A stretch of 64,000 bases of DNA from Laspinema sp. D2d. GTDB taxonomy: Bacteria > Cyanobacteriota > Cyanobacteriia > Cyanobacteriales > Laspinemataceae. The first letter of the stretch is position 1; every line of letters begins with the position of its first letter. The position numbers were made by a program, and so were the translations under genes. Below the pieces are notes generated by a model. It saw only the letters and a program-made list of their open reading frames with translations. It made no database searches and was not told the DNA's origin. Location of the stretch: contig NZ_JAMXFC010000007.1 of NCBI RefSeq assembly GCF_025370755.1, positions 119,472-183,471 of the forward strand, read 5' to 3'. Shown here piece after piece: positions 1 to 64,000 of the stretch.

Positions 1-1838
1 TTGATAGAAAGGGATTTACTGAAGGAGATAGTCAGCGTCTCTATACTTTTTTAAGTTCAATTGCTCGCATTTTAGAAAGCTGTCAATCTTGTTACAAAGC
101 GACTCAAAAATTGAGAGCAACCGCAGCACTTTCGGAGGCCACTCGGTCTCTGGATCAAGCGAATTTAGATACAAAAGAGATTTTACAGCGCGTGATGAAT
201 GCGGCTAAAAAATTGCTTAATGCGGACCGGAGTACCCTGTGGTTAATTGACCGAGAACGGGAGGATTTGTGGACCGAACTGCCCGAGACGGGAGAAAAAC
301 GCTGTCCGATTGGGGTGGGGTTTGTGGGCAAAGTTGCGGAAACCCTGCAACCGATGATTATTCCTTTTGACCTGTATGAACATCCTCATGCAGGGACGGC
401 TAAAGAGACAGATAAACAAACAGGTTACCGCACCTCTAGTTTGCTTTGTATGCCGGTTTTGAACCCGGATGGTGAACTCTTGGGGGTCACTCAATTACTG
501 AATAAAAGAAAGCTGGGGGAGTTTCCCGAGTATAACCCCAGCAACTGGCCCGAAGTCCCGGAACAATTTAAGGCGAGTTTTGATGAAAATGACCGACAGT
601 CGATGCAAGTTTTTAATCAAAGAGTAGGGGTGATTCTTCAGTATGCTCAAACTCATGAAGCGCTGCTGAAAATTGCTGAAGTTAAACCCAAAGAAGTGGT
701 TCATAATGCTTTGTTTATGCTGTCTAATGTGGGCAATCATCAAAGTGAACCCTTTCTCTATGATGCCCTTTATAATATTCTGAATTTCCTGGGAAGGTCC
801 CTGAGTAAATTAGTGAATGCAGAAGGTGCAACGATTTGGGTTTTTAATTCTGAACTCAAGGAATTTTGGTCGTTGATGCCTTCAGGGAAAATGGGGGATT
901 TGGTTGAAGAAATTATTCCCGATTCTCCGGAAATTCAGAAAGAAATCATGGCTTTTCACTCTAGGGGGGAGATGAAGGGCGGAAAAGCTAAACGGAAGTC
1001 TGGGATGGTGGGGATAACTAATGACCAGCTATCTGTTAATCAGGGGATGGTTGTGCCGATCGCTCATCCCCAGGGTCAGGTGATGGCATTGGTGCACCTT
1101 ATTCATCCTAAGGCAATAGAATCGGGCCATTTGATTGAACAGCGCACGGAATCCATTTTGCCGATTGTGGAAGGCTGTCAATCTTTTTATCGGGATATCA
1201 AAATTTTAGAACATAATCGCGAAAATGAAAAGCTTTGGGCGGCGATGATTTCCCTCAGTGAAAAGGACTGCGATTTGCAAGAAATCCGGCAAGAAATGCT
1301 CCAAAAAGTGTTAAATGCAGCGCAGAAAATGACCAATAGCGATCGCAGTACCCTTTGGTTATTGGATCGGCATCAGGGCAACTTATGGACTACCATTCCC
1401 GGAGAAGGAGAATTACGCTGTCAAATCGGGGTGGGGTTCGTGGGAATAGTCGCTGAAACTTGCCAATCAATGCTGATTCCGTTTGACCTTTATAAACATC
1501 CGAAGGCGGCTAATGCCAAGAAAACCGATAAACAAACGGGTTATCGAACCTTTAGTTTATTATGTACCCCAGTTTTGGGTTCGGATGGCAAGTTGCTAGG
1601 GGTCACTCAGCTTGTAAATAAGCGTAAACCTGGGAATTTTCCGCCCTATCAAACCCGTGATAAGCGCAAGATACCGGATTACTTCAAAACCAGTTTTAAT
1701 GAACGCGATCGCCGGTCGATGGAACTTTTTAATGCTCAAGTTGGAGTGATTTTACAAAATATCCAGCAGAAAGACTTGATCCGCTATGAAATTCAAAATC
1801 GCCTTGCCAGTAAAGAACTACAACCGACTCGTTCCTGA
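1..1838 (+). CDS. Multi-GAF domain protein, 5' end outside the window
   Basis: The reading frame is open from base 3, so the gene begins upstream; the TTG at 111 is only the first start-like codon inside the window. At least three GAF domains are visible (roughly 190-650, 780-1190 and 1300-1760), preceded by the last helix of another. The first and third are close repeats, each with the series STLWL, IGVGFVG, DKQTGYRT, SLLC and GVTQL, so they arose by internal duplication. GAF domains of this type bind small ligands or bilins and act as signalling inputs. No cyclase, kinase or other output domain follows the last GAF, and the protein ends soon after. An output domain could lie upstream of the window. 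The cysteine in SLLC could be a chromophore ligand, but I do not see enough to call a phytochrome. Confidence 0.85.
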   Translation, partial: DRKGFTEGDSQRLYTFLSSIARILESCQSCYKATQKLRATAALSEATRSLDQANLDTKEILQRVMNAAKKLLNADRSTLWLIDREREDLWTELPETGEKRCPIGVGFVGKVAETLQPMIIPFDLYEHPHAGTAKETDKQTGYRTSSLLCMPVLNPDGELLGVTQLLNKRKLGEFPEYNPSNWPEVPEQFKASFDENDRQSMQVFNQRVGVILQYAQTHEALLKIAEVKPKEVVHNALFMLSNVGNHQSEPFLYDALYNILNFLGRSLSKLVNAEGATIWVFNSELKEFWSLMPSGKMGDLVEEIIPDSPEIQKEIMAFHSRGEMKGGKAKRKSGMVGITNDQLSVNQGMVVPIAHPQGQVMALVHLIHPKAIESGHLIEQRTESILPIVEGCQSFYRDIKILEHNRENEKLWAAMISLSEKDCDLQEIRQEMLQKVLNAAQKMTNSDRSTLWLLDRHQGNLWTTIPGEGELRCQIGVGFVGIVAETCQSMLIPFDLYKHPKAANAKKTDKQTGYRTFSLLCTPVLGSDGKLLGVTQLVNKRKPGNFPPYQTRDKRKIPDYFKTSFNERDRRSMELFNAQVGVILQNIQQKDLIRYEIQNRLASKELQPTRS

Positions 1839-1850
1839 GATGGAGTTTGT

Positions 1851-2486
1851 TTAAGGAGAAACCAGTTTAGGAAAGCGATCGTCTAGGGATTGATTAAAAT
1901 AATACTGACACCAAAACTCGGCAATATCTAACAACATAGGTAGGGAATTAAGATTCAATCCATTGCCATAGTTGATGTCATAGTTTTCCGCATATTCTCG
2001 GGCTAATTGGTACGTGTAATACTGATATTCTTGATTAATAAAACAACACAGGGCATAATCAACTTTGAGTAAGTTACCACTGCGAATAAAATGGACAACT
2101 GCCCACTCAGTTCGGCGATAATCGTTCCCTTGGTAGAGTTTAATTTCCTCCCGGAGGGCTGCCATTGATTGTCGCTGTTGGGGGCTGACTTCCTCGATCG
2201 CCGCTTCCATTTGGGCGATCGCCTGAGTTACAATCGCTTTGTGGGCTTGCCATTCGGTCTCATCAAAGCGATCATTGGGGGTACTCTCCATTGTTTCCCA
2301 GACTCGTTTGGCAATATGGAGGGCGAAGTGTTTTGAGGGCTGACGGTCTTTACACAAACTTTTAATACTGGTCAGTCTAGTCACTTGAACAGAGTTTCTT
2401 CCGGTGTCTTCCTGAATTTCCTTAATGGTTTTGAGCCATTTTTTGATAATATTGGCAATTTTCGTTTCATCAAGTTGGCTTTTCAT
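1851..2486 (-). CDS. Hypothetical protein, 211 aa
   Basis: I do not recognise the family. The protein is soluble, rich in Trp and Tyr and mostly helical by composition, with no signal peptide or membrane segment. Residues about 60-130 could form an amphipathic helical region; the C-terminal third contains many aromatic residues (for example QEYQYYTYQLAREY). It is convergent with the GAF gene, leaving only 12 bases between the stops. The upstream side has about 200 AT-rich bases that should hold its promoter. Two HIP1-like GCGATC sites within it suggest a resident gene rather than a recent arrival. Confidence 0.7.
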   Translation of the reverse strand: MKSQLDETKIANIIKKWLKTIKEIQEDTGRNSVQVTRLTSIKSLCKDRQPSKHFALHIAKRVWETMESTPNDRFDETEWQAHKAIVTQAIAQMEAAIEEVSPQQRQSMAALREEIKLYQGNDYRRTEWAVVHFIRSGNLLKVDYALCCFINQEYQYYTYQLAREYAENYDINYGNGLNLNSLPMLLDIAEFWCQYYFNQSLDDRFPKLVSP

Positions 2487-2723
2487 GTTAGCACTTACCT
2501 TTATCGGGAAAAATAAAGAATTATTTTTTTAATTTTGACAGAATTATTTTAGCAGAGGCCGGATTAATTTAAGCCACTCTTTGTATTTTAGACTTTTAGG
2601 GGTTTTCCTCAAATTATCGGAAATATTTTAGCCGAAAAGAGGTGGGGGAGTATGCTACGCTATTCCTAATTTCCGTTTAAATCCCTTGGATTGTCTTTTT
2701 CTCAACTTTCAAGGCTAACCTTT

Positions 2724-3584
2724 ATGAAAAATTCCCTCAAGCTGACGGCTTCGCGTCAAACCGACTCCCGATGGAAACAGTTGGGCTTCTATGCACTCTT
2801 GAGTGCGATCGCCTTCCTCACCCTACTCCCTTTAATTTGGCTGATTAGTACCGCCTTTAAATCTCCGAGTGAAAACATCTTTCAAGTTCCTCCGCAATTC
2901 TTACCGGCAGAACCGACCTTTCAGAACTTTGTTCGGGTCTGGGAAGCGAGTCCCTTCGGACAATATCTCTTTAATAGTACCCTGATTGCGGTCCTAACAG
3001 TGAGCTTTAATGTGATATTTTGTGCCTTAGCGGCTTATCCTTTGGCCCGATTAGAATTTCCCGGGAGGAATTTGATTTTTTCGGGAATAGTTTCTACGAT
3101 TATGATTCCCTTTCAAATCGTGATGATTCCCTTGTATATTTTAACCGTCCAATTGGGCTTAAAAAACACTTATTTAGGGATTATCTTCCCCTCTCTCGCT
3201 TCAGCCTTTGGTATTTTTTTATTACGTCAAGCCTTTCAAGGTGTGCCCAAAGAATTAGAAGAAGCAGGAAGGATGGATGGCTGTTCAGAATTAGGAATTT
3301 GGTGGAATGTGATGATTCCGGCAGTGAGACCCGCCCTAGTGACCTTAGCGCTATTTGTCTTTATCGGGTCTTGGAGTGATTTTCTGTGGCCGTTACTGGT
3401 GATTGACCGCCCGGAATTTTATACATTACCTCTAGGGGTGGCGCGATTAGAAGGGACATTTTCTTTAGATTGGCGGTTGATTGCGGCGGGGTCAACGATC
3501 GCAGTCGCCCCAGTCTTGCTCTTATTTCTTCTCTTGCAGCAATACATTGTTCCCACCGATGCCGGGACGGGAGTCAAAGGGTAA
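2724..3584 (+). CDS. Carbohydrate ABC transporter permease, MalG type
   Basis: This is one of the two membrane permeases of a binding-protein-dependent sugar importer (CUT1 family). Six hydrophobic segments are visible, starting with FYALLSAIAFLTLLPLIWL. The cytoplasmic EAA loop that docks on the ATPase is seen as EEAGRMDGCSELGIWW. About 286 residues is normal for MalG-type subunits. An in-frame TTG at 2691 would add 11 residues; I prefer the ATG at 2724 because it gives the usual short N-terminal tail. No MalF-like permease, ATPase or sugar-binding protein is next to it, so the partner subunits lie elsewhere. Substrate cannot be read from the sequence. Confidence 0.9.
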   Translation: MKNSLKLTASRQTDSRWKQLGFYALLSAIAFLTLLPLIWLISTAFKSPSENIFQVPPQFLPAEPTFQNFVRVWEASPFGQYLFNSTLIAVLTVSFNVIFCALAAYPLARLEFPGRNLIFSGIVSTIMIPFQIVMIPLYILTVQLGLKNTYLGIIFPSLASAFGIFLLRQAFQGVPKELEEAGRMDGCSELGIWWNVMIPAVRPALVTLALFVFIGSWSDFLWPLLVIDRPEFYTLPLGVARLEGTFSLDWRLIAAGSTIAVAPVLLLFLLLQQYIVPTDAGTGVKG

Positions 3585-3615
3585 GTATAAGCAGGGGGTT
3601 AAGTTCCCCCTCCCC

Positions 3616-6156
3616 TTACTTGGACTGGAAAGAAAGTGCCGCTTTGGGATAGGCAATCCGTTTGTGATTGAACTGTTGCCAAACTCTCACAAAAATTTCG
3701 GCAATTTTCGGCATTTCTTCCCGTTTCAGACCGGACTCACCGAGTTGATTGTCTTGCCACCGGGCTTTTAGAATTTTATTCACCATATTCAGGGCCTCAT
3801 CTTGACTCACATCCTTGAGACTGCGTAAGGCTGCCTCACAAGAGTCCGCCAACATGACGATCGCCGTTTCCCGAGATTGGGGAATCGGCCCATCATAGCG
3901 GAACTCTTCGTCTCGGACTTCTCGCCCTTCTTTTTGAGCCCGTTGTTGTGCTTGATGGTAAAAATAAGCAATCAACATCGTGCCTTGATGTTCAGGGATA
4001 AAGGCTTGAATAGCTTTCGGTAAGCGGAATTTTCGGGCCATTGCCAGTCCTTCGGTGACGTGTTTTTTAATAATGGCCGCACTTTCCCAAGGGTCATCAA
4101 TTTCATCATGTTTATTGGGCCCCCCCATTTGGTTTTCGATAAACCCTTGGGGGTCGTGCATTTTTCCGATATCATGATACAATGTACCCGTGCGAATCAA
4201 TTCCACATTACAGCCGAGTTCCTTCGCCGCCGCTTCAGCGAGGGTCGCGACAAACAGGGTATGTTGAAAAGTCCCCGGCGCTTCGGAAGCCAACCGTTTT
4301 AAAAGAGGGCGATTAGGGTTAGCCAATTCGGCCAGACGGATCGGGGTTACCAGGTCAAACAAATGTTCCAGATAGGGACTCAAACCCAGGGCGACAATAC
4401 TCCAAGAGACCCCGGCGATCGCCTGAATTCCAGCGGCCCCGAGAATCGTGTACCAAATCGTCCCTGCGGTGGCACTGGGAATCAGACTGCCAATCAGGTA
4501 AACGCCACCTTGGGTTAAACCGGCTACACCCCCAACCATTGCCAATTCTTCTCGCGATCGCATTCGTCCGGCTAGGATGCCACTGATTAAACCGGCTGCT
4601 GCATTTGCCAGCAAATAAGTCCACTCAATTTCAATACCCAGGGGTAAAAGGACACTCAGGAGTCCCACAACCGTCCCTGAGAGGAAGGACCCGTAGAAAC
4701 TACCCAGTAATAAACCAACTGCCGGTAAGGTTGTGTAAGGAATACCCAGAGAAATCAGCAGGGGTGCGGTCAAGGAGAGAAGCAACACCAGAGTGCGATC
4801 GCGCCGTCGTAACTTGGGATGAACCCGCCCTTGAACCAGCCAAAAAATCCCTACGGCGATCGTCACCGTTCCGCCGAACCCAAAGAGTCCCACCCAATTA
4901 ATTTCGCGGCGACTCATATCAAAGCGATCGAGCAGCACAAATTGAGACTGAGAAATTGGCTCTCCCTGTTCAATAATCACCTCCCCTTGTTCCACGGTGA
5001 CAAACACCGGCTTAACTTCCAGGGCCGCTTGTTCCGCGCGGACTCGGGTGCGTTCTAAATCTTTGATTAAATTAGGCTGCAACACCTCTAAGAGCAAAGT
5101 TTGAGAGAGTTCCACCGCGCCGGGTGGGACCTGATCCTCCAACTGGATCATCACCGCCATTTGCAGAACATTTTTGGGCAATCCCTGGGGAATCCCTTGG
5201 GACAACATCCGCTTTAAAGCATTGTGGAGACCCAATTGAGTTTGAATCCACTCTTCGTCGGAGAGTTCAAATAAATTAAGACCGTAAATATGGGTTGAGG
5301 CAATACTGGTCGTATCTGCGATCGCCGCCACCGCTAAACGGTAGGTTTGACGCGCCTGAGAAATTTGCTCAACCAATCCCGAAAACGCCCCGGACCCCCC
5401 GCGTTTGCGGTAAGTTTGCAGTTCTATCACCGCTTGCTGTCCGGAGTCGGTTAACAGACCCCGTTCCACCACCCAAGCTGCCGCAGACGAGTCATTCGGG
5501 TCCTCCACTGAATTGGCCGGGCTCGCCTCCATTGGCGTATCTTCTCCCGCCGCCTTCACCACCGCGCTATATTCCCACTCCTGCGCCTGTCTCAGATAAA
5601 GCTGGCTGGAAGTAGACAAGATGGCGATATCCACAAAGGGAAATTGCCCCCCGACTTGGCGCAATTGGGTCCCTTCATCCAACACGCGTTGCAGGACTTT
5701 CTCAATCTGCTGGGAGACAGGGCGATCGATCATTAAAACCGGGCTGGACCCAATGCGGGCCGCCCTGCGATTGTCTTCGGTGGTTTTGGTGTCTTCTACC
5801 CTAGCATCGTCAGGGGCGATAAAGGTTTGTGGGGCAATAGTACCTACATCCAGTTGAGGCTGATTGTAAAAGCGTTGTCCAATCGTAGCGGTGAGGCAGG
5901 TTACCGCCAGCAGAACCGCTACAGGGGAATGGACTGTGCTATTCATTTGAGATTGGAGTCCCTTTCTCCAAGTCGTCGGTTCAGTCGAACCTTGTTTGGG
6001 AGGGGCGGGTAACTCGTGGGGTTTAGACGGATGAGACTCTGGAGGGAGGGTCCCCGTCTTGAGCAGATTGCTGTTGGAAAGATTGCGCGAGTAAATATTG
6101 GCGCAATCTCTCCCCCATTGTTCGAGTTGCCGAGTCAGCATCTGAATTGATCTCAT
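3616..6156 (-). CDS. pgpH: 7TM-HD phosphohydrolase, probable c-di-AMP phosphodiesterase PgpH
   Basis: The architecture matches the PgpH/YqfF family: one N-terminal membrane segment (about residues 75-95), a long extracytoplasmic 7TMR-HDED region, seven membrane helices (about 420-600) and a C-terminal HD domain. The HD metal motif is YHDIGK near residue 662, with further family residues in the stretch GGPNKHDEIDDPWESA and in PEHQGT. Known members hydrolyse cyclic di-AMP to pApA and so influence potassium and osmotic homeostasis. The length of 846 residues is typical. The N-terminus carries a proline-rich cytoplasmic tail of about 70 residues. The gene stands alone; its start region is followed upstream by a long intergenic stretch. 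Confidence 0.9.
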   Translation of the reverse strand: MRSIQMLTRQLEQWGRDCANIYSRNLSNSNLLKTGTLPPESHPSKPHELPAPPKQGSTEPTTWRKGLQSQMNSTVHSPVAVLLAVTCLTATIGQRFYNQPQLDVGTIAPQTFIAPDDARVEDTKTTEDNRRAARIGSSPVLMIDRPVSQQIEKVLQRVLDEGTQLRQVGGQFPFVDIAILSTSSQLYLRQAQEWEYSAVVKAAGEDTPMEASPANSVEDPNDSSAAAWVVERGLLTDSGQQAVIELQTYRKRGGSGAFSGLVEQISQARQTYRLAVAAIADTTSIASTHIYGLNLFELSDEEWIQTQLGLHNALKRMLSQGIPQGLPKNVLQMAVMIQLEDQVPPGAVELSQTLLLEVLQPNLIKDLERTRVRAEQAALEVKPVFVTVEQGEVIIEQGEPISQSQFVLLDRFDMSRREINWVGLFGFGGTVTIAVGIFWLVQGRVHPKLRRRDRTLVLLLSLTAPLLISLGIPYTTLPAVGLLLGSFYGSFLSGTVVGLLSVLLPLGIEIEWTYLLANAAAGLISGILAGRMRSREELAMVGGVAGLTQGGVYLIGSLIPSATAGTIWYTILGAAGIQAIAGVSWSIVALGLSPYLEHLFDLVTPIRLAELANPNRPLLKRLASEAPGTFQHTLFVATLAEAAAKELGCNVELIRTGTLYHDIGKMHDPQGFIENQMGGPNKHDEIDDPWESAAIIKKHVTEGLAMARKFRLPKAIQAFIPEHQGTMLIAYFYHQAQQRAQKEGREVRDEEFRYDGPIPQSRETAIVMLADSCEAALRSLKDVSQDEALNMVNKILKARWQDNQLGESGLKREEMPKIAEIFVRVWQQFNHKRIAYPKAALSFQSK

Positions 6157-6490
6157 GGATCTCTCGTGCCTGTTCTAAGATAGAGGATTGCTAGGAGTAG
6201 AAGCCAAGGCGTTATGCACTATTATAGAGGCACTCTTCCTCAGCCTAAATCTTCACCCCCAAAGGCGGGGATGGGTGGGGTCAATTAGCACAAGGGTAGT
6301 TCAACCTGTAGCGTTATTTAGAACATCCATTTAGAATAAGGTCAATCGCACCCCCCAAGGGCTTTCTAGCCCCAATCTGTCATTAAACCCAAAAAATTTG
6401 TAAAAACAATCTAATTTTTCCTCTCCCCCATCCTCCCCATCTCCCCCATCCTCCCCATCTCCCCCATCCTCCCCATCTCCCCCATCCCCC
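6157..6490. repeat. Intergenic stretch with an 18-bp tandem repeat
   Basis: No gene is visible between the pgpH start and the end of the next - strand gene. From 6423 to 6490 there are about 3.7 copies of an 18-bp C-rich unit, CTCCCCCATCCTCCCCAT. The same unit occurs in reverse complement at 14286-14361. The left part, 6157-6420, should contain the pgpH promoter but no clear site stands out. Confidence 0.8.
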
Positions 6491-7393
6491 CTAGACTTGC
6501 CAGGGACGAATCACATCAGGGGCCGCGACAGCGCGAAAATGAATGGCTTCTTGCGGTTGATACTGAACCTCATAGACCCCAGACCAAGTGGCAAGCAGGC
6601 GATCGCCTAGGTGAAATAGTTTATCGGTTTGCAATAGCCCCTGTTGCCAAGTCCAAGGGATGCCGGGAATGCTATTATAAGCCCCGGACAAAATTCCCGT
6701 GATTATGGTTGTCACAGCGCCTTGACTCCCTGTGCGAGTGGCCCGACTGATGGATAATCGGAAGTCTTCTAGGGTACTCAAAAGGCAGTAAAAGCCTAGG
6801 GCAAAGGGGAGGCTGCCAGTACCGTCAGTCTGGGTCAATTGTGAGCGAACCCGTTCTAAACTGGCACCTTGGGCGAGGAGGGTTTCGACGGTTGCCAGTT
6901 GGGGAATCAGCGGGGAGGGACTGTCCTGAAGATAGGCAATGGTTTCTCCAATCAAACTGTGCCGGTTCAGGCGTTCGGTCAGACTGGTGGCGATCGCATA
7001 CCCCAAGGCCAATAGTCCATCTCTTTCGGCTAAGGGGATTGACAAAAGTTCACTAATCTGGTACAGGGTGGTTCTTAAAAATTCTAATTGTTCGTGATAA
7101 AAGAGGAGAACCGGAAGCACAGCCATCAGGCGATCGCTCCCTAAAATTGCCGTTGATTCAATTCCCTCGGACCGTTGAGACACCGAGGCAACTGCCTCAA
7201 ACCAACTTGAGGAGTCAAATCCCCCATTTTGAATTAAACTTTGTACACTCCTCACCAGGTAGTCATCTTCCCCTGGCCTCGGGCGCACCTCAAGCCTAGG
7301 TCCGCTCAAGGAAATCATCCCGCTTCCTATCCCATAGCCTATATTAGCACCGAGTAGGGTTCCCTGAAACCGACTTAAAACCGAATATCGCAT
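6491..7393 (-). CDS. ADP-ribosylglycohydrolase-like protein
   Basis: The N-terminal SRFQGTLLGANIGYGIG and the C-terminal TTIITGILSGAYNSIPGIPW match the opening and closing helices of the ADP-ribosylglycohydrolase (DraG) fold, as does the length of about 300 residues. The acidic residues that bind the two magnesium ions are poorly kept: I see no clear GDAxG or DDT/DxD motif, only GEDDYL near residue 42. It may therefore be a degenerate, non-catalytic member. Such proteins are common in cyanobacteria next to unrelated genes. It sits alone, divergent from the pentapeptide gene downstream in the window. Confidence 0.6.
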   Translation of the reverse strand: MRYSVLSRFQGTLLGANIGYGIGSGMISLSGPRLEVRPRPGEDDYLVRSVQSLIQNGGFDSSSWFEAVASVSQRSEGIESTAILGSDRLMAVLPVLLFYHEQLEFLRTTLYQISELLSIPLAERDGLLALGYAIATSLTERLNRHSLIGETIAYLQDSPSPLIPQLATVETLLAQGASLERVRSQLTQTDGTGSLPFALGFYCLLSTLEDFRLSISRATRTGSQGAVTTIITGILSGAYNSIPGIPWTWQQGLLQTDKLFHLGDRLLATWSGVYEVQYQPQEAIHFRAVAAPDVIRPWQV

Positions 7394-7653
7394 TCTGATA
7401 ACAATTGCCCGTAAATATTATATAGAGCGAGTCTAAATTAGTTTGTCATAGAAATGAGAAGCTCCATAATCCCGGATCAGCAGTAGCAAGCAAGATGCTG
7501 GCACTCCTTCATTGTATTGCCTTTGATAAAGAGGAGTGGGAGCATCTTGTTACCGGATCAATAGAAAGCCGATCGCATTCCACTTCTGGCTAATAGCCAA
7601 GGGGAAAACTTGGGGGAGACAATCATAACAGAAGAGGCAACTTCGAGGCATTC

Positions 7654-8385
7654 ATGAAACAAATCCTCCTGGCGATCGCCATGCTGCTGACTAGCGCCCT
7701 TCCCCTAGGCGCTGAGAACCCCCTACACCTGCAACAACTCTTCAATACCCGAGACTGTCGCAACTGCGAACTCAGCGGCATCAACCTCAGTGGGGCTAAT
7801 CTTACCGGCGTCAACCTTAGCGGGGCCAACCTTAACGGGGCCAATCTTAGCGGGGCCAATCTTAGCGGGGCCAACCTTAATGGGGCCTTTCTGCTCGATG
7901 CCAACCTGACTGGGGCCAATCTCAGCAGTGCCTCCTTAATCGTCACCAACCTCAGTGGTGCAATTTTGCATGAAGCTGACTTAAAGGATGCGGATTTATA
8001 TGGGGCGATCGCCCCTCATGCTGAACTTAACTCCGTAAACCTCGTTGGGGCCTCTCTTCCCAAAGCCAATCTCTATCTCTGTGATTTAACCGAAGCGGAC
8101 CTCTCCACCGCCAACCTAGAAGGTGCCAACCTAGAACGCGCCGACTTAACCGATGCCAAACTTAGGAATACCATCCTGATCGATACCTCCCTCTGTCGCG
8201 CCATCATGCCCGATGGTTCTGTCTCGGAAATCGGTTGTCCCCCGGCTGAACCTGCACCTGAACCGGCTGCTGAACCTGCACCTGAACCGGCTGCCGAACC
8301 CACACCTGAACCAGTTGCCGAACCCACACCTGAACCGGCACCTCTTCTGCCACCGCCACCACCACCACCCCCAGTCACCCGATAG
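7654..8385 (+). CDS. Secreted pentapeptide-repeat protein with proline-rich tail
   Basis: A signal peptide (MKQILLAIAMLLTSALPLGA) is followed by about 35 pentapeptide repeats of the A(N/D)LxG type (about residues 40-195), which fold as a right-handed quadrilateral beta-helix. The motif DCRNCELSG opens the helix and LCRAIMPDG closes it. The last 45 residues are a low-complexity tail of repeated AEPxPEP units ending in eight prolines, suited to spanning or binding cell wall. A second protein with the same cap motifs is at 29870, inside the injection-system operon. Function is unknown. Confidence 0.85.
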   Translation: MKQILLAIAMLLTSALPLGAENPLHLQQLFNTRDCRNCELSGINLSGANLTGVNLSGANLNGANLSGANLSGANLNGAFLLDANLTGANLSSASLIVTNLSGAILHEADLKDADLYGAIAPHAELNSVNLVGASLPKANLYLCDLTEADLSTANLEGANLERADLTDAKLRNTILIDTSLCRAIMPDGSVSEIGCPPAEPAPEPAAEPAPEPAAEPTPEPVAEPTPEPAPLLPPPPPPPPVTR

Positions 8386-8550
8386 CGGTGGGGATAACTA
8401 GCCATAAGTCGAATGTGACTCCCCAAGGGAGTCCCGTAAAATAGGTGGATTCGATCTCATACCCACTCCGGTTGTACTCGACCTACTTTACTTTTTAGCC
8501 TGCATTGGGCGCAGCCTGTGCGACAGCGCCTAGTCCATTTGTCTGTATAG

Positions 8551-8576
8551 CCCCACCCTTGAGGGTGTGGGTTTTT
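8551..8576 (+). terminator. Probable intrinsic terminator
   Basis: A G/C-rich hairpin (CCCACCCT, loop, AGGGTGTGGG, one bulge) is followed directly by five T residues. It lies downstream of the pentapeptide gene and just before the ribosome binding site of the next gene. Confidence 0.6.
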
Positions 8577-8598
8577 GATCGCGCCAGGAGGAGACTTT

Positions 8599-9414
8599 AT
8601 GAAAAAAATCAGAACCCTAGTTCAGCACAAAAGTAACAAAAAATATCTCCCCACCTCTACCGTAGAGGGTCAATTTGAGTCGCGTCCTTTCCCCTCACCG
8701 ACGGAGGCATCTGCGGAGCCCACCCCCGGGGTGCAAGCTGCATCCGAGGGGAAAAAGCGTCAGGGTTTCAACTTTGCCAAAATTGATATCTTTCCACCAG
8801 AGGAATCGGAAACCCCGGGAGTCCCGGCAACGATTCAGCGTCAGGGAGGCGATCGCCCCGAATCCGAGGCGGAGTTAATCCAGTCCGATTCTGAAACAAC
8901 AACAACCACTCCTGAGACCCTGCAACTCAAGGAAGATGAAGAATTCCAAACTCAAGCAACGGATCAAGCTGCCGAGGAGGAATTAACCGTCAATGCTGCA
9001 CCGGCTACCGCCATTCAGCGAAAAGGCAAAGATAGACAAGCGCCAGTAGACGATCGCCATAGTATCAGTGACCCCTACATCGACCCCACGCGCTGGTTGG
9101 AAACCCTCAAACGGGAACGAGTCGCCGATTTATTCCGCACTGCTGGGGGATTAGACGGTCATGTTCAACAGATCCAAATTGAAATCAACCGGCTGATTTC
9201 AGACCGCAATCGGCGCAAGTTAGAAGGTCAAACGGGGGAAGACGTTGTACACTATACAACCACCTTGAATACCTTACGCAATTCCCTGATTGCCAGTGCT
9301 AAAGCCGCAGAATTTGATTTTGCCAAATTTGGGATTACTTTTGCGCCCCTAGGCTCCGATCTTTATCTCGAATGTAGCAATGGTCAAGTCAAAGTGGATG
9401 GCAAGCCCGTCTAA
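8599..9414 (+). CDS. Probable eCIS cargo protein with IQR-type N-terminal signature
   Basis: The start at 8599 is set by AGGAGGA seven bases upstream; an earlier in-frame ATG at 8575 has no such site. The first 150 residues are disordered and carry FNFAKIDIFPP followed by ATIQRQGGDR and later ATAIQRKGKD. This resembles the leader of DUF4157-type injection-system cargos (short hydrophobic stretch, then IQR/IQPKL). No DUF4157 zincin core follows. The C-terminal 120 residues (from about 150) look folded and helical but match nothing I know. The position just upstream of the structural genes supports a cargo or cargo-adaptor role; this is an inference. Confidence 0.55.
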   Translation: MKKIRTLVQHKSNKKYLPTSTVEGQFESRPFPSPTEASAEPTPGVQAASEGKKRQGFNFAKIDIFPPEESETPGVPATIQRQGGDRPESEAELIQSDSETTTTTPETLQLKEDEEFQTQATDQAAEEELTVNAAPATAIQRKGKDRQAPVDDRHSISDPYIDPTRWLETLKRERVADLFRTAGGLDGHVQQIQIEINRLISDRNRRKLEGQTGEDVVHYTTTLNTLRNSLIASAKAAEFDFAKFGITFAPLGSDLYLECSNGQVKVDGKPV

Positions 9415-9417
9415 GCC

Positions 9418-9442
9418 AAGGCACGGCAATGCCGTGCCTTTT
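9418..9442. terminator. Bidirectional intrinsic terminator
   Basis: AAGGCACGG, a five-base loop CAATG, and CCGTGCCTT form a perfect nine-pair stem with T residues after it on the + strand. It separates two convergent genes. Confidence 0.8.
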
Positions 9443-9450
9443 GGTGACGG

Positions 9451-9660
9451 TTAAATCCCCGGAATTTCCGATAACTTTGACTCTAATTCTTCTACCTTAA
9501 ACTGAGTTGCTTCTATCCATTCCTCGGTTGTAAAATCATATCCATCTTGACGAGCCATCGCGACTAATTTATCTAAACTCGGAGCCGAATTATATTTTTC
9601 TTTCAGAGAAGGATTGGTTTGAACTGCTCTAAACAGTCGAACAACCTCGGGTAAAGCCAT
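9451..9660 (-). CDS. Nif11-like small protein (leader-peptide family)
   Basis: The sequence MALPEVVRLFRAVQTNPSL, then LAxDKLVAMA-type helix and DGYDFTTEEW, fits the Nif11 domain, found in leader peptides of RiPP precursors and in uncharacterised small proteins. The start at 9660 is chosen because GGAGGA sits eight bases upstream; an ATG 24 bases earlier lacks one. The protein is only 69 residues, ends in SEIPGI, and has neither a GG cleavage site nor a core peptide rich in Cys, Ser or Thr. No RiPP-modifying enzyme is nearby, so it is probably a stand-alone Nif11 protein and not a precursor. Confidence 0.75.
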   Translation of the reverse strand: MALPEVVRLFRAVQTNPSLKEKYNSAPSLDKLVAMARQDGYDFTTEEWIEATQFKVEELESKLSEIPGI

Positions 9661-9748
9661 TTTTAGATTCCTCCAAACATTCAAGATTAATCTGTACCCT
9701 GAAGCATTTCCTTAAATTCTAAAACAACTTTTAAAAAACAACCAGGTT

Positions 9749-12274
9749 ATGTCTAAAGAAATTGGTAAAAAATTAGCCCAGGAAGCTGGTAGAAGAGAAC
9801 TGAGTCGCATCATCATGCGGGGTTCCTCTGCGAAAATGGGGATGAAGAATCGCCTATTCGGACTCCTCCCCGCTCGGTTTCAATGGGTGATTCCCTTCGT
9901 GCAGCAAAACTTAAAAATTGAAGCGCCCAAACTGTCCGGACTCAAATTCCAGCTACCGGGAGGATTTCGGAAAAGCCAAGACATTACTAAACAGTCACAA
10001 CAACTCGCACCAGAAATTGAAGTAACCTCCCTACCGCAAATTTTTCAACCCGCTCAACCCCTCTATTTAAAGTATGATTGTCCCCGAGGAAATCCGTTAA
10101 GCTGCGAAGTGGCTCAACAGACCCTAGAGGCAAAACCTCAAGCCAAATATTGCCGACAATGTGGGTTTCCAGTTCCCTTGGCACCGGACACCAAAATTCG
10201 AGGCGATCGCGGGACTTACAAAATTGAAAGATTGCTGCGTCATCGGGGAATGGGACGGCTTTATGAAGCTATCCAACTCAGCGATCACCAACCCGTTATC
10301 CTCAAAGAATATCTCTTACCCAAACGCTATTTTAACTCCGAAGAAATTCGCCAGCGTAAAGACTTATTTCGGTTAGTCGGGGGAATTAATTTAGCCGATG
10401 GTCGCATTCAGGATCAGCGCCTGATTTCCCCCTGGGAGGCGATCGCCCCCCTACGGGAAGAACGCTGCTATCTCGTCACTAGAGGACAAATCGACGCTTT
10501 CCCCACTCTGTCCAGCTACCTCTTAGAAACAGGCGCTTTTACTAGCGCCCAAGTTCGCCAAGTCCTCGACCAAGTATTACAAAGTTTGGAGTTTCTCCAT
10601 GAGCAGAAATTTAGGCTGAGATCCGGTGCATTGAAACAAGGAATTATTCATGGTAACCTAAGTTTAGATAGTCTAATTTTTGTCCCCAATACTCAAGGAT
10701 TTTTTGTTTATTTATGTGATTTATCGCTTTGGGAAAGTTTTGGACAACCGATTTTATCCGACTCGGCCTATTCCTCTCCCCAACAAGATTTAAAAGCATT
10801 AGGATATATTGCCTTTTATTTATTAAACGGACGTACTTTCAACCCAAAAACTGAGCAAGAAATCGACCCTAGGGTCGAGGAAGATTGGCCTTTGGGTGTC
10901 CATCTTGAACTAAAAAACTTTATTCTAAACTTAATTGGACTGGGAACTCAAAAATTTGAAACCGCTCAATTGGCGAGACAAACGCTCTTGAAATTATCCG
11001 GGGAATGGTGGATTGGAGATGGCACTCTCATTCCGGTGGGAATACCGGAAGCACTTGTTGTTGAAGCAATTGAAAAAAAACGCCGTCAACGCACCCGACT
11101 TTTAGCTTTTTTATTAGCAACTTTGGGGTTGATTTTGTTGGCCCTATTAATTATGTGGATTAGGGTAATTCGCCAGCAAAAAACGGCAACAAAAGACCCA
11201 GTTTGTTGTATTGAAAAAGTAGCGGGTATTCCCCTGGGAAACTTTACTTATACGGCTTCTGTAAATGGCACTTGGAGCTATCTCCTCCAGCAACCGAATT
11301 TAATTGCTCCTGGAAGAACATTAGAACAAGACTTGGAACAACGCCTGCAACCTGAAGACCCCAGCGAACCGCCTAAATACAGCTTTCGCTATGTACCCGA
11401 ACCGACGTCAACCTTGGCGATCGCCAAGGTTTTATCGGGAGAAACCGACTTTGCAATTACCAATTTAGCCAATGCCCGGACAGCTTACAATAATTTAATT
11501 CACACTCAAATCGGCTATCGAGAATTTGCTTATGATGGCATTGTTATTTTCGTTCCCTTCAGCTATGCTCGTCGCGAAAATGGACTCCCCCAACGCTTAA
11601 ATGGGAGCATTACCTTCGACGAATTACGACAACTTTATACGGGTAAAATTAAGAATTGGCAAGAATTAGGCGGTCCGAATCTTCCCGTAAAACTGTATAT
11701 TCCCAATGAAGAAGAAGCATTAAGAGTCTTTGAACAGCGAGTGCTTCAAAATGAGCGGGCGATCGCCGATTTTCACAACCTCCTCAAAGCCCCCACATCC
11801 GCCAATACCCTAGTCAGAACTCCCGCAACCATTACTCCCCTTTCCACCTTTGAAATGCTGCGAACCGTCATCCGGGATTTTGAAGATAGAAATATCGGGA
11901 GTATTGGATTCGCCACCTTGAGTAAAGTCTTTGGACAATGTTCGGTTTATCCCCTCGCCTTAAGTGAAGGCAACCAAACTCCGGTATCTCCCTTAGTTAG
12001 AAATCTGGATAATCAACCCATTTCTCCCCTCACGGATTTGTGTAATAATAAAGGCAGTTATAGTCCGAATGTGACTGCATTTTCCCAGAATCAATATCCC
12101 TTAGCCTATCCTTTGGTAGTGATTTATCCCCGGGACAATCGTCTCCCTTCCGTCGGAGAAAAATTTGCAGAAATTCTCACCACCCTAGAAGTTCAAACCC
12201 TACTCGATCGCACCGGACTCATTCCGATTTACCGACAATCTCCGCCCGCATCCCAATCAGTCCAAAGGGAATAG
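9749..12274 (+). CDS. Pseudokinase - transmembrane - PstS-like binding domain fusion
   Basis: Three parts are visible. Residues about 105-145 hold a small zinc-ribbon-like segment (CPRG..CRQCGF). Residues about 150-425 are a Ser/Thr-kinase-like domain with a glycine-rich loop (LLRHRGMGRLYEA) and a conserved lysine in VILKEYLL, but the catalytic loop reads HGNLSLDSL instead of HRDLKPxN and the DFG position reads CDLSLW, so it is probably inactive. A membrane helix follows near 450-470 (LLAFLLATLGLILLALLIMW). The rest, to 841, resembles a phosphate-type periplasmic binding domain (for example TFDELRQLYTGKIKNWQELG). The protein may sense an extracytoplasmic ligand and signal inward. It precedes the tube gene on the same strand. 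Confidence 0.8.
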   Translation: MSKEIGKKLAQEAGRRELSRIIMRGSSAKMGMKNRLFGLLPARFQWVIPFVQQNLKIEAPKLSGLKFQLPGGFRKSQDITKQSQQLAPEIEVTSLPQIFQPAQPLYLKYDCPRGNPLSCEVAQQTLEAKPQAKYCRQCGFPVPLAPDTKIRGDRGTYKIERLLRHRGMGRLYEAIQLSDHQPVILKEYLLPKRYFNSEEIRQRKDLFRLVGGINLADGRIQDQRLISPWEAIAPLREERCYLVTRGQIDAFPTLSSYLLETGAFTSAQVRQVLDQVLQSLEFLHEQKFRLRSGALKQGIIHGNLSLDSLIFVPNTQGFFVYLCDLSLWESFGQPILSDSAYSSPQQDLKALGYIAFYLLNGRTFNPKTEQEIDPRVEEDWPLGVHLELKNFILNLIGLGTQKFETAQLARQTLLKLSGEWWIGDGTLIPVGIPEALVVEAIEKKRRQRTRLLAFLLATLGLILLALLIMWIRVIRQQKTATKDPVCCIEKVAGIPLGNFTYTASVNGTWSYLLQQPNLIAPGRTLEQDLEQRLQPEDPSEPPKYSFRYVPEPTSTLAIAKVLSGETDFAITNLANARTAYNNLIHTQIGYREFAYDGIVIFVPFSYARRENGLPQRLNGSITFDELRQLYTGKIKNWQELGGPNLPVKLYIPNEEEALRVFEQRVLQNERAIADFHNLLKAPTSANTLVRTPATITPLSTFEMLRTVIRDFEDRNIGSIGFATLSKVFGQCSVYPLALSEGNQTPVSPLVRNLDNQPISPLTDLCNNKGSYSPNVTAFSQNQYPLAYPLVVIYPRDNRLPSVGEKFAEILTTLEVQTLLDRTGLIPIYRQSPPASQSVQRE

Positions 12275-12381
12275 GTGAAGTTCGACCTTTGTCTAGTATC
12301 CACAACACTCTAAAAACCCTAAACTGAGCTATAGTTTTGGGGCCTTGGGTGGGTTAAACAATCAAAGGGGAGTCGTTATTG

Positions 12382-12948
12382 ATGACGAAACAAAATCAGC
12401 CAGAAACCCACGGACTGAATTATATTACGGCCAATCGCTTTTATGTGGAGATGCAGGAAACCAACTCCATCGCCGCTTGTTTTAGCGAATGTTCCGGGTT
12501 GAGCGTTACGGTTAATTATGACACCTATTTTGAAGGGGGAGTTAATAACCAACAGCGAATCATTTTGGGAAACACCCAATTTTCAGAAGTCACCCTCAAA
12601 CGAGGACTAACGAATGATGCTGCATTTTGGGGCTGGGCATCTCGAATGCTGACTAAAATCACCCCAGAAAATGCCGGGAGTCCCCAGCGGCGCAATATCA
12701 ATATTTTACTGTTTAACACCGCCGGAGAAACGATTCAATGTTGGACGCTAATCGGGGCGGTTCCTGTTGCTTGGAGAGCACCGGCATTAAGGGCAGATGC
12801 GGCAACGGTAGCAATTGAAGAGTTATCTTTGGCCTATGAAGGGTTAAATGTGGAGGTGAATAGTAACTCGGGTAGCGGTGGAAATGCACTCGGTGGTGGG
12901 GGTAAGATTCACCAGAGTGGCAGGGGTACGGGTGGATTCTTTATTTAG
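12382..12948 (+). CDS. eCIS tube protein, T4 gp19 family
   Basis: Family features of gp19-type tail tube proteins are clear: RFYVEMQETNSIAACFSECSG near the start, a VTLKRGLTNDAAFWGW segment and EELSLAYEGLNVEV near the end. In contractile injectors such subunits stack as hexamers to form the inner tube or its baseplate-proximal ring. About 188 residues is slightly long because of a Gly/Ser-rich tail after residue 160, which may be surface-exposed or flexible. I chose ATG at 12382; a TTG just before it adds one residue. It starts the baseplate-side gene run; being next to Cis7 it may be the baseplate-proximal (Afp5-like) tube subunit. Confidence 0.85.
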   Translation: MTKQNQPETHGLNYITANRFYVEMQETNSIAACFSECSGLSVTVNYDTYFEGGVNNQQRIILGNTQFSEVTLKRGLTNDAAFWGWASRMLTKITPENAGSPQRRNINILLFNTAGETIQCWTLIGAVPVAWRAPALRADAATVAIEELSLAYEGLNVEVNSNSGSGGNALGGGGKIHQSGRGTGGFFI

Positions 12949-12958
12949 GGGTTAAATT

Positions 12959-13771
12959 ATGGTAGAAACTGTCAGCAATTATGAGGAAGAACCGGGCGAT
13001 CGCAGTCGTCTTGCTGGGTTGAAACCCCTGGGAATTCAAAAACCATTTTTGCCCCATGAACCCCTGGGACAAAAACCTTTTGAACCTCAATCTTTAAAAC
13101 CCATTGCCCGGGAATTGTTAACAAGTTTTGAGTTAGAACCCGCGATCGCACCCGATGAAGAGGAAACTGTTAGAGAATGGGATCAATTCGAGAAACTCCC
13201 CAGAGAAATTCCGGAACTGACGGAAATTGCGATCGCCACCCGAGGGGAACAACCTCTGGGACAGTGGCATTCCATCGGCGATCGGCAAACTCAAGTTAGT
13301 CTGTCTGCCAACCCCTCCTTTCAACTCCCCCTCACCCTCTCCCTAGAAGAGATTTCCTCCAATGTTCCTGAACTATCCGCCTTAAGCGCCTTCGCGAGTC
13401 CTCCTCTGGATTTGGGAATCGCTTCTACAACCGAATCCATGCCAACCACTTGGGCGAACCTTGAAGACTTACTCACCCAAACCGCCCAAATTGATACCGA
13501 CGGAGAATTTGTGTTAACCCCTTGGGGAGTCCAACGAGAGACTCCCCCACAACCCAAGGGAGATCGGTCCTCCGTCCCTGTCCAAAATCCGCCCGACTAT
13601 AACGATCCCAGAAGTCGAGAAGTCACCCTCACCGCCCCAGGATATGGACCCACACCGGAACCTGAAAACCTAGAGATTTTAGCGCGAAAAGTTTATGATT
13701 TGATTAAACAGCGCCTAACCATTGATCGCGAACGGAATGGAGGTCGCTATTCTCGGCGATCGCCCTGGTAA
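12959..13771 (+). CDS. eCIS-associated protein with disordered body and conserved C-terminal helix
   Basis: About 230 residues are acidic, proline-rich and probably disordered. The last 40 contain LEILARKVYDLIKQRLTIDR followed by ERNGG and a terminal SPW, a helix-and-tail pattern I associate with an uncharacterised protein in many phage-tail-like and eCIS loci next to the Cis7 gene. The gene starts 10 bases after the tube gene and lies 41 bases before the Cis7 homologue, so it is probably co-transcribed. A role in assembly, such as chaperoning tube or Cis7, is an inference. No enzyme motif is seen. Confidence 0.6.
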   Translation: MVETVSNYEEEPGDRSRLAGLKPLGIQKPFLPHEPLGQKPFEPQSLKPIARELLTSFELEPAIAPDEEETVREWDQFEKLPREIPELTEIAIATRGEQPLGQWHSIGDRQTQVSLSANPSFQLPLTLSLEEISSNVPELSALSAFASPPLDLGIASTTESMPTTWANLEDLLTQTAQIDTDGEFVLTPWGVQRETPPQPKGDRSSVPVQNPPDYNDPRSREVTLTAPGYGPTPEPENLEILARKVYDLIKQRLTIDRERNGGRYSRRSPW

Positions 13772-13812
13772 ATGTAATATTAATGCCCTATTAATAAAAA
13801 GGAAAAACCGCC

Positions 13813-14286
13813 ATGCCTGGTAACAATGTTGCATCAGGGAAACTCGAAAAAGCAAAATTAATTTCCCAAGAAAGCGATACCATCGAATTCATGTTCAACC
13901 CAACCGAACTCGTATTCGATCAATCCGTTAGCGTCAATCCGAGTCGAGGGGCGCGCACCAGTTCCGGATTATCTAAAGTCAGCTTTGCCCATCCCGAACC
14001 CTGCACTCTGACCATTAGTAACATCATTTTTGATACCTACGAAACTGGGACAAGTATCCTTCCCTCTATTAATCTTCTCAAACAAGCCCTCAGTTTTGCC
14101 ACCAAAGGATCTGCTGCTCAAAAACGTCCCCCCACCTATATTTTTGCCTGGGGACAACAACAATATATGCGCTGTTTTGTCACCCGACTCAGCTACAGAT
14201 TAACCCGCTTTTTACCTGATGGAACCCCCGTACAAGCGCGAGTGGATTTGACCCTCACTGAAGTGGATAAAGCAACGGGGAAATAG
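13813..14286 (+). CDS. eCIS tube-end/baseplate adaptor, Cis7 (Afp7/Pvc7) N-terminal domain
   Basis: The pattern DTIEFMFNPTELVFDQSVSV near residue 25 and the closing RVDLTLTEVDKATGK define the contractile-injection-system tube N-terminal domain, the adaptor between the tube and the VgrG spike. Many homologues carry a C-terminal LysM domain; this protein of 157 residues has none and stops after the tube domain. AAAAGGAAAA precedes the start. The stop codon runs directly into the G-rich 18-bp tandem repeat, so it is possible that a LysM-coding tail was lost there, but I see no remnant. Confidence 0.85.
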   Translation: MPGNNVASGKLEKAKLISQESDTIEFMFNPTELVFDQSVSVNPSRGARTSSGLSKVSFAHPEPCTLTISNIIFDTYETGTSILPSINLLKQALSFATKGSAAQKRPPTYIFAWGQQQYMRCFVTRLSYRLTRFLPDGTPVQARVDLTLTEVDKATGK

Positions 14287-14604
14287 GGGAAGATAGGGGA
14301 GATGGGGGAGATGGGGAGGATGGGGGAGATGGGGAGGATGGGGGAGATGGGGGAGATGGGGTTATGAGAGTTCAAGATAGATTTTTATTAGACTTCTTGC
14401 CAAATTCTCTTAAGCCCCCTAGGAACTAAATATTTATTCCTCTGGCTTCCCCCGATAAATCAACATTTATTCCTCTGGCTTCCCCCTTTTTAAGGGGGAC
14501 GGGAGGGGGATCCAAGGGGGGTTGGGGGGATCAATCCAGTATTTTGCCAGAGGTTTATTGATTAATTATCATCAGAAATTCAGACCAAAACCACATTAAA
14601 AACC
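14286..14604. repeat. Repeat-filled intergenic region
   Basis: Three elements fill this gap before the spike gene. At 14286-14361 the 18-bp unit seen at 6423 recurs in reverse complement. At 14432-14453 and 14465-14486 there is an exact 22-base direct repeat beginning ATTTATTCCTCTGGC. Right after the second copy, CCCCC-TTTTTAA-GGGGG (14482-14498) forms a hairpin followed by a G-rich run. No coding sequence is seen. The hairpin might attenuate transcription between the Cis7 and VgrG genes. Confidence 0.75.
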
Positions 14605-16764
14605 ATGACAGCAATCTCTTACTTAGCTCAACCTAGCTTAAAAATAGATGGAACCGAGGCGTCTGATAAATTACGGGCAGATATTATAGAAATCTCCGTA
14701 GAAGAAAGCATTCATCAGCCGGGAATGTTTACCCTAATGATTAACAATGACTACTTCCCTGGGACGGGAGAACCCTGGGGACATGAATCATTATTTGCCA
14801 TTGGTAAATCTATCGAAATTGGGTTTAGTTCCAGTACCACCGAAGCGCCAGAATTTTCCCAAGGTAAAACCACTGCCAACCTGTTTAAAGGAGAAATTAC
14901 CTCAATAGAATGTAGCTTTACTGAAACCTCTGAAGCTACCATGCTAATTCGAGGATATGATGTGGGACATCGGCTGCATCGGGGGAGATATAATCGCTCT
15001 TTTCAAAATATGAGCGATACCGATATCCTTAAAAAAGTTATTGGGGAAGTGGGAATTTCCTCGGGGACCATTGATCCGAGTGGTTCTCCCCATGATTATG
15101 TATTTCAAGAAAATCAAACCAATATGGAATTTTTGCGGGAACGAGCAACTCGCAATGGATTTGAACTGTTCGTTCAAGATGGAAAATTAAATTTTAGAAA
15201 ACCTAAAGTAGGCAGCACTTTAGAGTTGAAATGGTTGCGGGATATACACAGTTTTCGAGTGCGGGTTTCTAGTACGGAACAGGTGAGCGCGGTGGAGGTA
15301 CGCGGGTGGGATTATAAACAAAAAAAAGCGATTGTTTCTAATGCCAGTTCTGCCACTGTTCTGACAAGCACCCAATATCAAGAGGGTAAAAAAACCAGTT
15401 CAGCTTTTAATGGAAAACCCTCCCAAGCCACTATGATAGTGGTCGATAAACCCGTTTTTAGTAATCAAGAAGCAGATACGATCGCCCAGTCGTTGTGCAA
15501 TGAATTAGGCGGAGAATTTGTCCATGCCGATGCCGTAGCGGAAGGGAATCCAGATATCCGCACCGGCAAAGTTATCAAATTTACTGACATGGGAAAATAT
15601 AGCGGAAAATACTATATTACCGAAGCCCGCCATCTGTATCAAGATGGGATTTATACCACAGAATTTAGTGTCCGAGGATTGCGATCGGATGATATTTCCA
15701 CCACCGTTGCACCGGAAACCCGACTAGAACCGGGTCAAACCCTAATGGTGGGAGTGGTATCTAATAATAACGACCCCGATGGATTAGGACGAGTGCGGGT
15801 GAAATTTCCCACCCTGACGGAAAAACATGAAAGTAATTGGGCTCGGGTGGTGGCGATCGGGGCTGGACCCGATCGCGGATTTGACTGCTTACCCGAAATC
15901 AACGATGAAGTGTTAGTTGCCTTTGAACATGGAGATATTCATCGCCCTTATATCCTTGGGGGCGTCTGGAATGGTCAGGATAAACCCCCAGAAAAAGTAG
16001 CTGAATCCGTCGCGAGTGGGAAAGTCCGCCTCCGAACCATTAAAACTCGCCTCGGTCATAAATTACAATTTGTCGAAGAAGATAAAGGCAACAGTAAAAA
16101 AGGGATTTATATTGAAACCGTTGAGGGAAGTAAACATAAACTCCATCTGAACGATACAGATAAAAAGATGGAACTAAAAACCAGCGGTTCTCATTATCTT
16201 TTGTTGGATGATAAACTGAAGAAACTAGAAACCAAAACTACTGGCGGTCATACCGTTTTAATGGATGATAATGGCACCAAAAAAATAGATGTGACCTCCG
16301 TCGGGGACATGAACGTGAAAACCGGAAGTTCGGGAAAAACCCGCGCCCTCAAAGTTGATGCAGGGGAAATTGAAGTCACAGGAATGACTAAAATTTTACT
16401 GAAAGTTGGCCCGAATAGTATTGAAATATCCAATTCAGGGATTAAAATTGATGGCCTGAAAGTGGAAGTGTTGGGAAAAACAGGAGTTGAGATTAAATCC
16501 CCCGTTAAAGTTGATATTAGTGGCGCAACCCAAGTCAATGTGCAATCGGCGGCCCAGGTCGGGATTAAAGCTGGGGCCTCCCTGAGCGCCCAAGCGGGGG
16601 GTTCCTTGGGTCTCCAAGCGGGTGGGTCCATAAGTGGAACTGCTGCCGGTTCAGTCAGTTTCACCAGTGGCGGTGCAGCGAGTATTACAGCCGGTGCTTC
16701 ATTCCAAGTGATGGCAGGTGCTAGTGCCGGGATTTTAGCACCCCTGATTCGCCTCAACTGTTGA
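14605..16764 (+). CDS. vgrG: VgrG/Cis8 spike protein (gpD-gp5 fusion)
   Basis: The N-terminal 370 residues match the phage late-control gpD-like hub domain (SDTDILKKVIGEVG, NMEFLRERATRNGFELFVQD). An OB-fold gp5-like domain follows (DPDGLGRVRVKFP, INDEVLVAFEHGD, PYILGGVWNGQDKPP). The last 200 residues are short repeats rich in Lys, Gly and Val ending in SAQAGGSLGLQAGGS-type units, which should form the trimeric beta-helical needle. The trimer is the puncturing spike under the PAAR tip. 719 residues is a normal length. No extra C-terminal toxin domain is attached. Confidence 0.93.
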   Translation: MTAISYLAQPSLKIDGTEASDKLRADIIEISVEESIHQPGMFTLMINNDYFPGTGEPWGHESLFAIGKSIEIGFSSSTTEAPEFSQGKTTANLFKGEITSIECSFTETSEATMLIRGYDVGHRLHRGRYNRSFQNMSDTDILKKVIGEVGISSGTIDPSGSPHDYVFQENQTNMEFLRERATRNGFELFVQDGKLNFRKPKVGSTLELKWLRDIHSFRVRVSSTEQVSAVEVRGWDYKQKKAIVSNASSATVLTSTQYQEGKKTSSAFNGKPSQATMIVVDKPVFSNQEADTIAQSLCNELGGEFVHADAVAEGNPDIRTGKVIKFTDMGKYSGKYYITEARHLYQDGIYTTEFSVRGLRSDDISTTVAPETRLEPGQTLMVGVVSNNNDPDGLGRVRVKFPTLTEKHESNWARVVAIGAGPDRGFDCLPEINDEVLVAFEHGDIHRPYILGGVWNGQDKPPEKVAESVASGKVRLRTIKTRLGHKLQFVEEDKGNSKKGIYIETVEGSKHKLHLNDTDKKMELKTSGSHYLLLDDKLKKLETKTTGGHTVLMDDNGTKKIDVTSVGDMNVKTGSSGKTRALKVDAGEIEVTGMTKILLKVGPNSIEISNSGIKIDGLKVEVLGKTGVEIKSPVKVDISGATQVNVQSAAQVGIKAGASLSAQAGGSLGLQAGGSISGTAAGSVSFTSGGAASITAGASFQVMAGASAGILAPLIRLNC

Positions 16765-16861
16765 GAGGCGCGAGAATGCGACTTATGGCTAATGGTCAGC
16801 CCCCGGTGAAACCGTTAAAAATGGGGGCTAAATGATCCAGGCCATAATTTAGAGGAAAATC

Positions 16862-17161
16862 ATGTTTCCTGTAGCAGTATTAGGAGATTTGGCGGGGGGA
16901 AGTCCCATTGTAGGACCTTGTGCACCCACGGTTTTAGTGATGGGACGCCCCATTGCTTGTATGGGAGATGCGGTTGCCGGAGCCCCGATGGCAGCCGGAA
17001 CCTTGATCATGCCTGCTTCGGTGACGGTGTTGGCAATGGGTCGTCCCGTGGCCCATATGATGACAATGGCTGCGGGGATGAGTGTCCCCGCACCGATTCC
17101 AGTTCCTTTGATGTTACCCGTAATTGCCACCGGGGTGACGGTGTTGGTTGGGCCTCCGTAA
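16862..17161 (+). CDS. PAAR-type spike tip protein
   Basis: The protein of 99 residues has the repeated short hydrophobic and glycine-rich strands of PAAR proteins, with two parallel halves (VLVMGRPIACMGD and VLAMGRPVAHMMT). It should cap the VgrG trimer as a sharp cone. It lies right after the VgrG gene, as in most eCIS loci. Histidine and cysteine residues that could bind the tip metal are present (Cys in PIACMGD, His in VAHMMT). No effector extension is fused. Confidence 0.85.
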   Translation: MFPVAVLGDLAGGSPIVGPCAPTVLVMGRPIACMGDAVAGAPMAAGTLIMPASVTVLAMGRPVAHMMTMAAGMSVPAPIPVPLMLPVIATGVTVLVGPP

Positions 17162-17403
17162 TCAGGAAACCCCAACCGGATTTCTTGACCGGATTTGTCC
17201 GATTAGCAAGCAAAAGGCTCCCGAGGGCATAGGACCAAAATCCGGGTTAATTAACCCTTATCGGTTCTTATCTCCTAGAGTTGGGTCAGGTCAGAACGTC
17301 CAGAAATTCGCCCGCTACTCAACTACACTCGACTTTTGGCGAATATTCCTCAGTCCGGAGACTTTAGTACACTAGCGACTAAAGTCTGTGGGCTAACTGT
17401 TTC

Positions 17404-17820
17404 ATGGCAAACGATTACAACCCCCAACCGCCTCGGGATTACATCGGCACGGGATGCTCATTCCCGTTACGAATCAATATCCAGGGCAAAATGCAACTGA
17501 GTTCGGATGTCCGCAATGTGGAGGAATCCATTCGGATTATCCTTAATACCAAATTGGGGGAGCGTGTTTACCGCCCCAATTTTGGGTCGCGCCTGTCTGA
17601 GTTGGTGTTTGCACCGATGAATACTCAAACCCTCTTACTCATCCGCGTGTACATTGAAGAAGCGCTGGAATTGTGGGAACCGAGGATTATCATCGAGGGA
17701 ATTTACACCGAACCGGATCCCGTTCGAGGTCGGGTGGAGGTTCGGATTGAATATCGGATCAGAGACCGTCACGAGTCTCGCAGCATGGTCTATCCGTTTT
17801 ATTTAATGCCGTCATCTTAA
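17404..17820 (+). CDS. Baseplate wedge protein gp25/Cis9
   Basis: The sequence FPLRINIQGKMQLSSDVRNV, NTKLGERVYRPNFGSRL and LLLIRVYIEEALELWEPRI is the signature of the GPW/gp25 family. In contractile tails gp25 joins the baseplate wedge to the first sheath ring and nucleates sheath polymerisation. 138 residues is typical. Some 240 bases separate it from PAAR, including remnants of intergenic filler; the next baseplate gene follows after 72 bases. Confidence 0.93.
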   Translation: MANDYNPQPPRDYIGTGCSFPLRINIQGKMQLSSDVRNVEESIRIILNTKLGERVYRPNFGSRLSELVFAPMNTQTLLLIRVYIEEALELWEPRIIIEGIYTEPDPVRGRVEVRIEYRIRDRHESRSMVYPFYLMPSS

Positions 17821-17892
17821 ACCGATTGGGTCATTGGTCTTTGGTCAAGGGTACGCTCTCAACGGACAAAGAACAAATCAGAAACAACCGTT

Positions 17893-20124
17893 ATGGACTT
17901 TGATTTTTTACCGAATTTACCTAAATCTGATTTAGACGATCGCAAGTTTCAAGACTTGGTGGATGAGTGCTTGCTGCGGATTCCGCGCTACTGTCCGGAA
18001 TGGACGAACTATAATCCCAGTGACCCTGGGGTAACTCTGGTGGAACTGTTCGCCTGGATGACGGACCAAATGTTGGCCCGGTTTAATCAGGTGCCGCGTC
18101 GGAATTATGTGACGTTTTTAGAGTTGTTGGGGGTGCGCTTACGTCCACCGACTCCGGCTAAAACCGAGGTGACGTTCTATATGAGTGCCACCTTACCGGA
18201 GAACTACACGATTCCGGCAGGGACGGAGGTGGCGACGGTGCGAACGGAGGAGGAGGAGGCGATTGTTTTTAGTACCGATGCTGCGGTGGCAGTCGGCAAA
18301 CCTCGGATCCGGCATTTGTTAACGGCCCCTTCTGCGGAACAGGAACCCCAGATTTTGCGCGATCGCTTCATCGGATCTTGGCGAATGGAACGCACCGGGG
18401 AATGGCAAGGGTTAGAGTTGCCCTTTTTTGACGATACTCCAGAACCGGGCAATTGCTTTTACCTCGTCTTTGATTCAGAATCCCTCATTGAAGGCAATGT
18501 CATCGCCCTCACCTTGAAAGGGGAAGCAGCGACCTCCACCGGGATTAACCCCGATATGCCTCCCAGGCGCTGGGAAGGGTGGAATGGGGAAAAATGGCAA
18601 CCGATTCTGCTTCATGAAGCGGACGATAAAACCCAAGGATTCAGTTTTAGCGAAATTGTTCGCCAAGGGGGCAACCCCCTTTCTGGGGCCGATGTGGTGC
18701 TGCATACGCCGAAAACTTGGCCGGTGACGCACTTTTTTACCTACCAAGGTCGGTGGATCCGCTGCGTTTATACCCAACCGGGGCCCTATCAAGCGGGATA
18801 TACGCGATCGCCCCGGATTGTCGGGTTGAGCGCCCGGTCCATTGGCGGCAGTGTCACCGCCTCCCAAAGTACCCTGATTCGCAATGAAATCCTCGGGGAA
18901 AGCGATGGCAATCCGGGACAAACCTTTCAGATTCAGGGCGTCCCGGTCCTGCCACGACGGGAAGAGGAATATATCCTGGTGACTCCTATCGGTGGACTCC
19001 CCCAAATCTGGCAAGAAGTCAATGATTTTTCCACCTCGGGGCCGGAAGACCTGCATTACACTCTCGATTCCCTCACGGGAAAAGTCCAGTTCGGACCCCT
19101 GATCCGCGAACCCACGCAATTGCGGGAAAAAATGGCATGGCGGGCGTCAGAGCAAGGGGCACGTCAGAGTTCCCTGACCTTAGCCAATGGCCGCCCGGGC
19201 GATCGCAATGCCTTTGAACCGATGACCGCCACGGGAATCGAGTCAATGGAACGACAATATGGAGCAGTCCCCCCGCGAGGGGCCAATATTCAAATAGTCA
19301 GCTACCGGACAGGAGGGGGACTGCGAGGCAACATTCAAGCCGGAACCATTCAAATTGTCAAATCAGCAGTGCCTTACGTTGCTGGGGTGATTAACCATAT
19401 GCCGGGACGCGGGGGGGCGGATAGCGAATCCTTAGATGAAGCGGTGATCCGGGCCCCACGAATGCTCCGCACCCGCGATCGCGCCGTGACAGTTGAAGAC
19501 TTTGAAACCCTTACCCTGGAGGCGGGACAAGGCGCAGTCGCCCGAACCCTCTGCTTACCCCCTACTCACAAATCAGAAGCGGGAATCGTGCGAATGCTCT
19601 TGGTTCCCAAACCCGATACCTTGAGCATTGAACGGGGGGAAGGCATTGACCCGGACTTGTTTAATCTCTCCCCCGTCCTGATCAATCGCGTCTTGACCTA
19701 TCTCGACGATCGCCGCTTGCTGGGGGTGCAGGTCCAATGCAATCAACCCCACTATATGGGAGTATCGGTGCAAACCGAAGTCGCCCTCAAACCCGAATAT
19801 AAAAACCCCAGCGCCCAACAGCAAATTATTTTTTCCATGCAAGTGGCGCTGTATCGTTTTCTCAACCCCCTCACCGGGGGACCGGACCAGACTGGCTGGC
19901 CCTTTGGACGGCCCGTCTATCCCTCGGATATTGTCACCATCCTGCAAAACATTCCCGGGGTCCTTTACCTGGGGTCGGTCCAACTGTTTGAACTGCGCCT
20001 GCGCAACGGGGTTTGGGTCAGAAGTCTCCCCCGAGACCCGGTAATCAACCCCGGTCCCTTGGGATTAGTTTGTTCCTGGCGCAATGATACCTTGCGATCG
20101 GGTCACACTATCAGCGTCATCTAA
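17893..20124 (+). CDS. Baseplate J-like protein, Cis11 (gp6)
   Basis: The opening FLPNLPKSDLDDRKFQDLVD and the segment YNPSDPGVTLVELFAWMTDQ are hallmarks of the large baseplate assembly protein of eCIS (Afp11/Pvc11). The middle carries the J-like core (GGGLRGNIQAGTIQIVKSAV, then RTRDRAVTVEDFETL). The protein forms the wedge ring around the VgrG hub with Cis12. 743 residues is within the usual range. It is separated from the Cis12 gene by only five bases, so the two are translated from one message. Confidence 0.93.
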   Translation: MDFDFLPNLPKSDLDDRKFQDLVDECLLRIPRYCPEWTNYNPSDPGVTLVELFAWMTDQMLARFNQVPRRNYVTFLELLGVRLRPPTPAKTEVTFYMSATLPENYTIPAGTEVATVRTEEEEAIVFSTDAAVAVGKPRIRHLLTAPSAEQEPQILRDRFIGSWRMERTGEWQGLELPFFDDTPEPGNCFYLVFDSESLIEGNVIALTLKGEAATSTGINPDMPPRRWEGWNGEKWQPILLHEADDKTQGFSFSEIVRQGGNPLSGADVVLHTPKTWPVTHFFTYQGRWIRCVYTQPGPYQAGYTRSPRIVGLSARSIGGSVTASQSTLIRNEILGESDGNPGQTFQIQGVPVLPRREEEYILVTPIGGLPQIWQEVNDFSTSGPEDLHYTLDSLTGKVQFGPLIREPTQLREKMAWRASEQGARQSSLTLANGRPGDRNAFEPMTATGIESMERQYGAVPPRGANIQIVSYRTGGGLRGNIQAGTIQIVKSAVPYVAGVINHMPGRGGADSESLDEAVIRAPRMLRTRDRAVTVEDFETLTLEAGQGAVARTLCLPPTHKSEAGIVRMLLVPKPDTLSIERGEGIDPDLFNLSPVLINRVLTYLDDRRLLGVQVQCNQPHYMGVSVQTEVALKPEYKNPSAQQQIIFSMQVALYRFLNPLTGGPDQTGWPFGRPVYPSDIVTILQNIPGVLYLGSVQLFELRLRNGVWVRSLPRDPVINPGPLGLVCSWRNDTLRSGHTISVI

Positions 20125-20129
20125 CCTCA

Positions 20130-21236
20130 GTGAAAATTCGTGCAATCCGTGATTCAACCCTCATGACTCAAGCCCGTGACACCCTCCCACTCAAACTGCA
20201 ATTGGTGCCGATGCAAGTGCCAGAAGCACCGACTCAGCCGGTGGGACGGTGGCATGAAGCGTTGGAGATTGCCGAAGGGGTGCGATCGCTCAAAAATGCC
20301 TTACCACCCCCTAGAAATCCCTGTGACCTGGTGTTGCATCCAGGAGAAGCCAGCGAAATCCTAGTCAAACTTGAAAACATCGGCCTTCGCCCCCTGCAAG
20401 TGAATGTAGCAGTGACCGGCAATTTTCCCCCGCAGTGGTGCCAATTGGGAACTGAAGGACATGAACTGCCCCCAGGAGGCACGATGGAAGCGGTTCTCTA
20501 CTTCAACGTTCCCCCCCACTTCTTCGAGAGCTCTGAGATTATCAGTGCAAATCCAGCACTTTTAGATTTTCAGGGCCGCTTGAGCGTCTCTTGCACCGAG
20601 GAAAATCGCACTGGAGAACATCGGGATTCCGCTGCCTTCAACCTCTACCTCCGTCCTCGGAGTCTCTACCTGGAATTTTTACCGGAACTCTACCAGGAAG
20701 TAGACTTTATCGGTCGATTGCTCTCGATTTTTGAGCAAAGTTTTGAGCCCACGGTTCAGGCAATGGATGCCATCTGGGCTTACCTTGATCCCCTGATGGC
20801 CCCAGAAAGCCTGTTACCCTTTTTGGCTTATTGGGTGGGGTGGGAAATTGACCCCCATCTGAGTCTGGCACAGCAGCGCTATCTCATCCGCTATGCGATC
20901 GAACTGTATCGGTGGCGCGGCACTCGTCGGGGATTGCGGTTTTATCTGTATCTTTATACCAATTTGCCTCTGGATGAACATCTGCCCGAAGATGAAAAAC
21001 ATATCAGTATTCAAGAGGTTTTCACTCAGGGATTAATCATGGGAAGGAGTCGTCTTGGGGAAGATACCATCATTGGAGGCGGACGACCCTATCATTTTAT
21101 TGTCAAACTGCGCCCGGACTATCCCAACCAAATTGATGAAAGATTGGTTCGGCAAATTATCGAACAAGAAAAACCGGCGTTTTGTACTTACGACCTTTAT
21201 ATCAATCCCGTTAATACTATCCAGCGTCTTGAGTAG
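20130..21236 (+). CDS. Baseplate protein Cis12 (phage tail protein I-like)
   Basis: The C-terminal half contains the tail protein I domain: FLPELYQEVDFIGRLLSIFE, LLPFLAYWVGWEIDP and YRWRGTRRGLRFYLYLYT. The N-terminal 180 residues form an Ig-like beta domain (LVLHPGEASEILVKLENIG), as seen in other cyanobacterial members. It pairs with Cis11 in the baseplate wedge. The start is uncertain: GTG at 20130 overlaps best with the preceding stop, while ATG at 20163 is an alternative 11 codons on; neither has a strong ribosome binding site. Confidence 0.88.
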   Translation: MKIRAIRDSTLMTQARDTLPLKLQLVPMQVPEAPTQPVGRWHEALEIAEGVRSLKNALPPPRNPCDLVLHPGEASEILVKLENIGLRPLQVNVAVTGNFPPQWCQLGTEGHELPPGGTMEAVLYFNVPPHFFESSEIISANPALLDFQGRLSVSCTEENRTGEHRDSAAFNLYLRPRSLYLEFLPELYQEVDFIGRLLSIFEQSFEPTVQAMDAIWAYLDPLMAPESLLPFLAYWVGWEIDPHLSLAQQRYLIRYAIELYRWRGTRRGLRFYLYLYTNLPLDEHLPEDEKHISIQEVFTQGLIMGRSRLGEDTIIGGGRPYHFIVKLRPDYPNQIDERLVRQIIEQEKPAFCTYDLYINPVNTIQRLE

Positions 21237-21300
21237 AAGACGGATTTTAATTAAAGCTTGATTCATCCACCATTCTCCTTTTACTGGGTAAATTCCTACT

Positions 21301-22752
21301 ATGACACTTCCTTGGCTCCCTCCCAATATTAAACCTTTAAATCGTCTCCATGTCAGTGATGGATTATTAATTGATGCAGAACGCTGGCGCTTGGCCCATG
21401 ACTACCATCGCCATCGTCAAAATGCGCATTTTCAATCCTTGAATCAGCCGGGAATTGTCAGTGATATGGGGGTGCGATTAATTGACCCTCCCAATGATGT
21501 TCCCTCCCAATATCGGGATAAACGATGGGTGCAAGTTCAGCCCGGAATTGCCATTGATTTGTTTGGGAATTTGATTGTGATTCCGGAACCCATTGATTTT
21601 CGGATTACTTCAATGGCGCTGATGGGAAAACCGTTGATGGTTTATCTCGTGGTGAGTTATGTAGACCCGGATGGATTGGTGCGGGAAGAAAATGGAACAG
21701 CAGATATTGTCACCGAATCCTTTAGAATTGATGAAAAAAATAGTCCCCCGGCAGAGTGGGAAGTTGAACTTTGTCGAATTTTGCTGCAACCGGGAGAGGT
21801 GGAACTTGCAACAGCTTTAGATGCTTGGTTTCCTGGGGTGAATAATTTAGACCTCCGGTATCGACCCCAAGTAAATGCCCGAACTCAGGCGGTGGTGAGG
21901 TTGGCCCAGGTGGTTAAAAATACGCCGGAAGATGCTCAGATTTATGCGAATTTGGCCTATCTGAGTCAGGCGATCGCCGGTCTTTATCCCGTCTGGCAAG
22001 GGTTAAATGAAATCGGACAATTTACCTTAAATTCGTCCTCAGAGATTAATGATTTAATTACCTACGATGTCTTGTATTTTAAAACCCAACCCTCTCTCTC
22101 CCTCAGTGCTGGGGAATTTGACCTTTTACGGCAGTATATAGATATGGGAGGGGTGTTGTTAGTGGAAGCATCCATTAAGGGAAGCAAAGTAGAAGAATTG
22201 ATGGGATTACAGCATCAATTGCAAGAGGCGATCGCCCGGGTGGAAATGAGTCTGAGTATTCCCACTGAACCCAACGAAACCCCGGGTAAAACTGCTTCTA
22301 CCTCTCGTCAGGAACAACGGGCGAATCAGTTAGAAATTCAACAATCCCTGCAAGAAGAATTAATTTCCATTAAAAGCGCCTTGAGCGAGGAAATTAATAC
22401 CCTATCTTCTGCCTTTAAAAAGTTTGCCCGAGACTTAGGAATTCCTTTAGAAGACCTCGATATTCTCAGCCGGAATCATCCTCTAAGAACTCAACCTTTT
22501 CTATTTTCAGCTTTACCGACGGTGAACGGACAAGCATTAAAAATATTATCCGGGGGTGGAATTATAATTTTAATCGGGAATTTATCGGCGGCTTGGGGAT
22601 TAGATGAAAAGCTTTCATTAGGAAGAGAAACGATTCGGACGGCCCAAGAAATGGGGATTAATATTTTACATTATGCCCGCACCCGTCGCCAACTCACCCA
22701 ATTACAAAAAGCGAAGGAATTCCCACCCACTCAAGTCCCCGATTCGATTTGA
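21301..22752 (+). CDS. Baseplate-associated DUF4159 protein
   Basis: Two regions are visible. Residues 1-190 begin PWLPPNIKPLNRLHVSDGLL and DAERWRLAHDYHRHRQNAHF, a segment I associate with eCIS and phage-tail loci of cyanobacteria and related groups, with a GIAIDLFGNLIVIPEP strand pair resembling a tail-fibre attachment fold. From about 235 the sequence matches DUF4159 (YDVLYFKTQPSLSLSAGEFD, LLRQYIDMGGVLLVEA, then a charged coiled-coil insert at about 295-365, and GGGIIILIGNLSAAWGLD). DUF4159 has a glutamine-amidotransferase-like fold without known activity. The position after Cis12 suggests a fibre or surface-anchor role in place of Afp13; this is an inference. Confidence 0.7.
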   Translation: MTLPWLPPNIKPLNRLHVSDGLLIDAERWRLAHDYHRHRQNAHFQSLNQPGIVSDMGVRLIDPPNDVPSQYRDKRWVQVQPGIAIDLFGNLIVIPEPIDFRITSMALMGKPLMVYLVVSYVDPDGLVREENGTADIVTESFRIDEKNSPPAEWEVELCRILLQPGEVELATALDAWFPGVNNLDLRYRPQVNARTQAVVRLAQVVKNTPEDAQIYANLAYLSQAIAGLYPVWQGLNEIGQFTLNSSSEINDLITYDVLYFKTQPSLSLSAGEFDLLRQYIDMGGVLLVEASIKGSKVEELMGLQHQLQEAIARVEMSLSIPTEPNETPGKTASTSRQEQRANQLEIQQSLQEELISIKSALSEEINTLSSAFKKFARDLGIPLEDLDILSRNHPLRTQPFLFSALPTVNGQALKILSGGGIIILIGNLSAAWGLDEKLSLGRETIRTAQEMGINILHYARTRRQLTQLQKAKEFPPTQVPDSI

Positions 22753-22816
22753 TATTCCTATTTCTATAGCCTACCGGATACCGGGCTAATTTAAAGCCGC
22801 ATAAGGGGAAATAAAG

Positions 22817-24739
22817 ATGGTTTCAATCCGCAAAGTTCTACCCGCACTAATTGTTTTTCCAATTTTTGTCGCCGTTGGAGTCACCGGATGGCTCTCCTTT
22901 CGCAGTGGACAGCAGTCCGTGGAAATGTTGGCTCGCAAGTTAGGGGAAGAAGTCAGCGATCGCATTGAGTCTGAAGTCGCCGAGTATATGAAAAACCCCC
23001 ATATTTTCAATGAATTGACTTTAGCTGCCATTCGCAGTGGCAACTTAAATGTAGACAATTTAAGACAATTAGAACGGTATTTGTGGTATCAAACGGTTTG
23101 GGATAACTCTATCAATTCTTCTTTTTATGGCAATGAAGCGGGTGAGTTTATTGAAATGAATTTAACCGAGGATGGAAACCGAGTGTTACGGGTTCGTGAC
23201 CCCGAAACGGGTCCTATTCGCAAAACCTATGAACTGGATGATCAGGGGAATCGACTCGGGGAAATCAGTATGGGAGAGTATGATCCGCGCCAAAGACCCT
23301 GGTATCAAAAAGCGAAAGCAACTGGGGAAATGAGCTGGAGTCCGATTTACCGTTTTGCATTCCAAGAAGGGGTTTTAGGAATTACCGCCGTTGCACCCGT
23401 CTATGGATCAGGGGGAAACTTACAAGGGGTATTGGGAATTGATATTTCCCTGAATCAACTGAGTGAGTTCTTAAATGGTTTAGAAATTTCTCCAGCAGGC
23501 GCGGCTTTTATTATAGAACGGTCCGGTGCAATTGTGGCGAGTTCGGTGGTAGAAAATTTGTTAGTAGAAGGGGAAAATCAACCCATAGATTCAGGGGAAG
23601 ATTCTAACCGACTCTGGGCGATTGAAAGTGTTAATCCCACGATTCAAGGCACTGCCCGCGAGTTATTAGCTCGCTTTAATAGTCTGGATACAATTACGAG
23701 TCCCCAGAATTTTAAATTTTCCCTGGATGGGAAAATGCAACTGGTGGCAGTGAAGCCGATCCAGGATACAAGGGGTCTGGATTGGCTGGTGGTGGCGATC
23801 GTCCCGGAATCAGATTTCATGGGGTATATCTATAAAAATACACGCCATACAGTTCTACTTTCCTGCGCTGCCTTAATCGTGGCGATCATTTTGGGAATTG
23901 CGATCGCCAAATGGTTAATTCAACCCATCTTGCGACTGAGTGCCACCGCCCATGATATCGAAATCGGCAAGTTTGACCCCAATAGTTTAACTGACGTGAT
24001 CAAGCGTTCCGATGAAGTGGGTCAATTGGCGCGGGTTTTTCAAGATATGGCAAACAAAATTTACGCCCGTGAGCAAGGGTTTAAAGACCAATTAAATTTA
24101 CTTCAAACTGAGACAGATAAAGCTAAAAAAGCCATGCTATTAACTCAGATGAGTGATAGCAATTACTTTCAGCAATTGCTAATTAAATCTAAGCGCACTC
24201 GGAGTAAAGCTGAAGAGTTTAAAAAAATAGACATTGGCGAATTATTAAAAAAAGTCTCTTATTTTCAAGGGTTTAGCGAAGCTGAAATTCAGCGCCTCAT
24301 TGAAATGGGATATCGCAAAATTTTGTATCCAGGAGAATATGTCTGTCGTGAAGATGAACCGGGAGATGCGTTTTATATTATTTTAGAAGGATCTGTAGAA
24401 ATTTTTGTGGAAAAAATTAATAAATTTCTTACCAATTTGGGCGTTGGCACTTTCTTTGGCGAACTCTCTTTACTGCTCGGAATTCCCCGGACGGCAACGG
24501 TAAGGACCCGAGAAGATACGGTTTTATTTGTACTCGATCGCGAAGGGTTACAAAAACTATTAAGGAATTATAAAGATTTAGCCGAACAAATTGCCCAAGC
24601 TTTGCATGAACACAAGGCTGAACTAGAATCGAGAAAAGAACTGCTTCAAAAAATGGGTTTATTAGATGATGAAGAGGGGTTCAATCAAAACCCCTTGGGC
24701 TGGATCCGGAACCGAATGGCGACGTTATTTGGCTTGTAA
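22817..24739 (+). CDS. Membrane sensor: double Cache - HAMP - cNMP-binding protein
   Basis: A first membrane helix (residues about 8-28) and a second (about 344-366) flank a periplasmic double-Cache sensor (PRQRPWYQKAKATGEMSWSP, GVLGIDISLNQLSEFL). A HAMP linker follows (RLSATAHDIEIGKF), then a coiled coil and a Crp-like cyclic-nucleotide domain near 480-590. The phosphate-binding cassette FFGELSLLLGIPRTATVR keeps the Glu and Arg of functional sites; the Thr after Arg is seen in cGMP-preferring sites. There is no kinase, cyclase or methyl-accepting output. Placed within the injection-system gene run, it could tell the machine about external ligand and cyclic nucleotide state; that link is inferred only from position. 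Confidence 0.85.
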   Translation: MVSIRKVLPALIVFPIFVAVGVTGWLSFRSGQQSVEMLARKLGEEVSDRIESEVAEYMKNPHIFNELTLAAIRSGNLNVDNLRQLERYLWYQTVWDNSINSSFYGNEAGEFIEMNLTEDGNRVLRVRDPETGPIRKTYELDDQGNRLGEISMGEYDPRQRPWYQKAKATGEMSWSPIYRFAFQEGVLGITAVAPVYGSGGNLQGVLGIDISLNQLSEFLNGLEISPAGAAFIIERSGAIVASSVVENLLVEGENQPIDSGEDSNRLWAIESVNPTIQGTARELLARFNSLDTITSPQNFKFSLDGKMQLVAVKPIQDTRGLDWLVVAIVPESDFMGYIYKNTRHTVLLSCAALIVAIILGIAIAKWLIQPILRLSATAHDIEIGKFDPNSLTDVIKRSDEVGQLARVFQDMANKIYAREQGFKDQLNLLQTETDKAKKAMLLTQMSDSNYFQQLLIKSKRTRSKAEEFKKIDIGELLKKVSYFQGFSEAEIQRLIEMGYRKILYPGEYVCREDEPGDAFYIILEGSVEIFVEKINKFLTNLGVGTFFGELSLLLGIPRTATVRTREDTVLFVLDREGLQKLLRNYKDLAEQIAQALHEHKAELESRKELLQKMGLLDDEEGFNQNPLGWIRNRMATLFGL

Positions 24740-24770
24740 TTAAAATAATTCTTTAAAAAAAAGCAATCGT

Positions 24771-27005
24771 ATGGCAACAACAGTAATTAATACCATTGTC
24801 TCAACAAAAGAACTGCATTTTCAACCGGGAGGAGTCCCGGCATCGTTTGAAGTCACGGTAGTCAATGGCAGCGATCGCTTTGCCAGCTTTCAAGTCGAAC
24901 TCGTTGCCGCCGGTGCGGCAGTCAATCGAAATGCAGACTGGTACCATATCTCCCCCACCGCCAGCAGCAAAAAACCCCCGGGTGCTGCCACTCGGTTTCA
25001 GGTCTCCATTTTGGATACGCCAGTTCCGGGATTTGTGGGGCTGATGAATATCCGAGTGCGCGTCTTTTCGATGGAACTCCCCGATGAAACCCGGGAAATT
25101 CTGCGCTTAGTGGTTGAACGGGGGACGGGTGCAACCCCTTTGCAACTGGAACTCCCGGTCAAACAATTTCAAATCAATCCCGGAAGTCGCCTGGAGGTGC
25201 CGGTGCGAGTTTATAACCCGGGTCAACTCCTGAGTAATGTCTTACTGAGTGAGATGGCGATCGACCCCCGATGGTTACCGTTGACAACGGAACGCCGGTT
25301 ACAAGTGCCTCCAGGTAAGTCGGTGGAAACCACTTTTACCTATCAACCCCCCTTTGGTGCCGCTGCCCCCGGTCAAGCCTACCCTTTCATCATTGAAGCA
25401 ACCCATAATAATGGCCCTGCTTCTCGGATTTCCGGGACCCTAGAGGTGATGCCAATGGGGTTTGTAGACTTTGCCGCTACGCCTAAGCAACTAGCTATTC
25501 CCAGTAAACTCGGTTGGAAATTTTGGCAGTCTCACCCGGTCACTTATCATCTGGAAGCCAAAAATGCCAGTAATTTACACCAGGAAGCAACGGTAGAACT
25601 GGCGGAAGAAAATTCCCCGGAATGCGATTTGACCCTAGTCCCAGAAATGCAGGCGATCGCCCCGGAAGAAACGGCCGAATTCCTGTTAACTGCCAGTAAA
25701 AAACGGCCTTGGTTTGGCAGAAACCGTAAACTCCTTTTGGAATTAACAGGCATTTGGTCCGATCGCCGGGTGGATACCCGCAATGAACGTCAAACCCTAG
25801 AATTAATCGTTAAACCTGTCCTCCCCCTGGCGTTACAACTCTTAGGAGGACTCTTTTTCCTCTATCTCCTGTGGTGGTTATCCTGGCTGAATTCGAGAAA
25901 TCCCTTTTTTGGACATAATGAACCCGTCAACTCTTTGCAATTTAATGGGGTGGGAGAAAGACTCATTAGCGGTTCCAGTGATCAAACCATCATCGAATGG
26001 AACATCAACGGATTTTTTAATTCCATCGTCAATCAAGAAATGCGGAAATTCCCCAACAAAGGGAATCGACTCTGGCAATGGCTGACTCGTCCCTTTCAAA
26101 ACCGAGGCAATTGCCAATCTCCAGGATGTACCGACTTGATCGCAGAAAAAGCCGTGCGAGTTGTGCAGTATCGCCCAGTTAATAATAATTGGGTCGCAAC
26201 AGGGTTAGAAAATGGGGAAATTCATCTCTGGAATTTGACAGAGAAACGACCGGACCCATTTCATTCTTTTGTTTATGACAAAGATGACCGGGTATTTAGT
26301 TTAGAATTTACCCAAGATTCTCGCTGGTTATTTAGTGGTCATGGGAGTGGGTCGGTCTTACAATGGGACTTGAGAGATTTGGAAGGGGCGGATTCAACCT
26401 TGAGCGCAAGGGTTCCGAATCGGAAACAATTTAACTTTGCCGTTTATGCCCTGAAATTTGTGGGCAATGACGATCGCACTTTAGCCGTGGCGGGACAGTT
26501 AAATCAGTTGATTCTGTGGAATTGGCGAGAGAATACCGAAGCGGTTGTACCGTACCGGGAAGGCGGCAAGGATGCATATATTAATAGTTTGGATACCGCC
26601 GAGTTTCATCCCCACCTGCTCGCCACTGCCGATACTCAGGGGTATATTACGTTATGGAATATGCAATCCTGTTTGAATGGGGGCACAGAATGCCAAAGAA
26701 TCGAACAATGGGAGGACGGTCACAACGGCCAACCTGTGCGATCGGTGGCGCTGAGTGAAGATGGCTGTTACCTCGTCAGTGGTGGCGATGATGGCCGGGT
26801 GATGTTGTGGCCGCTGAACCTCGATGGTAGTCGTGCTCAACCCCAGGGAGAGCAAATTATTCGGGCCAAAAATAAAAACTTTAATGCCGTCGATATTAAG
26901 CAGGTGGATGACCATCTGCTGATCGCTGCCGGTAGCGATGATAAACAAGAGGTCCGGGTCGAATCCCACCCCCGATTACCGAACTTGGGGTGTGATTTAC
27001 CTTAA
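24771..27005 (+). CDS. Ig-like/WD40 single-pass membrane protein
   Basis: Residues 1-340 form about three Ig-like (COG1470/NEW3-type) domains, for example FQPGGVPASFEVTVVNGSDR. One membrane helix follows at about 350-372 (LALQLLGGLFFLYLLWWLSW). The rest is a WD40 propeller with repeats such as SLQFNGVGERLISGSSDQTI and SVALSEDGCYLVSGGDDGRV. There is no N-terminal signal peptide, so the Ig part is probably cytoplasmic or the topology is unusual. It is followed by a related Ig-like membrane protein. Both lie behind the baseplate genes and are candidates for docking the injector on a membrane, as thylakoid-anchored cyanobacterial injectors require; this is an inference. Confidence 0.8.
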   Translation: MATTVINTIVSTKELHFQPGGVPASFEVTVVNGSDRFASFQVELVAAGAAVNRNADWYHISPTASSKKPPGAATRFQVSILDTPVPGFVGLMNIRVRVFSMELPDETREILRLVVERGTGATPLQLELPVKQFQINPGSRLEVPVRVYNPGQLLSNVLLSEMAIDPRWLPLTTERRLQVPPGKSVETTFTYQPPFGAAAPGQAYPFIIEATHNNGPASRISGTLEVMPMGFVDFAATPKQLAIPSKLGWKFWQSHPVTYHLEAKNASNLHQEATVELAEENSPECDLTLVPEMQAIAPEETAEFLLTASKKRPWFGRNRKLLLELTGIWSDRRVDTRNERQTLELIVKPVLPLALQLLGGLFFLYLLWWLSWLNSRNPFFGHNEPVNSLQFNGVGERLISGSSDQTIIEWNINGFFNSIVNQEMRKFPNKGNRLWQWLTRPFQNRGNCQSPGCTDLIAEKAVRVVQYRPVNNNWVATGLENGEIHLWNLTEKRPDPFHSFVYDKDDRVFSLEFTQDSRWLFSGHGSGSVLQWDLRDLEGADSTLSARVPNRKQFNFAVYALKFVGNDDRTLAVAGQLNQLILWNWRENTEAVVPYREGGKDAYINSLDTAEFHPHLLATADTQGYITLWNMQSCLNGGTECQRIEQWEDGHNGQPVRSVALSEDGCYLVSGGDDGRVMLWPLNLDGSRAQPQGEQIIRAKNKNFNAVDIKQVDDHLLIAAGSDDKQEVRVESHPRLPNLGCDLP

Positions 27006-27097
27006 TTCCGATGATTCTGGCGACGCTCCATGCTCGCACTCTCTAATGATTGATGATAGCGCAGCCCAATGCTCGCACTCCTAAAGGAGCCAAACGA

Positions 27098-29782
27098 ATG
27101 GTAATGCAGGGTTATAGTCCCAAATCGGGGCAGATAGTCAATGGATTTGAAGACACTAACGGCGATCGCCCCATGATTCGTCCGATTGGGATTATCCTCA
27201 ATCCCGCTGGGGTTGCCTTAGTCACCGCAGGAGAAGTCTTAGAACTGACAGCAACCATCACCAATCAAGGTTCCGTCAGTGCCATCATTGATGTGTTCAT
27301 CGCTGAAACCTCCCAACCCGTTCATCAGTGGTTTGTTTGTCCTCGGGAACGACTCGCCTTAAGTCCAGGACAAGCGAGTGAAGTGGTGTTTCAGGTGCAA
27401 ATTCCCGTAGATGCTATCCCCGGCACCTACGACTATACCCTCGTCATTGATGCGCCTCAACATTACCCCGAAGAAACCCCCATTGACCAAAAGGTTCGAC
27501 TGCAAGTCATGCCCTTCATTCAAGAAGCGCGGACCGTCAGCGACCCCACGTTTAGCGTACAACCCCCCACCAGTTCAGTCGCCCCCGCCCTCCTGCAACC
27601 GGGACAACCCCTAGAACTCCAGGTCACGGTTCATAACCGTTCCGATCGCGTAGACCGCTTTTTTCTCACCTGTCCGGACCTGGAATCCCGGTGGTTTACC
27701 ATCATCTATCCCGAAGGGTTCCAGCAAGCAGGCATGGCGATCGCCTCAGAAGGGCTCGAACTCAATCCCGGGGATGTCGGTCAAATCCTACTCTTTATCA
27801 GCCCCCCTCCCGATACTTGGGCGGGAGTTTATGCCCCCACCATTCGGGTTTACTCCGCCAACAATCCAGACCTCGCCCTGTTGGATGTCGTTTACCTCCA
27901 GATTGCTCCCCTGCATCTGGTCACCATCGAACTGCTCTCCCTCGTCGCCAAAATTAAGCGCGAGGCGGGACTGTTTGAACTGAAATTATCCAACCAAGGC
28001 AATGTCATCCGCGAGATTGCCATCCATGCCAAAAGTACCGATGAGGAGGACATCTGTACTTATACGATTACTCCGCCTGTCGTCCGACTCTTACCCGGAA
28101 CCTCGGTCACCGTTGGGGTTTCGGTCAAACCAACCAAGGGATGGCGACCTTTCTTCGGGCGGATGATTAATTTCAGCATTGAACTCGAAGATCTCCAACG
28201 CTACCCCTTAATTAATGATCGCTTTCAAGCTTCTTTATTTTGGGAACCCCGTCCCTGGTGGCAATTTTTGCCGATTGTCATTCTGATGTCCGCCAGTGTT
28301 GCCGCCCTGATTTTTCTGATTTGGTGGCTGTTAACGCGTCCCCCAGTGCGATCGCAAGTCATGCAATTTTCCCCGGAGAGCAATTCTTATCAAGAACTGA
28401 ATAATGAAGCCATTCGCCTCAATTGGACGATTGCCAACCCGAATCACCTCAAAACTGTAACCGTGGTGGGGTTTTCTCCCGATGGACTGGTTAAAAGTGG
28501 ACCGTTTATTTACGAATTTACGCCAGGATTGCCGAATGCTTTGGATCGGTTTTGTACCCAAGGGGAACAACTGATTTGCCGCAATGTGTGGACTGATGCG
28601 CGGGAGGCGGGGGATTATGTTTTTGAACTAAGCGCCATTCCTATTAATCCCAAGGCAGAGACGCAAACCATCCGCACTAATCCCATTCGGATTTTACCCG
28701 TTCCTGAACCCAAAATTGAGGAATTTTCCTCCACTCAACCCGTCTACCAAGAGCGCCTGTTATCCCCGAATCCCTCCGCTAACCCCACAGCTACCCGACC
28801 CTCCACCGAGAGTAATCGAATTTTGTTAAATTGGGTGCTTTCTCATCCGGCTCAGATTCAACAACTTAACTTGCTGGGGTTGGGTCCCGATGGCACCGTT
28901 AAAAGTGTGGAAAAGCGCTATAACTTTGCCGCAGGAATTCCCGAAGAGTTGCGGGGATTTTGTGGAGAAAACCCGGCCAATTCGCAAGTGATTTGTACCA
29001 ATGTTCCCACCGATGCTATTCAACCTGGGGACTATATTTTTCACTTAACCGTTATCCCCAAAAAAGGACAATCGGAACCATTAGAAACCCGCCAAACTAA
29101 TACCATTAAAATTCTGGCTGAAAAGATTCCCAGCCGCATTGTGCAATTTACCTTTAATGGACAACCCGCACCCCCAAAATTAGTCAGACAAGCCAATCCC
29201 CAACAAAATTCCCTGATGATTTCCTGGAAGGTAGAAGGGGGCAAGGGAATGAAAGTGGAACTGCTACCAGCCCCGGGAACAGTCCCTCGGGAAGGGAGAA
29301 TGCCCTATCCTGTTAGTCAACAACCGGGCAGTGAAACGATTACTTTGCAAGTTACCGATGAAGAGGGCAACCAACAACAGCGATCGGTAATTATTGAAAC
29401 CTTAGTGCCCCCACCACCCCCAGAAATTGTCGAGGTTCCGCCACCCCCGGCGATTCCACAAGCCCCGGCAATGGTGCCCACAATCGCTGTCCCCCCAGGC
29501 GCAAACGGTGACCCGGCAGCTTCCCCCGCACCCGGGACTCCAGAGGCAGCCTTGGTCATTCCCGCACCGATGGCGGCCCCGGGCGGCGCTGCCGTTCCGC
29601 CACCCCCGGTAGAGCTCCCCGTTCCTGGAGCAAATCTCCCCGGTGGAGTTGATCCAGCAGCCTCAGAAGCAGCCTCTGAAGGTGCTTCTGAGGGTACAGA
29701 GGAAGCCGTTAAAGAACCGGGTCCCCAGTTCTTTGAGACTGAACCTCTTGCGCCAGCAGAACTCCCTCCCCAATTCAATTAA
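27098..29782 (+). CDS. Ig-like (COG1470-type) membrane protein with proline-rich tail
   Basis: The start at 27098 is supported by AAGGAG eight bases upstream; earlier in-frame TTG and ATG codons (27050, 27053) lack one. The N-terminal 370 residues contain Ig-like domains (LNPAGVALVTAGEVLELTAT, LQPGQPLELQVTVHNRSDRV). One membrane helix follows (FLPIVILMSASVAALIFLIW, about residues 390-412). After it come two copies of a beta domain marked by RLNWTIANP and LLNWVLSHP, each with GxxPDGxVKS. The last 190 residues are Pro/Ala/Glu-rich and probably disordered. It shares the N-terminal plan of the WD40 protein upstream. Role unknown; membrane scaffold for the injector is possible. Confidence 0.78.
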   Translation: MVMQGYSPKSGQIVNGFEDTNGDRPMIRPIGIILNPAGVALVTAGEVLELTATITNQGSVSAIIDVFIAETSQPVHQWFVCPRERLALSPGQASEVVFQVQIPVDAIPGTYDYTLVIDAPQHYPEETPIDQKVRLQVMPFIQEARTVSDPTFSVQPPTSSVAPALLQPGQPLELQVTVHNRSDRVDRFFLTCPDLESRWFTIIYPEGFQQAGMAIASEGLELNPGDVGQILLFISPPPDTWAGVYAPTIRVYSANNPDLALLDVVYLQIAPLHLVTIELLSLVAKIKREAGLFELKLSNQGNVIREIAIHAKSTDEEDICTYTITPPVVRLLPGTSVTVGVSVKPTKGWRPFFGRMINFSIELEDLQRYPLINDRFQASLFWEPRPWWQFLPIVILMSASVAALIFLIWWLLTRPPVRSQVMQFSPESNSYQELNNEAIRLNWTIANPNHLKTVTVVGFSPDGLVKSGPFIYEFTPGLPNALDRFCTQGEQLICRNVWTDAREAGDYVFELSAIPINPKAETQTIRTNPIRILPVPEPKIEEFSSTQPVYQERLLSPNPSANPTATRPSTESNRILLNWVLSHPAQIQQLNLLGLGPDGTVKSVEKRYNFAAGIPEELRGFCGENPANSQVICTNVPTDAIQPGDYIFHLTVIPKKGQSEPLETRQTNTIKILAEKIPSRIVQFTFNGQPAPPKLVRQANPQQNSLMISWKVEGGKGMKVELLPAPGTVPREGRMPYPVSQQPGSETITLQVTDEEGNQQQRSVIIETLVPPPPPEIVEVPPPPAIPQAPAMVPTIAVPPGANGDPAASPAPGTPEAALVIPAPMAAPGGAAVPPPPVELPVPGANLPGGVDPAASEAASEGASEGTEEAVKEPGPQFFETEPLAPAELPPQFN

Positions 29783-29869
29783 ACCAGCCCTTGAGGGGAG
29801 AGCAGGGGGGTTTTAAAAAATATCTATCTTGAACGTAATAGTTATGTTTACCCCCAAAAAAATAGGTGA

Positions 29870-31414
29870 ATGAATATGAAAAAATCCCGCCCACCGATTC
29901 CCATCTTTGGTCATCCAGAACCCCTATTCTGGACAAAAATTGGACTGCTCACCCTCACTGCATTTTCCCTAATTTCTCTTCCGACTTCCGTCTTCGCCGC
30001 CAAGGGTTCGGATGTCACAAAATTGCAAGAAAGCCGTCAATGTACCCGGTGTAATCTTCAAGAAGCAAATCTGATGGGGGCGGAACTTCAAGGGGCGGAT
30101 ATATCCGACTCTAACCTGAGATTAGTGAATTTCCGGGGCGCTAAACTTGACGGGGCAAATTTCTCGCGATCGCAAATGTTTCAAGCGGATTTAAGCAATG
30201 CCACCCTCGGCAGCGCTAACCTAGAACAAGCGCACTTGGAAAAAGCCAAATTCAACGGCGCTACTTTATTTAGAGCCAACCTTCATCAAGCCAATTTAGA
30301 AAAAGCGGAACTTTTAGACGCTAATTTAAATTCTGCCAATTTAGAACTAGCTAATTTAAAAAAAGCTAATTTAGAGAATGCCAATTTACAAGATGCCACT
30401 CTGCCTTTGGCTAATTTAGAAAAAGTAAATTTTAAAAATGCCAACCTCAAAAATGCTAATTTAGCGGGAGCTAATTTAAAAGAAGCTAATTTAGAGAATG
30501 CCGATTTAGAAGGTGCAAATCTCAGTAGCGCCAACTTAGAAAAAGCTAAATTATTTAGAACTAATCTTAAAAGTACCATCCTAAACAGTGAAACTATTCT
30601 CGATAGTAAATGGCAGTTTATTTGGGCTGTTGTTAATCAACCGTTAGCTAGTCAAATTCTTGTAGGAAGCGACTTATCAGGGGCAAATCTTGAAGGAATG
30701 AACTTTCAGGACATTAATTTGGAGGGTGCAAATTTGGAGGGTGCTTCCTTTTTTATGTCTAACCTAGAACGGGCAAATCTGACGGGAGTTAATTTAACTC
30801 AGTCTTATCTCCATTATACCGATTTCACGTCAGCTACTCTTGTGGGGGCAAATCTGCATGGTGCTGATTTACGCCATAGCATTTTATTGGAAACCAATCT
30901 CACTCGGGCTGATTTGAGTCAGGCTAATTTTCAAGGCGCAAATCTGAGAAACAGTAATTTATTTGCGGCTAATTTAGAACAGGCTGATTTAGGAAATGTT
31001 AATCTATTGGGTGCGAATCTAGGAAATGCTAATTTGCGAAATATTTTAATTAATGAAGAAACAGCCATAGACAGTCAATGGTTATTTATTTTAGACTTAA
31101 TCAAAAATGGGGCGGAAAACCAAGATTTGACTGATGCTAATCTAGCCGAAGCCAATTTGAGTGGGATTAACTTAAAAGGCGCGAGACTGGCGAATGCCAA
31201 TTTGCAAGGAGCCGATTTAAGTTTGGCGAATCTGGAAACCGCTCATTTATTTGGAGCAAATCTACAAAATGCAAATTTAACGGGAGCAAATTTAACGGGA
31301 GCAAATTTGGGCGGGGCTAATTTGACCGGCGCAAATTTAGAAGGGGTGGATTTGAATCAAGTTTATTTATGTAATGCGATTATGCCCAATGGTTTGGAAA
31401 ATCGCTGCAATTGA
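29870..31414 (+). CDS. Pentapeptide-repeat protein with signal peptide
   Basis: A hydrophobic leader (about residues 22-44, ending in VFAAK) precedes some 80 pentapeptide repeats in three blocks. Two linkers break the helix at similar spacing, each with the pattern E(T)xxDSxWxFIxxLIxN/VVN. The cap motifs CTRCNLQEANL and LCNAIMPNG match those of the protein at 7654. A second ATG six bases after the first is also possible. The beta-helical rod would be exported. It is the penultimate gene of the + strand run behind the injector baseplate genes. Confidence 0.85.
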   Translation: MNMKKSRPPIPIFGHPEPLFWTKIGLLTLTAFSLISLPTSVFAAKGSDVTKLQESRQCTRCNLQEANLMGAELQGADISDSNLRLVNFRGAKLDGANFSRSQMFQADLSNATLGSANLEQAHLEKAKFNGATLFRANLHQANLEKAELLDANLNSANLELANLKKANLENANLQDATLPLANLEKVNFKNANLKNANLAGANLKEANLENADLEGANLSSANLEKAKLFRTNLKSTILNSETILDSKWQFIWAVVNQPLASQILVGSDLSGANLEGMNFQDINLEGANLEGASFFMSNLERANLTGVNLTQSYLHYTDFTSATLVGANLHGADLRHSILLETNLTRADLSQANFQGANLRNSNLFAANLEQADLGNVNLLGANLGNANLRNILINEETAIDSQWLFILDLIKNGAENQDLTDANLAEANLSGINLKGARLANANLQGADLSLANLETAHLFGANLQNANLTGANLTGANLGGANLTGANLEGVDLNQVYLCNAIMPNGLENRCN

Positions 31415-31457
31415 AGAAATTTATTGAAATTCATGATGTAATCAGCAGGGAAATTAT

Positions 31458-33155
31458 ATGAAGAATAAACAGTTTAGAAAAACCGGAAGTAATTTAGTAA
31501 AAATTGGCGGATTCGTGCTCTGGATGATGGCGGGGATGGCGGGGGGAGGCGGCAACTCTCGGGTACTGGCACAGGAGGGATTAGAGGATTTCTCCCATTG
31601 GGCGGGGTTATGTCGCACCTTGTTGGAACAAGCGCAATATGAGGAGGCAGTGGCTGCCTGTGATAGCGCGATCGCCCTGAATACCAATGACCCCATTGTG
31701 TGGAGCGATCGCGCAGATGCCTTATTTGCCCTGAAACAGTATGCCGAAGCCGTCGCCGCCTACAATCAAGCCATTGAACGCGACCCCAACAATTCCCTAT
31801 TACTCACAAAACGCTGTTCCGGGGCAGTCGAACTCAGTCAGTATGAAGAGGCAGTTGCCTCCTGTGACAGCGCCTTACGCATCGATAACAACTGGGAAAC
31901 CCAATCCCCTGCCGTCGCCTGGTATCATCGTGGAGTTGCCTTGAGTCGTTCCGGGCAAATCCAAGAAGCCCTCACCTCCTACGAATGGGCGATTAAACTC
32001 AATCCTAATTATTCCATTGCCTTAGCGGGACGATGCGCCATTCTCTCCGAACTAGGACAAGGTGCAGAAGCCCTCGCCGCTTGCGATCGCGCCTTGCAAG
32101 TCGATCAAAATTGGGGAACCCTTAACCCCGCCATTGCCTGGGCAAACAAAGCCAGACTGCTCAAATCCCAAAGACGCTACGATGAAGCCCTCGCTGCCTA
32201 CGATCGCGCCTTGGGACTAGACCCCAATGATGCTGTATCCTGGACTGATCAGGGCATTATCCTCGGCATCCTCGGCAGACATCCCGAAGCGCAACTCTCC
32301 TTCCAATGGGCAGTTAAAATTAATCCTAAATCTTCCTTTACCTTGCTGCATCAATGCGCCAACTTCAACCGATTGGGCAGCTATGAACCGGCAAAAGCAG
32401 CTTGTGAGATGGCACTACAGGAGGGCGATGGCAACTGGGGCGACTTGGGACCGGCTTATGCCTGGGTACAATTAGCCAATGCGTTGACTGGACTGGAAAA
32501 CTATGAAGAATCCCTGGCAGCTTCTAATAAGGCGATCGGACTTAATCCACAATTAGCCGATGCTTGGAGTAATCGCAGCGTTCCCCTGTGGCATTTGAAT
32601 CGAGAACAAGAAGCCTTAGCCGCCACCGAACGGGCGATCGCGATCGCCCCCGGGTCATCCTTAGCCTGGTTCAACCAAGGCCGAATTCTCACCGGATTAG
32701 GCCGATATGATGAAGCCGTGGACGCTTACAATCGCGCCTTGAGAGGGGATGCCAATGTAGGCGATCGGCCCACAATGGCCGATATTTGGGTGAATCAGAG
32801 TGCCGTCCTCTATCGCTTAGAACGCTATGCGGAGGCGATCGCCTCCGCCGACAGCGCCCTAGGCATGGCCCCAGAATCCGCCCCCGCCCTCTACAATCGC
32901 GCCCTGGGACTGATGGCATTGCGCCGCTATGGGGAGGCGGTTACAACTTATGAACGGGCGATTCAAATTAATGCTGAAAATGCTGATTTTTGGGCAGGCA
33001 AAGGCATCGCCTTAAGATTTTTAGAAGAATATGGAGATGCTTTAGCCGCGACGCAAAGAGCGTTGGAACTGAATCCTACTCATTCTCAGGCGTTGATTAA
33101 TCAAGAAATTATTATGGAGGAGATGAATAAGCCGAATCCGACTTCTCAGAATTAG
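31458..33155 (+). CDS. Exported TPR-repeat protein
   Basis: A signal-peptide-like start (hydrophobic stretch FVLWMMAGMAGG, then SRVLAQ) is followed by about 13 TPR units, for example YEEAVAACDSAIALNTNDPI and YDEALAAYDRALGLDPNDAV, forming a right-handed superhelix for protein binding. Alternate units carry cysteine at the same position (AACDxAL), so the array grew by duplication of a two-repeat block. No catalytic domain is present. It ends the long same-strand run; the gap from the pentapeptide gene is 43 bases, so co-transcription is likely. Confidence 0.85.
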   Translation: MKNKQFRKTGSNLVKIGGFVLWMMAGMAGGGGNSRVLAQEGLEDFSHWAGLCRTLLEQAQYEEAVAACDSAIALNTNDPIVWSDRADALFALKQYAEAVAAYNQAIERDPNNSLLLTKRCSGAVELSQYEEAVASCDSALRIDNNWETQSPAVAWYHRGVALSRSGQIQEALTSYEWAIKLNPNYSIALAGRCAILSELGQGAEALAACDRALQVDQNWGTLNPAIAWANKARLLKSQRRYDEALAAYDRALGLDPNDAVSWTDQGIILGILGRHPEAQLSFQWAVKINPKSSFTLLHQCANFNRLGSYEPAKAACEMALQEGDGNWGDLGPAYAWVQLANALTGLENYEESLAASNKAIGLNPQLADAWSNRSVPLWHLNREQEALAATERAIAIAPGSSLAWFNQGRILTGLGRYDEAVDAYNRALRGDANVGDRPTMADIWVNQSAVLYRLERYAEAIASADSALGMAPESAPALYNRALGLMALRRYGEAVTTYERAIQINAENADFWAGKGIALRFLEEYGDALAATQRALELNPTHSQALINQEIIMEEMNKPNPTSQN

Positions 33156-33171
33156 GCATCTGCTGGAAGAA

Positions 33172-33245
33172 CAAGAAACCGGGTTTCTGCCGTAATAGTT
33201 GCCCAGATGCAACAGATGGGATGAAAAAACTCGGGTTTTGGCCCC
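33172..33245. repeat. Dispersed GAAACCSGGTTTC intergenic repeat
   Basis: AAGAAACCGGGTTTCT is a near-palindrome here, followed after about 40 bases by the related AAAACTCGGGTTTTGG. Similar pairs occur at 42936-42994 and 56846-56956, always between genes. The HIP1 site at 33278 is the last before the island. Confidence 0.65.
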
Positions 33246-33397
33246 GATTGAGGTGGAGGGGATAGGGGGATGATGAGGCGATCGCATCTGGATCCCACCT
33301 TCCGCAGGTTTAAGTGTTGATTTTTTATTTTTTACAATCCCTGCCAGGATATGGAAACCCTGTTAAGTTCTCCATTGTTGATAGTCTGTAATTTTAT

Positions 33398-33425
33398 GGT
33401 AAGATATTCTTACCCTTAGTAAGAT
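33398..33425 (+). promoter_or_regulatory. Candidate operator of the island operon
   Basis: GGTAAGA-TAT-TCTTACC is a perfect inverted repeat, and a third half-site GTAAGAT follows 20 bases (two helical turns) after the first. It lies 14 bases before the first gene of an operon whose second gene is an XRE regulator, so autoregulation is likely. TAAGAT may also serve as a -10 element. Confidence 0.6.
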
Positions 33426-33438
33426 AAAGGCACAGGCT

Positions 33439-33732
33439 ATGACCTCAAACGAAGTGGAGGTGAAACTGATAGAGGTGCTTCAAGGCATCCAGAGCGATAG
33501 CGGATATGACGGCAGCGGCATCGTGGGAACGACGTGTCCACTTAGTAACCTTGAAGGATTTGATAGTATGCTCTGGCCCGTCGCAATCAGTATGTTGGCC
33601 GCTGCGCTTGACGTAAACATCCCTAATGATAAAAATATTTTTCTCTCAGAGGATGGTAAGCGTCGGCTTAATATTAGTGAATCAGCGGCTGTAGTCTGCG
33701 AAATGGTCAGCAGAAAGGAGAATCAAGGATGA
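33439..33732 (+). CDS. Acyl-carrier-protein-like small protein
   Basis: The 97 residues follow the plan of an acyl carrier protein: an N-terminal helix (VEVKLIEVLQGI), the phosphopantetheine-site pattern LEGFDSMLWPV with Ser43 in DSM where ACPs have GADSL, then helix II (AISMLAAALDVNIPNDKN) and a last helix. IPNDKN corresponds to the IPD(E)E stretch of ACP. The stop overlaps the XRE start by four bases (ATGA). A holo-ACP synthase gene is 4 kb downstream in the same island. It is unlikely to be the housekeeping ACP, because the body is divergent. The carried group is unknown. Confidence 0.65.
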   Translation: MTSNEVEVKLIEVLQGIQSDSGYDGSGIVGTTCPLSNLEGFDSMLWPVAISMLAAALDVNIPNDKNIFLSEDGKRRLNISESAAVVCEMVSRKENQG

Positions 33733-34079
33733 CCGAAGCAATAGGAAAAAAAGCAATTATCGCTTCTCGCATTCGTGAAGCTCGCAGGATGGCAGGGCTC
33801 TCCCAAGCTCAAGTAGCACAAATGCTGGGTCTTCATAGACCATCGATCTCAGAAATAGAGGCTGCTAACAGAAGTGTTTCGGCTGAAGAGATTGCACAGC
33901 TTGCTGAAATTTTTGATGTCAGCGCGTCGTGGTTAGTCGGTGAGGGCGTGGACAAAGTTGATATCCACGACAACAAACTCCAGCTTGCAGCCAGAGAACT
34001 ACAGAAGCTTAAGCCAGAAGACCTTGATCGGCTTCTAACGCTACTTGCCTCGATACGAACTGGGGGAAATCAACAGTGA
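33729..34079 (+). CDS. XRE-family transcriptional regulator
   Basis: Residues about 12-68 form a Cro/C1 helix-turn-helix: IREARRMAGLSQAQVAQMLG, then LHRPSISEIEAANRSV. A linker and a C-terminal helix (LKPEDLDRLLTLLASI) may dimerise. AAGGAG lies upstream. It is translationally coupled to the preceding carrier-like gene and, by a GTGA overlap, to the following ImmA/IrrE gene. XRE repressors paired with such proteases are typically cleaved or released on stress or phage signals. The palindrome just upstream of the operon is its likely binding site. Confidence 0.9.
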   Translation: MTEAIGKKAIIASRIREARRMAGLSQAQVAQMLGLHRPSISEIEAANRSVSAEEIAQLAEIFDVSASWLVGEGVDKVDIHDNKLQLAARELQKLKPEDLDRLLTLLASIRTGGNQQ

Positions 34080-34993
34080 TAAACAATAGCATTACCCGCC
34101 TCAATCCGAACTGGGGGAGACAAACTGTGAGTAATCAGATGCAAGTATTGGCTCAACAAGCAATGCTTAAATCAATTGATGTGCGGAATCAAGCCGAATT
34201 TGATCTTAATAGCCCTATTTGCATCTATGGCTTGTGCGACAAGCTGAAGGTGAAAGTCCGGTTTGTTGACATCAGTATGGAAGGAATATACCTCAAAGGA
34301 GAGGAACCCAAAATTCTGCTTTCAGCATTAAGACCCCTTCCAAGGCGGAATTTTACCTGTGCTCATGAGCTTGGACATCACATTTTTGGGCATAGTTCGA
34401 CGGTTGATGAACTCATAGAAGACTCAGACAAACCTAAGACCTTTAATCCAGACGAGTTTCTAGTTGACTCCTTTGCAGGTTTCCTACTCATGCCAATTTT
34501 AGCTGTCCGGAAGGCATTCGTTTCGCGCGGATGGGATGTTGCTTCAGTAACGCCTGTTCAAATTTTTACAATCGCCTGTAGTTTTGGTGTTGGCTACAAA
34601 ACTTTGATCGATCACATGACTTATGCTCTAAAAATGATGAGTCGCTCGCAGGCGGCCTTGCTTCTTAAATCTACTCCTAAAGCTATCCGACAAGAAATTC
34701 TGGGGCGCTCATCAACAGACCCGTTAATCGTTGCTGATGCACAGTGGTCACTGCCTACAATAGATGCCGAGGTTGGAAGTCAGCTTTTACTGCCATCCTT
34801 GGCAGAGGCTACAAAGAATACTATTACTGTTCAAGCAGATCTTCCTTTAGGACGCCTCTTTCGAGCTAACCGTCCTGGGATCGTGCGCGTCCACTGCCCC
34901 AACAACAAATGGGCAGTATTTGTTCGCGTTTCGCGTTATCAGTTTGTTGGACTAAGTAAATATCGTCACCTTGAGGAGGTCGAAGATGAATAA
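34076..34993 (+). CDS. ImmA/IrrE-family metallopeptidase
   Basis: The zinc motif CAHELGHHIFGH (His97, Glu98, His101) and a following acidic stretch place it in the ImmA/IrrE family, whose members cleave or inactivate partner XRE repressors. The C-terminal half (from about 200) is a separate domain of unknown function. GTG at 34076 overlaps the upstream stop. A second in-frame GTG at 34127 is preceded by almost the same sequence (CGAACTGGGGGA, then AACTGTGA), as if the ribosome binding site and start had been duplicated; starting there gives 288 residues. Confidence 0.9.
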   Translation: MINNSITRLNPNWGRQTVSNQMQVLAQQAMLKSIDVRNQAEFDLNSPICIYGLCDKLKVKVRFVDISMEGIYLKGEEPKILLSALRPLPRRNFTCAHELGHHIFGHSSTVDELIEDSDKPKTFNPDEFLVDSFAGFLLMPILAVRKAFVSRGWDVASVTPVQIFTIACSFGVGYKTLIDHMTYALKMMSRSQAALLLKSTPKAIRQEILGRSSTDPLIVADAQWSLPTIDAEVGSQLLLPSLAEATKNTITVQADLPLGRLFRANRPGIVRVHCPNNKWAVFVRVSRYQFVGLSKYRHLEEVEDE

Positions 34994-35804
34994 CAATGTG
35001 CCTCCCTTAATTGAAGAAACAAACCTCTCCCGTGCTTGGGCTCGTGCTTTTCTACACATCATCCATAATCCTGGCAAGGAGATTTCACCGCTGCTGATAA
35101 CCTTAACAGGTTTTACTAATGGGGTCCCAGACGAAAATAAAGGAATTCGAGATGCACTCGACGATAGCCTCTTAGCTAACAGCAAGCAAAAAGTAGAAAC
35201 AGTCGCAAACACGATCTTTCCTGCCGCTTACTGGCGGGTATCTAAGCATAATCGCCAAAAGTTATTTGATATCTATATCAAAAATTTACCCAGGATTAAG
35301 GCTCTTGCTGCTTCAAAAAATCGACGGGGTATTTACTTTGAAAGGCTGATAGCATTTGGTTCAGGCCCTGAAAATGGTAACCAACTTGAATACATTATTT
35401 CTCAATACAACTCGCGACCAAAAGTTAGAAGGAGTATGTTCCAAGCATCGGTTTTTGATCCTGCACGAGATCACGTTTCCAGTGCCCAAATTCCTTTTCC
35501 TTGCCTTCAACATATGAGCTTGGTACCACAGGGGAATAGCCTCACGGTCAACGCTTTCTATGCTACTCAACAGATATATGAAAAAGCCTATGGTAACTAC
35601 TTGGGTCTTTGTAGACTGGGTGATTTTATGGCTCATGAAATGGGATTGACGTTGGGGCGTATGAACTGCTTCATTGGTGTAGCCAAGCTGGACACTATTA
35701 CGAAGTCACATCACAGCCTAACTACCCTCATAAATGCAGCTCAAAATGAGTTGCATATAACAACTGCTCAACAGACAGGCGAGGGAATAAAACATGGTAA
35801 CTAA
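34986..35804 (+). CDS. Thymidylate-synthase-like protein, possible nucleotide hydroxymethylase
   Basis: ATG at 34986 follows GAGGAGG at the right spacing; a TTG at 34971 is less likely. The C-terminal half resembles thymidylate synthase and dUMP/dCMP hydroxymethylases: an Arg-rich RPKVRRSMFQASVFDPARD, the catalytic-cysteine region IPFPCLQHMSLV (Cys173, compare PPCH in TS), and YATQQIYEKAYGNYLGLCRL at the place of the RSxDxxLGxPFNI segment. The N-terminal 110 residues are divergent. In phage hypermodification pathways such enzymes make 5-hydroxymethyl pyrimidine nucleotides. Its end overlaps the next gene by 11 bases. Similarity is judged by eye and is moderate. Confidence 0.6.
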   Translation: MNNNVPPLIEETNLSRAWARAFLHIIHNPGKEISPLLITLTGFTNGVPDENKGIRDALDDSLLANSKQKVETVANTIFPAAYWRVSKHNRQKLFDIYIKNLPRIKALAASKNRRGIYFERLIAFGSGPENGNQLEYIISQYNSRPKVRRSMFQASVFDPARDHVSSAQIPFPCLQHMSLVPQGNSLTVNAFYATQQIYEKAYGNYLGLCRLGDFMAHEMGLTLGRMNCFIGVAKLDTITKSHHSLTTLINAAQNELHITTAQQTGEGIKHGN

Positions 35805-36900
35805 ACGTCGTAAACAGGTCAATGAAATCGAACAAAACAAACAATTAACTCTTGACTTTGGAGAGTATGGTAACGAACTAAGTTCTGCACCAGAGATCAT
35901 TTCACATATTCTTCCTGCCAAGCCGACTGCTGTCTTCAATACTTACTGGCGATTTGCTGCCGAACGGCAAAAAATCTTTTTCAAAAAGCTAGAGAAAGCA
36001 CCGATGCCTTGGACTGATGATCCAATTCTTTCGATATATAAATTTACTAATGCCTACCGCGCATCAGATCGTGTAAGCCAGTACCTAATACGCCATGTCA
36101 TCTACCAGGATGAGCTTCCATCATCACTTAATGAGGTGTTCTTTAGAGTTATCCTATTCAAAATCTTCAACAAAATAGAAACGTGGCAGCTTTTGGAGGA
36201 CAGGCTCGGTTCCATTATTTACGCGGAATATTCCTTTGAACGCTATGATCAAGTTCTTACTGATGCCATTCAGTCAGGTCAAACCATCTATTCTGCGGCA
36301 TACATCATGCCGTCAGGGGCAACAAGCTTCGGAAACGCTGCAAAACACCGCAATCACCTCAAGCTAATCGAGTTGATGATGGTTAATGATTTACCAAAAA
36401 AACTTGCCGATGCTAAAACTATGCATCAAGGATTCGATTTGCTACGTGAATATCCAACTATCGGCGATTTCTTGGCATACCAGTTCATTACTGATGTTAA
36501 CTATAGCGAAATTACTAACTTTAGCGAGATGGAATTTGTTATTCCTGGACCAGGGGCGCTAGATGGAATTCGCAAATGCTTTTCTGACCTCGGTGGGCTT
36601 AACGAACCAGAAATTATAAAGTTTATGGCAGATATTCAAGAGTCTGAGTTTGAGCGGCTAGGGCTCAATTTTCAGTCTCTCTGGGGAAGGAAGTTGCAAT
36701 TGATCGATTGCCAAAATCTATTCTGTGAGGTCGATAAATATGCTCGAATGAAACATCCTGATATTTCAGGAATATCAGGTCGGACTCGCATAAAACAGAA
36801 GTATTCAGGTAAAGGACAACCACTAGATTACTGGTATCCACCCAAGTGGGGAATTAACCAAGCTATTAAGGAATCCAAAAAAATCAAGGCTGATATTTAG
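35794..36900 (+). CDS. Alpha-glutamyl/putrescinyl thymine pyrophosphorylase-like (5-hmdU DNA kinase helical domain) protein
   Basis: The segment FNTYWRFAAERQ (residues 48-59), PWTDDPILSIYKFTNAYRAS (72-91), DRVSQYLIRHVIY and later FVIPGPGALDGI (248-259) are the family signature of the helical enzymes linked by comparative genomics to thymine hypermodification in phages and found in sporadic bacterial operons. Phage relatives act on 5-hydroxymethyl-deoxyuridine in DNA as kinase or pyrophosphorylase. 368 residues fits the bacterial forms. It is preceded by a thymidylate-synthase-like gene and followed by MazG, which supports a nucleotide or base-modification role. The real substrate (DNA, RNA or free nucleotide) is unknown. 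Confidence 0.75.
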   Translation: MVTKRRKQVNEIEQNKQLTLDFGEYGNELSSAPEIISHILPAKPTAVFNTYWRFAAERQKIFFKKLEKAPMPWTDDPILSIYKFTNAYRASDRVSQYLIRHVIYQDELPSSLNEVFFRVILFKIFNKIETWQLLEDRLGSIIYAEYSFERYDQVLTDAIQSGQTIYSAAYIMPSGATSFGNAAKHRNHLKLIELMMVNDLPKKLADAKTMHQGFDLLREYPTIGDFLAYQFITDVNYSEITNFSEMEFVIPGPGALDGIRKCFSDLGGLNEPEIIKFMADIQESEFERLGLNFQSLWGRKLQLIDCQNLFCEVDKYARMKHPDISGISGRTRIKQKYSGKGQPLDYWYPPKWGINQAIKESKKIKADI

Positions 36901-36933
36901 TTTGAGTTTAAATAGAATTTAAAGGAGTGGATA

Positions 36934-37812
36934 ATGGATTTTCGCCAATATCAAGAAGAAGCACTCAAGACGGATCATATTCCTGCTGAAAATGATACCC
37001 AAATAATTGTACCCCTGCTCGGCCTAGCAGGTGAAGCCGGTGAGTTACTCAGTGAGTACAAAAAGTACCTTCGCGACGGCGAAGCACATAAGCTTTTCCC
37101 AGAACGGGTCGCAGAAGAATTAGGCGATCTACTCTGGTATATTGCTAATTTATCTAGCAAATTTAATCTTAATTTGGAACAAATTGCGGAAGGTAATCTT
37201 CAAAAATGTCGCGATCGTTGGGGATGGAGAGATTTAGTAGAAACAGGTGCGTACATATTTGACAGGGATTTTCCAGAACATGAGCGCTTACCACGTCAGT
37301 TTGTGGTCGAAATTACGGAGGTAAGCGAAAATAACTCAGTCAAGATGAAAGCATTTATTAATGGAGAACAGATTGGAGACCCGCTTACTGATAACTCCTA
37401 CTCAAGTGATGGCTATCGATTTCACGACATTTTCCATTTCTCTTATGCCGCAGTTTTGGGTTGGTCGCCAGTTTCTCGTAGTAATGTTAAACGTAAGCGC
37501 AAAAGCAATCCCCAAATTGACGAAGTTGAAGATGGTGGTCGTGCAATAGCCATTGAGGAAGGTATATCAGCACTCGTCTTTAGCTATGCCAACAAACACA
37601 ACTTATTGGAAGGAGTTGAAACTCTTGATTATGAACTGCTGAAAACCATCAAAAATATGACCGAACACTTAGAAGTAGCTAAGTGTTCGCTTGGGGATTG
37701 GGAAAAGGCTATCCTGCGCGGGTACGAAGTTTGGCGACAGGTTAAAAAAAAGCGTGGTGGAAATGTTGTTGTAAACCTTGATAAACGCTCCATAATCTAT
37801 CAAGATAATTGA
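36934..37812 (+). CDS. MazG-like nucleotide pyrophosphohydrolase with extra C-terminal domain
   Basis: AAAGGAG precedes the ATG. Residues 1-100 are an all-alpha MazG domain with the magnesium-binding set GEAGELLSEYKK (Glu34, Glu37) and AEELGDLLWYI (Glu61, Glu62, Asp65). From about 115 a second domain follows (PRQFVVEITEVS, YRFHDIFHFSYAAVLGWSPV, IEEGISALVFSYA), resembling the MazG C-terminal domain known from base-modification loci. MazG hydrolyses (d)NTPs to monophosphates, so it could supply the substrate of the TS-like enzyme or remove normal or modified nucleotides. It is the last + strand gene of the operon and converges on acpS. Confidence 0.85.
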   Translation: MDFRQYQEEALKTDHIPAENDTQIIVPLLGLAGEAGELLSEYKKYLRDGEAHKLFPERVAEELGDLLWYIANLSSKFNLNLEQIAEGNLQKCRDRWGWRDLVETGAYIFDRDFPEHERLPRQFVVEITEVSENNSVKMKAFINGEQIGDPLTDNSYSSDGYRFHDIFHFSYAAVLGWSPVSRSNVKRKRKSNPQIDEVEDGGRAIAIEEGISALVFSYANKHNLLEGVETLDYELLKTIKNMTEHLEVAKCSLGDWEKAILRGYEVWRQVKKKRGGNVVVNLDKRSIIYQDN

Positions 37813-37838
37813 GATTAATCATTGATTGGTTCGGTAAC

Positions 37839-38243
37839 TTATAAATCTGCTTGATCCAACATTGAACCCAAGGCAATTGCACTTGCTACCGCATAGGAAT
37901 CTGTATGGCTTATACTCAAGAACCATGTTGTAACACCCAAGTCCGCTGCTATTTCTTGACATCTGCCATACAGAACTACTACAGGTTTACCTGTTGATAA
38001 CCGTTCGATTTCAATATCAGTCCACGAAATTCCTTGAGTCCACCCTGTGCCAAGAGCTTTTAGAACCGCTTCTTTAGCTGCAAAACGACCTGTAAAGTAT
38101 TGGACGCGGTTCATACTACATTCAGCAGTAAAGCACTCTTTCCCTGTGAAGCATCGCGCTTCAAAACGACTTCCAAAACGCTCTATTATTTTTTTAATAC
38201 GTTTGGTTTCAACAATATCAATACCATAACCAATAATATCCAT
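37839..38243 (-). CDS. acpS: Holo-[acyl-carrier-protein] synthase AcpS
   Basis: The motifs GYGIDIVETKRI and FTGRFAAKEAVLKALGTGW are the two magnesium and CoA-binding signatures of AcpS, followed by LSISHTDSYAVASAIA. AcpS transfers 4'-phosphopantetheine from CoA to the serine of a carrier protein. 134 residues is normal. Cyanobacteria generally rely on a single Sfp-type enzyme (as in Synechocystis and HetI of Nostoc), so an AcpS is unusual. The carrier-like gene at 33439 is its likely partner. It is convergent with MazG and upstream of no other gene; the DUF1643 gene lies before it on the same strand. Confidence 0.9.
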   Translation of the reverse strand: MDIIGYGIDIVETKRIKKIIERFGSRFEARCFTGKECFTAECSMNRVQYFTGRFAAKEAVLKALGTGWTQGISWTDIEIERLSTGKPVVVLYGRCQEIAADLGVTTWFLSISHTDSYAVASAIALGSMLDQADL

Positions 38244-38322
38244 AATAGTAATTAGATCGACTTATAGCTAAACAATAAAACATTAGTATTTTTATGTGAA
38301 AAATGTAGAAACAAATTTAAGC

Positions 38323-38802
38323 CTATTTGGATGGGTAAAATACAGGCTTTATATTGCCTTTAACATACAGGGGATGGCGTGGATAGCCTCTCTGGGTAAT
38401 TCCCAAACAGTAGAGTTCATCAAAGCTAGTTAAACAATCGAGGACCTCTCTACAACGGTTCTTAAACATACCATTATTACCCCAAGCTACTATAAGTTTA
38501 TCCGCTGATTTAATAGCTTTTTCGAGATAGTAATCATTTTCTAACCCAATGGGATCTCTCACCTTTTTCAGTTCTGCTGGTTTTGAAGCTCGGTAAGCAA
38601 ATAGGTTGACCACTTCAAGCGAACCATAACCCCAAGACTGAGCGAAACTGATGCAGCGCCGCACCGTAGGGTCATCATTAGTTGCATCCGCGCGACTAGG
38701 ATTAAGCATAACAAAGGCGACCCTTGAAGCGTTAGGGTCCCACTCCCGCCATAACGAGTAGCGGTAGATCTCCATTAAGTCTATTACTGCACCTTTTTTC
38801 AT
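38323..38802 (-). CDS. DUF1643 protein
   Basis: The sequence YRYSLWREWDPNASRVAFVM, LNPSRADATNDDPTVRRCIS and LEVVNLFAYRASKPAELKKV followed by VAWGNNG defines DUF1643, a small soluble domain of unknown activity often found in phages and accessory islands. ATG at 38802 gives 159 residues; an in-frame TTG at 38841 would add 13 that do not look conserved. About 80 bases separate it from acpS on the same strand, so the two may be co-transcribed facing the main operon. It marks the right end of the island. Confidence 0.85.
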   Translation of the reverse strand: MKKGAVIDLMEIYRYSLWREWDPNASRVAFVMLNPSRADATNDDPTVRRCISFAQSWGYGSLEVVNLFAYRASKPAELKKVRDPIGLENDYYLEKAIKSADKLIVAWGNNGMFKNRCREVLDCLTSFDELYCLGITQRGYPRHPLYVKGNIKPVFYPSK

Positions 38803-38882
38803 AGTTGTTCCATCTGAACATTCCAGAAAATTTTCCCTCAACTATTGGTAAATTGGCAAGTCTCCTAAAGGGCCGCTACCAT

Positions 38883-38964
38883 CCTCAAACGAAATCGCCG
38901 CTAAAACGCTAGAGGTCGTTACCCGGCTTGCCCGGGATTATCCGAGTTGATTTGACGATCGCCA
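38883..38964 (-). pseudogene. Remnant of the 3' end of a DUF1795-like gene
   Basis: About 82 bases match 39544-39624, which spans the last codons and downstream flank of the DUF1795-like gene at 39586. Read on the - strand the remnant encodes AIVKSTRIIP, identical to the end of that protein, but nothing resembling the rest lies upstream. It sits 80 bases outside the DUF1643 gene, at the island border. The rest of 38803-39120 shows only AT-rich sequence that may hold the promoter of the next gene. Confidence 0.7.
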
Positions 38965-39120
38965 GCAGGCAAACTTTCCGCGCGCTTCACACAAACTTCA
39001 CAATAGGGCGAGAAGCTTTACAATTTCTTTACACAAGTTTTGCTTAACTCTTGTACCTTGAAAGATAGGAAACGTTTATATCCCAAGCTGAACACCGATC
39101 GCATTCCCAGAGGTGCTGTT

Positions 39121-39393
39121 ATGAGGCAATTCTTGTTTACTCTCTCCCACCCCATCCGTCAATGGCTGGATCAGATTGAAATCCGAGATCCAGATGTTGC
39201 TCGACTCCTCTACAAATTGATTCCCGCTCAATGTCCCTTCGCCCGAGATATCAAAATCGGGGGTCGTGTCATTCTCCAGATTCCCCCCCTATGTAAGCTC
39301 AATCCCTTCTATGAGCAGCTAATGGGACTGAGATTTCGGGCACTGTGCTACCTTGTGGATGAATGTGGCATTGATATCCAAGCCGTTTCATGA
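39121..39393 (+). CDS. Mo-dependent nitrogenase C-terminal domain protein
   Basis: The 90 residues (HPIRQWLDQIEIRDPDVARL, LIPAQCPFARDIKIGGRVIL, IPPLCKLNPFYEQLMGLRFR) match a small cyanobacterial family named after a C-terminal region of Mo nitrogenase-related proteins. These proteins occur widely in cyanobacteria, including non-fixers, and their function is unknown. AGAGGTG precedes the ATG at 39121; an upstream ATG at 39040 in the same frame adds a poorly conserved leader. Two cysteines (PAQCPFARD, PPLCKLN) are the conserved candidates for a metal or disulfide. Confidence 0.85.
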   Translation: MRQFLFTLSHPIRQWLDQIEIRDPDVARLLYKLIPAQCPFARDIKIGGRVILQIPPLCKLNPFYEQLMGLRFRALCYLVDECGIDIQAVS

Positions 39394-39585
39394 ACTACCA
39401 CTCTTGAATCAAAGATTACAATAGTGGCTTTCTCCCAAGCAGATTGCCCAACCGTAGATTTGTTGCATCCTCTAAGGTTGGGTCATACATCTGGACAGTA
39501 GGCTTTGTCCCGGGTCCTGCCAGTCAATCAGGGTCAAAAACATTCCTCAACCGAAACCCCCACTAAAACGCTAGAGGTTGTCACA

Positions 39586-40566
39586 CTAATTGTCCGGAAT
39601 TATCCGAGTTGATTTGACGATCGCCTCGAAGATGGGGACATCCCTCGGTTCATATTGCTTTAAGGTTTCCGCCTTGAATACATAAGCGCTGCTGGGAGTC
39701 CAAATTAAGCCTTGGACATTCACTAAATCAATATCCGTTCCTTCATAAGACCATTGCATCTGGCGGAGATAGGCCAGATGCGGTCCTAGGGAAAACTGCT
39801 CTTGTTTCAAAATTTCATAGTCAGAATACAGGAGGCGGTGAGTTGCTTCGGACTTGCGAATCGCTTCCTCCAAACCTGCTGGAGTCTTATCGGTGGGAAT
39901 TGTGCGGGTACAACTGATGCGAGGGTGATATCCATCCAATTCTGGAACTGCTGGAGCGATCGCCTGAAATTGATTCTCCTGGAGTTCTTGTACTGACCAG
40001 GACGCAGGGATTAAAATCGATACCCCCAATCTGGGATTAAAATAACTAATCTGCGTCAAGGGGTCACTCCTTAAGGCTGTTCTACCCAGTCCCATTCCGA
40101 TAAATCGAATTGAACCGACAGCTTGCTCAAAAACAGGCAGCAATGACTCGGCAAACTGCCTCTCGACGATTCCGATCGCGCTGTAAAGGGCATCCGGAAG
40201 TTGAATACAAGCTTGATAGTGGGTTACCTGTCTATTAAATTCAGGGTCATAGAAGCTAAAAATATCCACTCTCGCCGGAAAATTATCAACCGTCAGGGGG
40301 TAGCGATCGCGAATTTCCAGAGGTGGAGGGTATAACTGCAACAATTCTTCCGCAAGGCGATCGCACCCATCGGACACCCGTTCCCACACAGACAAGGGAA
40401 CCCGTTGAATTAAAAGCTGGGGATGATAGGGGCCCTCCGATGTACAGCTATAGCTCACCCGTTCCCTGTTGCTTTCCCCTTCGTGCCAATCCTCTGGGAG
40501 TTCTAGGGAAACACCCATTTCTGCACTGTAATAAGGGGTCAACTGAATCCTCGGTGATGGCTGCAT
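39586..40566 (-). CDS. Tandem DUF1795/DcrB-like protein, candidate effector chaperone
   Basis: Two repeats of the same domain are visible (about residues 10-155 and 170-325). Each starts with an aromatic residue, then GVSLELPEDWHEG or GVSILIPASWSVQ, and ends with FEQAVGSIRFI or FEAIVKSTRII. This resembles the DUF1795 (DcrB/Eag) and PsbP-like fold; Eag proteins are dedicated chaperones of type VI effectors. The gene starts six bases after the stop of the lipase effector, so it is co-translated with it. A role as loading chaperone for the lipase is inferred from fold and position. No signal peptide or lipobox is present, which fits a cytoplasmic protein. Confidence 0.65.
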   Translation of the reverse strand: MQPSPRIQLTPYYSAEMGVSLELPEDWHEGESNRERVSYSCTSEGPYHPQLLIQRVPLSVWERVSDGCDRLAEELLQLYPPPLEIRDRYPLTVDNFPARVDIFSFYDPEFNRQVTHYQACIQLPDALYSAIGIVERQFAESLLPVFEQAVGSIRFIGMGLGRTALRSDPLTQISYFNPRLGVSILIPASWSVQELQENQFQAIAPAVPELDGYHPRISCTRTIPTDKTPAGLEEAIRKSEATHRLLYSDYEILKQEQFSLGPHLAYLRQMQWSYEGTDIDLVNVQGLIWTPSSAYVFKAETLKQYEPRDVPIFEAIVKSTRIIPDN

Positions 40567-40572
40567 GAGAGA

Positions 40573-42066
40573 TTAAAACAGATTTTTCCAGAGATTTCGC
40601 GTCGAATCATAAATGCTAGAAGCCCCACTAGCAATTTTATCCCCCACATAAGAAGCACCTGTAGCAATTTTATCCCCTACATAAGAAGCACCTGTAGCAA
40701 TGCTAGAAGCCCCACTAGCAATTTTATCCCCCACATAAGAAGCACCCGCAGCAACGCCACTCCCAATCTTCTTCGCCCCTCGGTAGGCACTGAGTACGGC
40801 ACCCGGTACGGCACCCAATAGCGTTCTACCGCCCCATTCTGTTAAAATTTGGCGGAACCAATAGGGATATTCTTCAAACTTCTCCACTTTGCCCTGATGG
40901 TTAGCTTTATGTTCGGCAACGCCTAATTCTTCCAACATCTCATCGGTCAAGCCAAGGGCATCGCGCTGGTCTTTGAAGGCATCGCTATTGAGTAAATATT
41001 GAATATGAGAGGTCGGACTGCTGCCGACTTGGTGCAAGAGCACCTCTCCAGCCAGATGCTTACCCCCGGCAACATCTACGATATCCCCGGTGGCGATGTG
41101 ATGCCGAACTTCTTCGGGACGTTCACTGGCATCTAACTTGCCAAACATATAGGATTGGATGCGATTGATGGCAGGGGCTTGAAAGGTAACAACGCGACGA
41201 ACTTTATTAGGAAACGCAGACGCAGCGTGTTGAGCCAGGGCACCGCCGAGACTGTGACCCACAACATCCACTTTGCCACCGGCAGTCGCGATCGCCTCAG
41301 CGACTTTTTTCTGTTGTCTTTTGAAGGCCGTAAAACCAATGGCGATCGGATCAAGATCAGCCAGGAGGTCGGATACATCGTCTGGGCTTGTTCCCTTAAA
41401 AGCCAGAATGGGAGTCCGGCCTCCCTTCTCTACCGGCATGAGTAATCCCATGAAAAAGCCTTCACCGCGAATAGTGAGAGTCCAATTTCGCTGGTAGCCT
41501 CGGGTAGCCAGCCAATCTCCTGCGGCAGCCGGGAGGGTGTCTCCTTGATAGGCGAAACGGTGACCGATGATTTCATATTCGATATCTTCGGATTTAATTT
41601 GCGGCTGGGCATCGGTGCGATCGCCGCTATCCCGTTGAATAGTTAGGGGCTTAGTTTGCAAGGACACAGGGGTAAAGTTCTGTTCCTGGCGTTGACTCTT
41701 CCGCTGAATCTGGGGTGAGGAGAAAAGTTTACCCTGAATGGATTCGCCCGGGTAGCCGATTTTCTGAGATACCTTCGCCCCCTGGCAGTCGGCTTCTTGC
41801 TCGTATGTATCCTGGGGTGCGCCGATTATCAGTTTAGGTTGAATCGGGACCCGAGGCGAAAAGTCAACACGAGAGAGGCGATCGCCTGCGCCATAGCTTT
41901 GCTTACCCGATCCCTCATAGCTGGGCATACTCCGGCTGCCCAGGGTTTCGGGAACTTGGGTTTGGAGTTTCGGCACTTCCCTAGGAGTCTGTAACCCGAA
42001 CGGCCTCACCCTGGGAGTGGGTGCAGGGTTAGGCCATTTTTTTTGAATGCGTTCTCCTGTAGCCAT
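40573..42066 (-). CDS. eCIS effector: class 3 lipase with cargo leader
   Basis: Residues 1-125 are a disordered leader with DRLSRVDFSP, VPIQPKLIIGAP, DTYEQEAD and PQIQRK, matching the leaders of the two DUF4157 effectors upstream but without the DUF4157 zincin core. Residues about 160-360 are an alpha/beta-hydrolase of the lipase 3 type: nucleophile elbow VVGHSLGGALAQ (Ser272), with Asp328 in ATGDIVDV and His353 in SSPTSHIQ as likely partners. The C-terminus has four copies of SGASxx/GASYVGDKIA units (about 436-485), an amphipathic glycine-rich array that may insert in membranes. Start and first residues (MATGERIQKK) match the other effectors. Confidence 0.85.
   Translation of the reverse strand: MATGERIQKKWPNPAPTPRVRPFGLQTPREVPKLQTQVPETLGSRSMPSYEGSGKQSYGAGDRLSRVDFSPRVPIQPKLIIGAPQDTYEQEADCQGAKVSQKIGYPGESIQGKLFSSPQIQRKSQRQEQNFTPVSLQTKPLTIQRDSGDRTDAQPQIKSEDIEYEIIGHRFAYQGDTLPAAAGDWLATRGYQRNWTLTIRGEGFFMGLLMPVEKGGRTPILAFKGTSPDDVSDLLADLDPIAIGFTAFKRQQKKVAEAIATAGGKVDVVGHSLGGALAQHAASAFPNKVRRVVTFQAPAINRIQSYMFGKLDASERPEEVRHHIATGDIVDVAGGKHLAGEVLLHQVGSSPTSHIQYLLNSDAFKDQRDALGLTDEMLEELGVAEHKANHQGKVEKFEEYPYWFRQILTEWGGRTLLGAVPGAVLSAYRGAKKIGSGVAAGASYVGDKIASGASSIATGASYVGDKIATGASYVGDKIASGASSIYDSTRNLWKNLF
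40618..40755 (-). repeat. In-gene tandem repeats at the lipase C-terminus
   Basis: Units of about 33 and 72 bases encode GASYVGDKIA and SGASSIATG segments. Copies are nearly identical at base level (for example CCCACATAAGAAGCACC), so the array is recent and probably variable in length. Confidence 0.75.
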
Positions 42067-42252
42067 AAGTAGGCTCTCTCGAAGTATTGAGAAATTATCT
42101 TTCTAGTTTAGCATCGGTGAAATAGTCATTCATCTTTGAAAAGACTGAGAAATAGCCAAAATTGACCAGGGGTTAGGCCAGGGATGGGAGCCTGAGCGAT
42201 CGCCCTGTTTGAAGGGACCTTGGTGGAAGAAGGCGATCGCTTATGAATCTCC

Positions 42253-42284
42253 AAATCGCCGCTAAAAGGCTAGACAACTTAGCC
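42253..42284. repeat. Short dispersed repeat
   Basis: AAATCGCCGCTAAAAGGCTAGA here closely matches AAATCGCCGCTAAAACGCTAGA at 38891 and, more loosely, 39557. All three are in or beside intergenic sequence of the effector and island-border region. Confidence 0.55.
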
Positions 42285-42330
42285 GAGAACTGGCAAAATA
42301 AACTATTACGTTGTTATTTTAATTGTTGCC

Positions 42331-42747
42331 ATGCTAGTTGGAACCAAAGAAGTCGCTAAGTTATTGGGAGTGTCCAGCGATCGAGTCAGACGGTTGCTCT
42401 TGGATGGGAGGGTTCATGGAGCTTATAAAATTAGCAATGTTTGGGTAATTCCCCTAAAAAATGGAATGCCCATACTCAGCAAGGGGAAGCGCGGCCCAAA
42501 GCCAACGTGGAAAGCCTTGCGCCGGGAGGTGATGACTTGCATTCATGTCAACCGGACTCGGATTAGCCAAAATTACAAGCATGGGGAAAATCTGCCGGTT
42601 CTCAGCGTTAAACGCGGCAGCAGTAATCAATATGGCTATGAGGTGGAAGTGACCGGACCCTGCCGAGTGGTGTATCGACCGGATCAGCCGAAAGACTGTG
42701 GAGCCAAGGTTTGGATTGAGACCCTTTCGCCCGTATTAATTGCGTAA
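42331..42747 (+). CDS. Helix-turn-helix DNA-binding protein (excisionase/MerR-like)
   Basis: Residues 1-50 (LVGTKEVAKLLGVSSDRVRR, then LLLDGRVHGAYKISNVWVIP) form a winged helix-turn-helix of the excisionase type. The remaining 85 residues are basic, with GKRGPKPTWKALRREVMTC and a short beta domain. It is the only + strand gene inside the - strand effector block, lying between the lipase and the second effector pair. It could regulate these cargo genes or be a leftover of a mobile element; no integrase is nearby. ATG at 42331 is the only sensible start. Confidence 0.75.
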   Translation: MLVGTKEVAKLLGVSSDRVRRLLLDGRVHGAYKISNVWVIPLKNGMPILSKGKRGPKPTWKALRREVMTCIHVNRTRISQNYKHGENLPVLSVKRGSSNQYGYEVEVTGPCRVVYRPDQPKDCGAKVWIETLSPVLIA

Positions 42748-43029
42748 GCGATCGGTTTGGTGGCTTAGTCTTTGTCAGAGGTAAGAAAATGCCTCTTGAA
42801 GAGGAGAAGTTGCCTCGAAATAAAGTCAAAAGTCTGGTTATATAAGGATACCCGCACAGGTTTAAGGTTTATGACGATTGAGTTATAAATTCCCTTTTTT
42901 GTGTAGGTGTTCCATACCGTTGTGTAGAGACAAACCGAGTTTCTTCACAAAATTTCTGCTTGCTTTGCCGCTAATCACAGCGGTAAAACCCGGTTGATTG
43001 TCTTCTTCACGCAATAGTTACGGGACGCT
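42748..43029. repeat. Intergenic gap with AAACCGAGTTTCT-type repeat
   Basis: AAACCGAGTTTCTTC (about 42932) and AAACCCGGTTG (about 42984) belong to the same dispersed repeat family as at 33172 and 56846. No coding sequence or tRNA is seen. Confidence 0.5.
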
Positions 43030-43548
43030 CTATATCCCCTGCATCACTTCATCAGTAGATTTTTTTTGAGTTGCCACTGATTCAATGAGATCCCCCAGCA
43101 TCAATGAGGTGTAATTAAACAGAGTAACAACTTCTGCGGTGGCTTCTTCTGCTAGGAGGTTAGCCGCAGGTAAGGTTTGAATATAACGGTGATGGATCTT
43201 TGGCTTATCCGCTGTGATACTGAAATGACCCAAAACACTTTTATTGTTGACTTCTACAAGAAGTTTATAAACTTCCAGATAAGCTTGGGGGTGAATTTCA
43301 AAGGGAAGTTCTAGGAAATATTGTAACAACAGAATATTTTGGGTATCTTCCTCAGTTAACGGGTAGAAGGTACAAGCCATTTCGCGAACGCGATCGGCAG
43401 AATCATGATCGAGTTGAGCCACCAGAGTAGGGTAGGGAATTTCAGGCGATCGCTCGATCAACTCAGCCGGATATCCCAACCCTTGAATAATCTCTTGGAG
43501 ATATCCTAACTCCACTAAATGGCGAGCATAAATTGCTTCTAAGTTCAT
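43030..43548 (-). CDS. Small chaperone-like protein (YbjN/CesT-type fold) paired with an effector
   Basis: The 172 residues look like the alpha-beta fold of YbjN and type III secretion chaperones: YPTLVAQLDHD, LLLQYFLELPFEIHP, YKLLVEVNNKSVLGHFSITA followed by KIHHRYIQTLP, and a C-terminal helix pair. The ATG touches the stop of the coiled-coil effector with no gap, so the two are translated together. This repeats the effector-then-chaperone order seen for the lipase. The fold assignment is by eye and moderate; the chaperone role is an inference. Confidence 0.6.
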   Translation of the reverse strand: MNLEAIYARHLVELGYLQEIIQGLGYPAELIERSPEIPYPTLVAQLDHDSADRVREMACTFYPLTEEDTQNILLLQYFLELPFEIHPQAYLEVYKLLVEVNNKSVLGHFSITADKPKIHHRYIQTLPAANLLAEEATAEVVTLFNYTSLMLGDLIESVATQKKSTDEVMQGI

Positions 43549-46347
43549 CTAAAACTCCCGCTTGTACAATGATTTGAGAATCAAGGATGCTTGTTCATTG
43601 GGTTTCCCATTCAGACGATAGAGTGCCTTGGGTTCGCATCCGGTGGCGTGAATAAATAGTTCAACCCTAGCACTAGACAACCGGAATCGATCCAGTTTGC
43701 TCGCCTTATCTGCTGGTAGATCCCCAGGCAAAGGAACATGATCATTCAGTTTATTCACCATTTTAAAGATAATGGCCGTATGTCGTTTCCGTTCCTCCAA
43801 CTTGGCTATATCTGATTTATTGGCATTAAACATCCATTGAGAAAATGTCCCGGCCTCTCCCTTAGCTTGACTTTCTGCGGCTTTCTTCCGACCATATTGT
43901 TTTAAGGAACGGAAGAAGGGCAGACTCAGATCAACCCCCGCTGCACTCGCTTTGAGCGCAACCCCAACGGTTGCCCCAGCCCCTGTTAAGTTAGCAATAC
44001 TGCCCGCAATCTTAACCGCATCAGAACTCAGGTGAATCGATTGACGAATGATTCGCTTTTGGTTGCCTGACTTGAGCTCATCAGCTAAATCTACTTCTTC
44101 AATATCTTCCTGACTTAGCCCACTGTGGGTTGCATAAGCGCTCATTTCCCCTTGCTTAGACGTAATTTTTGTGGCGGCTGCATTGATCTTCGCCGCAGTG
44201 ATACTAACTTTCTGTTGTAACTCTTCTTTTTCTTTGCGAATTCCTGATCGGAATAGAGTACCATTCAGCTTCTCATTAATTACCTCAATCTCTTTTTGTT
44301 TGGCAGTGATTTGGCTAGAGTGAAGTTTAATCTTCTGCTGATTGGTTTTTATGGCTGCTTGATCGGGTGTTTTACCAGCTTGGAGTAGGCTATTTTGTTT
44401 TTCCAACTGCAATTTATCCGCTTCGATCTGCTGCCGTTCAGTTTCTAGTGTTTGTTTTTTACTTTCTAATTCAGTTTGTTGGGTAGACAGTTGATCAATT
44501 ATTTGCTGGCGAGATTGATTCTTCGCTATTTTAGCGCTTTTGCGGGTCTCCAAATTGGTGATTTCAGCCCGTTGGGTGGCATATTCTTTCTTCGCTGCAC
44601 TGACTTTTGTTTTATCGCCTTTCCCTTGTCCTTCTAAGTCTTTAACAATATCTGAGGAAGCTGTTCGCATTTTACTCCAGTGGTAAGCCGATGTCGCCAG
44701 ATAATAACTTTCCATGATCATCTTGACGGCATTAATGGCAATATCAAGTCCGGGAACAGCATCAGCCAACCCCCCAACCGGGCCATTAAAAATTTCAATA
44801 AAGCTTTTAATGCTATCCACAACCCCTTTTGCGGTTGACAAAGCACCGGAAATAATCTCGGAGCCTACTTTGGCATACTCAGGCTTGCCAAATTTTTCGT
44901 CACTTGACCACATTTTAATCAGATCAATCACACTTTTAATCGTCTTAACCGCTCCTCCCAATGTTTCAAAGGCGCTGGCAAAACTCCCACTCCAGCCACT
45001 AACCTCTTTAGCGTTCTTCGCTCCACTAGACTCGCTTTCTGAGGCGGCTGAAATTATCCCACTGATTCCAGCCGTGGCTTTACCGGAATTAACAACGATT
45101 CCATTCCAAATCATGTCAACCCAATCGCCGAATTCTTTCTTACCCCCCACTAACCCTTTAATGGACAAAGCCATCCCGAGAAGACCACCTGCGGTTCCTA
45201 AAGAGCCAGAAGAGATGTCAACATCCGTCGTGCTGCTCCCTTTCTTTTCCATCTCTTTGCTGAAGTCATCTAGGCTGTCCTTGCTCACACTGATGGCTGA
45301 ATCATTAAATCCCCCTAACAGGTCATCTTCATTTTCAGGATTTTCAGCATTTCCGACCGTAATCCCTTGAAAAATTTTAGTGGCTCTAACATACCCCTCT
45401 CCTTGAGCCGTGCGATACCATTCAATTTTCCCTTCTACATTAATATGATCGCTATCATTATCACTAATTTCAACCAATGTGCCCGGAGCAATATTAGCTC
45501 CTACGGTGCCTTTATCTTTCCCATCAATAACCTTGTGGAGACGAGTTTTAGCGCTGATGACCATACCCTTGCGTTGCACCAAGGGGTTTGAAGTTTGCAG
45601 GGCTTGATGTGCTGCTGAGATGAGCGGGGTATTACTTTGGCGCTGTACTGTGGGGCTGCCGCCCTGTTGGATGGTGTGGGTTAATTCGTGAGCGAGTAAT
45701 TCTTTCCCACTTGAACTACTGGGGTTATATTCCCCCTGCTTGAAAAAGATATTGTTTCCCGTGGTAAAAGCACGAGCACTTAGGGAACGGTTGAGGGTGT
45801 CAGCGGTGTTATTGGTATGAACTCTGACGCCACTAAAGTCAGCACCAAAGGCCCCCTCCATTTGGCGACGAATCGGTTCCCCTAGGGGCCTTCCACTGCT
45901 TCTGGCTTGACTGATGGTACTTTCTAAGTCTGATGATGCTGTTCCTCCCTCTACGGCTTCCCGGCGTTGTACCGTCAGTCTCATGATTGAAGGTGGGGAG
46001 AACAGTTGACGCTGCAAAGCATTCCCACCTCCGTTTGTATCCGGCGGGGTGGGGGTACTAATGTGTTTGACGACCTGGCGAGCAATGGTATCAGCTTCTT
46101 GCTCGTATTTATCATCCGGTGCGCCGATCGCGAGTTTGGGTTGGATGGGTGGGGGTGCAGAAACATCGATGCGCGAGAGGCGGTTTCCTCCGACTGGTCC
46201 CGATTCTGCTTTGGTTTGCAGTTCCGGTGCGGTTGCTGTTTCGGGTTCGGCAGGCATTCCAAAAGGACGGGGTTTGAACATTCCCGTGACAGGAGTCTGC
46301 GTGGCGTTCGAGGGTCCTTTTTTCTGAATCTGCCGTCCGGTTGCCAT
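43549..46347 (-). CDS. eCIS effector: DUF4157 - SH3-like - hydrophobic/coiled-coil protein
   Basis: Residues 1-155 are the cargo leader (GNRLSRIDVS, PPPIQPKLAIGAPDDKYEQE). DUF4157 follows at about 155-230 with the zincin-type motif ELLAHELTHTIQQ (His220, Glu221, His224). An SH3b-like domain occupies about 262-326. Residues 375-560 are rich in Gly, Ala, Ser and Ile with several moderately hydrophobic helices, and 585-735 is a long coiled coil. The helical plan resembles pore-forming or membrane-active toxins more than an enzyme, but no known toxin family is recognised. The first 230 residues align without gaps with the next effector. Stop and chaperone start are adjacent. Confidence 0.8.
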   Translation of the reverse strand: MATGRQIQKKGPSNATQTPVTGMFKPRPFGMPAEPETATAPELQTKAESGPVGGNRLSRIDVSAPPPIQPKLAIGAPDDKYEQEADTIARQVVKHISTPTPPDTNGGGNALQRQLFSPPSIMRLTVQRREAVEGGTASSDLESTISQARSSGRPLGEPIRRQMEGAFGADFSGVRVHTNNTADTLNRSLSARAFTTGNNIFFKQGEYNPSSSSGKELLAHELTHTIQQGGSPTVQRQSNTPLISAAHQALQTSNPLVQRKGMVISAKTRLHKVIDGKDKGTVGANIAPGTLVEISDNDSDHINVEGKIEWYRTAQGEGYVRATKIFQGITVGNAENPENEDDLLGGFNDSAISVSKDSLDDFSKEMEKKGSSTTDVDISSGSLGTAGGLLGMALSIKGLVGGKKEFGDWVDMIWNGIVVNSGKATAGISGIISAASESESSGAKNAKEVSGWSGSFASAFETLGGAVKTIKSVIDLIKMWSSDEKFGKPEYAKVGSEIISGALSTAKGVVDSIKSFIEIFNGPVGGLADAVPGLDIAINAVKMIMESYYLATSAYHWSKMRTASSDIVKDLEGQGKGDKTKVSAAKKEYATQRAEITNLETRKSAKIAKNQSRQQIIDQLSTQQTELESKKQTLETERQQIEADKLQLEKQNSLLQAGKTPDQAAIKTNQQKIKLHSSQITAKQKEIEVINEKLNGTLFRSGIRKEKEELQQKVSITAAKINAAATKITSKQGEMSAYATHSGLSQEDIEEVDLADELKSGNQKRIIRQSIHLSSDAVKIAGSIANLTGAGATVGVALKASAAGVDLSLPFFRSLKQYGRKKAAESQAKGEAGTFSQWMFNANKSDIAKLEERKRHTAIIFKMVNKLNDHVPLPGDLPADKASKLDRFRLSSARVELFIHATGCEPKALYRLNGKPNEQASLILKSLYKREF

Positions 46348-46546
46348 AGTCTCGCCTCAGCAATCGTATTGATAGAGTATTTAATCTACTTTTTCATCAA
46401 CCGGCGATTATTTCTATTGGACTAAAGTCTAGCTTTAAGAACTACACTCTTGATTCCAAAACTATTCATCGGGCCCTATCGACAAAGCACCCTCTGGCTG
46501 TATTTAGAGTCCCCAAAGCGCAGCCATAACTTCCCCACCCCAGAAT

Positions 46547-48997
46547 CTAATTGTGGATAATATGTCCAAAATAAGTTTGGGAAGTTTCGAGACTAGGGGC
46601 TGATAATTCATTAGCCCGAGTCCGAACTAGAGTGTTAAATTCCGTTGCCATCTGTAAAATTTTCACCTTAAGTTCAGATGCTGTCTTCACACCCAAAATT
46701 GTCTGCATCGCTGCTTCAGCCGCTTGATTTTTTTTCTCATCTGTATCCAGTTCAGCTTTATTTCCTTTTCGGATTTCCACTAACTGTTTATTAATTTCTT
46801 GGGCAATTTTATCAGAAGTTCCGCGTTGACTTTCAATCTTTAACGCAAAATCCGGATCCGGAAAATGGTATTGACGCAACTCGGCAACTGCCAAAAATAA
46901 TCGGTACAAGTATTTAGAAGATCGATAGAAAATTTTACCATCCTGTGCACCAGCATAATGATTCAAATCTTTAAGAAAATCACCAAGCTGCTCATTAAAG
47001 GATTGCAAAAAGTGTTCGGGCTTGAGCGAACTCATAATCGCTGCTTTTTGTTCTGGGTTTTTGGACCCCTGAATCCCTGCTACAATATGTTTAACCGCTC
47101 CTTCGCTATGATAGGCTTCGGCGGCAAAGAAGCAAGCTTCTCCTAGAATTTGTTTAACTTGCGCTCTGAGAACTTTAACCTGTTCTGAAAACTTCTCTTG
47201 GTCGCCTAACTGCCGAATAGTGGCTTGGATTTGACGAACTTTCCTCATGCGTTCTAGGTAAAGTTGGTTACTCTTCTGAAGAACTAAATCAGGGTTTTCA
47301 TGAGTTATAGCTTGGAGCTTTTCCGACCCTAATAATTGGTCGCGGAGCATAGACCGGAGTTTATTATCTGGGGATTTAATTTGAGATAAAGCTGCTTCTT
47401 CTTCTGGGCCCAAGGTAATCGGGTGTGCGCCTGTCTTTTTGGGCAAATCTGGGTCGTTTTCTTCTTCTACTTTCTCCAACAGTTCATGGGCAAAAATTTG
47501 ATAAACTGAATCGGCTTCTTCATACTGAAGAAGGGTTAATTTTTTTCGCGCTGGGTCGTCGATACTTTGCACCACCTCATCCACATATCTATCCCATTCC
47601 ACTTGCTTCATGTAGCGGCGTTGTTTCACTAAAGCAGCGACATCTTGAGACAGATGACCCATTGCACCCAATACTCCATCAGGTTGCTCCAGATCTGCAT
47701 CAGGCTTTTGATCGGATATGGCGGATTCGTCGATATTTTCTTGAACTTTTAGGTAATCTTTCGCATACAAGTTCGTATCAAACAAAGTACCTGGTTCCAC
47801 CCCAAATTCTTTCCGAACTTGAATATTAAACCATTCGATAGCTTCAACATCCTCTCCTGAATTGGGAGTGGAAATCGTGATGTCATAGTCTGAGGTCGGA
47901 TCTTGGCTCCCGACAGATTTGGCAATTAAAGTGGGATACTTATCACGCAGAACATTAATTAATGAGTCTACATACCACTGTCGAAAGTCGAAGAATTTCC
48001 ACATACTTTCCTTCTGACTTGCATATAGTTGTTTAACTTTATCCCAACTTTGACATTCTTTGAGTTTGTCGCGGATCCAGAAATAATCTTGGATCATGTG
48101 GAATTTAGATCCTTCCCGTTTAGCGTCAGATTGGGGGGATGGAGCAGAGGCAGCAGGAGCCGATTCTGGAACTGCTGCGCTGGCTTCTTCAACCGGATTC
48201 AAAACCTGTGCTTCTTCCACAGGGAGTAGTCTTAGACCTCTGGCTTGGCGAATTCGGTTGGCGTGTTTAATCTGGTCAGGGGTGAGATCGCGTTGAATGG
48301 TGGAACTGCCACTCTGTTGTACTACATGAGTCAGTTCGTGAGCGAGTAATTCTTTCCCACTGGAACTACTCGGATTGTATTCCCCTTGCTTAAAAAAGAT
48401 ATTGTTGCCGGTTGTAAAAGCACGAGCGCTTAGGGAGCGGTTGAGGGTGTCGGCTGTGTTATTGGTATGAACGCGCACGTTACTAAAGTCAGCACCAAAT
48501 GCCCCCTCCATCTGACGACGAATCGGTTCCCCGATCGCCCTTCCACTACTTCTAGCTTGACGAATCGTACTTTCCAAGTTTGATGAAGCTTCTCCCCCCT
48601 CTACGGCTTCCCGCCGTTGCACCGTCAGTCTCATGATTGAAGGGGTGGAACACATTTGACGCTGCATAGCATCTCCCCCTCCGTTTGTATCCGGGGGGGT
48701 GGGGGTACTAATTTGTTTGACGACCTGACGTGCAATGGTATCAGCTTCTTGTTCGTATTTATCGTCCGGTGCGCCGATCGCGAGTTTGGGTTGGATGGGT
48801 AGGGGTTCAGAAACAGGGAGGGGAGAGAGGCGGCTTCCCCCAACTTGTCCCTGTTCTGCTTTGGTTTGCAGTTCTGCTGCGTTTGCGGCTAGGGGTTCCG
48901 CAGGTATGGCAAACGGACGAGGTTTGAACATCCCTGTGGCAGGAGTCTGTGTAGCGTTCGATTGGGCTTTTTTCTGATTCTGCCGTCCGGTTGCCAT
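46547..48997 (-). CDS. eCIS effector: DUF4157 - nucleotidyltransferase-like toxin
   Basis: The leader and DUF4157 (HELTH at 220-224) are nearly the same as in the neighbouring effector. After a short Ala/Pro linker a new domain begins near 295. It carries the polymerase-beta-type nucleotidyltransferase signature SVGSQDPTSDYDITIS (Gly-Ser 363-364, Asp370 and Asp372) and a likely third metal ligand in GTLFDTNLYA (Asp407). Such enzymes transfer nucleotides to proteins, RNA or small molecules, and several bacterial toxins use this fold. The remaining 400 residues are helical and charged with no motif I know. A toxin role is inferred from the cargo leader; no immunity or chaperone gene follows directly. 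Confidence 0.82.
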   Translation of the reverse strand: MATGRQNQKKAQSNATQTPATGMFKPRPFAIPAEPLAANAAELQTKAEQGQVGGSRLSPLPVSEPLPIQPKLAIGAPDDKYEQEADTIARQVVKQISTPTPPDTNGGGDAMQRQMCSTPSIMRLTVQRREAVEGGEASSNLESTIRQARSSGRAIGEPIRRQMEGAFGADFSNVRVHTNNTADTLNRSLSARAFTTGNNIFFKQGEYNPSSSSGKELLAHELTHVVQQSGSSTIQRDLTPDQIKHANRIRQARGLRLLPVEEAQVLNPVEEASAAVPESAPAASAPSPQSDAKREGSKFHMIQDYFWIRDKLKECQSWDKVKQLYASQKESMWKFFDFRQWYVDSLINVLRDKYPTLIAKSVGSQDPTSDYDITISTPNSGEDVEAIEWFNIQVRKEFGVEPGTLFDTNLYAKDYLKVQENIDESAISDQKPDADLEQPDGVLGAMGHLSQDVAALVKQRRYMKQVEWDRYVDEVVQSIDDPARKKLTLLQYEEADSVYQIFAHELLEKVEEENDPDLPKKTGAHPITLGPEEEAALSQIKSPDNKLRSMLRDQLLGSEKLQAITHENPDLVLQKSNQLYLERMRKVRQIQATIRQLGDQEKFSEQVKVLRAQVKQILGEACFFAAEAYHSEGAVKHIVAGIQGSKNPEQKAAIMSSLKPEHFLQSFNEQLGDFLKDLNHYAGAQDGKIFYRSSKYLYRLFLAVAELRQYHFPDPDFALKIESQRGTSDKIAQEINKQLVEIRKGNKAELDTDEKKNQAAEAAMQTILGVKTASELKVKILQMATEFNTLVRTRANELSAPSLETSQTYFGHIIHN

Positions 48998-49184
48998 AGT
49001 CTCGCCTCAGCGATCGCCTTGATTGAGTATTTGCTTTATTATTTCATGAGACGGTAACTCGGGTCTATTTGACTAAGGTCGAGGATGGGATGGAATCAAG
49101 AGAGGATTAACCTCTGATTAACCTGACTTTCACAGCTTCTGCGGATTGGTCTTGTTCGGTGTCCCAATCGATGGAATCTGGGGT

Positions 49185-51197
49185 TTAAATCCATCCTTTA
49201 ATCTCCATATCGGTCAAGGGTCGTTCTAATTTCATATATTCACTTTTTGACGCTTCAAGGATATGTTTCATCATCACGGGTTCGTTAGCATCGGCGGCAA
49301 TAAAGGCGGAGTTTAAGGCAATATTGCGGATGTTTCCTCCAGCGACGTTGAGTTTAGCGAGTTTGGGATAATTTAACCCTTCGGTTGGGGTTTGTTTGGG
49401 GAAGATGCGTCGCCAAATTTCTTCTCGTTGATTGGCGTCGGGGAAGGGGAATTGAATGACGAAGCGGATGCGGCGGAGGAAGGCTTGGTCTAAGGAACTT
49501 TTGAGGTTGGTGGTGAGGATGGCTAATCCGCGATAGGCTTCCATGCGTTGCAGCAGGTAGGCAACTTCGATGTTGGCATGGCGATCGTGGGAATCTTTGA
49601 CTTCGCTGCGTTTGCCAAATAAGGCGTCGGCTTCGTCGAAAAGGAGGATGGACCCGCCTGCTTCGGCGGAGTCGAAGACTCGGCGGAGGTTTTTCTCGGT
49701 TTCTCCGATATATTTACTAATGATGGAACTGAGGTCGATGCGATACAGATCGAGGTGCAGTTCTTGGGCAATAATATCGGCGGCCATTGTTTTGCCGGTC
49801 CCGCTGGCACCGGCAAAGAGGGCGGTGATGCCTAATCCTCGGCCACTTTTCCCCCCAAATCCCCAGGTTTCGTAAACTTTAGCCCGTTGTCGCACATGGG
49901 CGATGATTTCTCGGAGGGTGTCTCGTTGGATGTCGGGGAGTACGAGGTCCTCCCACTGGCTACCGGATTCGATGCGTTGGGCGAGGTCTTCCATACGCGA
50001 TCGCGCCTGGATGCGGCAAGTCTCCCACAGTTGGTTGCCAAAGTCGGTGCTGTTGTCGGTGGCGATCGCCTGGGTTCCTTTGGTTTTGAGGCAGGCGGCA
50101 CGAATGGCCGGGGCACTGAGGCTAAAATGGGAGACTAAGGTTTCAATATGACCGTTTAAGCTGGCCGCAGATGCACCGAGAGTATTGACCCAGAGTTCCC
50201 GTTGTTCCTGGGATGAGGGTTGTTCGACTTCAAAGGTGATTAAGGGACGTTGCCGGGGATGGCGGCGATCGCGGCTGGTAATCAGTAAGGGCTGGTCATA
50301 GTTTTCGATAATTCGGGCGATCGCACTTTCTCGGGCCACATCATTACTATCAATTTCATCGCAGTCTAAGAGAAGGGCGCTGTTATTTAAAAATGCCTCT
50401 CTCTCCCATAACCGCATCAGTTCGGTGATTTCCCCCAAGGCGATGGGGATGACATCCCCTGCCATGACGTGCAGATTCCACCCGATCGCACTACAAACCC
50501 CCGAGGCGATCGCCCGCTTACTCGCGACATCACTGCCACATAATTGGACAATGGGCACTTTGCCCATCTCTTCACTCACCAGCATTCCCGCCACCTGTTC
50601 AGCTAACTGGCGATGAGACCCACATAAACGGTCCATTTCCCCAACCTGGATGGGAATGCGGGTGACTGCTGCTACTAACCGTTCCTCTGGATGTTCTATC
50701 CCGACTAAATAATGCAACACCCGTTCATCAATTCTCAAGGGACTCTGGGTGAGGGCATTTCCCACTCCGATATCCAGGAGTCGCCACCGGCGCAATGCCC
50801 CCACCGGGGTGAGTGCCATCCAATTGGGTGAGGGTAAGACATCCAAAGCCAGATTAAACGTAGGATATTGGGCTTGATTATCCCCTTGTGCTGTAGCACA
50901 CAGTGTTCCCCAAGTACCATCCAGTTCCATCCCCGCACATAACAGCAGGATGTCCCGTTCAAAACCCGATAACCCAAAACGCTCGCTGAGTTCGTCTAAA
51001 CTTGGAGGGGTCTGCAAATTCCAAGCGATCGCCTGTTCTGGAAGCGAAAAGAATTCTGCTGTATCAAATTCGGCCTCTGGATTCAGGCGTTGGATGTGAA
51101 GTTGTAAATAGGAACGAACCCGGGCGATCGCTGCCATTAAATACTCTTGATTGGCGATCGACCAAGTTTTAGTCGGACTCATTTTGACTCCAGACAT
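49185..51197 (-). CDS. eCIS AAA+ ATPase, Cis15 (Afp15/Pvc15)
   Basis: The C-terminal AAA+ module has Walker A FAGASGTGKTMAADIIA, Walker B ILLFDEADALFG, and an arginine-finger region QAFLRRIRFVIQFPFPD. The N-terminal 400 residues hold the family's winged and degenerate-ATPase parts (LSERFGLSGFERDILLLCAG). Cis15 ATPases are conserved in eCIS loci and are needed for particle assembly or cargo loading. 670 residues is typical. The stop of the preceding small gene touches its ATG, so both belong to one operon that starts at the tail terminator and leads into the effectors. Confidence 0.93.
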   Translation of the reverse strand: MSGVKMSPTKTWSIANQEYLMAAIARVRSYLQLHIQRLNPEAEFDTAEFFSLPEQAIAWNLQTPPSLDELSERFGLSGFERDILLLCAGMELDGTWGTLCATAQGDNQAQYPTFNLALDVLPSPNWMALTPVGALRRWRLLDIGVGNALTQSPLRIDERVLHYLVGIEHPEERLVAAVTRIPIQVGEMDRLCGSHRQLAEQVAGMLVSEEMGKVPIVQLCGSDVASKRAIASGVCSAIGWNLHVMAGDVIPIALGEITELMRLWEREAFLNNSALLLDCDEIDSNDVARESAIARIIENYDQPLLITSRDRRHPRQRPLITFEVEQPSSQEQRELWVNTLGASAASLNGHIETLVSHFSLSAPAIRAACLKTKGTQAIATDNSTDFGNQLWETCRIQARSRMEDLAQRIESGSQWEDLVLPDIQRDTLREIIAHVRQRAKVYETWGFGGKSGRGLGITALFAGASGTGKTMAADIIAQELHLDLYRIDLSSIISKYIGETEKNLRRVFDSAEAGGSILLFDEADALFGKRSEVKDSHDRHANIEVAYLLQRMEAYRGLAILTTNLKSSLDQAFLRRIRFVIQFPFPDANQREEIWRRIFPKQTPTEGLNYPKLAKLNVAGGNIRNIALNSAFIAADANEPVMMKHILEASKSEYMKLERPLTDMEIKGWI

Positions 51198-51425
51198 TTA
51201 TCCACCAATTTCTTTAATCAAGTTTTCCAAGTAACTCTGAGCTTCCTGGGGAGTCATCATCAACGCTTCCCCTTTGCGCAAAATTTCATACTTCCCACCG
51301 CGATATCCATGTCCCACAATCAACCCCATTTTAACCGCTCGATTCCCCAACTCATTTAACTGATTGATACTCATCATATCCACCTCTTGAATCAACCGAT
51401 TTTTTAACTCGTCTTCGTTCATCAT
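51198..51425 (-). CDS. Small eCIS-associated protein
   Basis: The 75 residues (MSINQLNELGNRAVKMGLIV, then GHGYRGGKYEILRKGEAL) form two helices around a glycine-rich turn. I do not recognise the family. I chose the ATG pair at 51425/51422; an earlier ATG at 51452 falls in a stretch resembling the common filler TGACCAATGACCAATCAC. It sits directly before the ATPase gene and after the tail terminator gene, so an assembly role is plausible. Confidence 0.6.
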   Translation of the reverse strand: MMNEDELKNRLIQEVDMMSINQLNELGNRAVKMGLIVGHGYRGGKYEILRKGEALMMTPQEAQSYLENLIKEIGG

Positions 51426-51555
51426 AGTTTTTGGGTGTAAGTGATTGGTCATTGGTCATGTTTCCCTAATTTTCTCAATTTATCCCATTAATCCTCCCCG
51501 GTTATAAAAATCTATTTTGGTTTAAATCACAACAATTAAACCTTAAAAATCTCCC

Positions 51556-52896
51556 TCATCGAATTACCATTTTAGGCTCCGTATAACGATTAAAATTAGG
51601 ACTATTGGGATCTGAATCTACATTCAGGATACTTTCCGCCCCATCTACCTGTAACCGCACCAAATACTCACCCGGTTTCACATTTTTCACCGGAATGGTC
51701 ACCACCATGCCATCCCGATGACGGTTAGGGGCTTCAAACATATAAGCAGCCGGATTCTGGATTGATTTTTCATTTAAAACTAAGACAATCCGTTGATGTT
51801 TGCCCAGGGTTAGATTGACCCGGACCTTAATCTCTGCGGAACGAACATCTTCGTCCTTTCCTTCTAATTTAGAAACCGTTACTTTTGTGACCACTGGACG
51901 TAAAATAAACGGAATGGCATTGGATTCTAAACTTTGGGAAAATACGATGGGTTTAGATAAGGTTTGGGTTGCGGTTTCATGGGTATATTCTCCCCGCCAT
52001 CCATTACCATTTTCTGACCGAGATTCCGTTGAAATATGATGAATGACTTGCAAACTCTGTACTCCCGCTTTTAGCGAATTATCCGGAGTTGAAGAAAGGG
52101 GAACTAATAGTTCTGTTTCACTGACGGATTGGGGAGTAATTTCTAAACCACTAATCCTCACGGTTGTCTGTTTACTGTTGAAGTTTTTGCCGCGAATCAG
52201 TAGGGTACTATTAGCGAGAATGGGGTCAAATTTTCCCGAACGAGAGACCACTTGTTCTACCAGGGGACGATTGAAAAAGGGAATAACACCACTGAGGGCG
52301 CGTTCGCGCACAGGTAACGCTCGGTAAGCGGATTCTTCACCTTCAATCATCACGACTGTTGCTTTATATACCAAAGAAATACTATAAGGTGTTTGAAAAA
52401 AGACTGACCAAACTTTCGATAAATCTTCTAAAGATAAATCCATCGGACTAAAGGAAATTTCTTCGGTTTGGTCGGCCAAATTGGAATCAATTAAATAGGG
52501 ATAGCTAGAATCAGCCAAGGTTTCGTAAATGGTGTCTCGGGTTAAGGTAGTGCGATCGCTCAAAATTTTGACCACACTACCTAATAGCCGTTGTGGCTCT
52601 AATTCCGTTTCATTGCCGTAGAAACTGAGAATATAATGCAAATCTAATGCGGTCCGAGATTTCTTCGCCCCAGCATCCCGGGTACTTCGCATCCGCACTT
52701 CCGCATTCTTTTGCCACACGGGATTAAGGGAGACTTGATACATATAAAGGTTAACCCCCTTTTCAGGAGTGCCGCTGCCTAAATTATTGGGCCGAACGGT
52801 GGTGACTCTTGCCCCATCTAAATCTAATTGAACAGAAGACTGTAACATCCGTTGTAAACAGGCAGTCACGGTGGCAATAGCCAGATAATTGCTCAT
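51556..52896 (-). CDS. Tail terminator, DUF4255 (Cis16/Pvc16), with Ig-like extension
   Basis: The N-terminal 200 residues (NYLAIATVTACLQRMLQSSV, LYMYQVSLNPVWQKN, LDLHYILSFYGNETELEPQR) are the DUF4255/Pvc16 domain that caps the distal end of tube and sheath. The remaining 240 residues contain an IPT/TIG-like Ig domain (DPILANSTLLIRGKNF) and a second beta domain (LGKHQRIVLVLNEKSI), an extension that is absent from the shorter homologue at 59366. It heads the - strand operon. Two different DUF4255 genes in the window suggest either two machines or two alternative caps. Confidence 0.9.
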   Translation of the reverse strand: MSNYLAIATVTACLQRMLQSSVQLDLDGARVTTVRPNNLGSGTPEKGVNLYMYQVSLNPVWQKNAEVRMRSTRDAGAKKSRTALDLHYILSFYGNETELEPQRLLGSVVKILSDRTTLTRDTIYETLADSSYPYLIDSNLADQTEEISFSPMDLSLEDLSKVWSVFFQTPYSISLVYKATVVMIEGEESAYRALPVRERALSGVIPFFNRPLVEQVVSRSGKFDPILANSTLLIRGKNFNSKQTTVRISGLEITPQSVSETELLVPLSSTPDNSLKAGVQSLQVIHHISTESRSENGNGWRGEYTHETATQTLSKPIVFSQSLESNAIPFILRPVVTKVTVSKLEGKDEDVRSAEIKVRVNLTLGKHQRIVLVLNEKSIQNPAAYMFEAPNRHRDGMVVTIPVKNVKPGEYLVRLQVDGAESILNVDSDPNSPNFNRYTEPKMVIR

Positions 52897-53415
52897 AATT
52901 ATTATGCACTCTGGGCTGATACTAAAATGAGGATTGAGTCTAAATAGATTGTAGCTGCAAAATTTTCAGTCTGAGCGGTTCGATCGCCATTGGGTGAATC
53001 AGGCTAAACTCATCAGATTGAGTTTAACATAACGGCTGGTGAGATTTTTGAGGAAAATAACAGCGGAATTTTCTGACGATAACCGATTCAGAGGTCAAGG
53101 CTGACAAAACTTAAGCAAAGTTTAAATTTTATCCATTCTGGGAAAATTGAGCTAAACTTTTCAGGGATACGGGGGTGTCAGATTAATTGAGAAAAATGTG
53201 CCAATTGAGAGGCGATCGCCCCTGGGTAGTCTCAGCTTAAAACCTGTAAGTTGTTGCGGATTTAATCGATACCTGGACGAGGAGGCAGTTCCTCCAATGG
53301 GTGCGTTCCCCGGCTAACTCAGGGAACGAGGAACGGATTCAGAATCACTCCAAAGGAGGCGATCGCACCCCGTCCACCCGACTGTTGACCCAGAGACTTT
53401 AAAATTTATCACCCC
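52897..53415. other. 519-base divergent intergenic region
   Basis: It separates the Cis16 operon (- strand) from the methyltransferase genes (+ strand) and should hold both promoters. TAAACTCA-TCAGAT-TGAGTTTA (53005-53026) is a perfect eight-pair inverted repeat, too AT-rich for a terminator and so a possible operator. GGAGGCAGTTCCTCC near 53280 is a second short inverted repeat. Three HIP1 or near-HIP1 sites are present. No coding sequence is seen. Confidence 0.55.
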
Positions 53416-54492
53416 ATGACATCGGCAAATACTAACCCCTCGACTGCTTCTGTGCCCGTGATCACAGACCCTGATGTACTCTTACAAGCGATGCTGACCA
53501 GTTTTAACCAAAGACTGGAAACCGTGGGCGAATTGATTATGCCCGGAGTTCCAGCAATGGCAGAGTATTACCGTCATCGAATTGGGTCCCTATTCGATAG
53601 TTTGGCGATCCCGTTCAAAGAAGCGGAACGAAATCAACTCTATCAAATCCTGGACAAAAAATTAGAAGAGGGATTTGCTTTATCCCCCCATGCGCGCCTT
53701 CGACTGAAGTACCATCCGGCAGAACCCCCAAAAACCGGATTAACCTTTGAATTTTCCGTCTCTGTCTTATCGGATATTGAGGAATATCAGGAGTGGATGA
53801 ACCAGAACGAACAACCCTGGTTTGGCATGACTCCCGATGCGAAAGTTCTGGATATTGCCCAGGTCATAGAAGACCCCAAAACTGCCTCAATCTTGGATAT
53901 CGGGGCCGCAACCGGACGGAATACGCTGGCCCTAGCGCAACGGGGTCATTCCGTGGATGCTTTGGAATTAATCCCTCCCTATTGCGATCGCCTCCAACAG
54001 ATTGCCGAACAAACTGGATTACCGATCACGGTAACTCCCGGAGAGATATTTGACCCCCTCGTCCGAATGCCCTTGGGACAATATCAACTGGCGATCGCCA
54101 CCGAAACCCTTCCCCTGTTTTGCTTTGATCGCGATCGCCTCCGTCTGTTTCTCGTCAAAATGTGCGATGTCCTCCAAACCGGCGGTTTGGTACTCTTTAG
54201 CCTCTTTCTCGCCGCCGAAGACTATGAACCGGATCTAGTCACCCGCCAGATGTCGCAAGTCCATTGGTCCTGCCTGTTCACGCGATCGGACCTCGCCCAG
54301 GCAATGGCCGGATTGCCCCTAGAACTGATCTCCGATGAGTCCTGGGTCAACTATGAACAAACCCATCGCCCTCAAGAAACATGGCCTCCCCATGAATCCT
54401 TTGTCAACTGGGCAACCGGACGGGAATTATTACTCACCCCCCCAGACCAAACCGCGATGGAATTGCGCTGGATACTCTGCAAACGCTTGTAA
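53416..54492 (+). CDS. Class I SAM-dependent methyltransferase, copy 1
   Basis: The SAM-binding glycine loop is ILDIGAATGRNTLALAQRGH with the acidic motif II residue in VDALELIPPY. Residues 1-150 form an N-terminal domain ending in SPHARLRLKYHP, shared with two neighbouring paralogues. The C-terminus ends MELRWILCKRL. Length is 358 residues. The substrate is unknown; the family resembles small-molecule methyltransferases (TehB/UbiE-like fold). It lies between the Cis16 operon and a two-component system, and is first of three copies in tandem. Confidence 0.88.
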   Translation: MTSANTNPSTASVPVITDPDVLLQAMLTSFNQRLETVGELIMPGVPAMAEYYRHRIGSLFDSLAIPFKEAERNQLYQILDKKLEEGFALSPHARLRLKYHPAEPPKTGLTFEFSVSVLSDIEEYQEWMNQNEQPWFGMTPDAKVLDIAQVIEDPKTASILDIGAATGRNTLALAQRGHSVDALELIPPYCDRLQQIAEQTGLPITVTPGEIFDPLVRMPLGQYQLAIATETLPLFCFDRDRLRLFLVKMCDVLQTGGLVLFSLFLAAEDYEPDLVTRQMSQVHWSCLFTRSDLAQAMAGLPLELISDESWVNYEQTHRPQETWPPHESFVNWATGRELLLTPPDQTAMELRWILCKRL

Positions 54493-54593
54493 CTCCCTAT
54501 CCCATCCTCATATTCCGACCTCATAATAGTTTTTTCCCACTCAGATCCAGTGCGATTGATACTGTGCAAACCCTTGTAAATCCCCTTGCCATC

Positions 54594-55670
54594 ATGTATT
54601 CCGAACCCGTAATAGATTCTCCCACCCCTAAAAACCAGCCCTTGACCGACCCCCCCACCCTGCAACCGGGACCCCTTGCCCAACTCCAGCATCGATTTCA
54701 AGGGCGGGGTCAAATCATCATGCCTTGTATCCCTGCCCTCTTGGAACATTACCTCAACTCCATTGCCCAACTCTTGAACGCCCTCGGGCAAACCCTGGAT
54801 TATGACGGGGTAACTCACCTCTCCCAAAGTCTATGGCGAAAACTGCAAGAGGGATTTGAAACTTCCCCTCATGCCAAAATCATCCTCACCTACGAACCCC
54901 AACCCCATGACAGTTCGCAGTTAAAATTCCAAGTCTCTTTGTTGACTCCTTCCCTAGGGGAAGAATATCAAAAGTGGGTCAACACCAAAGAACCGCCGCT
55001 ATTTGGGGCCTATCCTGATGCTAAGGTGACTGCCATTGCTGCCCAATTTGACAATCCCGCCCATGCCGCGATCGTAGATATTGGGGCCGGGACGGGTCGT
55101 AATAGCATTCCCCTCGCCCAACGGGGTCATCCTGTGGATGCCGTAGAACTCGCCCCCATCTTCATCCAGGACCTACAGGCAGCCGCCGATCGCCAAAACT
55201 TACCCCTGCGAGTCATCCCCGGGAACATCCTCGATCGCCCCCTCAAACTGCCTCCCGCCTATTACCAACTGGCGATCGTCTCCGAAGTCATCTCCCATTT
55301 TCGCGACCCCTCCGAACTGCGCCTCTTACTCGCCAAACTCAGTGACGCCGTACTTCCCGGCGGATTCATCTTATTCAACCTCTTCCTCCCCCTTCCAGAC
55401 TACCAACCCGATCGCCTCGTCGTAGAACTCTCCCAATCCTCCTGGTGCACGCTGTTTACCCGGGCCGAACTTGCCACCGCAATGGAGAATCTCCCCCTAA
55501 AACTGGTATCCGACGAATCCGCCTTTGAATACGAACGGGACCACCTTCCCGCCTCCGCATGGCCCCCCACCAGTTGGTATCCCACCTGGTCCCAAGGCCG
55601 AAATATGTTCCATCTCCCCAACGCCTTCCCCCCCATCGAATTACGCTGGATTCTCTGCCGCCGTTTGTAA
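54594..55670 (+). CDS. Class I SAM-dependent methyltransferase, copy 2
   Basis: The loop IVDIGAGTGRNSIPLAQRGH, then VDAVELAPIF, and the terminal IELRWILCRRL match copies 1 and 3. ATG at 54594 gives 358 residues, equal to the first copy; the upstream GTG at 54564 lies in sequence that repeats the 3' end of copy 1 (compare LCKRL-coding DNA and GTGCAAACCCTTG), so it is probably not the start. About 100 bases separate it from copy 1. Confidence 0.88.
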   Translation: MYSEPVIDSPTPKNQPLTDPPTLQPGPLAQLQHRFQGRGQIIMPCIPALLEHYLNSIAQLLNALGQTLDYDGVTHLSQSLWRKLQEGFETSPHAKIILTYEPQPHDSSQLKFQVSLLTPSLGEEYQKWVNTKEPPLFGAYPDAKVTAIAAQFDNPAHAAIVDIGAGTGRNSIPLAQRGHPVDAVELAPIFIQDLQAAADRQNLPLRVIPGNILDRPLKLPPAYYQLAIVSEVISHFRDPSELRLLLAKLSDAVLPGGFILFNLFLPLPDYQPDRLVVELSQSSWCTLFTRAELATAMENLPLKLVSDESAFEYERDHLPASAWPPTSWYPTWSQGRNMFHLPNAFPPIELRWILCRRL

Positions 55671-55692
55671 CCCCTCCACCCCTCTAACCCAG

Positions 55693-56766
55693 ATGTTCCC
55701 TAGCGAAATCCCCTCTTTTGCCGTTCCCTGCGAACCCATCCCCCACCCTGTACCCCAGATACAGCAGAAACACTTCAAACAACTGCAAAGCCAGTTTCAA
55801 GCCAGAGGCGAAATCCTGTTTCCCTGTGTTCCCGAGTTGTTACAACTGTATCTGGATCAGATCACCGCCTTGTTTAGCAGTCTCAACAGTGTCATCGAAC
55901 CCACCACCCTCGCCAAACTGCCCAAAGAACTAGAAAATCAGTTAATCTCTGGATTTGCCACCTCTCCCCATTCCAAATTAATTCTCACTTACGAACCGAG
56001 TCCCCGGGGAGTGACCCTACAACTCAAGCCCTTTATTTCCTCCGTTGCCGATCAGTACCACGATTGGGTAAAACTGCGCGAACCCCCCTTATTTGGCACC
56101 CATCCCGATGCCAAAGTCATGGCAATCGCTGCCCAATTTGCCGATCGCACCAATTCCCCCCTCTTAGATATCGGGGCGGGAACGGGTAGAAATACCTTTC
56201 CCTTGGCCCAACAGGGTTATCCCGTCGATGCAGTGGAGTTAACCCCTGCTTTTGTCGAACAAATCCAAAAAGCCGCACAAGCACAGAAACTGCCCGTCCG
56301 AGGGATTTTGGGGGATATCCTCGATCGCCAACTCAAGCTACAACCCGCTTATTATCAAGGGGTGATACTCTGTGAAGTAATTGCCTCCCATTTTGGGTCC
56401 GTCGATCGCCTCCGCCTATTGTTCGCCCGAATTTGTGATACCTTACGTCCGGGGGGTTTATTATTATTTAGTCTGTTCTTAGCCGTAGATGACTATGAAC
56501 CCGACAACCTCACCCGAGAACTCTCCCAAGTCACTTGGTCCTGTATTTTTACTCGATCCGAACTCGCCGCAGCGATGGAGAGATTGCCTCTAACCCTCTT
56601 ATCCGATGAGTCCGTTGTAGAATACGAACGGGAACATCTCCCAACCGCTGCATGGCCCCCAACGGGATGGTTTATCAAATGGTGTCAGGGTGAAAATTTA
56701 TTTCCCTTACAGAACCTAGGGAAACCCCCGATGGAGTTGCGGTGGATTCTCTGTCAACGGCGGTAA
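55693..56766 (+). CDS. Class I SAM-dependent methyltransferase, copy 3
   Basis: The loop LLDIGAGTGRNTFPLAQQGY, VDAVELTPAF and terminal MELRWILCQRR identify it as the third paralogue. The frame is open back to 55525 inside copy 2, but ATG at 55693 gives 357 residues, matching the others, and starts 22 bases after the stop of copy 2. The three differ throughout, so the triplication is not recent and each copy may have its own substrate. Confidence 0.88.
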   Translation: MFPSEIPSFAVPCEPIPHPVPQIQQKHFKQLQSQFQARGEILFPCVPELLQLYLDQITALFSSLNSVIEPTTLAKLPKELENQLISGFATSPHSKLILTYEPSPRGVTLQLKPFISSVADQYHDWVKLREPPLFGTHPDAKVMAIAAQFADRTNSPLLDIGAGTGRNTFPLAQQGYPVDAVELTPAFVEQIQKAAQAQKLPVRGILGDILDRQLKLQPAYYQGVILCEVIASHFGSVDRLRLLFARICDTLRPGGLLLFSLFLAVDDYEPDNLTRELSQVTWSCIFTRSELAAAMERLPLTLLSDESVVEYEREHLPTAAWPPTGWFIKWCQGENLFPLQNLGKPPMELRWILCQRR

Positions 56767-56837
56767 TTGCCCTAAAATGCCCATAAACTGGGGGTCGGAA
56801 AGTATTTAAAAACCAAATTATCTCACAATGTATCTAA

Positions 56838-56966
56838 CTTAGGGTTAGGCGAGAAACTCGGTTTTTGCATTGTTTCAGGGAATTAGAAGCCGGGTTTCTG
56901 GGTTTACCTGTATCACTTCACTCAAATTTAGGCCAGAAACCCGGTTTTTGAATAGTTTCCGGGGAG
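56838..56966. repeat. Cluster of GAAACCSGGTTTC intergenic repeats
   Basis: Three copies in about 110 bases: GAGAAACTCGGTTTTTG, GAAGCCGGGTTTCTGGG and CCAGAAACCCGGTTTTTG. The T-rich ends could act as terminators between the convergent methyltransferase and response regulator genes. Confidence 0.65.
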
Positions 56967-56967
56967 A

Positions 56968-57645
56968 TTAACTCGCAACTAATCCGACTTTTAAAGCTTT
57001 GACGATCGCCTGAGTGCGACTGCTGACGCCCAGCTTTTCAAAAATAGCTGTTAAGTGAGCTTTAACTGTTGCAACCGTAACGTAAAGGTGACGGGCGATT
57101 TCTTCATTGGAAGCCCCTTGGACCAACCATTCTAACACTTCCCGTTCGCGATCGGTTAACCGGATAGTTTTACACCCTTGCAAAGAATGACCGGAGTAAA
57201 AATGAAAGATGCGGAAAAAGCTCGTTGCCACCTCGGGGGCTAAATAAACTTCATCCTTCAAGACTGTAGTTATGGCATCCCAGAGTTGTTTGGCTACATA
57301 CTCTTTAAACACATACCCCCTTGCCCCCGCTTGCATCGCCCTAAATACCGCTTCATCTTCATGATGGGCTGATAAGACAATCGCCTTCCCTTGAAAAGAC
57401 TGTTCCCGCAATCGTAGCAATGCTTCAATCCCATCCGTTTGAGCTAATTCTAAATCCATTAGAATTAAAGCCGGATGTTGTTGGGACGTCACCTTTAAGG
57501 CTTGATCTACAGAAGCTGCCTCCCCAACCACATCCATCCTAAACAAACCGTTATTATTATAAAAACTGAGCAGTGTTTTTAATCCCTGACGAAAGATGGG
57601 ATCGTCATCAACCAGTAGAATTGAGACTAACTGAGGTGTTGTCAT
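56968..57645 (-). CDS. NarL/LuxR-type response regulator
   Basis: ATG at 57645 gives MTTPQLVSILLVDDDPIF, the usual receiver start; an in-frame upstream ATG at 57747 adds 34 residues of non-conserved sequence. The phosphoacceptor is the Asp of LILMDLELAQTDG, with Lys in RGYVFKEYV. The C-terminal LuxR helix-turn-helix is LTDREREVLEWLVQGASNEE followed by IARHLYVTVATVKAHL. It lies downstream of a histidine kinase gene on the same strand and is probably its partner. Its targets are unknown; divergent injector genes are close by. Confidence 0.92.
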   Translation of the reverse strand: MTTPQLVSILLVDDDPIFRQGLKTLLSFYNNNGLFRMDVVGEAASVDQALKVTSQQHPALILMDLELAQTDGIEALLRLREQSFQGKAIVLSAHHEDEAVFRAMQAGARGYVFKEYVAKQLWDAITTVLKDEVYLAPEVATSFFRIFHFYSGHSLQGCKTIRLTDREREVLEWLVQGASNEEIARHLYVTVATVKAHLTAIFEKLGVSSRTQAIVKALKVGLVAS

Positions 57646-57835
57646 GGTTTTACATCTGCCTCTTAAAAACGATAGAATAAATGTTGACAAATCTAGGAAG
57701 TTAAAAAGTGATAAGCTTAAATTCCAATTCATTGAAAGAAGCCGCAATCAAAGGAGAAATTCTTCCACAACAAAGCCTATTTTTGAGGAAAATACCTGAT
57801 CTAAAACTCTCACAATTTCCATCGAATTAAAATTC

Positions 57836-59167
57836 TTAATCCGATTGAGGATGACGGGGCAAGGTAAAAGAAAAGAGCGCCCCACCTTCCGGATGATTTT
57901 GCGCCCAAATGCTGCCCTGATGGTCAAGAATAATTTTTTTAGCGATGGGTAACCCCAATCCAGTTCCCCCAGGTCGGCGGGTATAAAACGGGGTAAATGC
58001 CTCTTGGAGGTCTTCTCGGGAAAGACCGGGACCGCGATCGCTTAGGGAGACCAGCACTTCATTATAAAAAACTCGCCACTCACAAATAATCCGGCTACCG
58101 AGGGGACTAAAGGCGATCGCATTATGCAAAAGATTCTCGAAAACTTGTTTAATTTGCCACCGATCTAGGGGTAGCATCACCGAAGTTTCAGAAGCCTCAA
58201 CCTTGATCTCTTTTTCCTGCAATCGCGGTTGCATCAATTTGAGAGTTTCTTCGACAATCTGGCGTAAATCATGGTGTTGTTCCGGCAATTTCTGGGCGGG
58301 TTTTGCGCAATTGAGTAACTGGGTTAAGTTAGCACTCAATTCACTCACCGATTCCCGAATCACTGCTGCTTGTTCTTGAAAAGGTCCCGTTGGTAATCCC
58401 CGAAAAAGGGTTTCCGCATAAAGGTTAATTAAGGCTAGAGAATTCCGCAGTTGATGTTCTGCCTTATGGAGAGATTGCCGCAGTAATTGAAGTTCAGAAG
58501 ATTGGTGGTGGGATGCAGCTGCACCCTGGAGATAATGGTGGAGCATTTGCATCTGTTGTTCGACAAATTCCACCTGCAAAGGAGACAGAGATTCAGCAGT
58601 CCATAACAGGAGATAGGAACAGGGTTGAGCTAGGTCAGAAGCGGGATGATTCTGAGAAGAGGTTATCCGATCAGCCGATCCAGAGCGATCGCCCGGGGAA
58701 ACAATTCCGGTGGGGACGCGTTCTGAGAACCCCCCCACATCCGAATCTATCTCCTGCCGACACTTGCTGGAACCGGCATCAGCCAAGGAAGGGAGGGGGT
58801 AAACATAATAGGCATTGAGTTGACAGAGGTGAGCAACCGGCAACTCATGGGGTAACCAAACCTCAGACTTTAGGTAAGATAACTCACCCTCATTAAATTC
58901 AGGGCGATCGGCCCTCGCTTCACCCACCCAACGTCGAGGGTGTCCCGCCTCAAAATCCGGGTAAACAATCCAAGCACCGACCAAAGGCAGATAGCCGATC
59001 ATCTGCTGAATCTGTTTGCGGCAGACTGACTCAATAGTTAGGGATTGCGATCGCCAAGGAGTGGGGTGAGTCAAGGGTCTGGTCTCTCCTAAGGAGAATT
59101 CCGCGATCGCGGAGTTAGAAAGCACTTCAGCGCGAGAGAAAAACATTCCAAGACGCAACGGTTCCAT
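57836..59167 (-). CDS. Soluble histidine kinase
   Basis: The H-box HKAEHQLRNSLALINLYAE and the ATP-binding motifs VFENLLHNAIAFSPLGSRI (N), SDRGPGLSREDL (G1) and GGTGLGLPIAKKI (G2) are complete. The N-terminal 240 residues form a GAF-like sensor without membrane segments, so it senses a cytoplasmic cue. A low-complexity insert near 170-215 is less conserved. ATG at 59167 (MEPLRLGMFF) is preferred; the frame extends 22 residues further to 59233. About 190 bases lie between this gene and the response regulator. Confidence 0.9.
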   Translation of the reverse strand: MEPLRLGMFFSRAEVLSNSAIAEFSLGETRPLTHPTPWRSQSLTIESVCRKQIQQMIGYLPLVGAWIVYPDFEAGHPRRWVGEARADRPEFNEGELSYLKSEVWLPHELPVAHLCQLNAYYVYPLPSLADAGSSKCRQEIDSDVGGFSERVPTGIVSPGDRSGSADRITSSQNHPASDLAQPCSYLLLWTAESLSPLQVEFVEQQMQMLHHYLQGAAASHHQSSELQLLRQSLHKAEHQLRNSLALINLYAETLFRGLPTGPFQEQAAVIRESVSELSANLTQLLNCAKPAQKLPEQHHDLRQIVEETLKLMQPRLQEKEIKVEASETSVMLPLDRWQIKQVFENLLHNAIAFSPLGSRIICEWRVFYNEVLVSLSDRGPGLSREDLQEAFTPFYTRRPGGTGLGLPIAKKIILDHQGSIWAQNHPEGGALFSFTLPRHPQSD

Positions 59168-59365
59168 ACCTACTCTTCTTTGTAGTCGGGTCTGTTTAGG
59201 GATAGTCTCAATCCCCGATAGGAGGATAATCAAACCTACCTTAACCTCAGATTCCGAGAAATCCTAAAATTCCACACAAATTTTAAAATTTCGACCAAAG
59301 TCTAATAACCAGAGTCCATCAACCTCATTAATCTATAAGCTGTAGCTGCCTAATCACCCAGGTTT

Positions 59366-59872
59366 ATGATTCCTGCTGTTGCCCAGACCTTAGCAGAAAT
59401 CCTGGCAGGCGGGACCTCAGCGATCAGTATGGAGCAAATTGATTTCAATTCTCCCAATCCCGAGCTGAATCATCACGCTCCGAGGCTCAACCTCTACTGC
59501 TACGACGTTCGGGAAAACCCCCAAATGCAAATCTCCCATAGACAGACCGACCCCTCAACCATTTGGTTTGATGTCTCGTTTCTGATCACAGCGTGGGATA
59601 AAACAGCCCTAGGGGAGCAGCATCTCTTGTCAGAAGCCCTGACAGTTCTCCTCCCGTACCATTGTTTACCGTCCGAACGTTTAGCTCCAGCCTTGCAAGG
59701 CAAGGGAACTGTACCGATGAGGATTTCTGCGGATGGGCTGAGTGAAATTGCAGCAATGTGGATCGCATTAGGAGTCCCCCTACGGCCCGGGTTGTATCTA
59801 ACGGTAACCGTTCCGTTCACCAGCCAAACCGAACCCGCTATGAAGGAAATTGCTTTTACCTCGTCTCAATAA
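59366..59872 (+). CDS. Second DUF4255 tail terminator (Cis16-like), short form
   Basis: MIPAVAQTLAEILAGGTSAI, LNLYCYDVRENPQMQ and SFLITAWDKTALGEQHLLSE match the DUF4255/Pvc16 N-terminal domain. It is 168 residues with no Ig extension. In many eCIS operons a DUF4255 gene stands at the head of the sheath and tube genes, as here. It may cap the tube and sheath at their distal end. It shares little sequence with the longer homologue at 51556. Confidence 0.88.
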   Translation: MIPAVAQTLAEILAGGTSAISMEQIDFNSPNPELNHHAPRLNLYCYDVRENPQMQISHRQTDPSTIWFDVSFLITAWDKTALGEQHLLSEALTVLLPYHCLPSERLAPALQGKGTVPMRISADGLSEIAAMWIALGVPLRPGLYLTVTVPFTSQTEPAMKEIAFTSSQ

Positions 59873-59984
59873 AAAGGCGTTAGCAAACTAACCGTGTTGT
59901 TGCGGAGGCTCGCACCAACCTAAAGCACTCATGTTTGCTAACCATTGTAGATCTAACTATCTATTAATTGGAGAACAACCACTC

Positions 59985-61709
59985 ATGCCCTTGGATTATT
60001 TTGCTCCTGGCGTCTATGTTGAAGAAGTAGACCGAGGTAGTCGCCCGATCGAAGGCGTCAGTCTCAGCGTTCCTGGCTTTATCGGCTTTACTGAAGATGT
60101 CCGTGGTGATGCGGAAGTCTTTCAACCCATGATGGTCACCACCTGGGATCAATACCTAGAGTATTTTGGGAAACCGGGCTCTGATGGGTTTACCGACTTC
60201 GATGCGTACCTCCCCTTTGCCGTTTATGGATGGTTCTTAAATGGCGGGGGTCGCTGTTGGGTGAGCAGTATTGGGACCAAACTCCCCGGTTCCGAAGCGC
60301 CACCGCCGGAAAAAACCGCCACAAAATTGCTCACTTCCTCCGGTCGTCCCGCCTTATTGTTCAACCTCAAAGGAGCAGCAGGAGAAACCGAAGATGGCGA
60401 AGCGCCAGCACTTCCGGCAGCCACTGGACGGGTAACGGTCAAAGTCGAAAGCAGTACCCCGAAGCCGCCAGAAGATGAAGATGCCGAGCCACCCATTGAT
60501 GATGGTCAATTCTTCAAAGTTACCGTCAAACGGGGGGATACGGTAGTTGAGACCTACGATAACCTGACCATGAAAGAAGACGTAGAGGCCGAGTTAGGCA
60601 GCTATGTCGTCACCGCCTTGCAGGAATCCGAGGCGATCGATATCAGTATCCCCGAAGGTCTAGGAGCCATCTCACCTCTCTCCAAGCGGCCCCTCAATGG
60701 GACCTACGAAGTTGCCCCGCCGCCCCCCTTCATTCAAGACCCCGATCGCCTGCCGCGAGAACTCCAAGGCAAGCGCGACGATCGCACCGGCGTCCAAGGG
60801 ATCTTTGAAATTGACGACGTAGCCATGATCGCCTGTCCCGACCTGATGCGCGTCTATCAAGAAGGACTCATGGACATCGACCAGGTACATGGTGTCATGG
60901 AAATGATGGTGAGTATGTGTGAAAACTCTGCTCCCAGTCCCCCCTTCCGCATGGTCGTCCTTGATCCCCCCCCGATTAAACCGGGAAAAAATGAGAACCG
61001 CGCCGTTGCTCCCGAACAGCAAAAGCCCCAAGATGTAGCCAAATGGTTACGCGAAGGATTTAACCGCCGGTCCATGTTTGCCGCCCTTTACTATCCCTGG
61101 ATCAAAGTCGCGAACCCCCGCAACGGCGGTCGTCCCATCGCCATTCCCCCCTGTGGGCACATGATGGGCGTCTGGTGTCGCACCGATGAAACCCGAGGTC
61201 TGTTCAAAGCCCCCGCCAACGATACACCCCGGGGCGTCATTGGTCTGGCTTACGAAACCAACTTCCGGGAACAAGAACTGTTAAACCCCTTGGGGATCAA
61301 CTGTATCCGGAACTTCTCCAACTACAATCGTGGCATTAAAATCTGGGGCGCACGCACCCTAGCCGAACCTGATAATATCCAATGGCGGTATATTCCCGTG
61401 CGTCGGATGATGAGCTATATCGAGAAATCCATTGAAATTGGCACTCAGTGGGTCGTGTTTGAACCCAACGATTCCACCCTCTGGGGACGAGTCACCCGCA
61501 CCGTTTCCAGCTTCCTAGAAGGGCTCTGGCGTCAGGGTGCATTGGTGGGCGGTACCGCCGGAGAATCTTTCTTTGTCAAGTGCGATGGCGAACTCAACAC
61601 CGCCGACACCATGATGATGGGTCGTTTGTACATCGAAGTGGGAGTCGCCCCAGTGCGACCAGCGGAATTCGTGATCTTCCGCATCAGCCAATGGGCACCG
61701 GGCCAATAA
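59985..61709 (+). CDS. Contractile sheath protein, Cis2
   Basis: The start at 59985 gives MPLDYFAPGVYVEEVDRGSR, the classic sheath N-terminus, whose strand links neighbouring subunits; an upstream ATG at 59931 adds 18 residues that do not belong to the family. The C-terminal domain ends WRQGALVGGTAGESFFVKCD and EFVIFRISQW, also typical. A variable surface insert lies at about residues 95-250, with an acidic Pro/Glu loop. 574 residues is within the usual range. This is the only sheath gene in the window. Confidence 0.95.
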   Translation: MPLDYFAPGVYVEEVDRGSRPIEGVSLSVPGFIGFTEDVRGDAEVFQPMMVTTWDQYLEYFGKPGSDGFTDFDAYLPFAVYGWFLNGGGRCWVSSIGTKLPGSEAPPPEKTATKLLTSSGRPALLFNLKGAAGETEDGEAPALPAATGRVTVKVESSTPKPPEDEDAEPPIDDGQFFKVTVKRGDTVVETYDNLTMKEDVEAELGSYVVTALQESEAIDISIPEGLGAISPLSKRPLNGTYEVAPPPPFIQDPDRLPRELQGKRDDRTGVQGIFEIDDVAMIACPDLMRVYQEGLMDIDQVHGVMEMMVSMCENSAPSPPFRMVVLDPPPIKPGKNENRAVAPEQQKPQDVAKWLREGFNRRSMFAALYYPWIKVANPRNGGRPIAIPPCGHMMGVWCRTDETRGLFKAPANDTPRGVIGLAYETNFREQELLNPLGINCIRNFSNYNRGIKIWGARTLAEPDNIQWRYIPVRRMMSYIEKSIEIGTQWVVFEPNDSTLWGRVTRTVSSFLEGLWRQGALVGGTAGESFFVKCDGELNTADTMMMGRLYIEVGVAPVRPAEFVIFRISQWAPGQ

Positions 61710-61848
61710 TTTCCAGTCCCCTGATGGTGAGTCAGTCATTATTAGTCATGATCTGTGTTGCTCGGAGTTAATCCCCAGCAACCTTATGGCTGATAATGAC
61801 TGAAACCCAACTGTTTTCACTCAGTTTTAAGGTTCAAGGAGTAAACCC

Positions 61849-62322
61849 ATGACAGATCTGTTTGTAATTTCTTCAAATAGGTTTTCTTTTACATACGGGG
61901 GAAAAGAATTCCCTCTCCTCAAAATTAGTGGCATTGATGTCCAAGCTAAAACCGCCGGACACAAATCCCCGATCGCCTCGGGAAAAAATGCCCAAATGTT
62001 CCGGCAAACTGTTTCAACTGGATACTATAATAACCAAAATATTACCATTGAAGCAGTCCTTCAAGATGGCAACAAAGACCTTTATGATATTTTCAAAAAA
62101 GGCTTACCAGCCACTTATGGAGGCGATGGAAAATGGAGCAGTAATTTTACCGATGCGGCAATTACTATCTTTGACCCAGACGCGAAAGAAGTCTTAACCT
62201 ATAACCTCAAAAGCTGTCAAATGGTCAGCTATGAAGTCAGTGAATTTAATGTCAGTGGCGACCAATTTCTGACCGAAAAATTTGAACTGAATGTAGAAAG
62301 TGTCGAACGGAAGCAGGGTTAG
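61849..62322 (+). CDS. eCIS tube protein, gp19-like, copy a
   Basis: The 157 residues (FPLLKISGIDVQAKTAGHKS, NQNITIEAVLQDGNKDLYDI, then a terminal FELNVESVERKQG) follow the tube-protein beta-barrel pattern. It lies 139 bases after the sheath gene, the normal place for Cis1. A strong in-frame ATG with AAGGAG upstream supports the start. A second tube protein follows; paired tube genes are common in cyanobacterial systems. Confidence 0.85.
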   Translation: MTDLFVISSNRFSFTYGGKEFPLLKISGIDVQAKTAGHKSPIASGKNAQMFRQTVSTGYYNNQNITIEAVLQDGNKDLYDIFKKGLPATYGGDGKWSSNFTDAAITIFDPDAKEVLTYNLKSCQMVSYEVSEFNVSGDQFLTEKFELNVESVERKQG

Positions 62323-62417
62323 GGGGATAAATTTTGGCCGCCTCAAGCCAGCGTTTTTTGGAAAAATAGTGCCTTGTTTTGGGAAAGTAATTAGGGAAAG
62401 AACAAAGGAGTAGTACA

Positions 62418-62900
62418 ATGCCAGTCGATAAGGAACCACTTTCTCAGGCTAGATATGAATTTGCCGCCGATGGGTTGGGCAAAGATTTATTGGTGGAATC
62501 AGTTTCGGGAGTGAAAATGAGCATTCCTGTAACCAATGCTGATGGTGCATTTGGGGTAAAATCCGGCAGTAAAGTGAATCGTCAAGCTGCACCCTCTGCT
62601 GTAGAATCCAGCGATGTCACTGTCACCTTCGTTACCTCTAGTAAAGACCCTAAAGCGGTTTCCAAGTGGTTTTATGATTCCCACTCAACGCCAGACTTAG
62701 GCGGTGCGACGGGAACCAAAGGCAAAACCGATCAGGCAACCTTGACGGTGTTCAAGCAAGATGGATCACCCTCCGCAACCTGGACCTTTAAAGGGGTGAT
62801 GCCGATGACTTATAAAATGTCGGAGTTAGATGCGGCGGGAAATCAGTCCCTTAAAGAAACCATCACATTTTGTTATGAATATGTGGAACGCACGAAATAA
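62418..62900 (+). CDS. eCIS tube protein, gp19-like, copy b
   Basis: The 160 residues (RYEFAADGLGKDLLVESVSG, VTFVTSSKDPKAVSKWFYDS, FKGVMPMTYKMSELDAAGNQ, ending ITFCYEYVERTK) are a second tube subunit, closer to the Hcp-like pattern with a central long loop. AAAGGAG is upstream. Copy a and copy b are diverged, so the tube may be built of two kinds of ring or one may be the main subunit. Confidence 0.85.
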   Translation: MPVDKEPLSQARYEFAADGLGKDLLVESVSGVKMSIPVTNADGAFGVKSGSKVNRQAAPSAVESSDVTVTFVTSSKDPKAVSKWFYDSHSTPDLGGATGTKGKTDQATLTVFKQDGSPSATWTFKGVMPMTYKMSELDAAGNQSLKETITFCYEYVERTK

Positions 62901-63059
62901 GCGCGTTTCCTAAAAGAGGGATGGACAGTCAACCGAGAGGGATTGCCCCTCCCTCGGGGAGTCTGACCTCTGTTTGCTGGTTCCATCAGCGATCGCCACC
63001 TGAAATGCACCCCTCCCATCAGCTAACCGCGATGCAACTCGTTTGCCGGAGATCGAACC

Positions 63060-63551
63060 GTGCTTGAAGTGCCTCAATTAATTGCTACCTCGCGATTTTA
63101 CCTAGAACTGCACCTGAAAGATAGTGTCGAAACGATCGATGCTTACTTTATGGAATGTAAGGGGTTTAAAACCAGTCAGGAAATCATTGAAATCTGCGAA
63201 GTTACCCCCCAAATGTGGGGTAAAGACGGTAAATCCCGAGGGCGGATAATCCAGACTAAAATTCCGGGGAATATCACCTATACCAACTTAACTCTCCTTC
63301 GAGGTCTAACGGTTTCCATGACCGTTTGGAATTGGTTGGAGGCGATACAACAAGGATCTTGGGCCGCAGAACGGCGAGATGGGTCTTTAACTCTGTATGA
63401 TCAAGGCGCACAGGCTCAAGTTAGATTTGAGTTTAAACGGGCATGGCCGGTGAGCTATTCTATTTCTGATGTCAGTGTCAGTAGCGGTGAGTTGGAAATA
63501 GAAGAACTAGAAGTGGTCGTAGAAGAGTTAAAACGGGTTAAGGTGGTGTAA
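63060..63551 (+). CDS. eCIS tube protein, gp19 family, third copy
   Basis: RFYLELHLKDSVETIDAYFM, ECKGFKTSQEIIEICEVTPQ and NLTLLRGLTVSMTVWNWLEA are gp19 family features; it is related to the protein at 12382. The start is GTG at 63060. In the eCIS gene order such a third tube protein usually forms the ring next to the baseplate (Cis5). The finding of a similar protein beside Cis7 at the other cluster argues for two sets of baseplate-side genes. Confidence 0.83.
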   Translation: MLEVPQLIATSRFYLELHLKDSVETIDAYFMECKGFKTSQEIIEICEVTPQMWGKDGKSRGRIIQTKIPGNITYTNLTLLRGLTVSMTVWNWLEAIQQGSWAAERRDGSLTLYDQGAQAQVRFEFKRAWPVSYSISDVSVSSGELEIEELEVVVEELKRVKVV

Positions 63552-63569
63552 AAGTAGGGCTAATTCAGC

Positions 63570-63923
63570 ATGATTCAGACCGAGTTTGAATTTACATTAC
63601 CCAAAGGGTATCTCGATAGTGAAGGCAACTTGCACCGTCAAGGGGTAATGCGTTTATCCCGGGCGATCGATGAAATTGCTCCCCTGCGAGACCCTCGGGT
63701 TAAATCGAATCCGGCATACGCTACGGTGATTATTTTATCGCGGGTGATTACCCGCTTGGGTGCTTTAGAACAAGTCACTCCCTTGGCGATCGAAAATTTA
63801 TTTGCCGTAGACTTAAATTATCTTCAAACCTTTTATCGTCAAATTAACGAACTGGAAACTCAGGGGGATTTAGACACAGAACCCCTATCACCTCCAGCCC
63901 TCCCGGGACCCTCCTACTCATGA
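63570..63923 (+). CDS. Tail assembly protein, 117 aa
   Basis: FEFTLPKGYLDSEGNLHRQG, VMRLSRAIDEIAPLRDPRVK and ILSRVITRLGALEQVTPLAI are typical of a small protein conserved in eCIS and phage-tail loci next to the third tube gene. Related phage proteins are tail assembly chaperones; I infer the same here. 18 bases separate it from the tube gene. A homologue starts just behind it. Confidence 0.75.
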   Translation: MIQTEFEFTLPKGYLDSEGNLHRQGVMRLSRAIDEIAPLRDPRVKSNPAYATVIILSRVITRLGALEQVTPLAIENLFAVDLNYLQTFYRQINELETQGDLDTEPLSPPALPGPSYS

Positions 63924-63936
63924 ATCAGGTGATGCC

Positions 63937-64000
63937 ATGAATCGGGAAACGATACCTCACAGCCAGTTTACATTTACCCTTCCTGTGGGAGTGGTGGATG
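63937..64000 (+). CDS. Tail assembly-like protein, cut by the window edge
   Basis: ATG at 63937 opens a frame encoding MNRETIPHSQFTFTLPVGVV, whose FTFTLP motif matches FEFTLPKG of the preceding protein. It is probably a diverged tandem copy. The remainder lies outside the window. Confidence 0.65.
   Translation, partial: MNRETIPHSQFTFTLPVGVVD

Follow-up and report, generated by a model that had tools for sequence, protein, structure and literature searches.

What is the function of a compact gene cluster that joins a carrier protein to a repressor-protease pair and to enzymes resembling those that modify nucleotides? Such a cluster occupies positions 33,398-38,805 of the 64,000-nucleotide stretch of the Laspinema sp. 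D2d genome analysed here (hereafter, the window). A first-pass annotation had interpreted it as a foreign island of eight genes for regulated nucleotide or base hypermodification. We asked which of its features recur in other genomes, and what these features suggest about its regulation and chemistry.

Gene organization and insertion site

All eight genes are present (Table 1), and the overlaps of 4, 4, 8, and 11 bases reported among the first five are exact. A gap of 33 bases separates the end of the HMUDK gene from the start of the MazG gene. The gene for the thymidylate synthase (TS)-like protein (TSL) begins at the ATG at 34986, and a TTG further upstream, at 34971, is likewise open. Two PF01648 matches are present in the host genome, one being the island AcpS and the other a copy on contig C9. 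The proposed left edge of the island, 33398, coincides exactly with a palindrome that serves as a candidate operator.

Table 1. Features of the island and its promoter region (window coordinates)
Feature	Position	Strand	Characteristics
Promoter, sigma-70-like	33378..33405	+	TTGATA, 16-nt spacer, TAAGAT with extended TG; 9/12 matches in scan
Predicted operator palindrome GGTAAGATATTCTTACC	33398..33414		Over the -10 box; conserved upstream of core
Half-site GTAAG, 3' of operator	33419..33423	+	As GTAA[GT] in most relatives
Acyl carrier protein (ACP)-like protein	33439..33732	+	Ser43 is predicted phosphopantetheine site
XRE-family repressor, CapH-like	33729..34079	+	HTH_3 E 4.4e-15; PADLOC capH E 3.5e-16
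ImmA/IrrE metalloprotease, CapP-like, HExxH	34076..34993	+	Peptidase_M78 E 8.5e-11; capP E 6e-12
TS-like protein (TSL)	34986..35804	+	TIGR03283 E 1.3e-11, below cut-off; Cys173, Asn204
HMUDK_hel protein (5-hmdU DNA kinase helical domain)	35794..36900	+	PF18723 E 9.3e-116
MazG pyrophosphohydrolase with MazG_C	36934..37812	+	PF18722 E 2.6e-84; PF03819 E 8.6e-6
AcpS, phosphopantetheinyl transferase	37839..38243	-	PF01648 E 8.9e-19
DUF1643 protein, accessory	38323..38805	-	PF07799 E 1.7e-50

Base composition marks the island as foreign only weakly. The G+C content is 40-46% across 33-39 kb of the window versus mostly 46-54% in the adjoining kilobases, and is 39.5% at 30-31 kb. Comparison with sister genomes provides better evidence, since four of them have empty sites. 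Specifically, in G001, G002, and G004 the match to a TPR gene stops at 33156 and a match from 42225-42260 resumes 46-88 bases later, whereas in G007 the left match reaches 33297 and directly abuts the right match. A second copy of the empty-site junction lies nearby in G004. The segment absent from these sisters is approximately 9 kb, and therefore is larger than the eight-gene region. In G005 the operon is in the same place, with 95.3% identity over 33338-39503 compared to 84-92% in the flanks. The right flank is matched in G003 to 38963, where the contig ends, and G006 yielded no full flank match.

A five-gene core with interchangeable tails

Among 104 loci selected by similarity to HMUDK, which biases the frequency of the core upward, 61 carry the order ACP, XRE, ImmA, TSL, and HMUDK on one strand, and 57 remain after removal of duplicates (L039, L049, L051, and L112). 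The core genes mostly overlap or nearly touch. Their hosts include Cyanobacteria, Proteobacteria, Bacteroidota, Planctomycetota, Acidobacteriota, Chloroflexota, and others, and the core is also present on conjugative plasmids (of 22 plasmid records that contain TSL, 14 are conjugative). Some plasmid copies neighbour genes of defence type, such as SIR2/AAA, RES and VapBC, a restriction endonuclease, and a caspase; these are single examples, and a part of these neighbours was scanned with PADLOC.

The ordered recurrence of the core exceeds chance, but the full set of eight does not behave as a unit. AcpS accompanies only 21 of the 57 cores and DUF1643 only seven, while a true TS (TS2), absent from the window, accompanies 13; these are lower bounds because the stretches extend at most about 8 kb from HMUDK and seven of the 57 stop within 3 kb downstream. 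A second cyanobacterial arrangement (seven loci) places DUF1643 between HMUDK and MazG. What is conserved is the core of five genes, to which interchangeable tails are added that vary by locus, and most of the accessory genes belong to families of enzymes that act on free nucleotides. No polymerase gene occurs among the recurrent neighbours (families in at least three loci). Fisher values for module co-occurrence (21 comparisons, uncorrected) are not probabilities because common descent links many of the loci, among them L060-L062, L093/L094, and L038/L040.

Conservation was assessed in alignments of the window with 55 (TSL), 54 (ACP), 56 (ImmA), and 57 (XRE) of the 57 loci, the rest falling below the coverage filter. 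Further sets comprised 46 (A4) and 43 (A5) loci and 38 rows (A8, trimmed more than strictly needed). A tree of 50 TSL rows clusters mostly by phylum, with 13 changes where the minimum possible is nine, although long branches render some joins unsafe. Frequent recent transfer across phyla is therefore poorly supported.

A conserved candidate operator and a predicted CapH/CapP-like switch

Of 55 regions preceding the ACP gene, 50 contain the sequence GTAAGANNNTCTTAC with no more than one mismatch, and its exact form occurs only once in the 6.63-Mb host genome. In controls it was present in none of 2,750 shuffles, none of 43 non-core loci, and nine of 10,727 random windows, which were screened only roughly for operator overlap, such that some of the nine hits may be the true site. 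GTAA[GT] follows 5-7 nt downstream in 37 of the 50 loci, and TTGAC precedes the operator by 19-23 nt in 26 of the 50 relatives. The promoter scan is weak on its own, with 13 sites in the region versus 11.4 expected.

Residues H97, E98, H101, and E127 of ImmA are invariant in all 57 sequences, and its profile matches IrrE and CapP in the PDB. Of the PADLOC profiles, capH and capP are closest to the XRE/ImmA pair. The features of a CapH/CapP-type pair are present, namely an HTH repressor, an HExxH protease, and a predicted operator at the operon promoter. The conserved, single-copy predicted operator and the capH/capP matches are consistent with the XRE/ImmA switching that had been proposed. The CapH/CapP pair governs adjacent immune operons and responds to single-stranded DNA (ssDNA) (PMC13373217), and PprI is likewise an ssDNA sensor (PMC10904395).

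The carrier protein and the adjacent enzymes

Ser43 is the sole residue invariant in all 55 aligned ACPs, and a serine is also kept in three ACPs outside that alignment. Although the window ACP as a single sequence matched nothing in Pfam, PHROGs, NCBIfam, or PADLOC, the alignment profile matches acyl carrier proteins in the PDB (best E 7.3e-6). A DS motif is present in seven of seven first genes read from loci of other types. Moreover, a Streptomyces counterpart is annotated as an acyl carrier protein and has a Pfam PP-binding match, and an Sfp-type PPTase adjoins the ACP gene in a haloarchaeal plasmid locus. The conserved serine and the matches to solved ACPs agree with the original identification of a carrier protein. 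No adenylating, condensing, or thioesterase family is found among the recurrent neighbours (families in at least three loci).

The Pfam memberships of HMUDK and MazG_C are secure. HMUDK matches PF18723 with 386.5 bits (cut-off 25) over positions 1-280 of the 281 in the profile, which bears out its assignment as an HMUDK_hel protein, a type also called aGPT-Pplase. Against the PDB, the HMUDK profile gave only chance-like matches (best E 0.13) and the single MazG sequence gave none at E 0.1. A distant blastn search, weak and at the DNA level only, detected no E. coli relative of an Azotobacter HMUDK gene. The first-pass annotation had made its interpretation depend on TS and pyrophosphorylase matches and on recurrence of the gene combination, and all of these were observed, the TS match being weak.

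TSL has no Pfam match and scores 44.5 bits against NCBIfam TIGR03283, below the curated TS-family cut-off of 174.55. Its best PDB profile match, which is weak (E 0.017), is the CMP 5-hydroxymethylase MilA, and its AlphaFold2 model is confident (pLDDT 92.7). Both Cys173 and Asn204 are invariant in 56 of 56 TSLs, and Cys173 aligns with the nucleophilic cysteine of both TS2 and MilA. Position 80, which aligns with the TS catalytic glutamate in both comparisons, holds an alanine in the window protein, and no more than 13 of the 56 sequences have a glutamate there, so ordinary folate hydroxymethylation by TSL is doubtful. The MilA alignment places Asn204 at the base-reading position and Ala193 at the phosphate-binding arginine, whereas hhalign with TS2 leaves the asparagine without a partner and sets the arginine on Lys/Arg200, which is basic in all 56 sequences. 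Where the phosphate arginine falls thus varies with the alignment, and its loss, as suggested by the comparison with MilA, is only one of two possibilities. Overall, TSL is related to TS, weakly by sequence, and is a candidate hydroxymethylase at most; the kinship originally claimed holds, but the hydroxymethylase role does not follow from it, given the variable glutamate position. The window encodes no canonical TS-family dUMP hydroxymethylase with the catalytic glutamate of the phage pathway.

No TSL match was found in 50,697 phage records, which speaks against a phage origin for this protein. A pattern scan of viral contigs confirmed none of 140 stretches, and missed at least one: the IMG/VR contig L123, reached via HMUDK, carries an ACP-like ORF together with XRE, ImmA, TSL, HMUDK, and MazG, so TSL may well occur in viruses.

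Possible functions of the operon

We estimate at about even odds that the locus is a mobile, self-repressed operon for carrier-dependent modification of a pyrimidine nucleotide, switched by XRE/ImmA and probably anti-phage. Its product probably would be an altered DNA building block made against viruses. In the resting state, XRE would be bound to GTAAGATATTCTTAC over the -10 box. A signal of stress or infection, which from the example of CapP and PprI/IrrE might be ssDNA or DNA damage, would activate ImmA, which would then cut XRE and open the operon. AcpS or a host enzyme would place phosphopantetheine on Ser43 of the carrier, and the TSL cysteine would attack C6 of a uracil-type nucleotide. 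HMUDK and locus-specific helpers (dTMP-kinase-like, dCTP-deaminase-like, true TS, radical SAM, or MazG) might activate and complete the 5-substituent. The altered nucleotide, either free or after entry into DNA, could harm virus replication, with MazG limiting its amount. Against this proposal stand the variable glutamate position of TSL and the absence of polymerase genes, and of adenylating, condensing, or thioesterase families, from the recurrent neighbours (families in at least three loci).

A narrower version of this proposal, possible but doubtful, is that holo-ACP gives an acyl or amino-acyl group to TSL, most of which have lost the glutamate, to create a new class of C5-modified pyrimidine nucleotides that acts as an inducible poison of viral replication in bacteria and archaea. 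If true, carrier-protein biosynthesis would meet immune nucleotide chemistry, two fields that we did not find joined in the literature searched. An altered pyrimidine nucleotide as product would extend both the set of natural antiviral nucleotides and the reactions ascribed to TS-related proteins, and would help explain the HMUDK and MazG_C genes scattered in cellular genomes. The operon could be induced by way of its conserved operator, and clean test points are available in Ser43, Cys173, and HExxH.

The leading alternative, itself unlikely, is a signalling system in which HMUDK and MazG produce or destroy a modified nucleotide that serves as the messenger driving an effector. HMUDK and MazG do recur in non-core loci with ThsB-like TIR, Nmad2, and TIR_2 (clusters of 17, 15, and 12 loci, with one Pfam-named representative each), and a Gloeothece plasmid carries consecutive genes for patatin, HMUDK, MazG, and TIR. 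However, the families that recur beside the ACP-type core include none of effector type. There is a smaller chance that the operon counters hypermodification, whereby viral 5-hydroxymethyl-dU in DNA or nucleotides gains or loses groups, so that the phage DNA carrying it is ruined or cut out. HMUDK relatives occur in 486 phage records, and the phage 5hmdU DNA kinase works on DNA after replication (PMC6449724). In addition, five TSL loci of the C1-peptidase type carry MazG and a uracil-DNA glycosylase (Pfam-checked in one of the five) without HMUDK in the stretch shown, but HMUDK is present in two other C1-type loci. The dTMP-kinase-like, dCTP-deaminase-like, TS, and MazG partners work on free nucleotides, which argues against this alternative.

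XRE/ImmA pairs also control mobile elements and damage responses, and it is conceivable, but quite unlikely, that the operon maintains its plasmid or island by addiction, or serves a general DNA-damage response, with no antiviral role. The ssDNA sensing described for PprI (PMC10904395) and the many conjugative plasmids with TSL would fit this explanation, yet the conserved multi-enzyme nucleotide chemistry appears to far exceed the needs of an addiction module. Least probable is the biosynthesis of a secreted, antibiotic-like nucleoside antimetabolite. Carrier proteins are usual in nucleoside-antibiotic-like pathways, and MilA, the best but weak PDB profile match of TSL, is an enzyme of mildiomycin biosynthesis. 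Nevertheless, no transporter or peptide-forming family is found among the recurrent neighbours (families in at least three loci), the operon is compact and repressed with an ImmA switch, and plasmid copies adjoin defence-type genes.

Comparison with known systems

The nucleotide-centric conflict systems of Burroughs et al. (2015) reportedly include genes for MazG, Nmad, and pyrophosphorylase in neighbourhoods associated with conflict, and the MazG and pyrophosphorylase genes would be common to both. TSL resembles MilA and TS in that pocket Cys, Tyr, Gln, and an Arg are aligned and conserved, and the base-reading Asp position of MilA aligns with Asn204. It differs in its variable catalytic glutamate and in the weakness of the match.

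Several domains of the operon carry predicted or validated defence roles in the DefensePredictor study (PMC13092281). There, 5-hydroxymethyluracil kinase and thymidylate synthase domains belong to E. coli defence systems validated by experiment, dNMP kinase and NMAD share a figure legend with validated domains, and aGPT-Pplase, MazG, MazG-C, and dUTPase are predicted defence domains. Its main text, compared by wording rather than by the systems drawn, contains zero occurrences of 'acyl carrier' or 'phosphopantethein'.

The phage thymidine hypermodification pathway of M6, ViI, and phiW-14 (PMC6449724) likewise combines an HMUDK-type enzyme, a TS-superfamily protein, and nucleotide enzymes. In contrast, the operon described here is cellular or plasmid-borne and includes a carrier protein, AcpS, and XRE/ImmA, and its TSL mostly lacks the TS glutamate and is unmatched in the 50,697 phage records, although at least one IMG/VR contig (L123) carries it. 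The immune operons controlled by CapH/CapP also have an HTH repressor and an ImmA-type protease by the promoter of the operon that they likely control. Here, however, the pair sits inside the operon, after the ACP gene, and the genes under its predicted control resemble nucleotide-modifying enzymes.

An operon headed by a carrier protein

The operon with a gene for an acyl carrier protein (ACP)-like product at its head is real, widespread and precisely regulated. All eight genes listed in the first-pass annotation, with their overlaps, are found in the window, and the fifth product does belong to the pyrophosphorylase/5-hmdU kinase family (HMUDK), as had been proposed. The nearest named relatives of the island genes are cyanobacterial, and MazG and AcpS form the tail of the window copy.

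Coordinates and Pfam matches of the features discussed (window coordinates unless a locus or contig is named)
Feature	Position	Strand	Pfam match or remark
ACP-like	33439-33732	+	no match
XRE	33729-34079	+	HTH_3
ImmA	34076-34993	+	Peptidase_M78
Thymidylate synthase-like (TSL)	34986-35804	+	no match
HMUDK	35794-36900	+	HMUDK_hel, E 9.3e-116
MazG	36934-37812	+	MazG and MazG_C (MazG_C E 2.6e-84)
AcpS	37839-38243	-	ACPS
DUF1643	38323-38805	-	DUF1643
Exact operator	33399-33413
-10 box TAAGAT	33400-33405
Variable site; missing from G001, G002, G004	about 33157-42225
Segment missing from G007	about 33298-42225
Gene of the protein with a lipase-like motif	40573-42066	-
Split TSL gene, L024	9457-12379
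IMG/VR locus, L123	3065-8602
Host ThyX, contig C46	41087-44377

Recurrence of the core and its patchy distribution

A scan with an HMUDK alignment found 218 relatives among the 84,980 species genomes of the genome_contigs collection. The best 80 of these 218 were pooled with neighbourhoods gathered earlier and four contigs from IMG/VR into a survey set of 104 loci (L023-L126), which was read with iterated profiles. The gene combination recurs elsewhere: the order ACP-XRE-ImmA-TSL-HMUDK (type A) lies on one strand in 61 of the 104, a biased frequency because every locus was picked for HMUDK, mostly via similarity to core members. Removal of four duplicates leaves 57 core loci, in which adjacent genes mostly overlap or nearly touch. 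At one cyanobacterial locus (L024), an insert of ~2.9 kb splits the TS-like gene, with the other core genes present.

HMUDK is present in two of the eight genomes of the genus sample (the window's own 6.63-Mb genome and its sister G005), in 17 of 386 genomes of the phylum sample and in 5 of 99 of the relatives sample. Flank comparison shows the island segment to be missing from four sister genomes, while contigs of G003 end at the site and G006 gives no full flank match. The G005 operon is 95.3% identical to that of the window, and the flanks are 84-92% identical. Base composition is a weak sign of a foreign insert: the island has 40-46% G+C, yet the kilobase at 30-31 kb has 39.5%. The variable site lies between a TPR gene and the gene at 42331, and its contents differ among sister genomes. 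The protein with a lipase-like GHSLGGA motif encoded there has an N-terminus (QPKL.IGAP.D..E.EAD) resembling those of proteins of 822-1023 aa near the same site in sisters, and it may be similar to DUF4157-type leaders.

A conserved operator

Upstream regions of the window and 54 loci were searched within 110 bases. The exact palindrome GTAAGANNNTCTTAC occurs in 39 of these 55 regions and, with at most one mismatch, in 50; four more (L055, L064, L077 and L088) have two mismatches, and L080 has no similar site. At the one-mismatch level, random windows of the same loci gave 9 matches in 10,727, shuffled upstream regions 0 in 2,750 and non-core loci 0 in 43. TTGAC lies within 45 nt upstream of the operator in 30 of the 50 regions, at a distance of 19-23 nt in 26 of them; downstream of the operator, 37 of the 50 have a half-site. 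The own genome holds four further sites with one mismatch, compared with 16 matches to the reversed pattern. Because the conserved operator overlies the -10 box and has a single exact copy in the own genome, the XRE/ImmA regulator very probably controls its own operon. The nearest PADLOC profiles for this pair are capH and capP. CapH and CapP are reported to regulate adjacent immune operons, and it is also reported that single-stranded DNA activates CapP, which cleaves CapH (PMC13373217).

Accessory genes and the carrier protein

Clustering of unassigned neighbours yielded four families, each at 12 to 20 loci, and, next in size, clusters of three loci each; one representative of each of the four families gave the Pfam names thymidylate kinase, radical SAM with SPASM, dCTP deaminase-like (DCD) and true thymidylate synthase (TS2). 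As lower bounds, since some locus stretches end early, the 57 core loci include MazG at least 32 times, the dTMP-kinase-like gene and AcpS at least 21 times each, radical SAM, TS2 and DCD at least 13 times each and DUF1643 at least seven times. MazG and radical SAM never occur together at these 57 loci, and three loci have neither of them nor TS2. The kinase accompanies TS2 in all 13 TS2 loci and shares one frame with HMUDK in 16. Two neighbouring HMUDK genes followed by TS2-type genes occur at one cyanobacterial locus (L026).

The window ACP-like protein by itself matches no family in Pfam, PHROGs, NCBIfam or PADLOC. The family alignment profile matches acyl carrier proteins of known structure (best E 7.3e-6), and Ser43 is the sole residue identical in all 55 aligned sequences, with identity to the window protein as low as 17% in one set of them. 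Serine also holds this position at three loci outside the coverage filter. The best evidence for the predicted use of this serine is that two kinds of PPTase accompany the ACP gene: AcpS and, on a haloarchaeal plasmid, an adjoining Sfp-type enzyme in its place. AcpS is found at none of the 13 radical-SAM loci, which would have to use the host AcpS; the window's host genome has a second AcpS elsewhere. No adenylating or acyl-transferring family that might load the carrier is among the recurrent neighbours of core loci.

The TS-like protein

The proposal that the fourth gene encodes a thymidylate synthase relative stands in part: profiles link it to these enzymes, but its score falls below the family cut-off. 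It matches the CMP 5-hydroxymethylase MilA weakly (E 0.017) and the loci's own TS2 by hhalign (E 4.4e-4, probability 33.6). Tyr117, Arg120, Gln133 and Cys173 are each present in 56 of 56 TSL proteins and are matched in both alignments. A catalytic Glu, a phosphate Arg and a base-reading residue have set roles in thymidylate synthases. TSL position 80 faces the catalytic Glu in both alignments, and only 13 of the 56 proteins have Glu there, as against nine of nine TS2 proteins. Beyond the Cys the alignments disagree: with MilA, Ala193 lies opposite the phosphate Arg and Asn204 opposite the base-reading residue; with TS2, position 200 (Lys in 38, Arg in 18 of 56) lies opposite the Arg and Asn204 has no counterpart. 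The AlphaFold2 model is confident (pLDDT 92.7, pTM 0.90), and the TS fold is putative.

A search of 50,697 phage records gave no match to TSL, but an IMG/VR contig of 52.9 kb (L123) carries HMUDK, facing genes for an ACP-like product, XRE, ImmA and TSL, and also MazG and a kinase. In the own genome, the host ThyX match falls in two pieces inside one 627-aa frame, an intein-like gap, with a weak Thymidylat_synt match (E 4.3e-6) upstream.

Plasmid copies and other operon types

TSL is found in 22 of 72,556 plasmid records, 14 of them conjugative; the count for HMUDK is 21 at E 1e-10. Operons of the ACP type occur on conjugative plasmids from Nostoc, Rhizobium and Sinorhizobium. A second TSL type, in five records, comprises ACP-like, XRE, ImmA, C1 peptidase and TSL genes facing uracil-DNA glycosylase and MazG-type genes, the names being record annotation with one record checked by Pfam and one gene at the MazG position annotated as hypothetical. 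This type is joined to dTMP kinase, HMUDK and PPTase on a Haloarcula plasmid, and to AcpS, dCTP deaminase and HMUDK on a Rhizobium plasmid. All six small first genes read at other-type loci, plus a Streptomyces one, have a DS motif; the type A ACP profile matches two of the six, and of two tested against Pfam PP-binding the Streptomyces gene matches and the other does not. Five of the six lack the type A palindrome upstream (4-6 mismatches), and L143 has it with two mismatches. Caspase-family genes (record annotation) adjoin ACP-like, XRE, ImmA and C1 peptidase loci on two Rhizobiaceae plasmids (L144 and L174), one of them next to a pYEATS protein.

In a third type, HMUDK and MazG are coupled with ThsB-like TIR, Nmad2 and TIR_2 genes. 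Nine loci have MazG, HMUDK, ThsB-like TIR, Nmad2 and a second TIR-type protein (L095, L102, L111, L113, L114, L115, L118, L121 and L122). The Gloeothece plasmid pP742404 (L132) has another kind of HMUDK operon, one that includes effector-type genes: a patatin gene overlaps HMUDK, and MazG and a TIR gene come next.

Possible function and relation to known systems

Most of the partner enzymes act on free pyrimidine nucleotides, and modification of nucleotides therefore seems more likely than modification within DNA. The less likely DNA-level reading draws on the phage HMUDK precedent (PMC6449724) and on the uracil-DNA glycosylase of the second TSL type. A role in defence is inferred from the XRE/ImmA switch, from a distribution that is both mobile and patchy, from neighbours of defence type on a number of plasmids and from the DefensePredictor study. 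That study reports 5-hydroxymethyluracil kinase and thymidylate synthase domains in validated systems and aGPT-Pplase, MazG and MazG-C as predicted defence proteins (PMC13092281).

Titles and abstract openings from a literature search contain no description of the ACP-headed operon, and an earlier bioinformatic sketch may exist. We class the operon with the nucleotide-modification conflict systems, as a variant of them, in which carrier-dependent chemistry, if true, would be new in kind.
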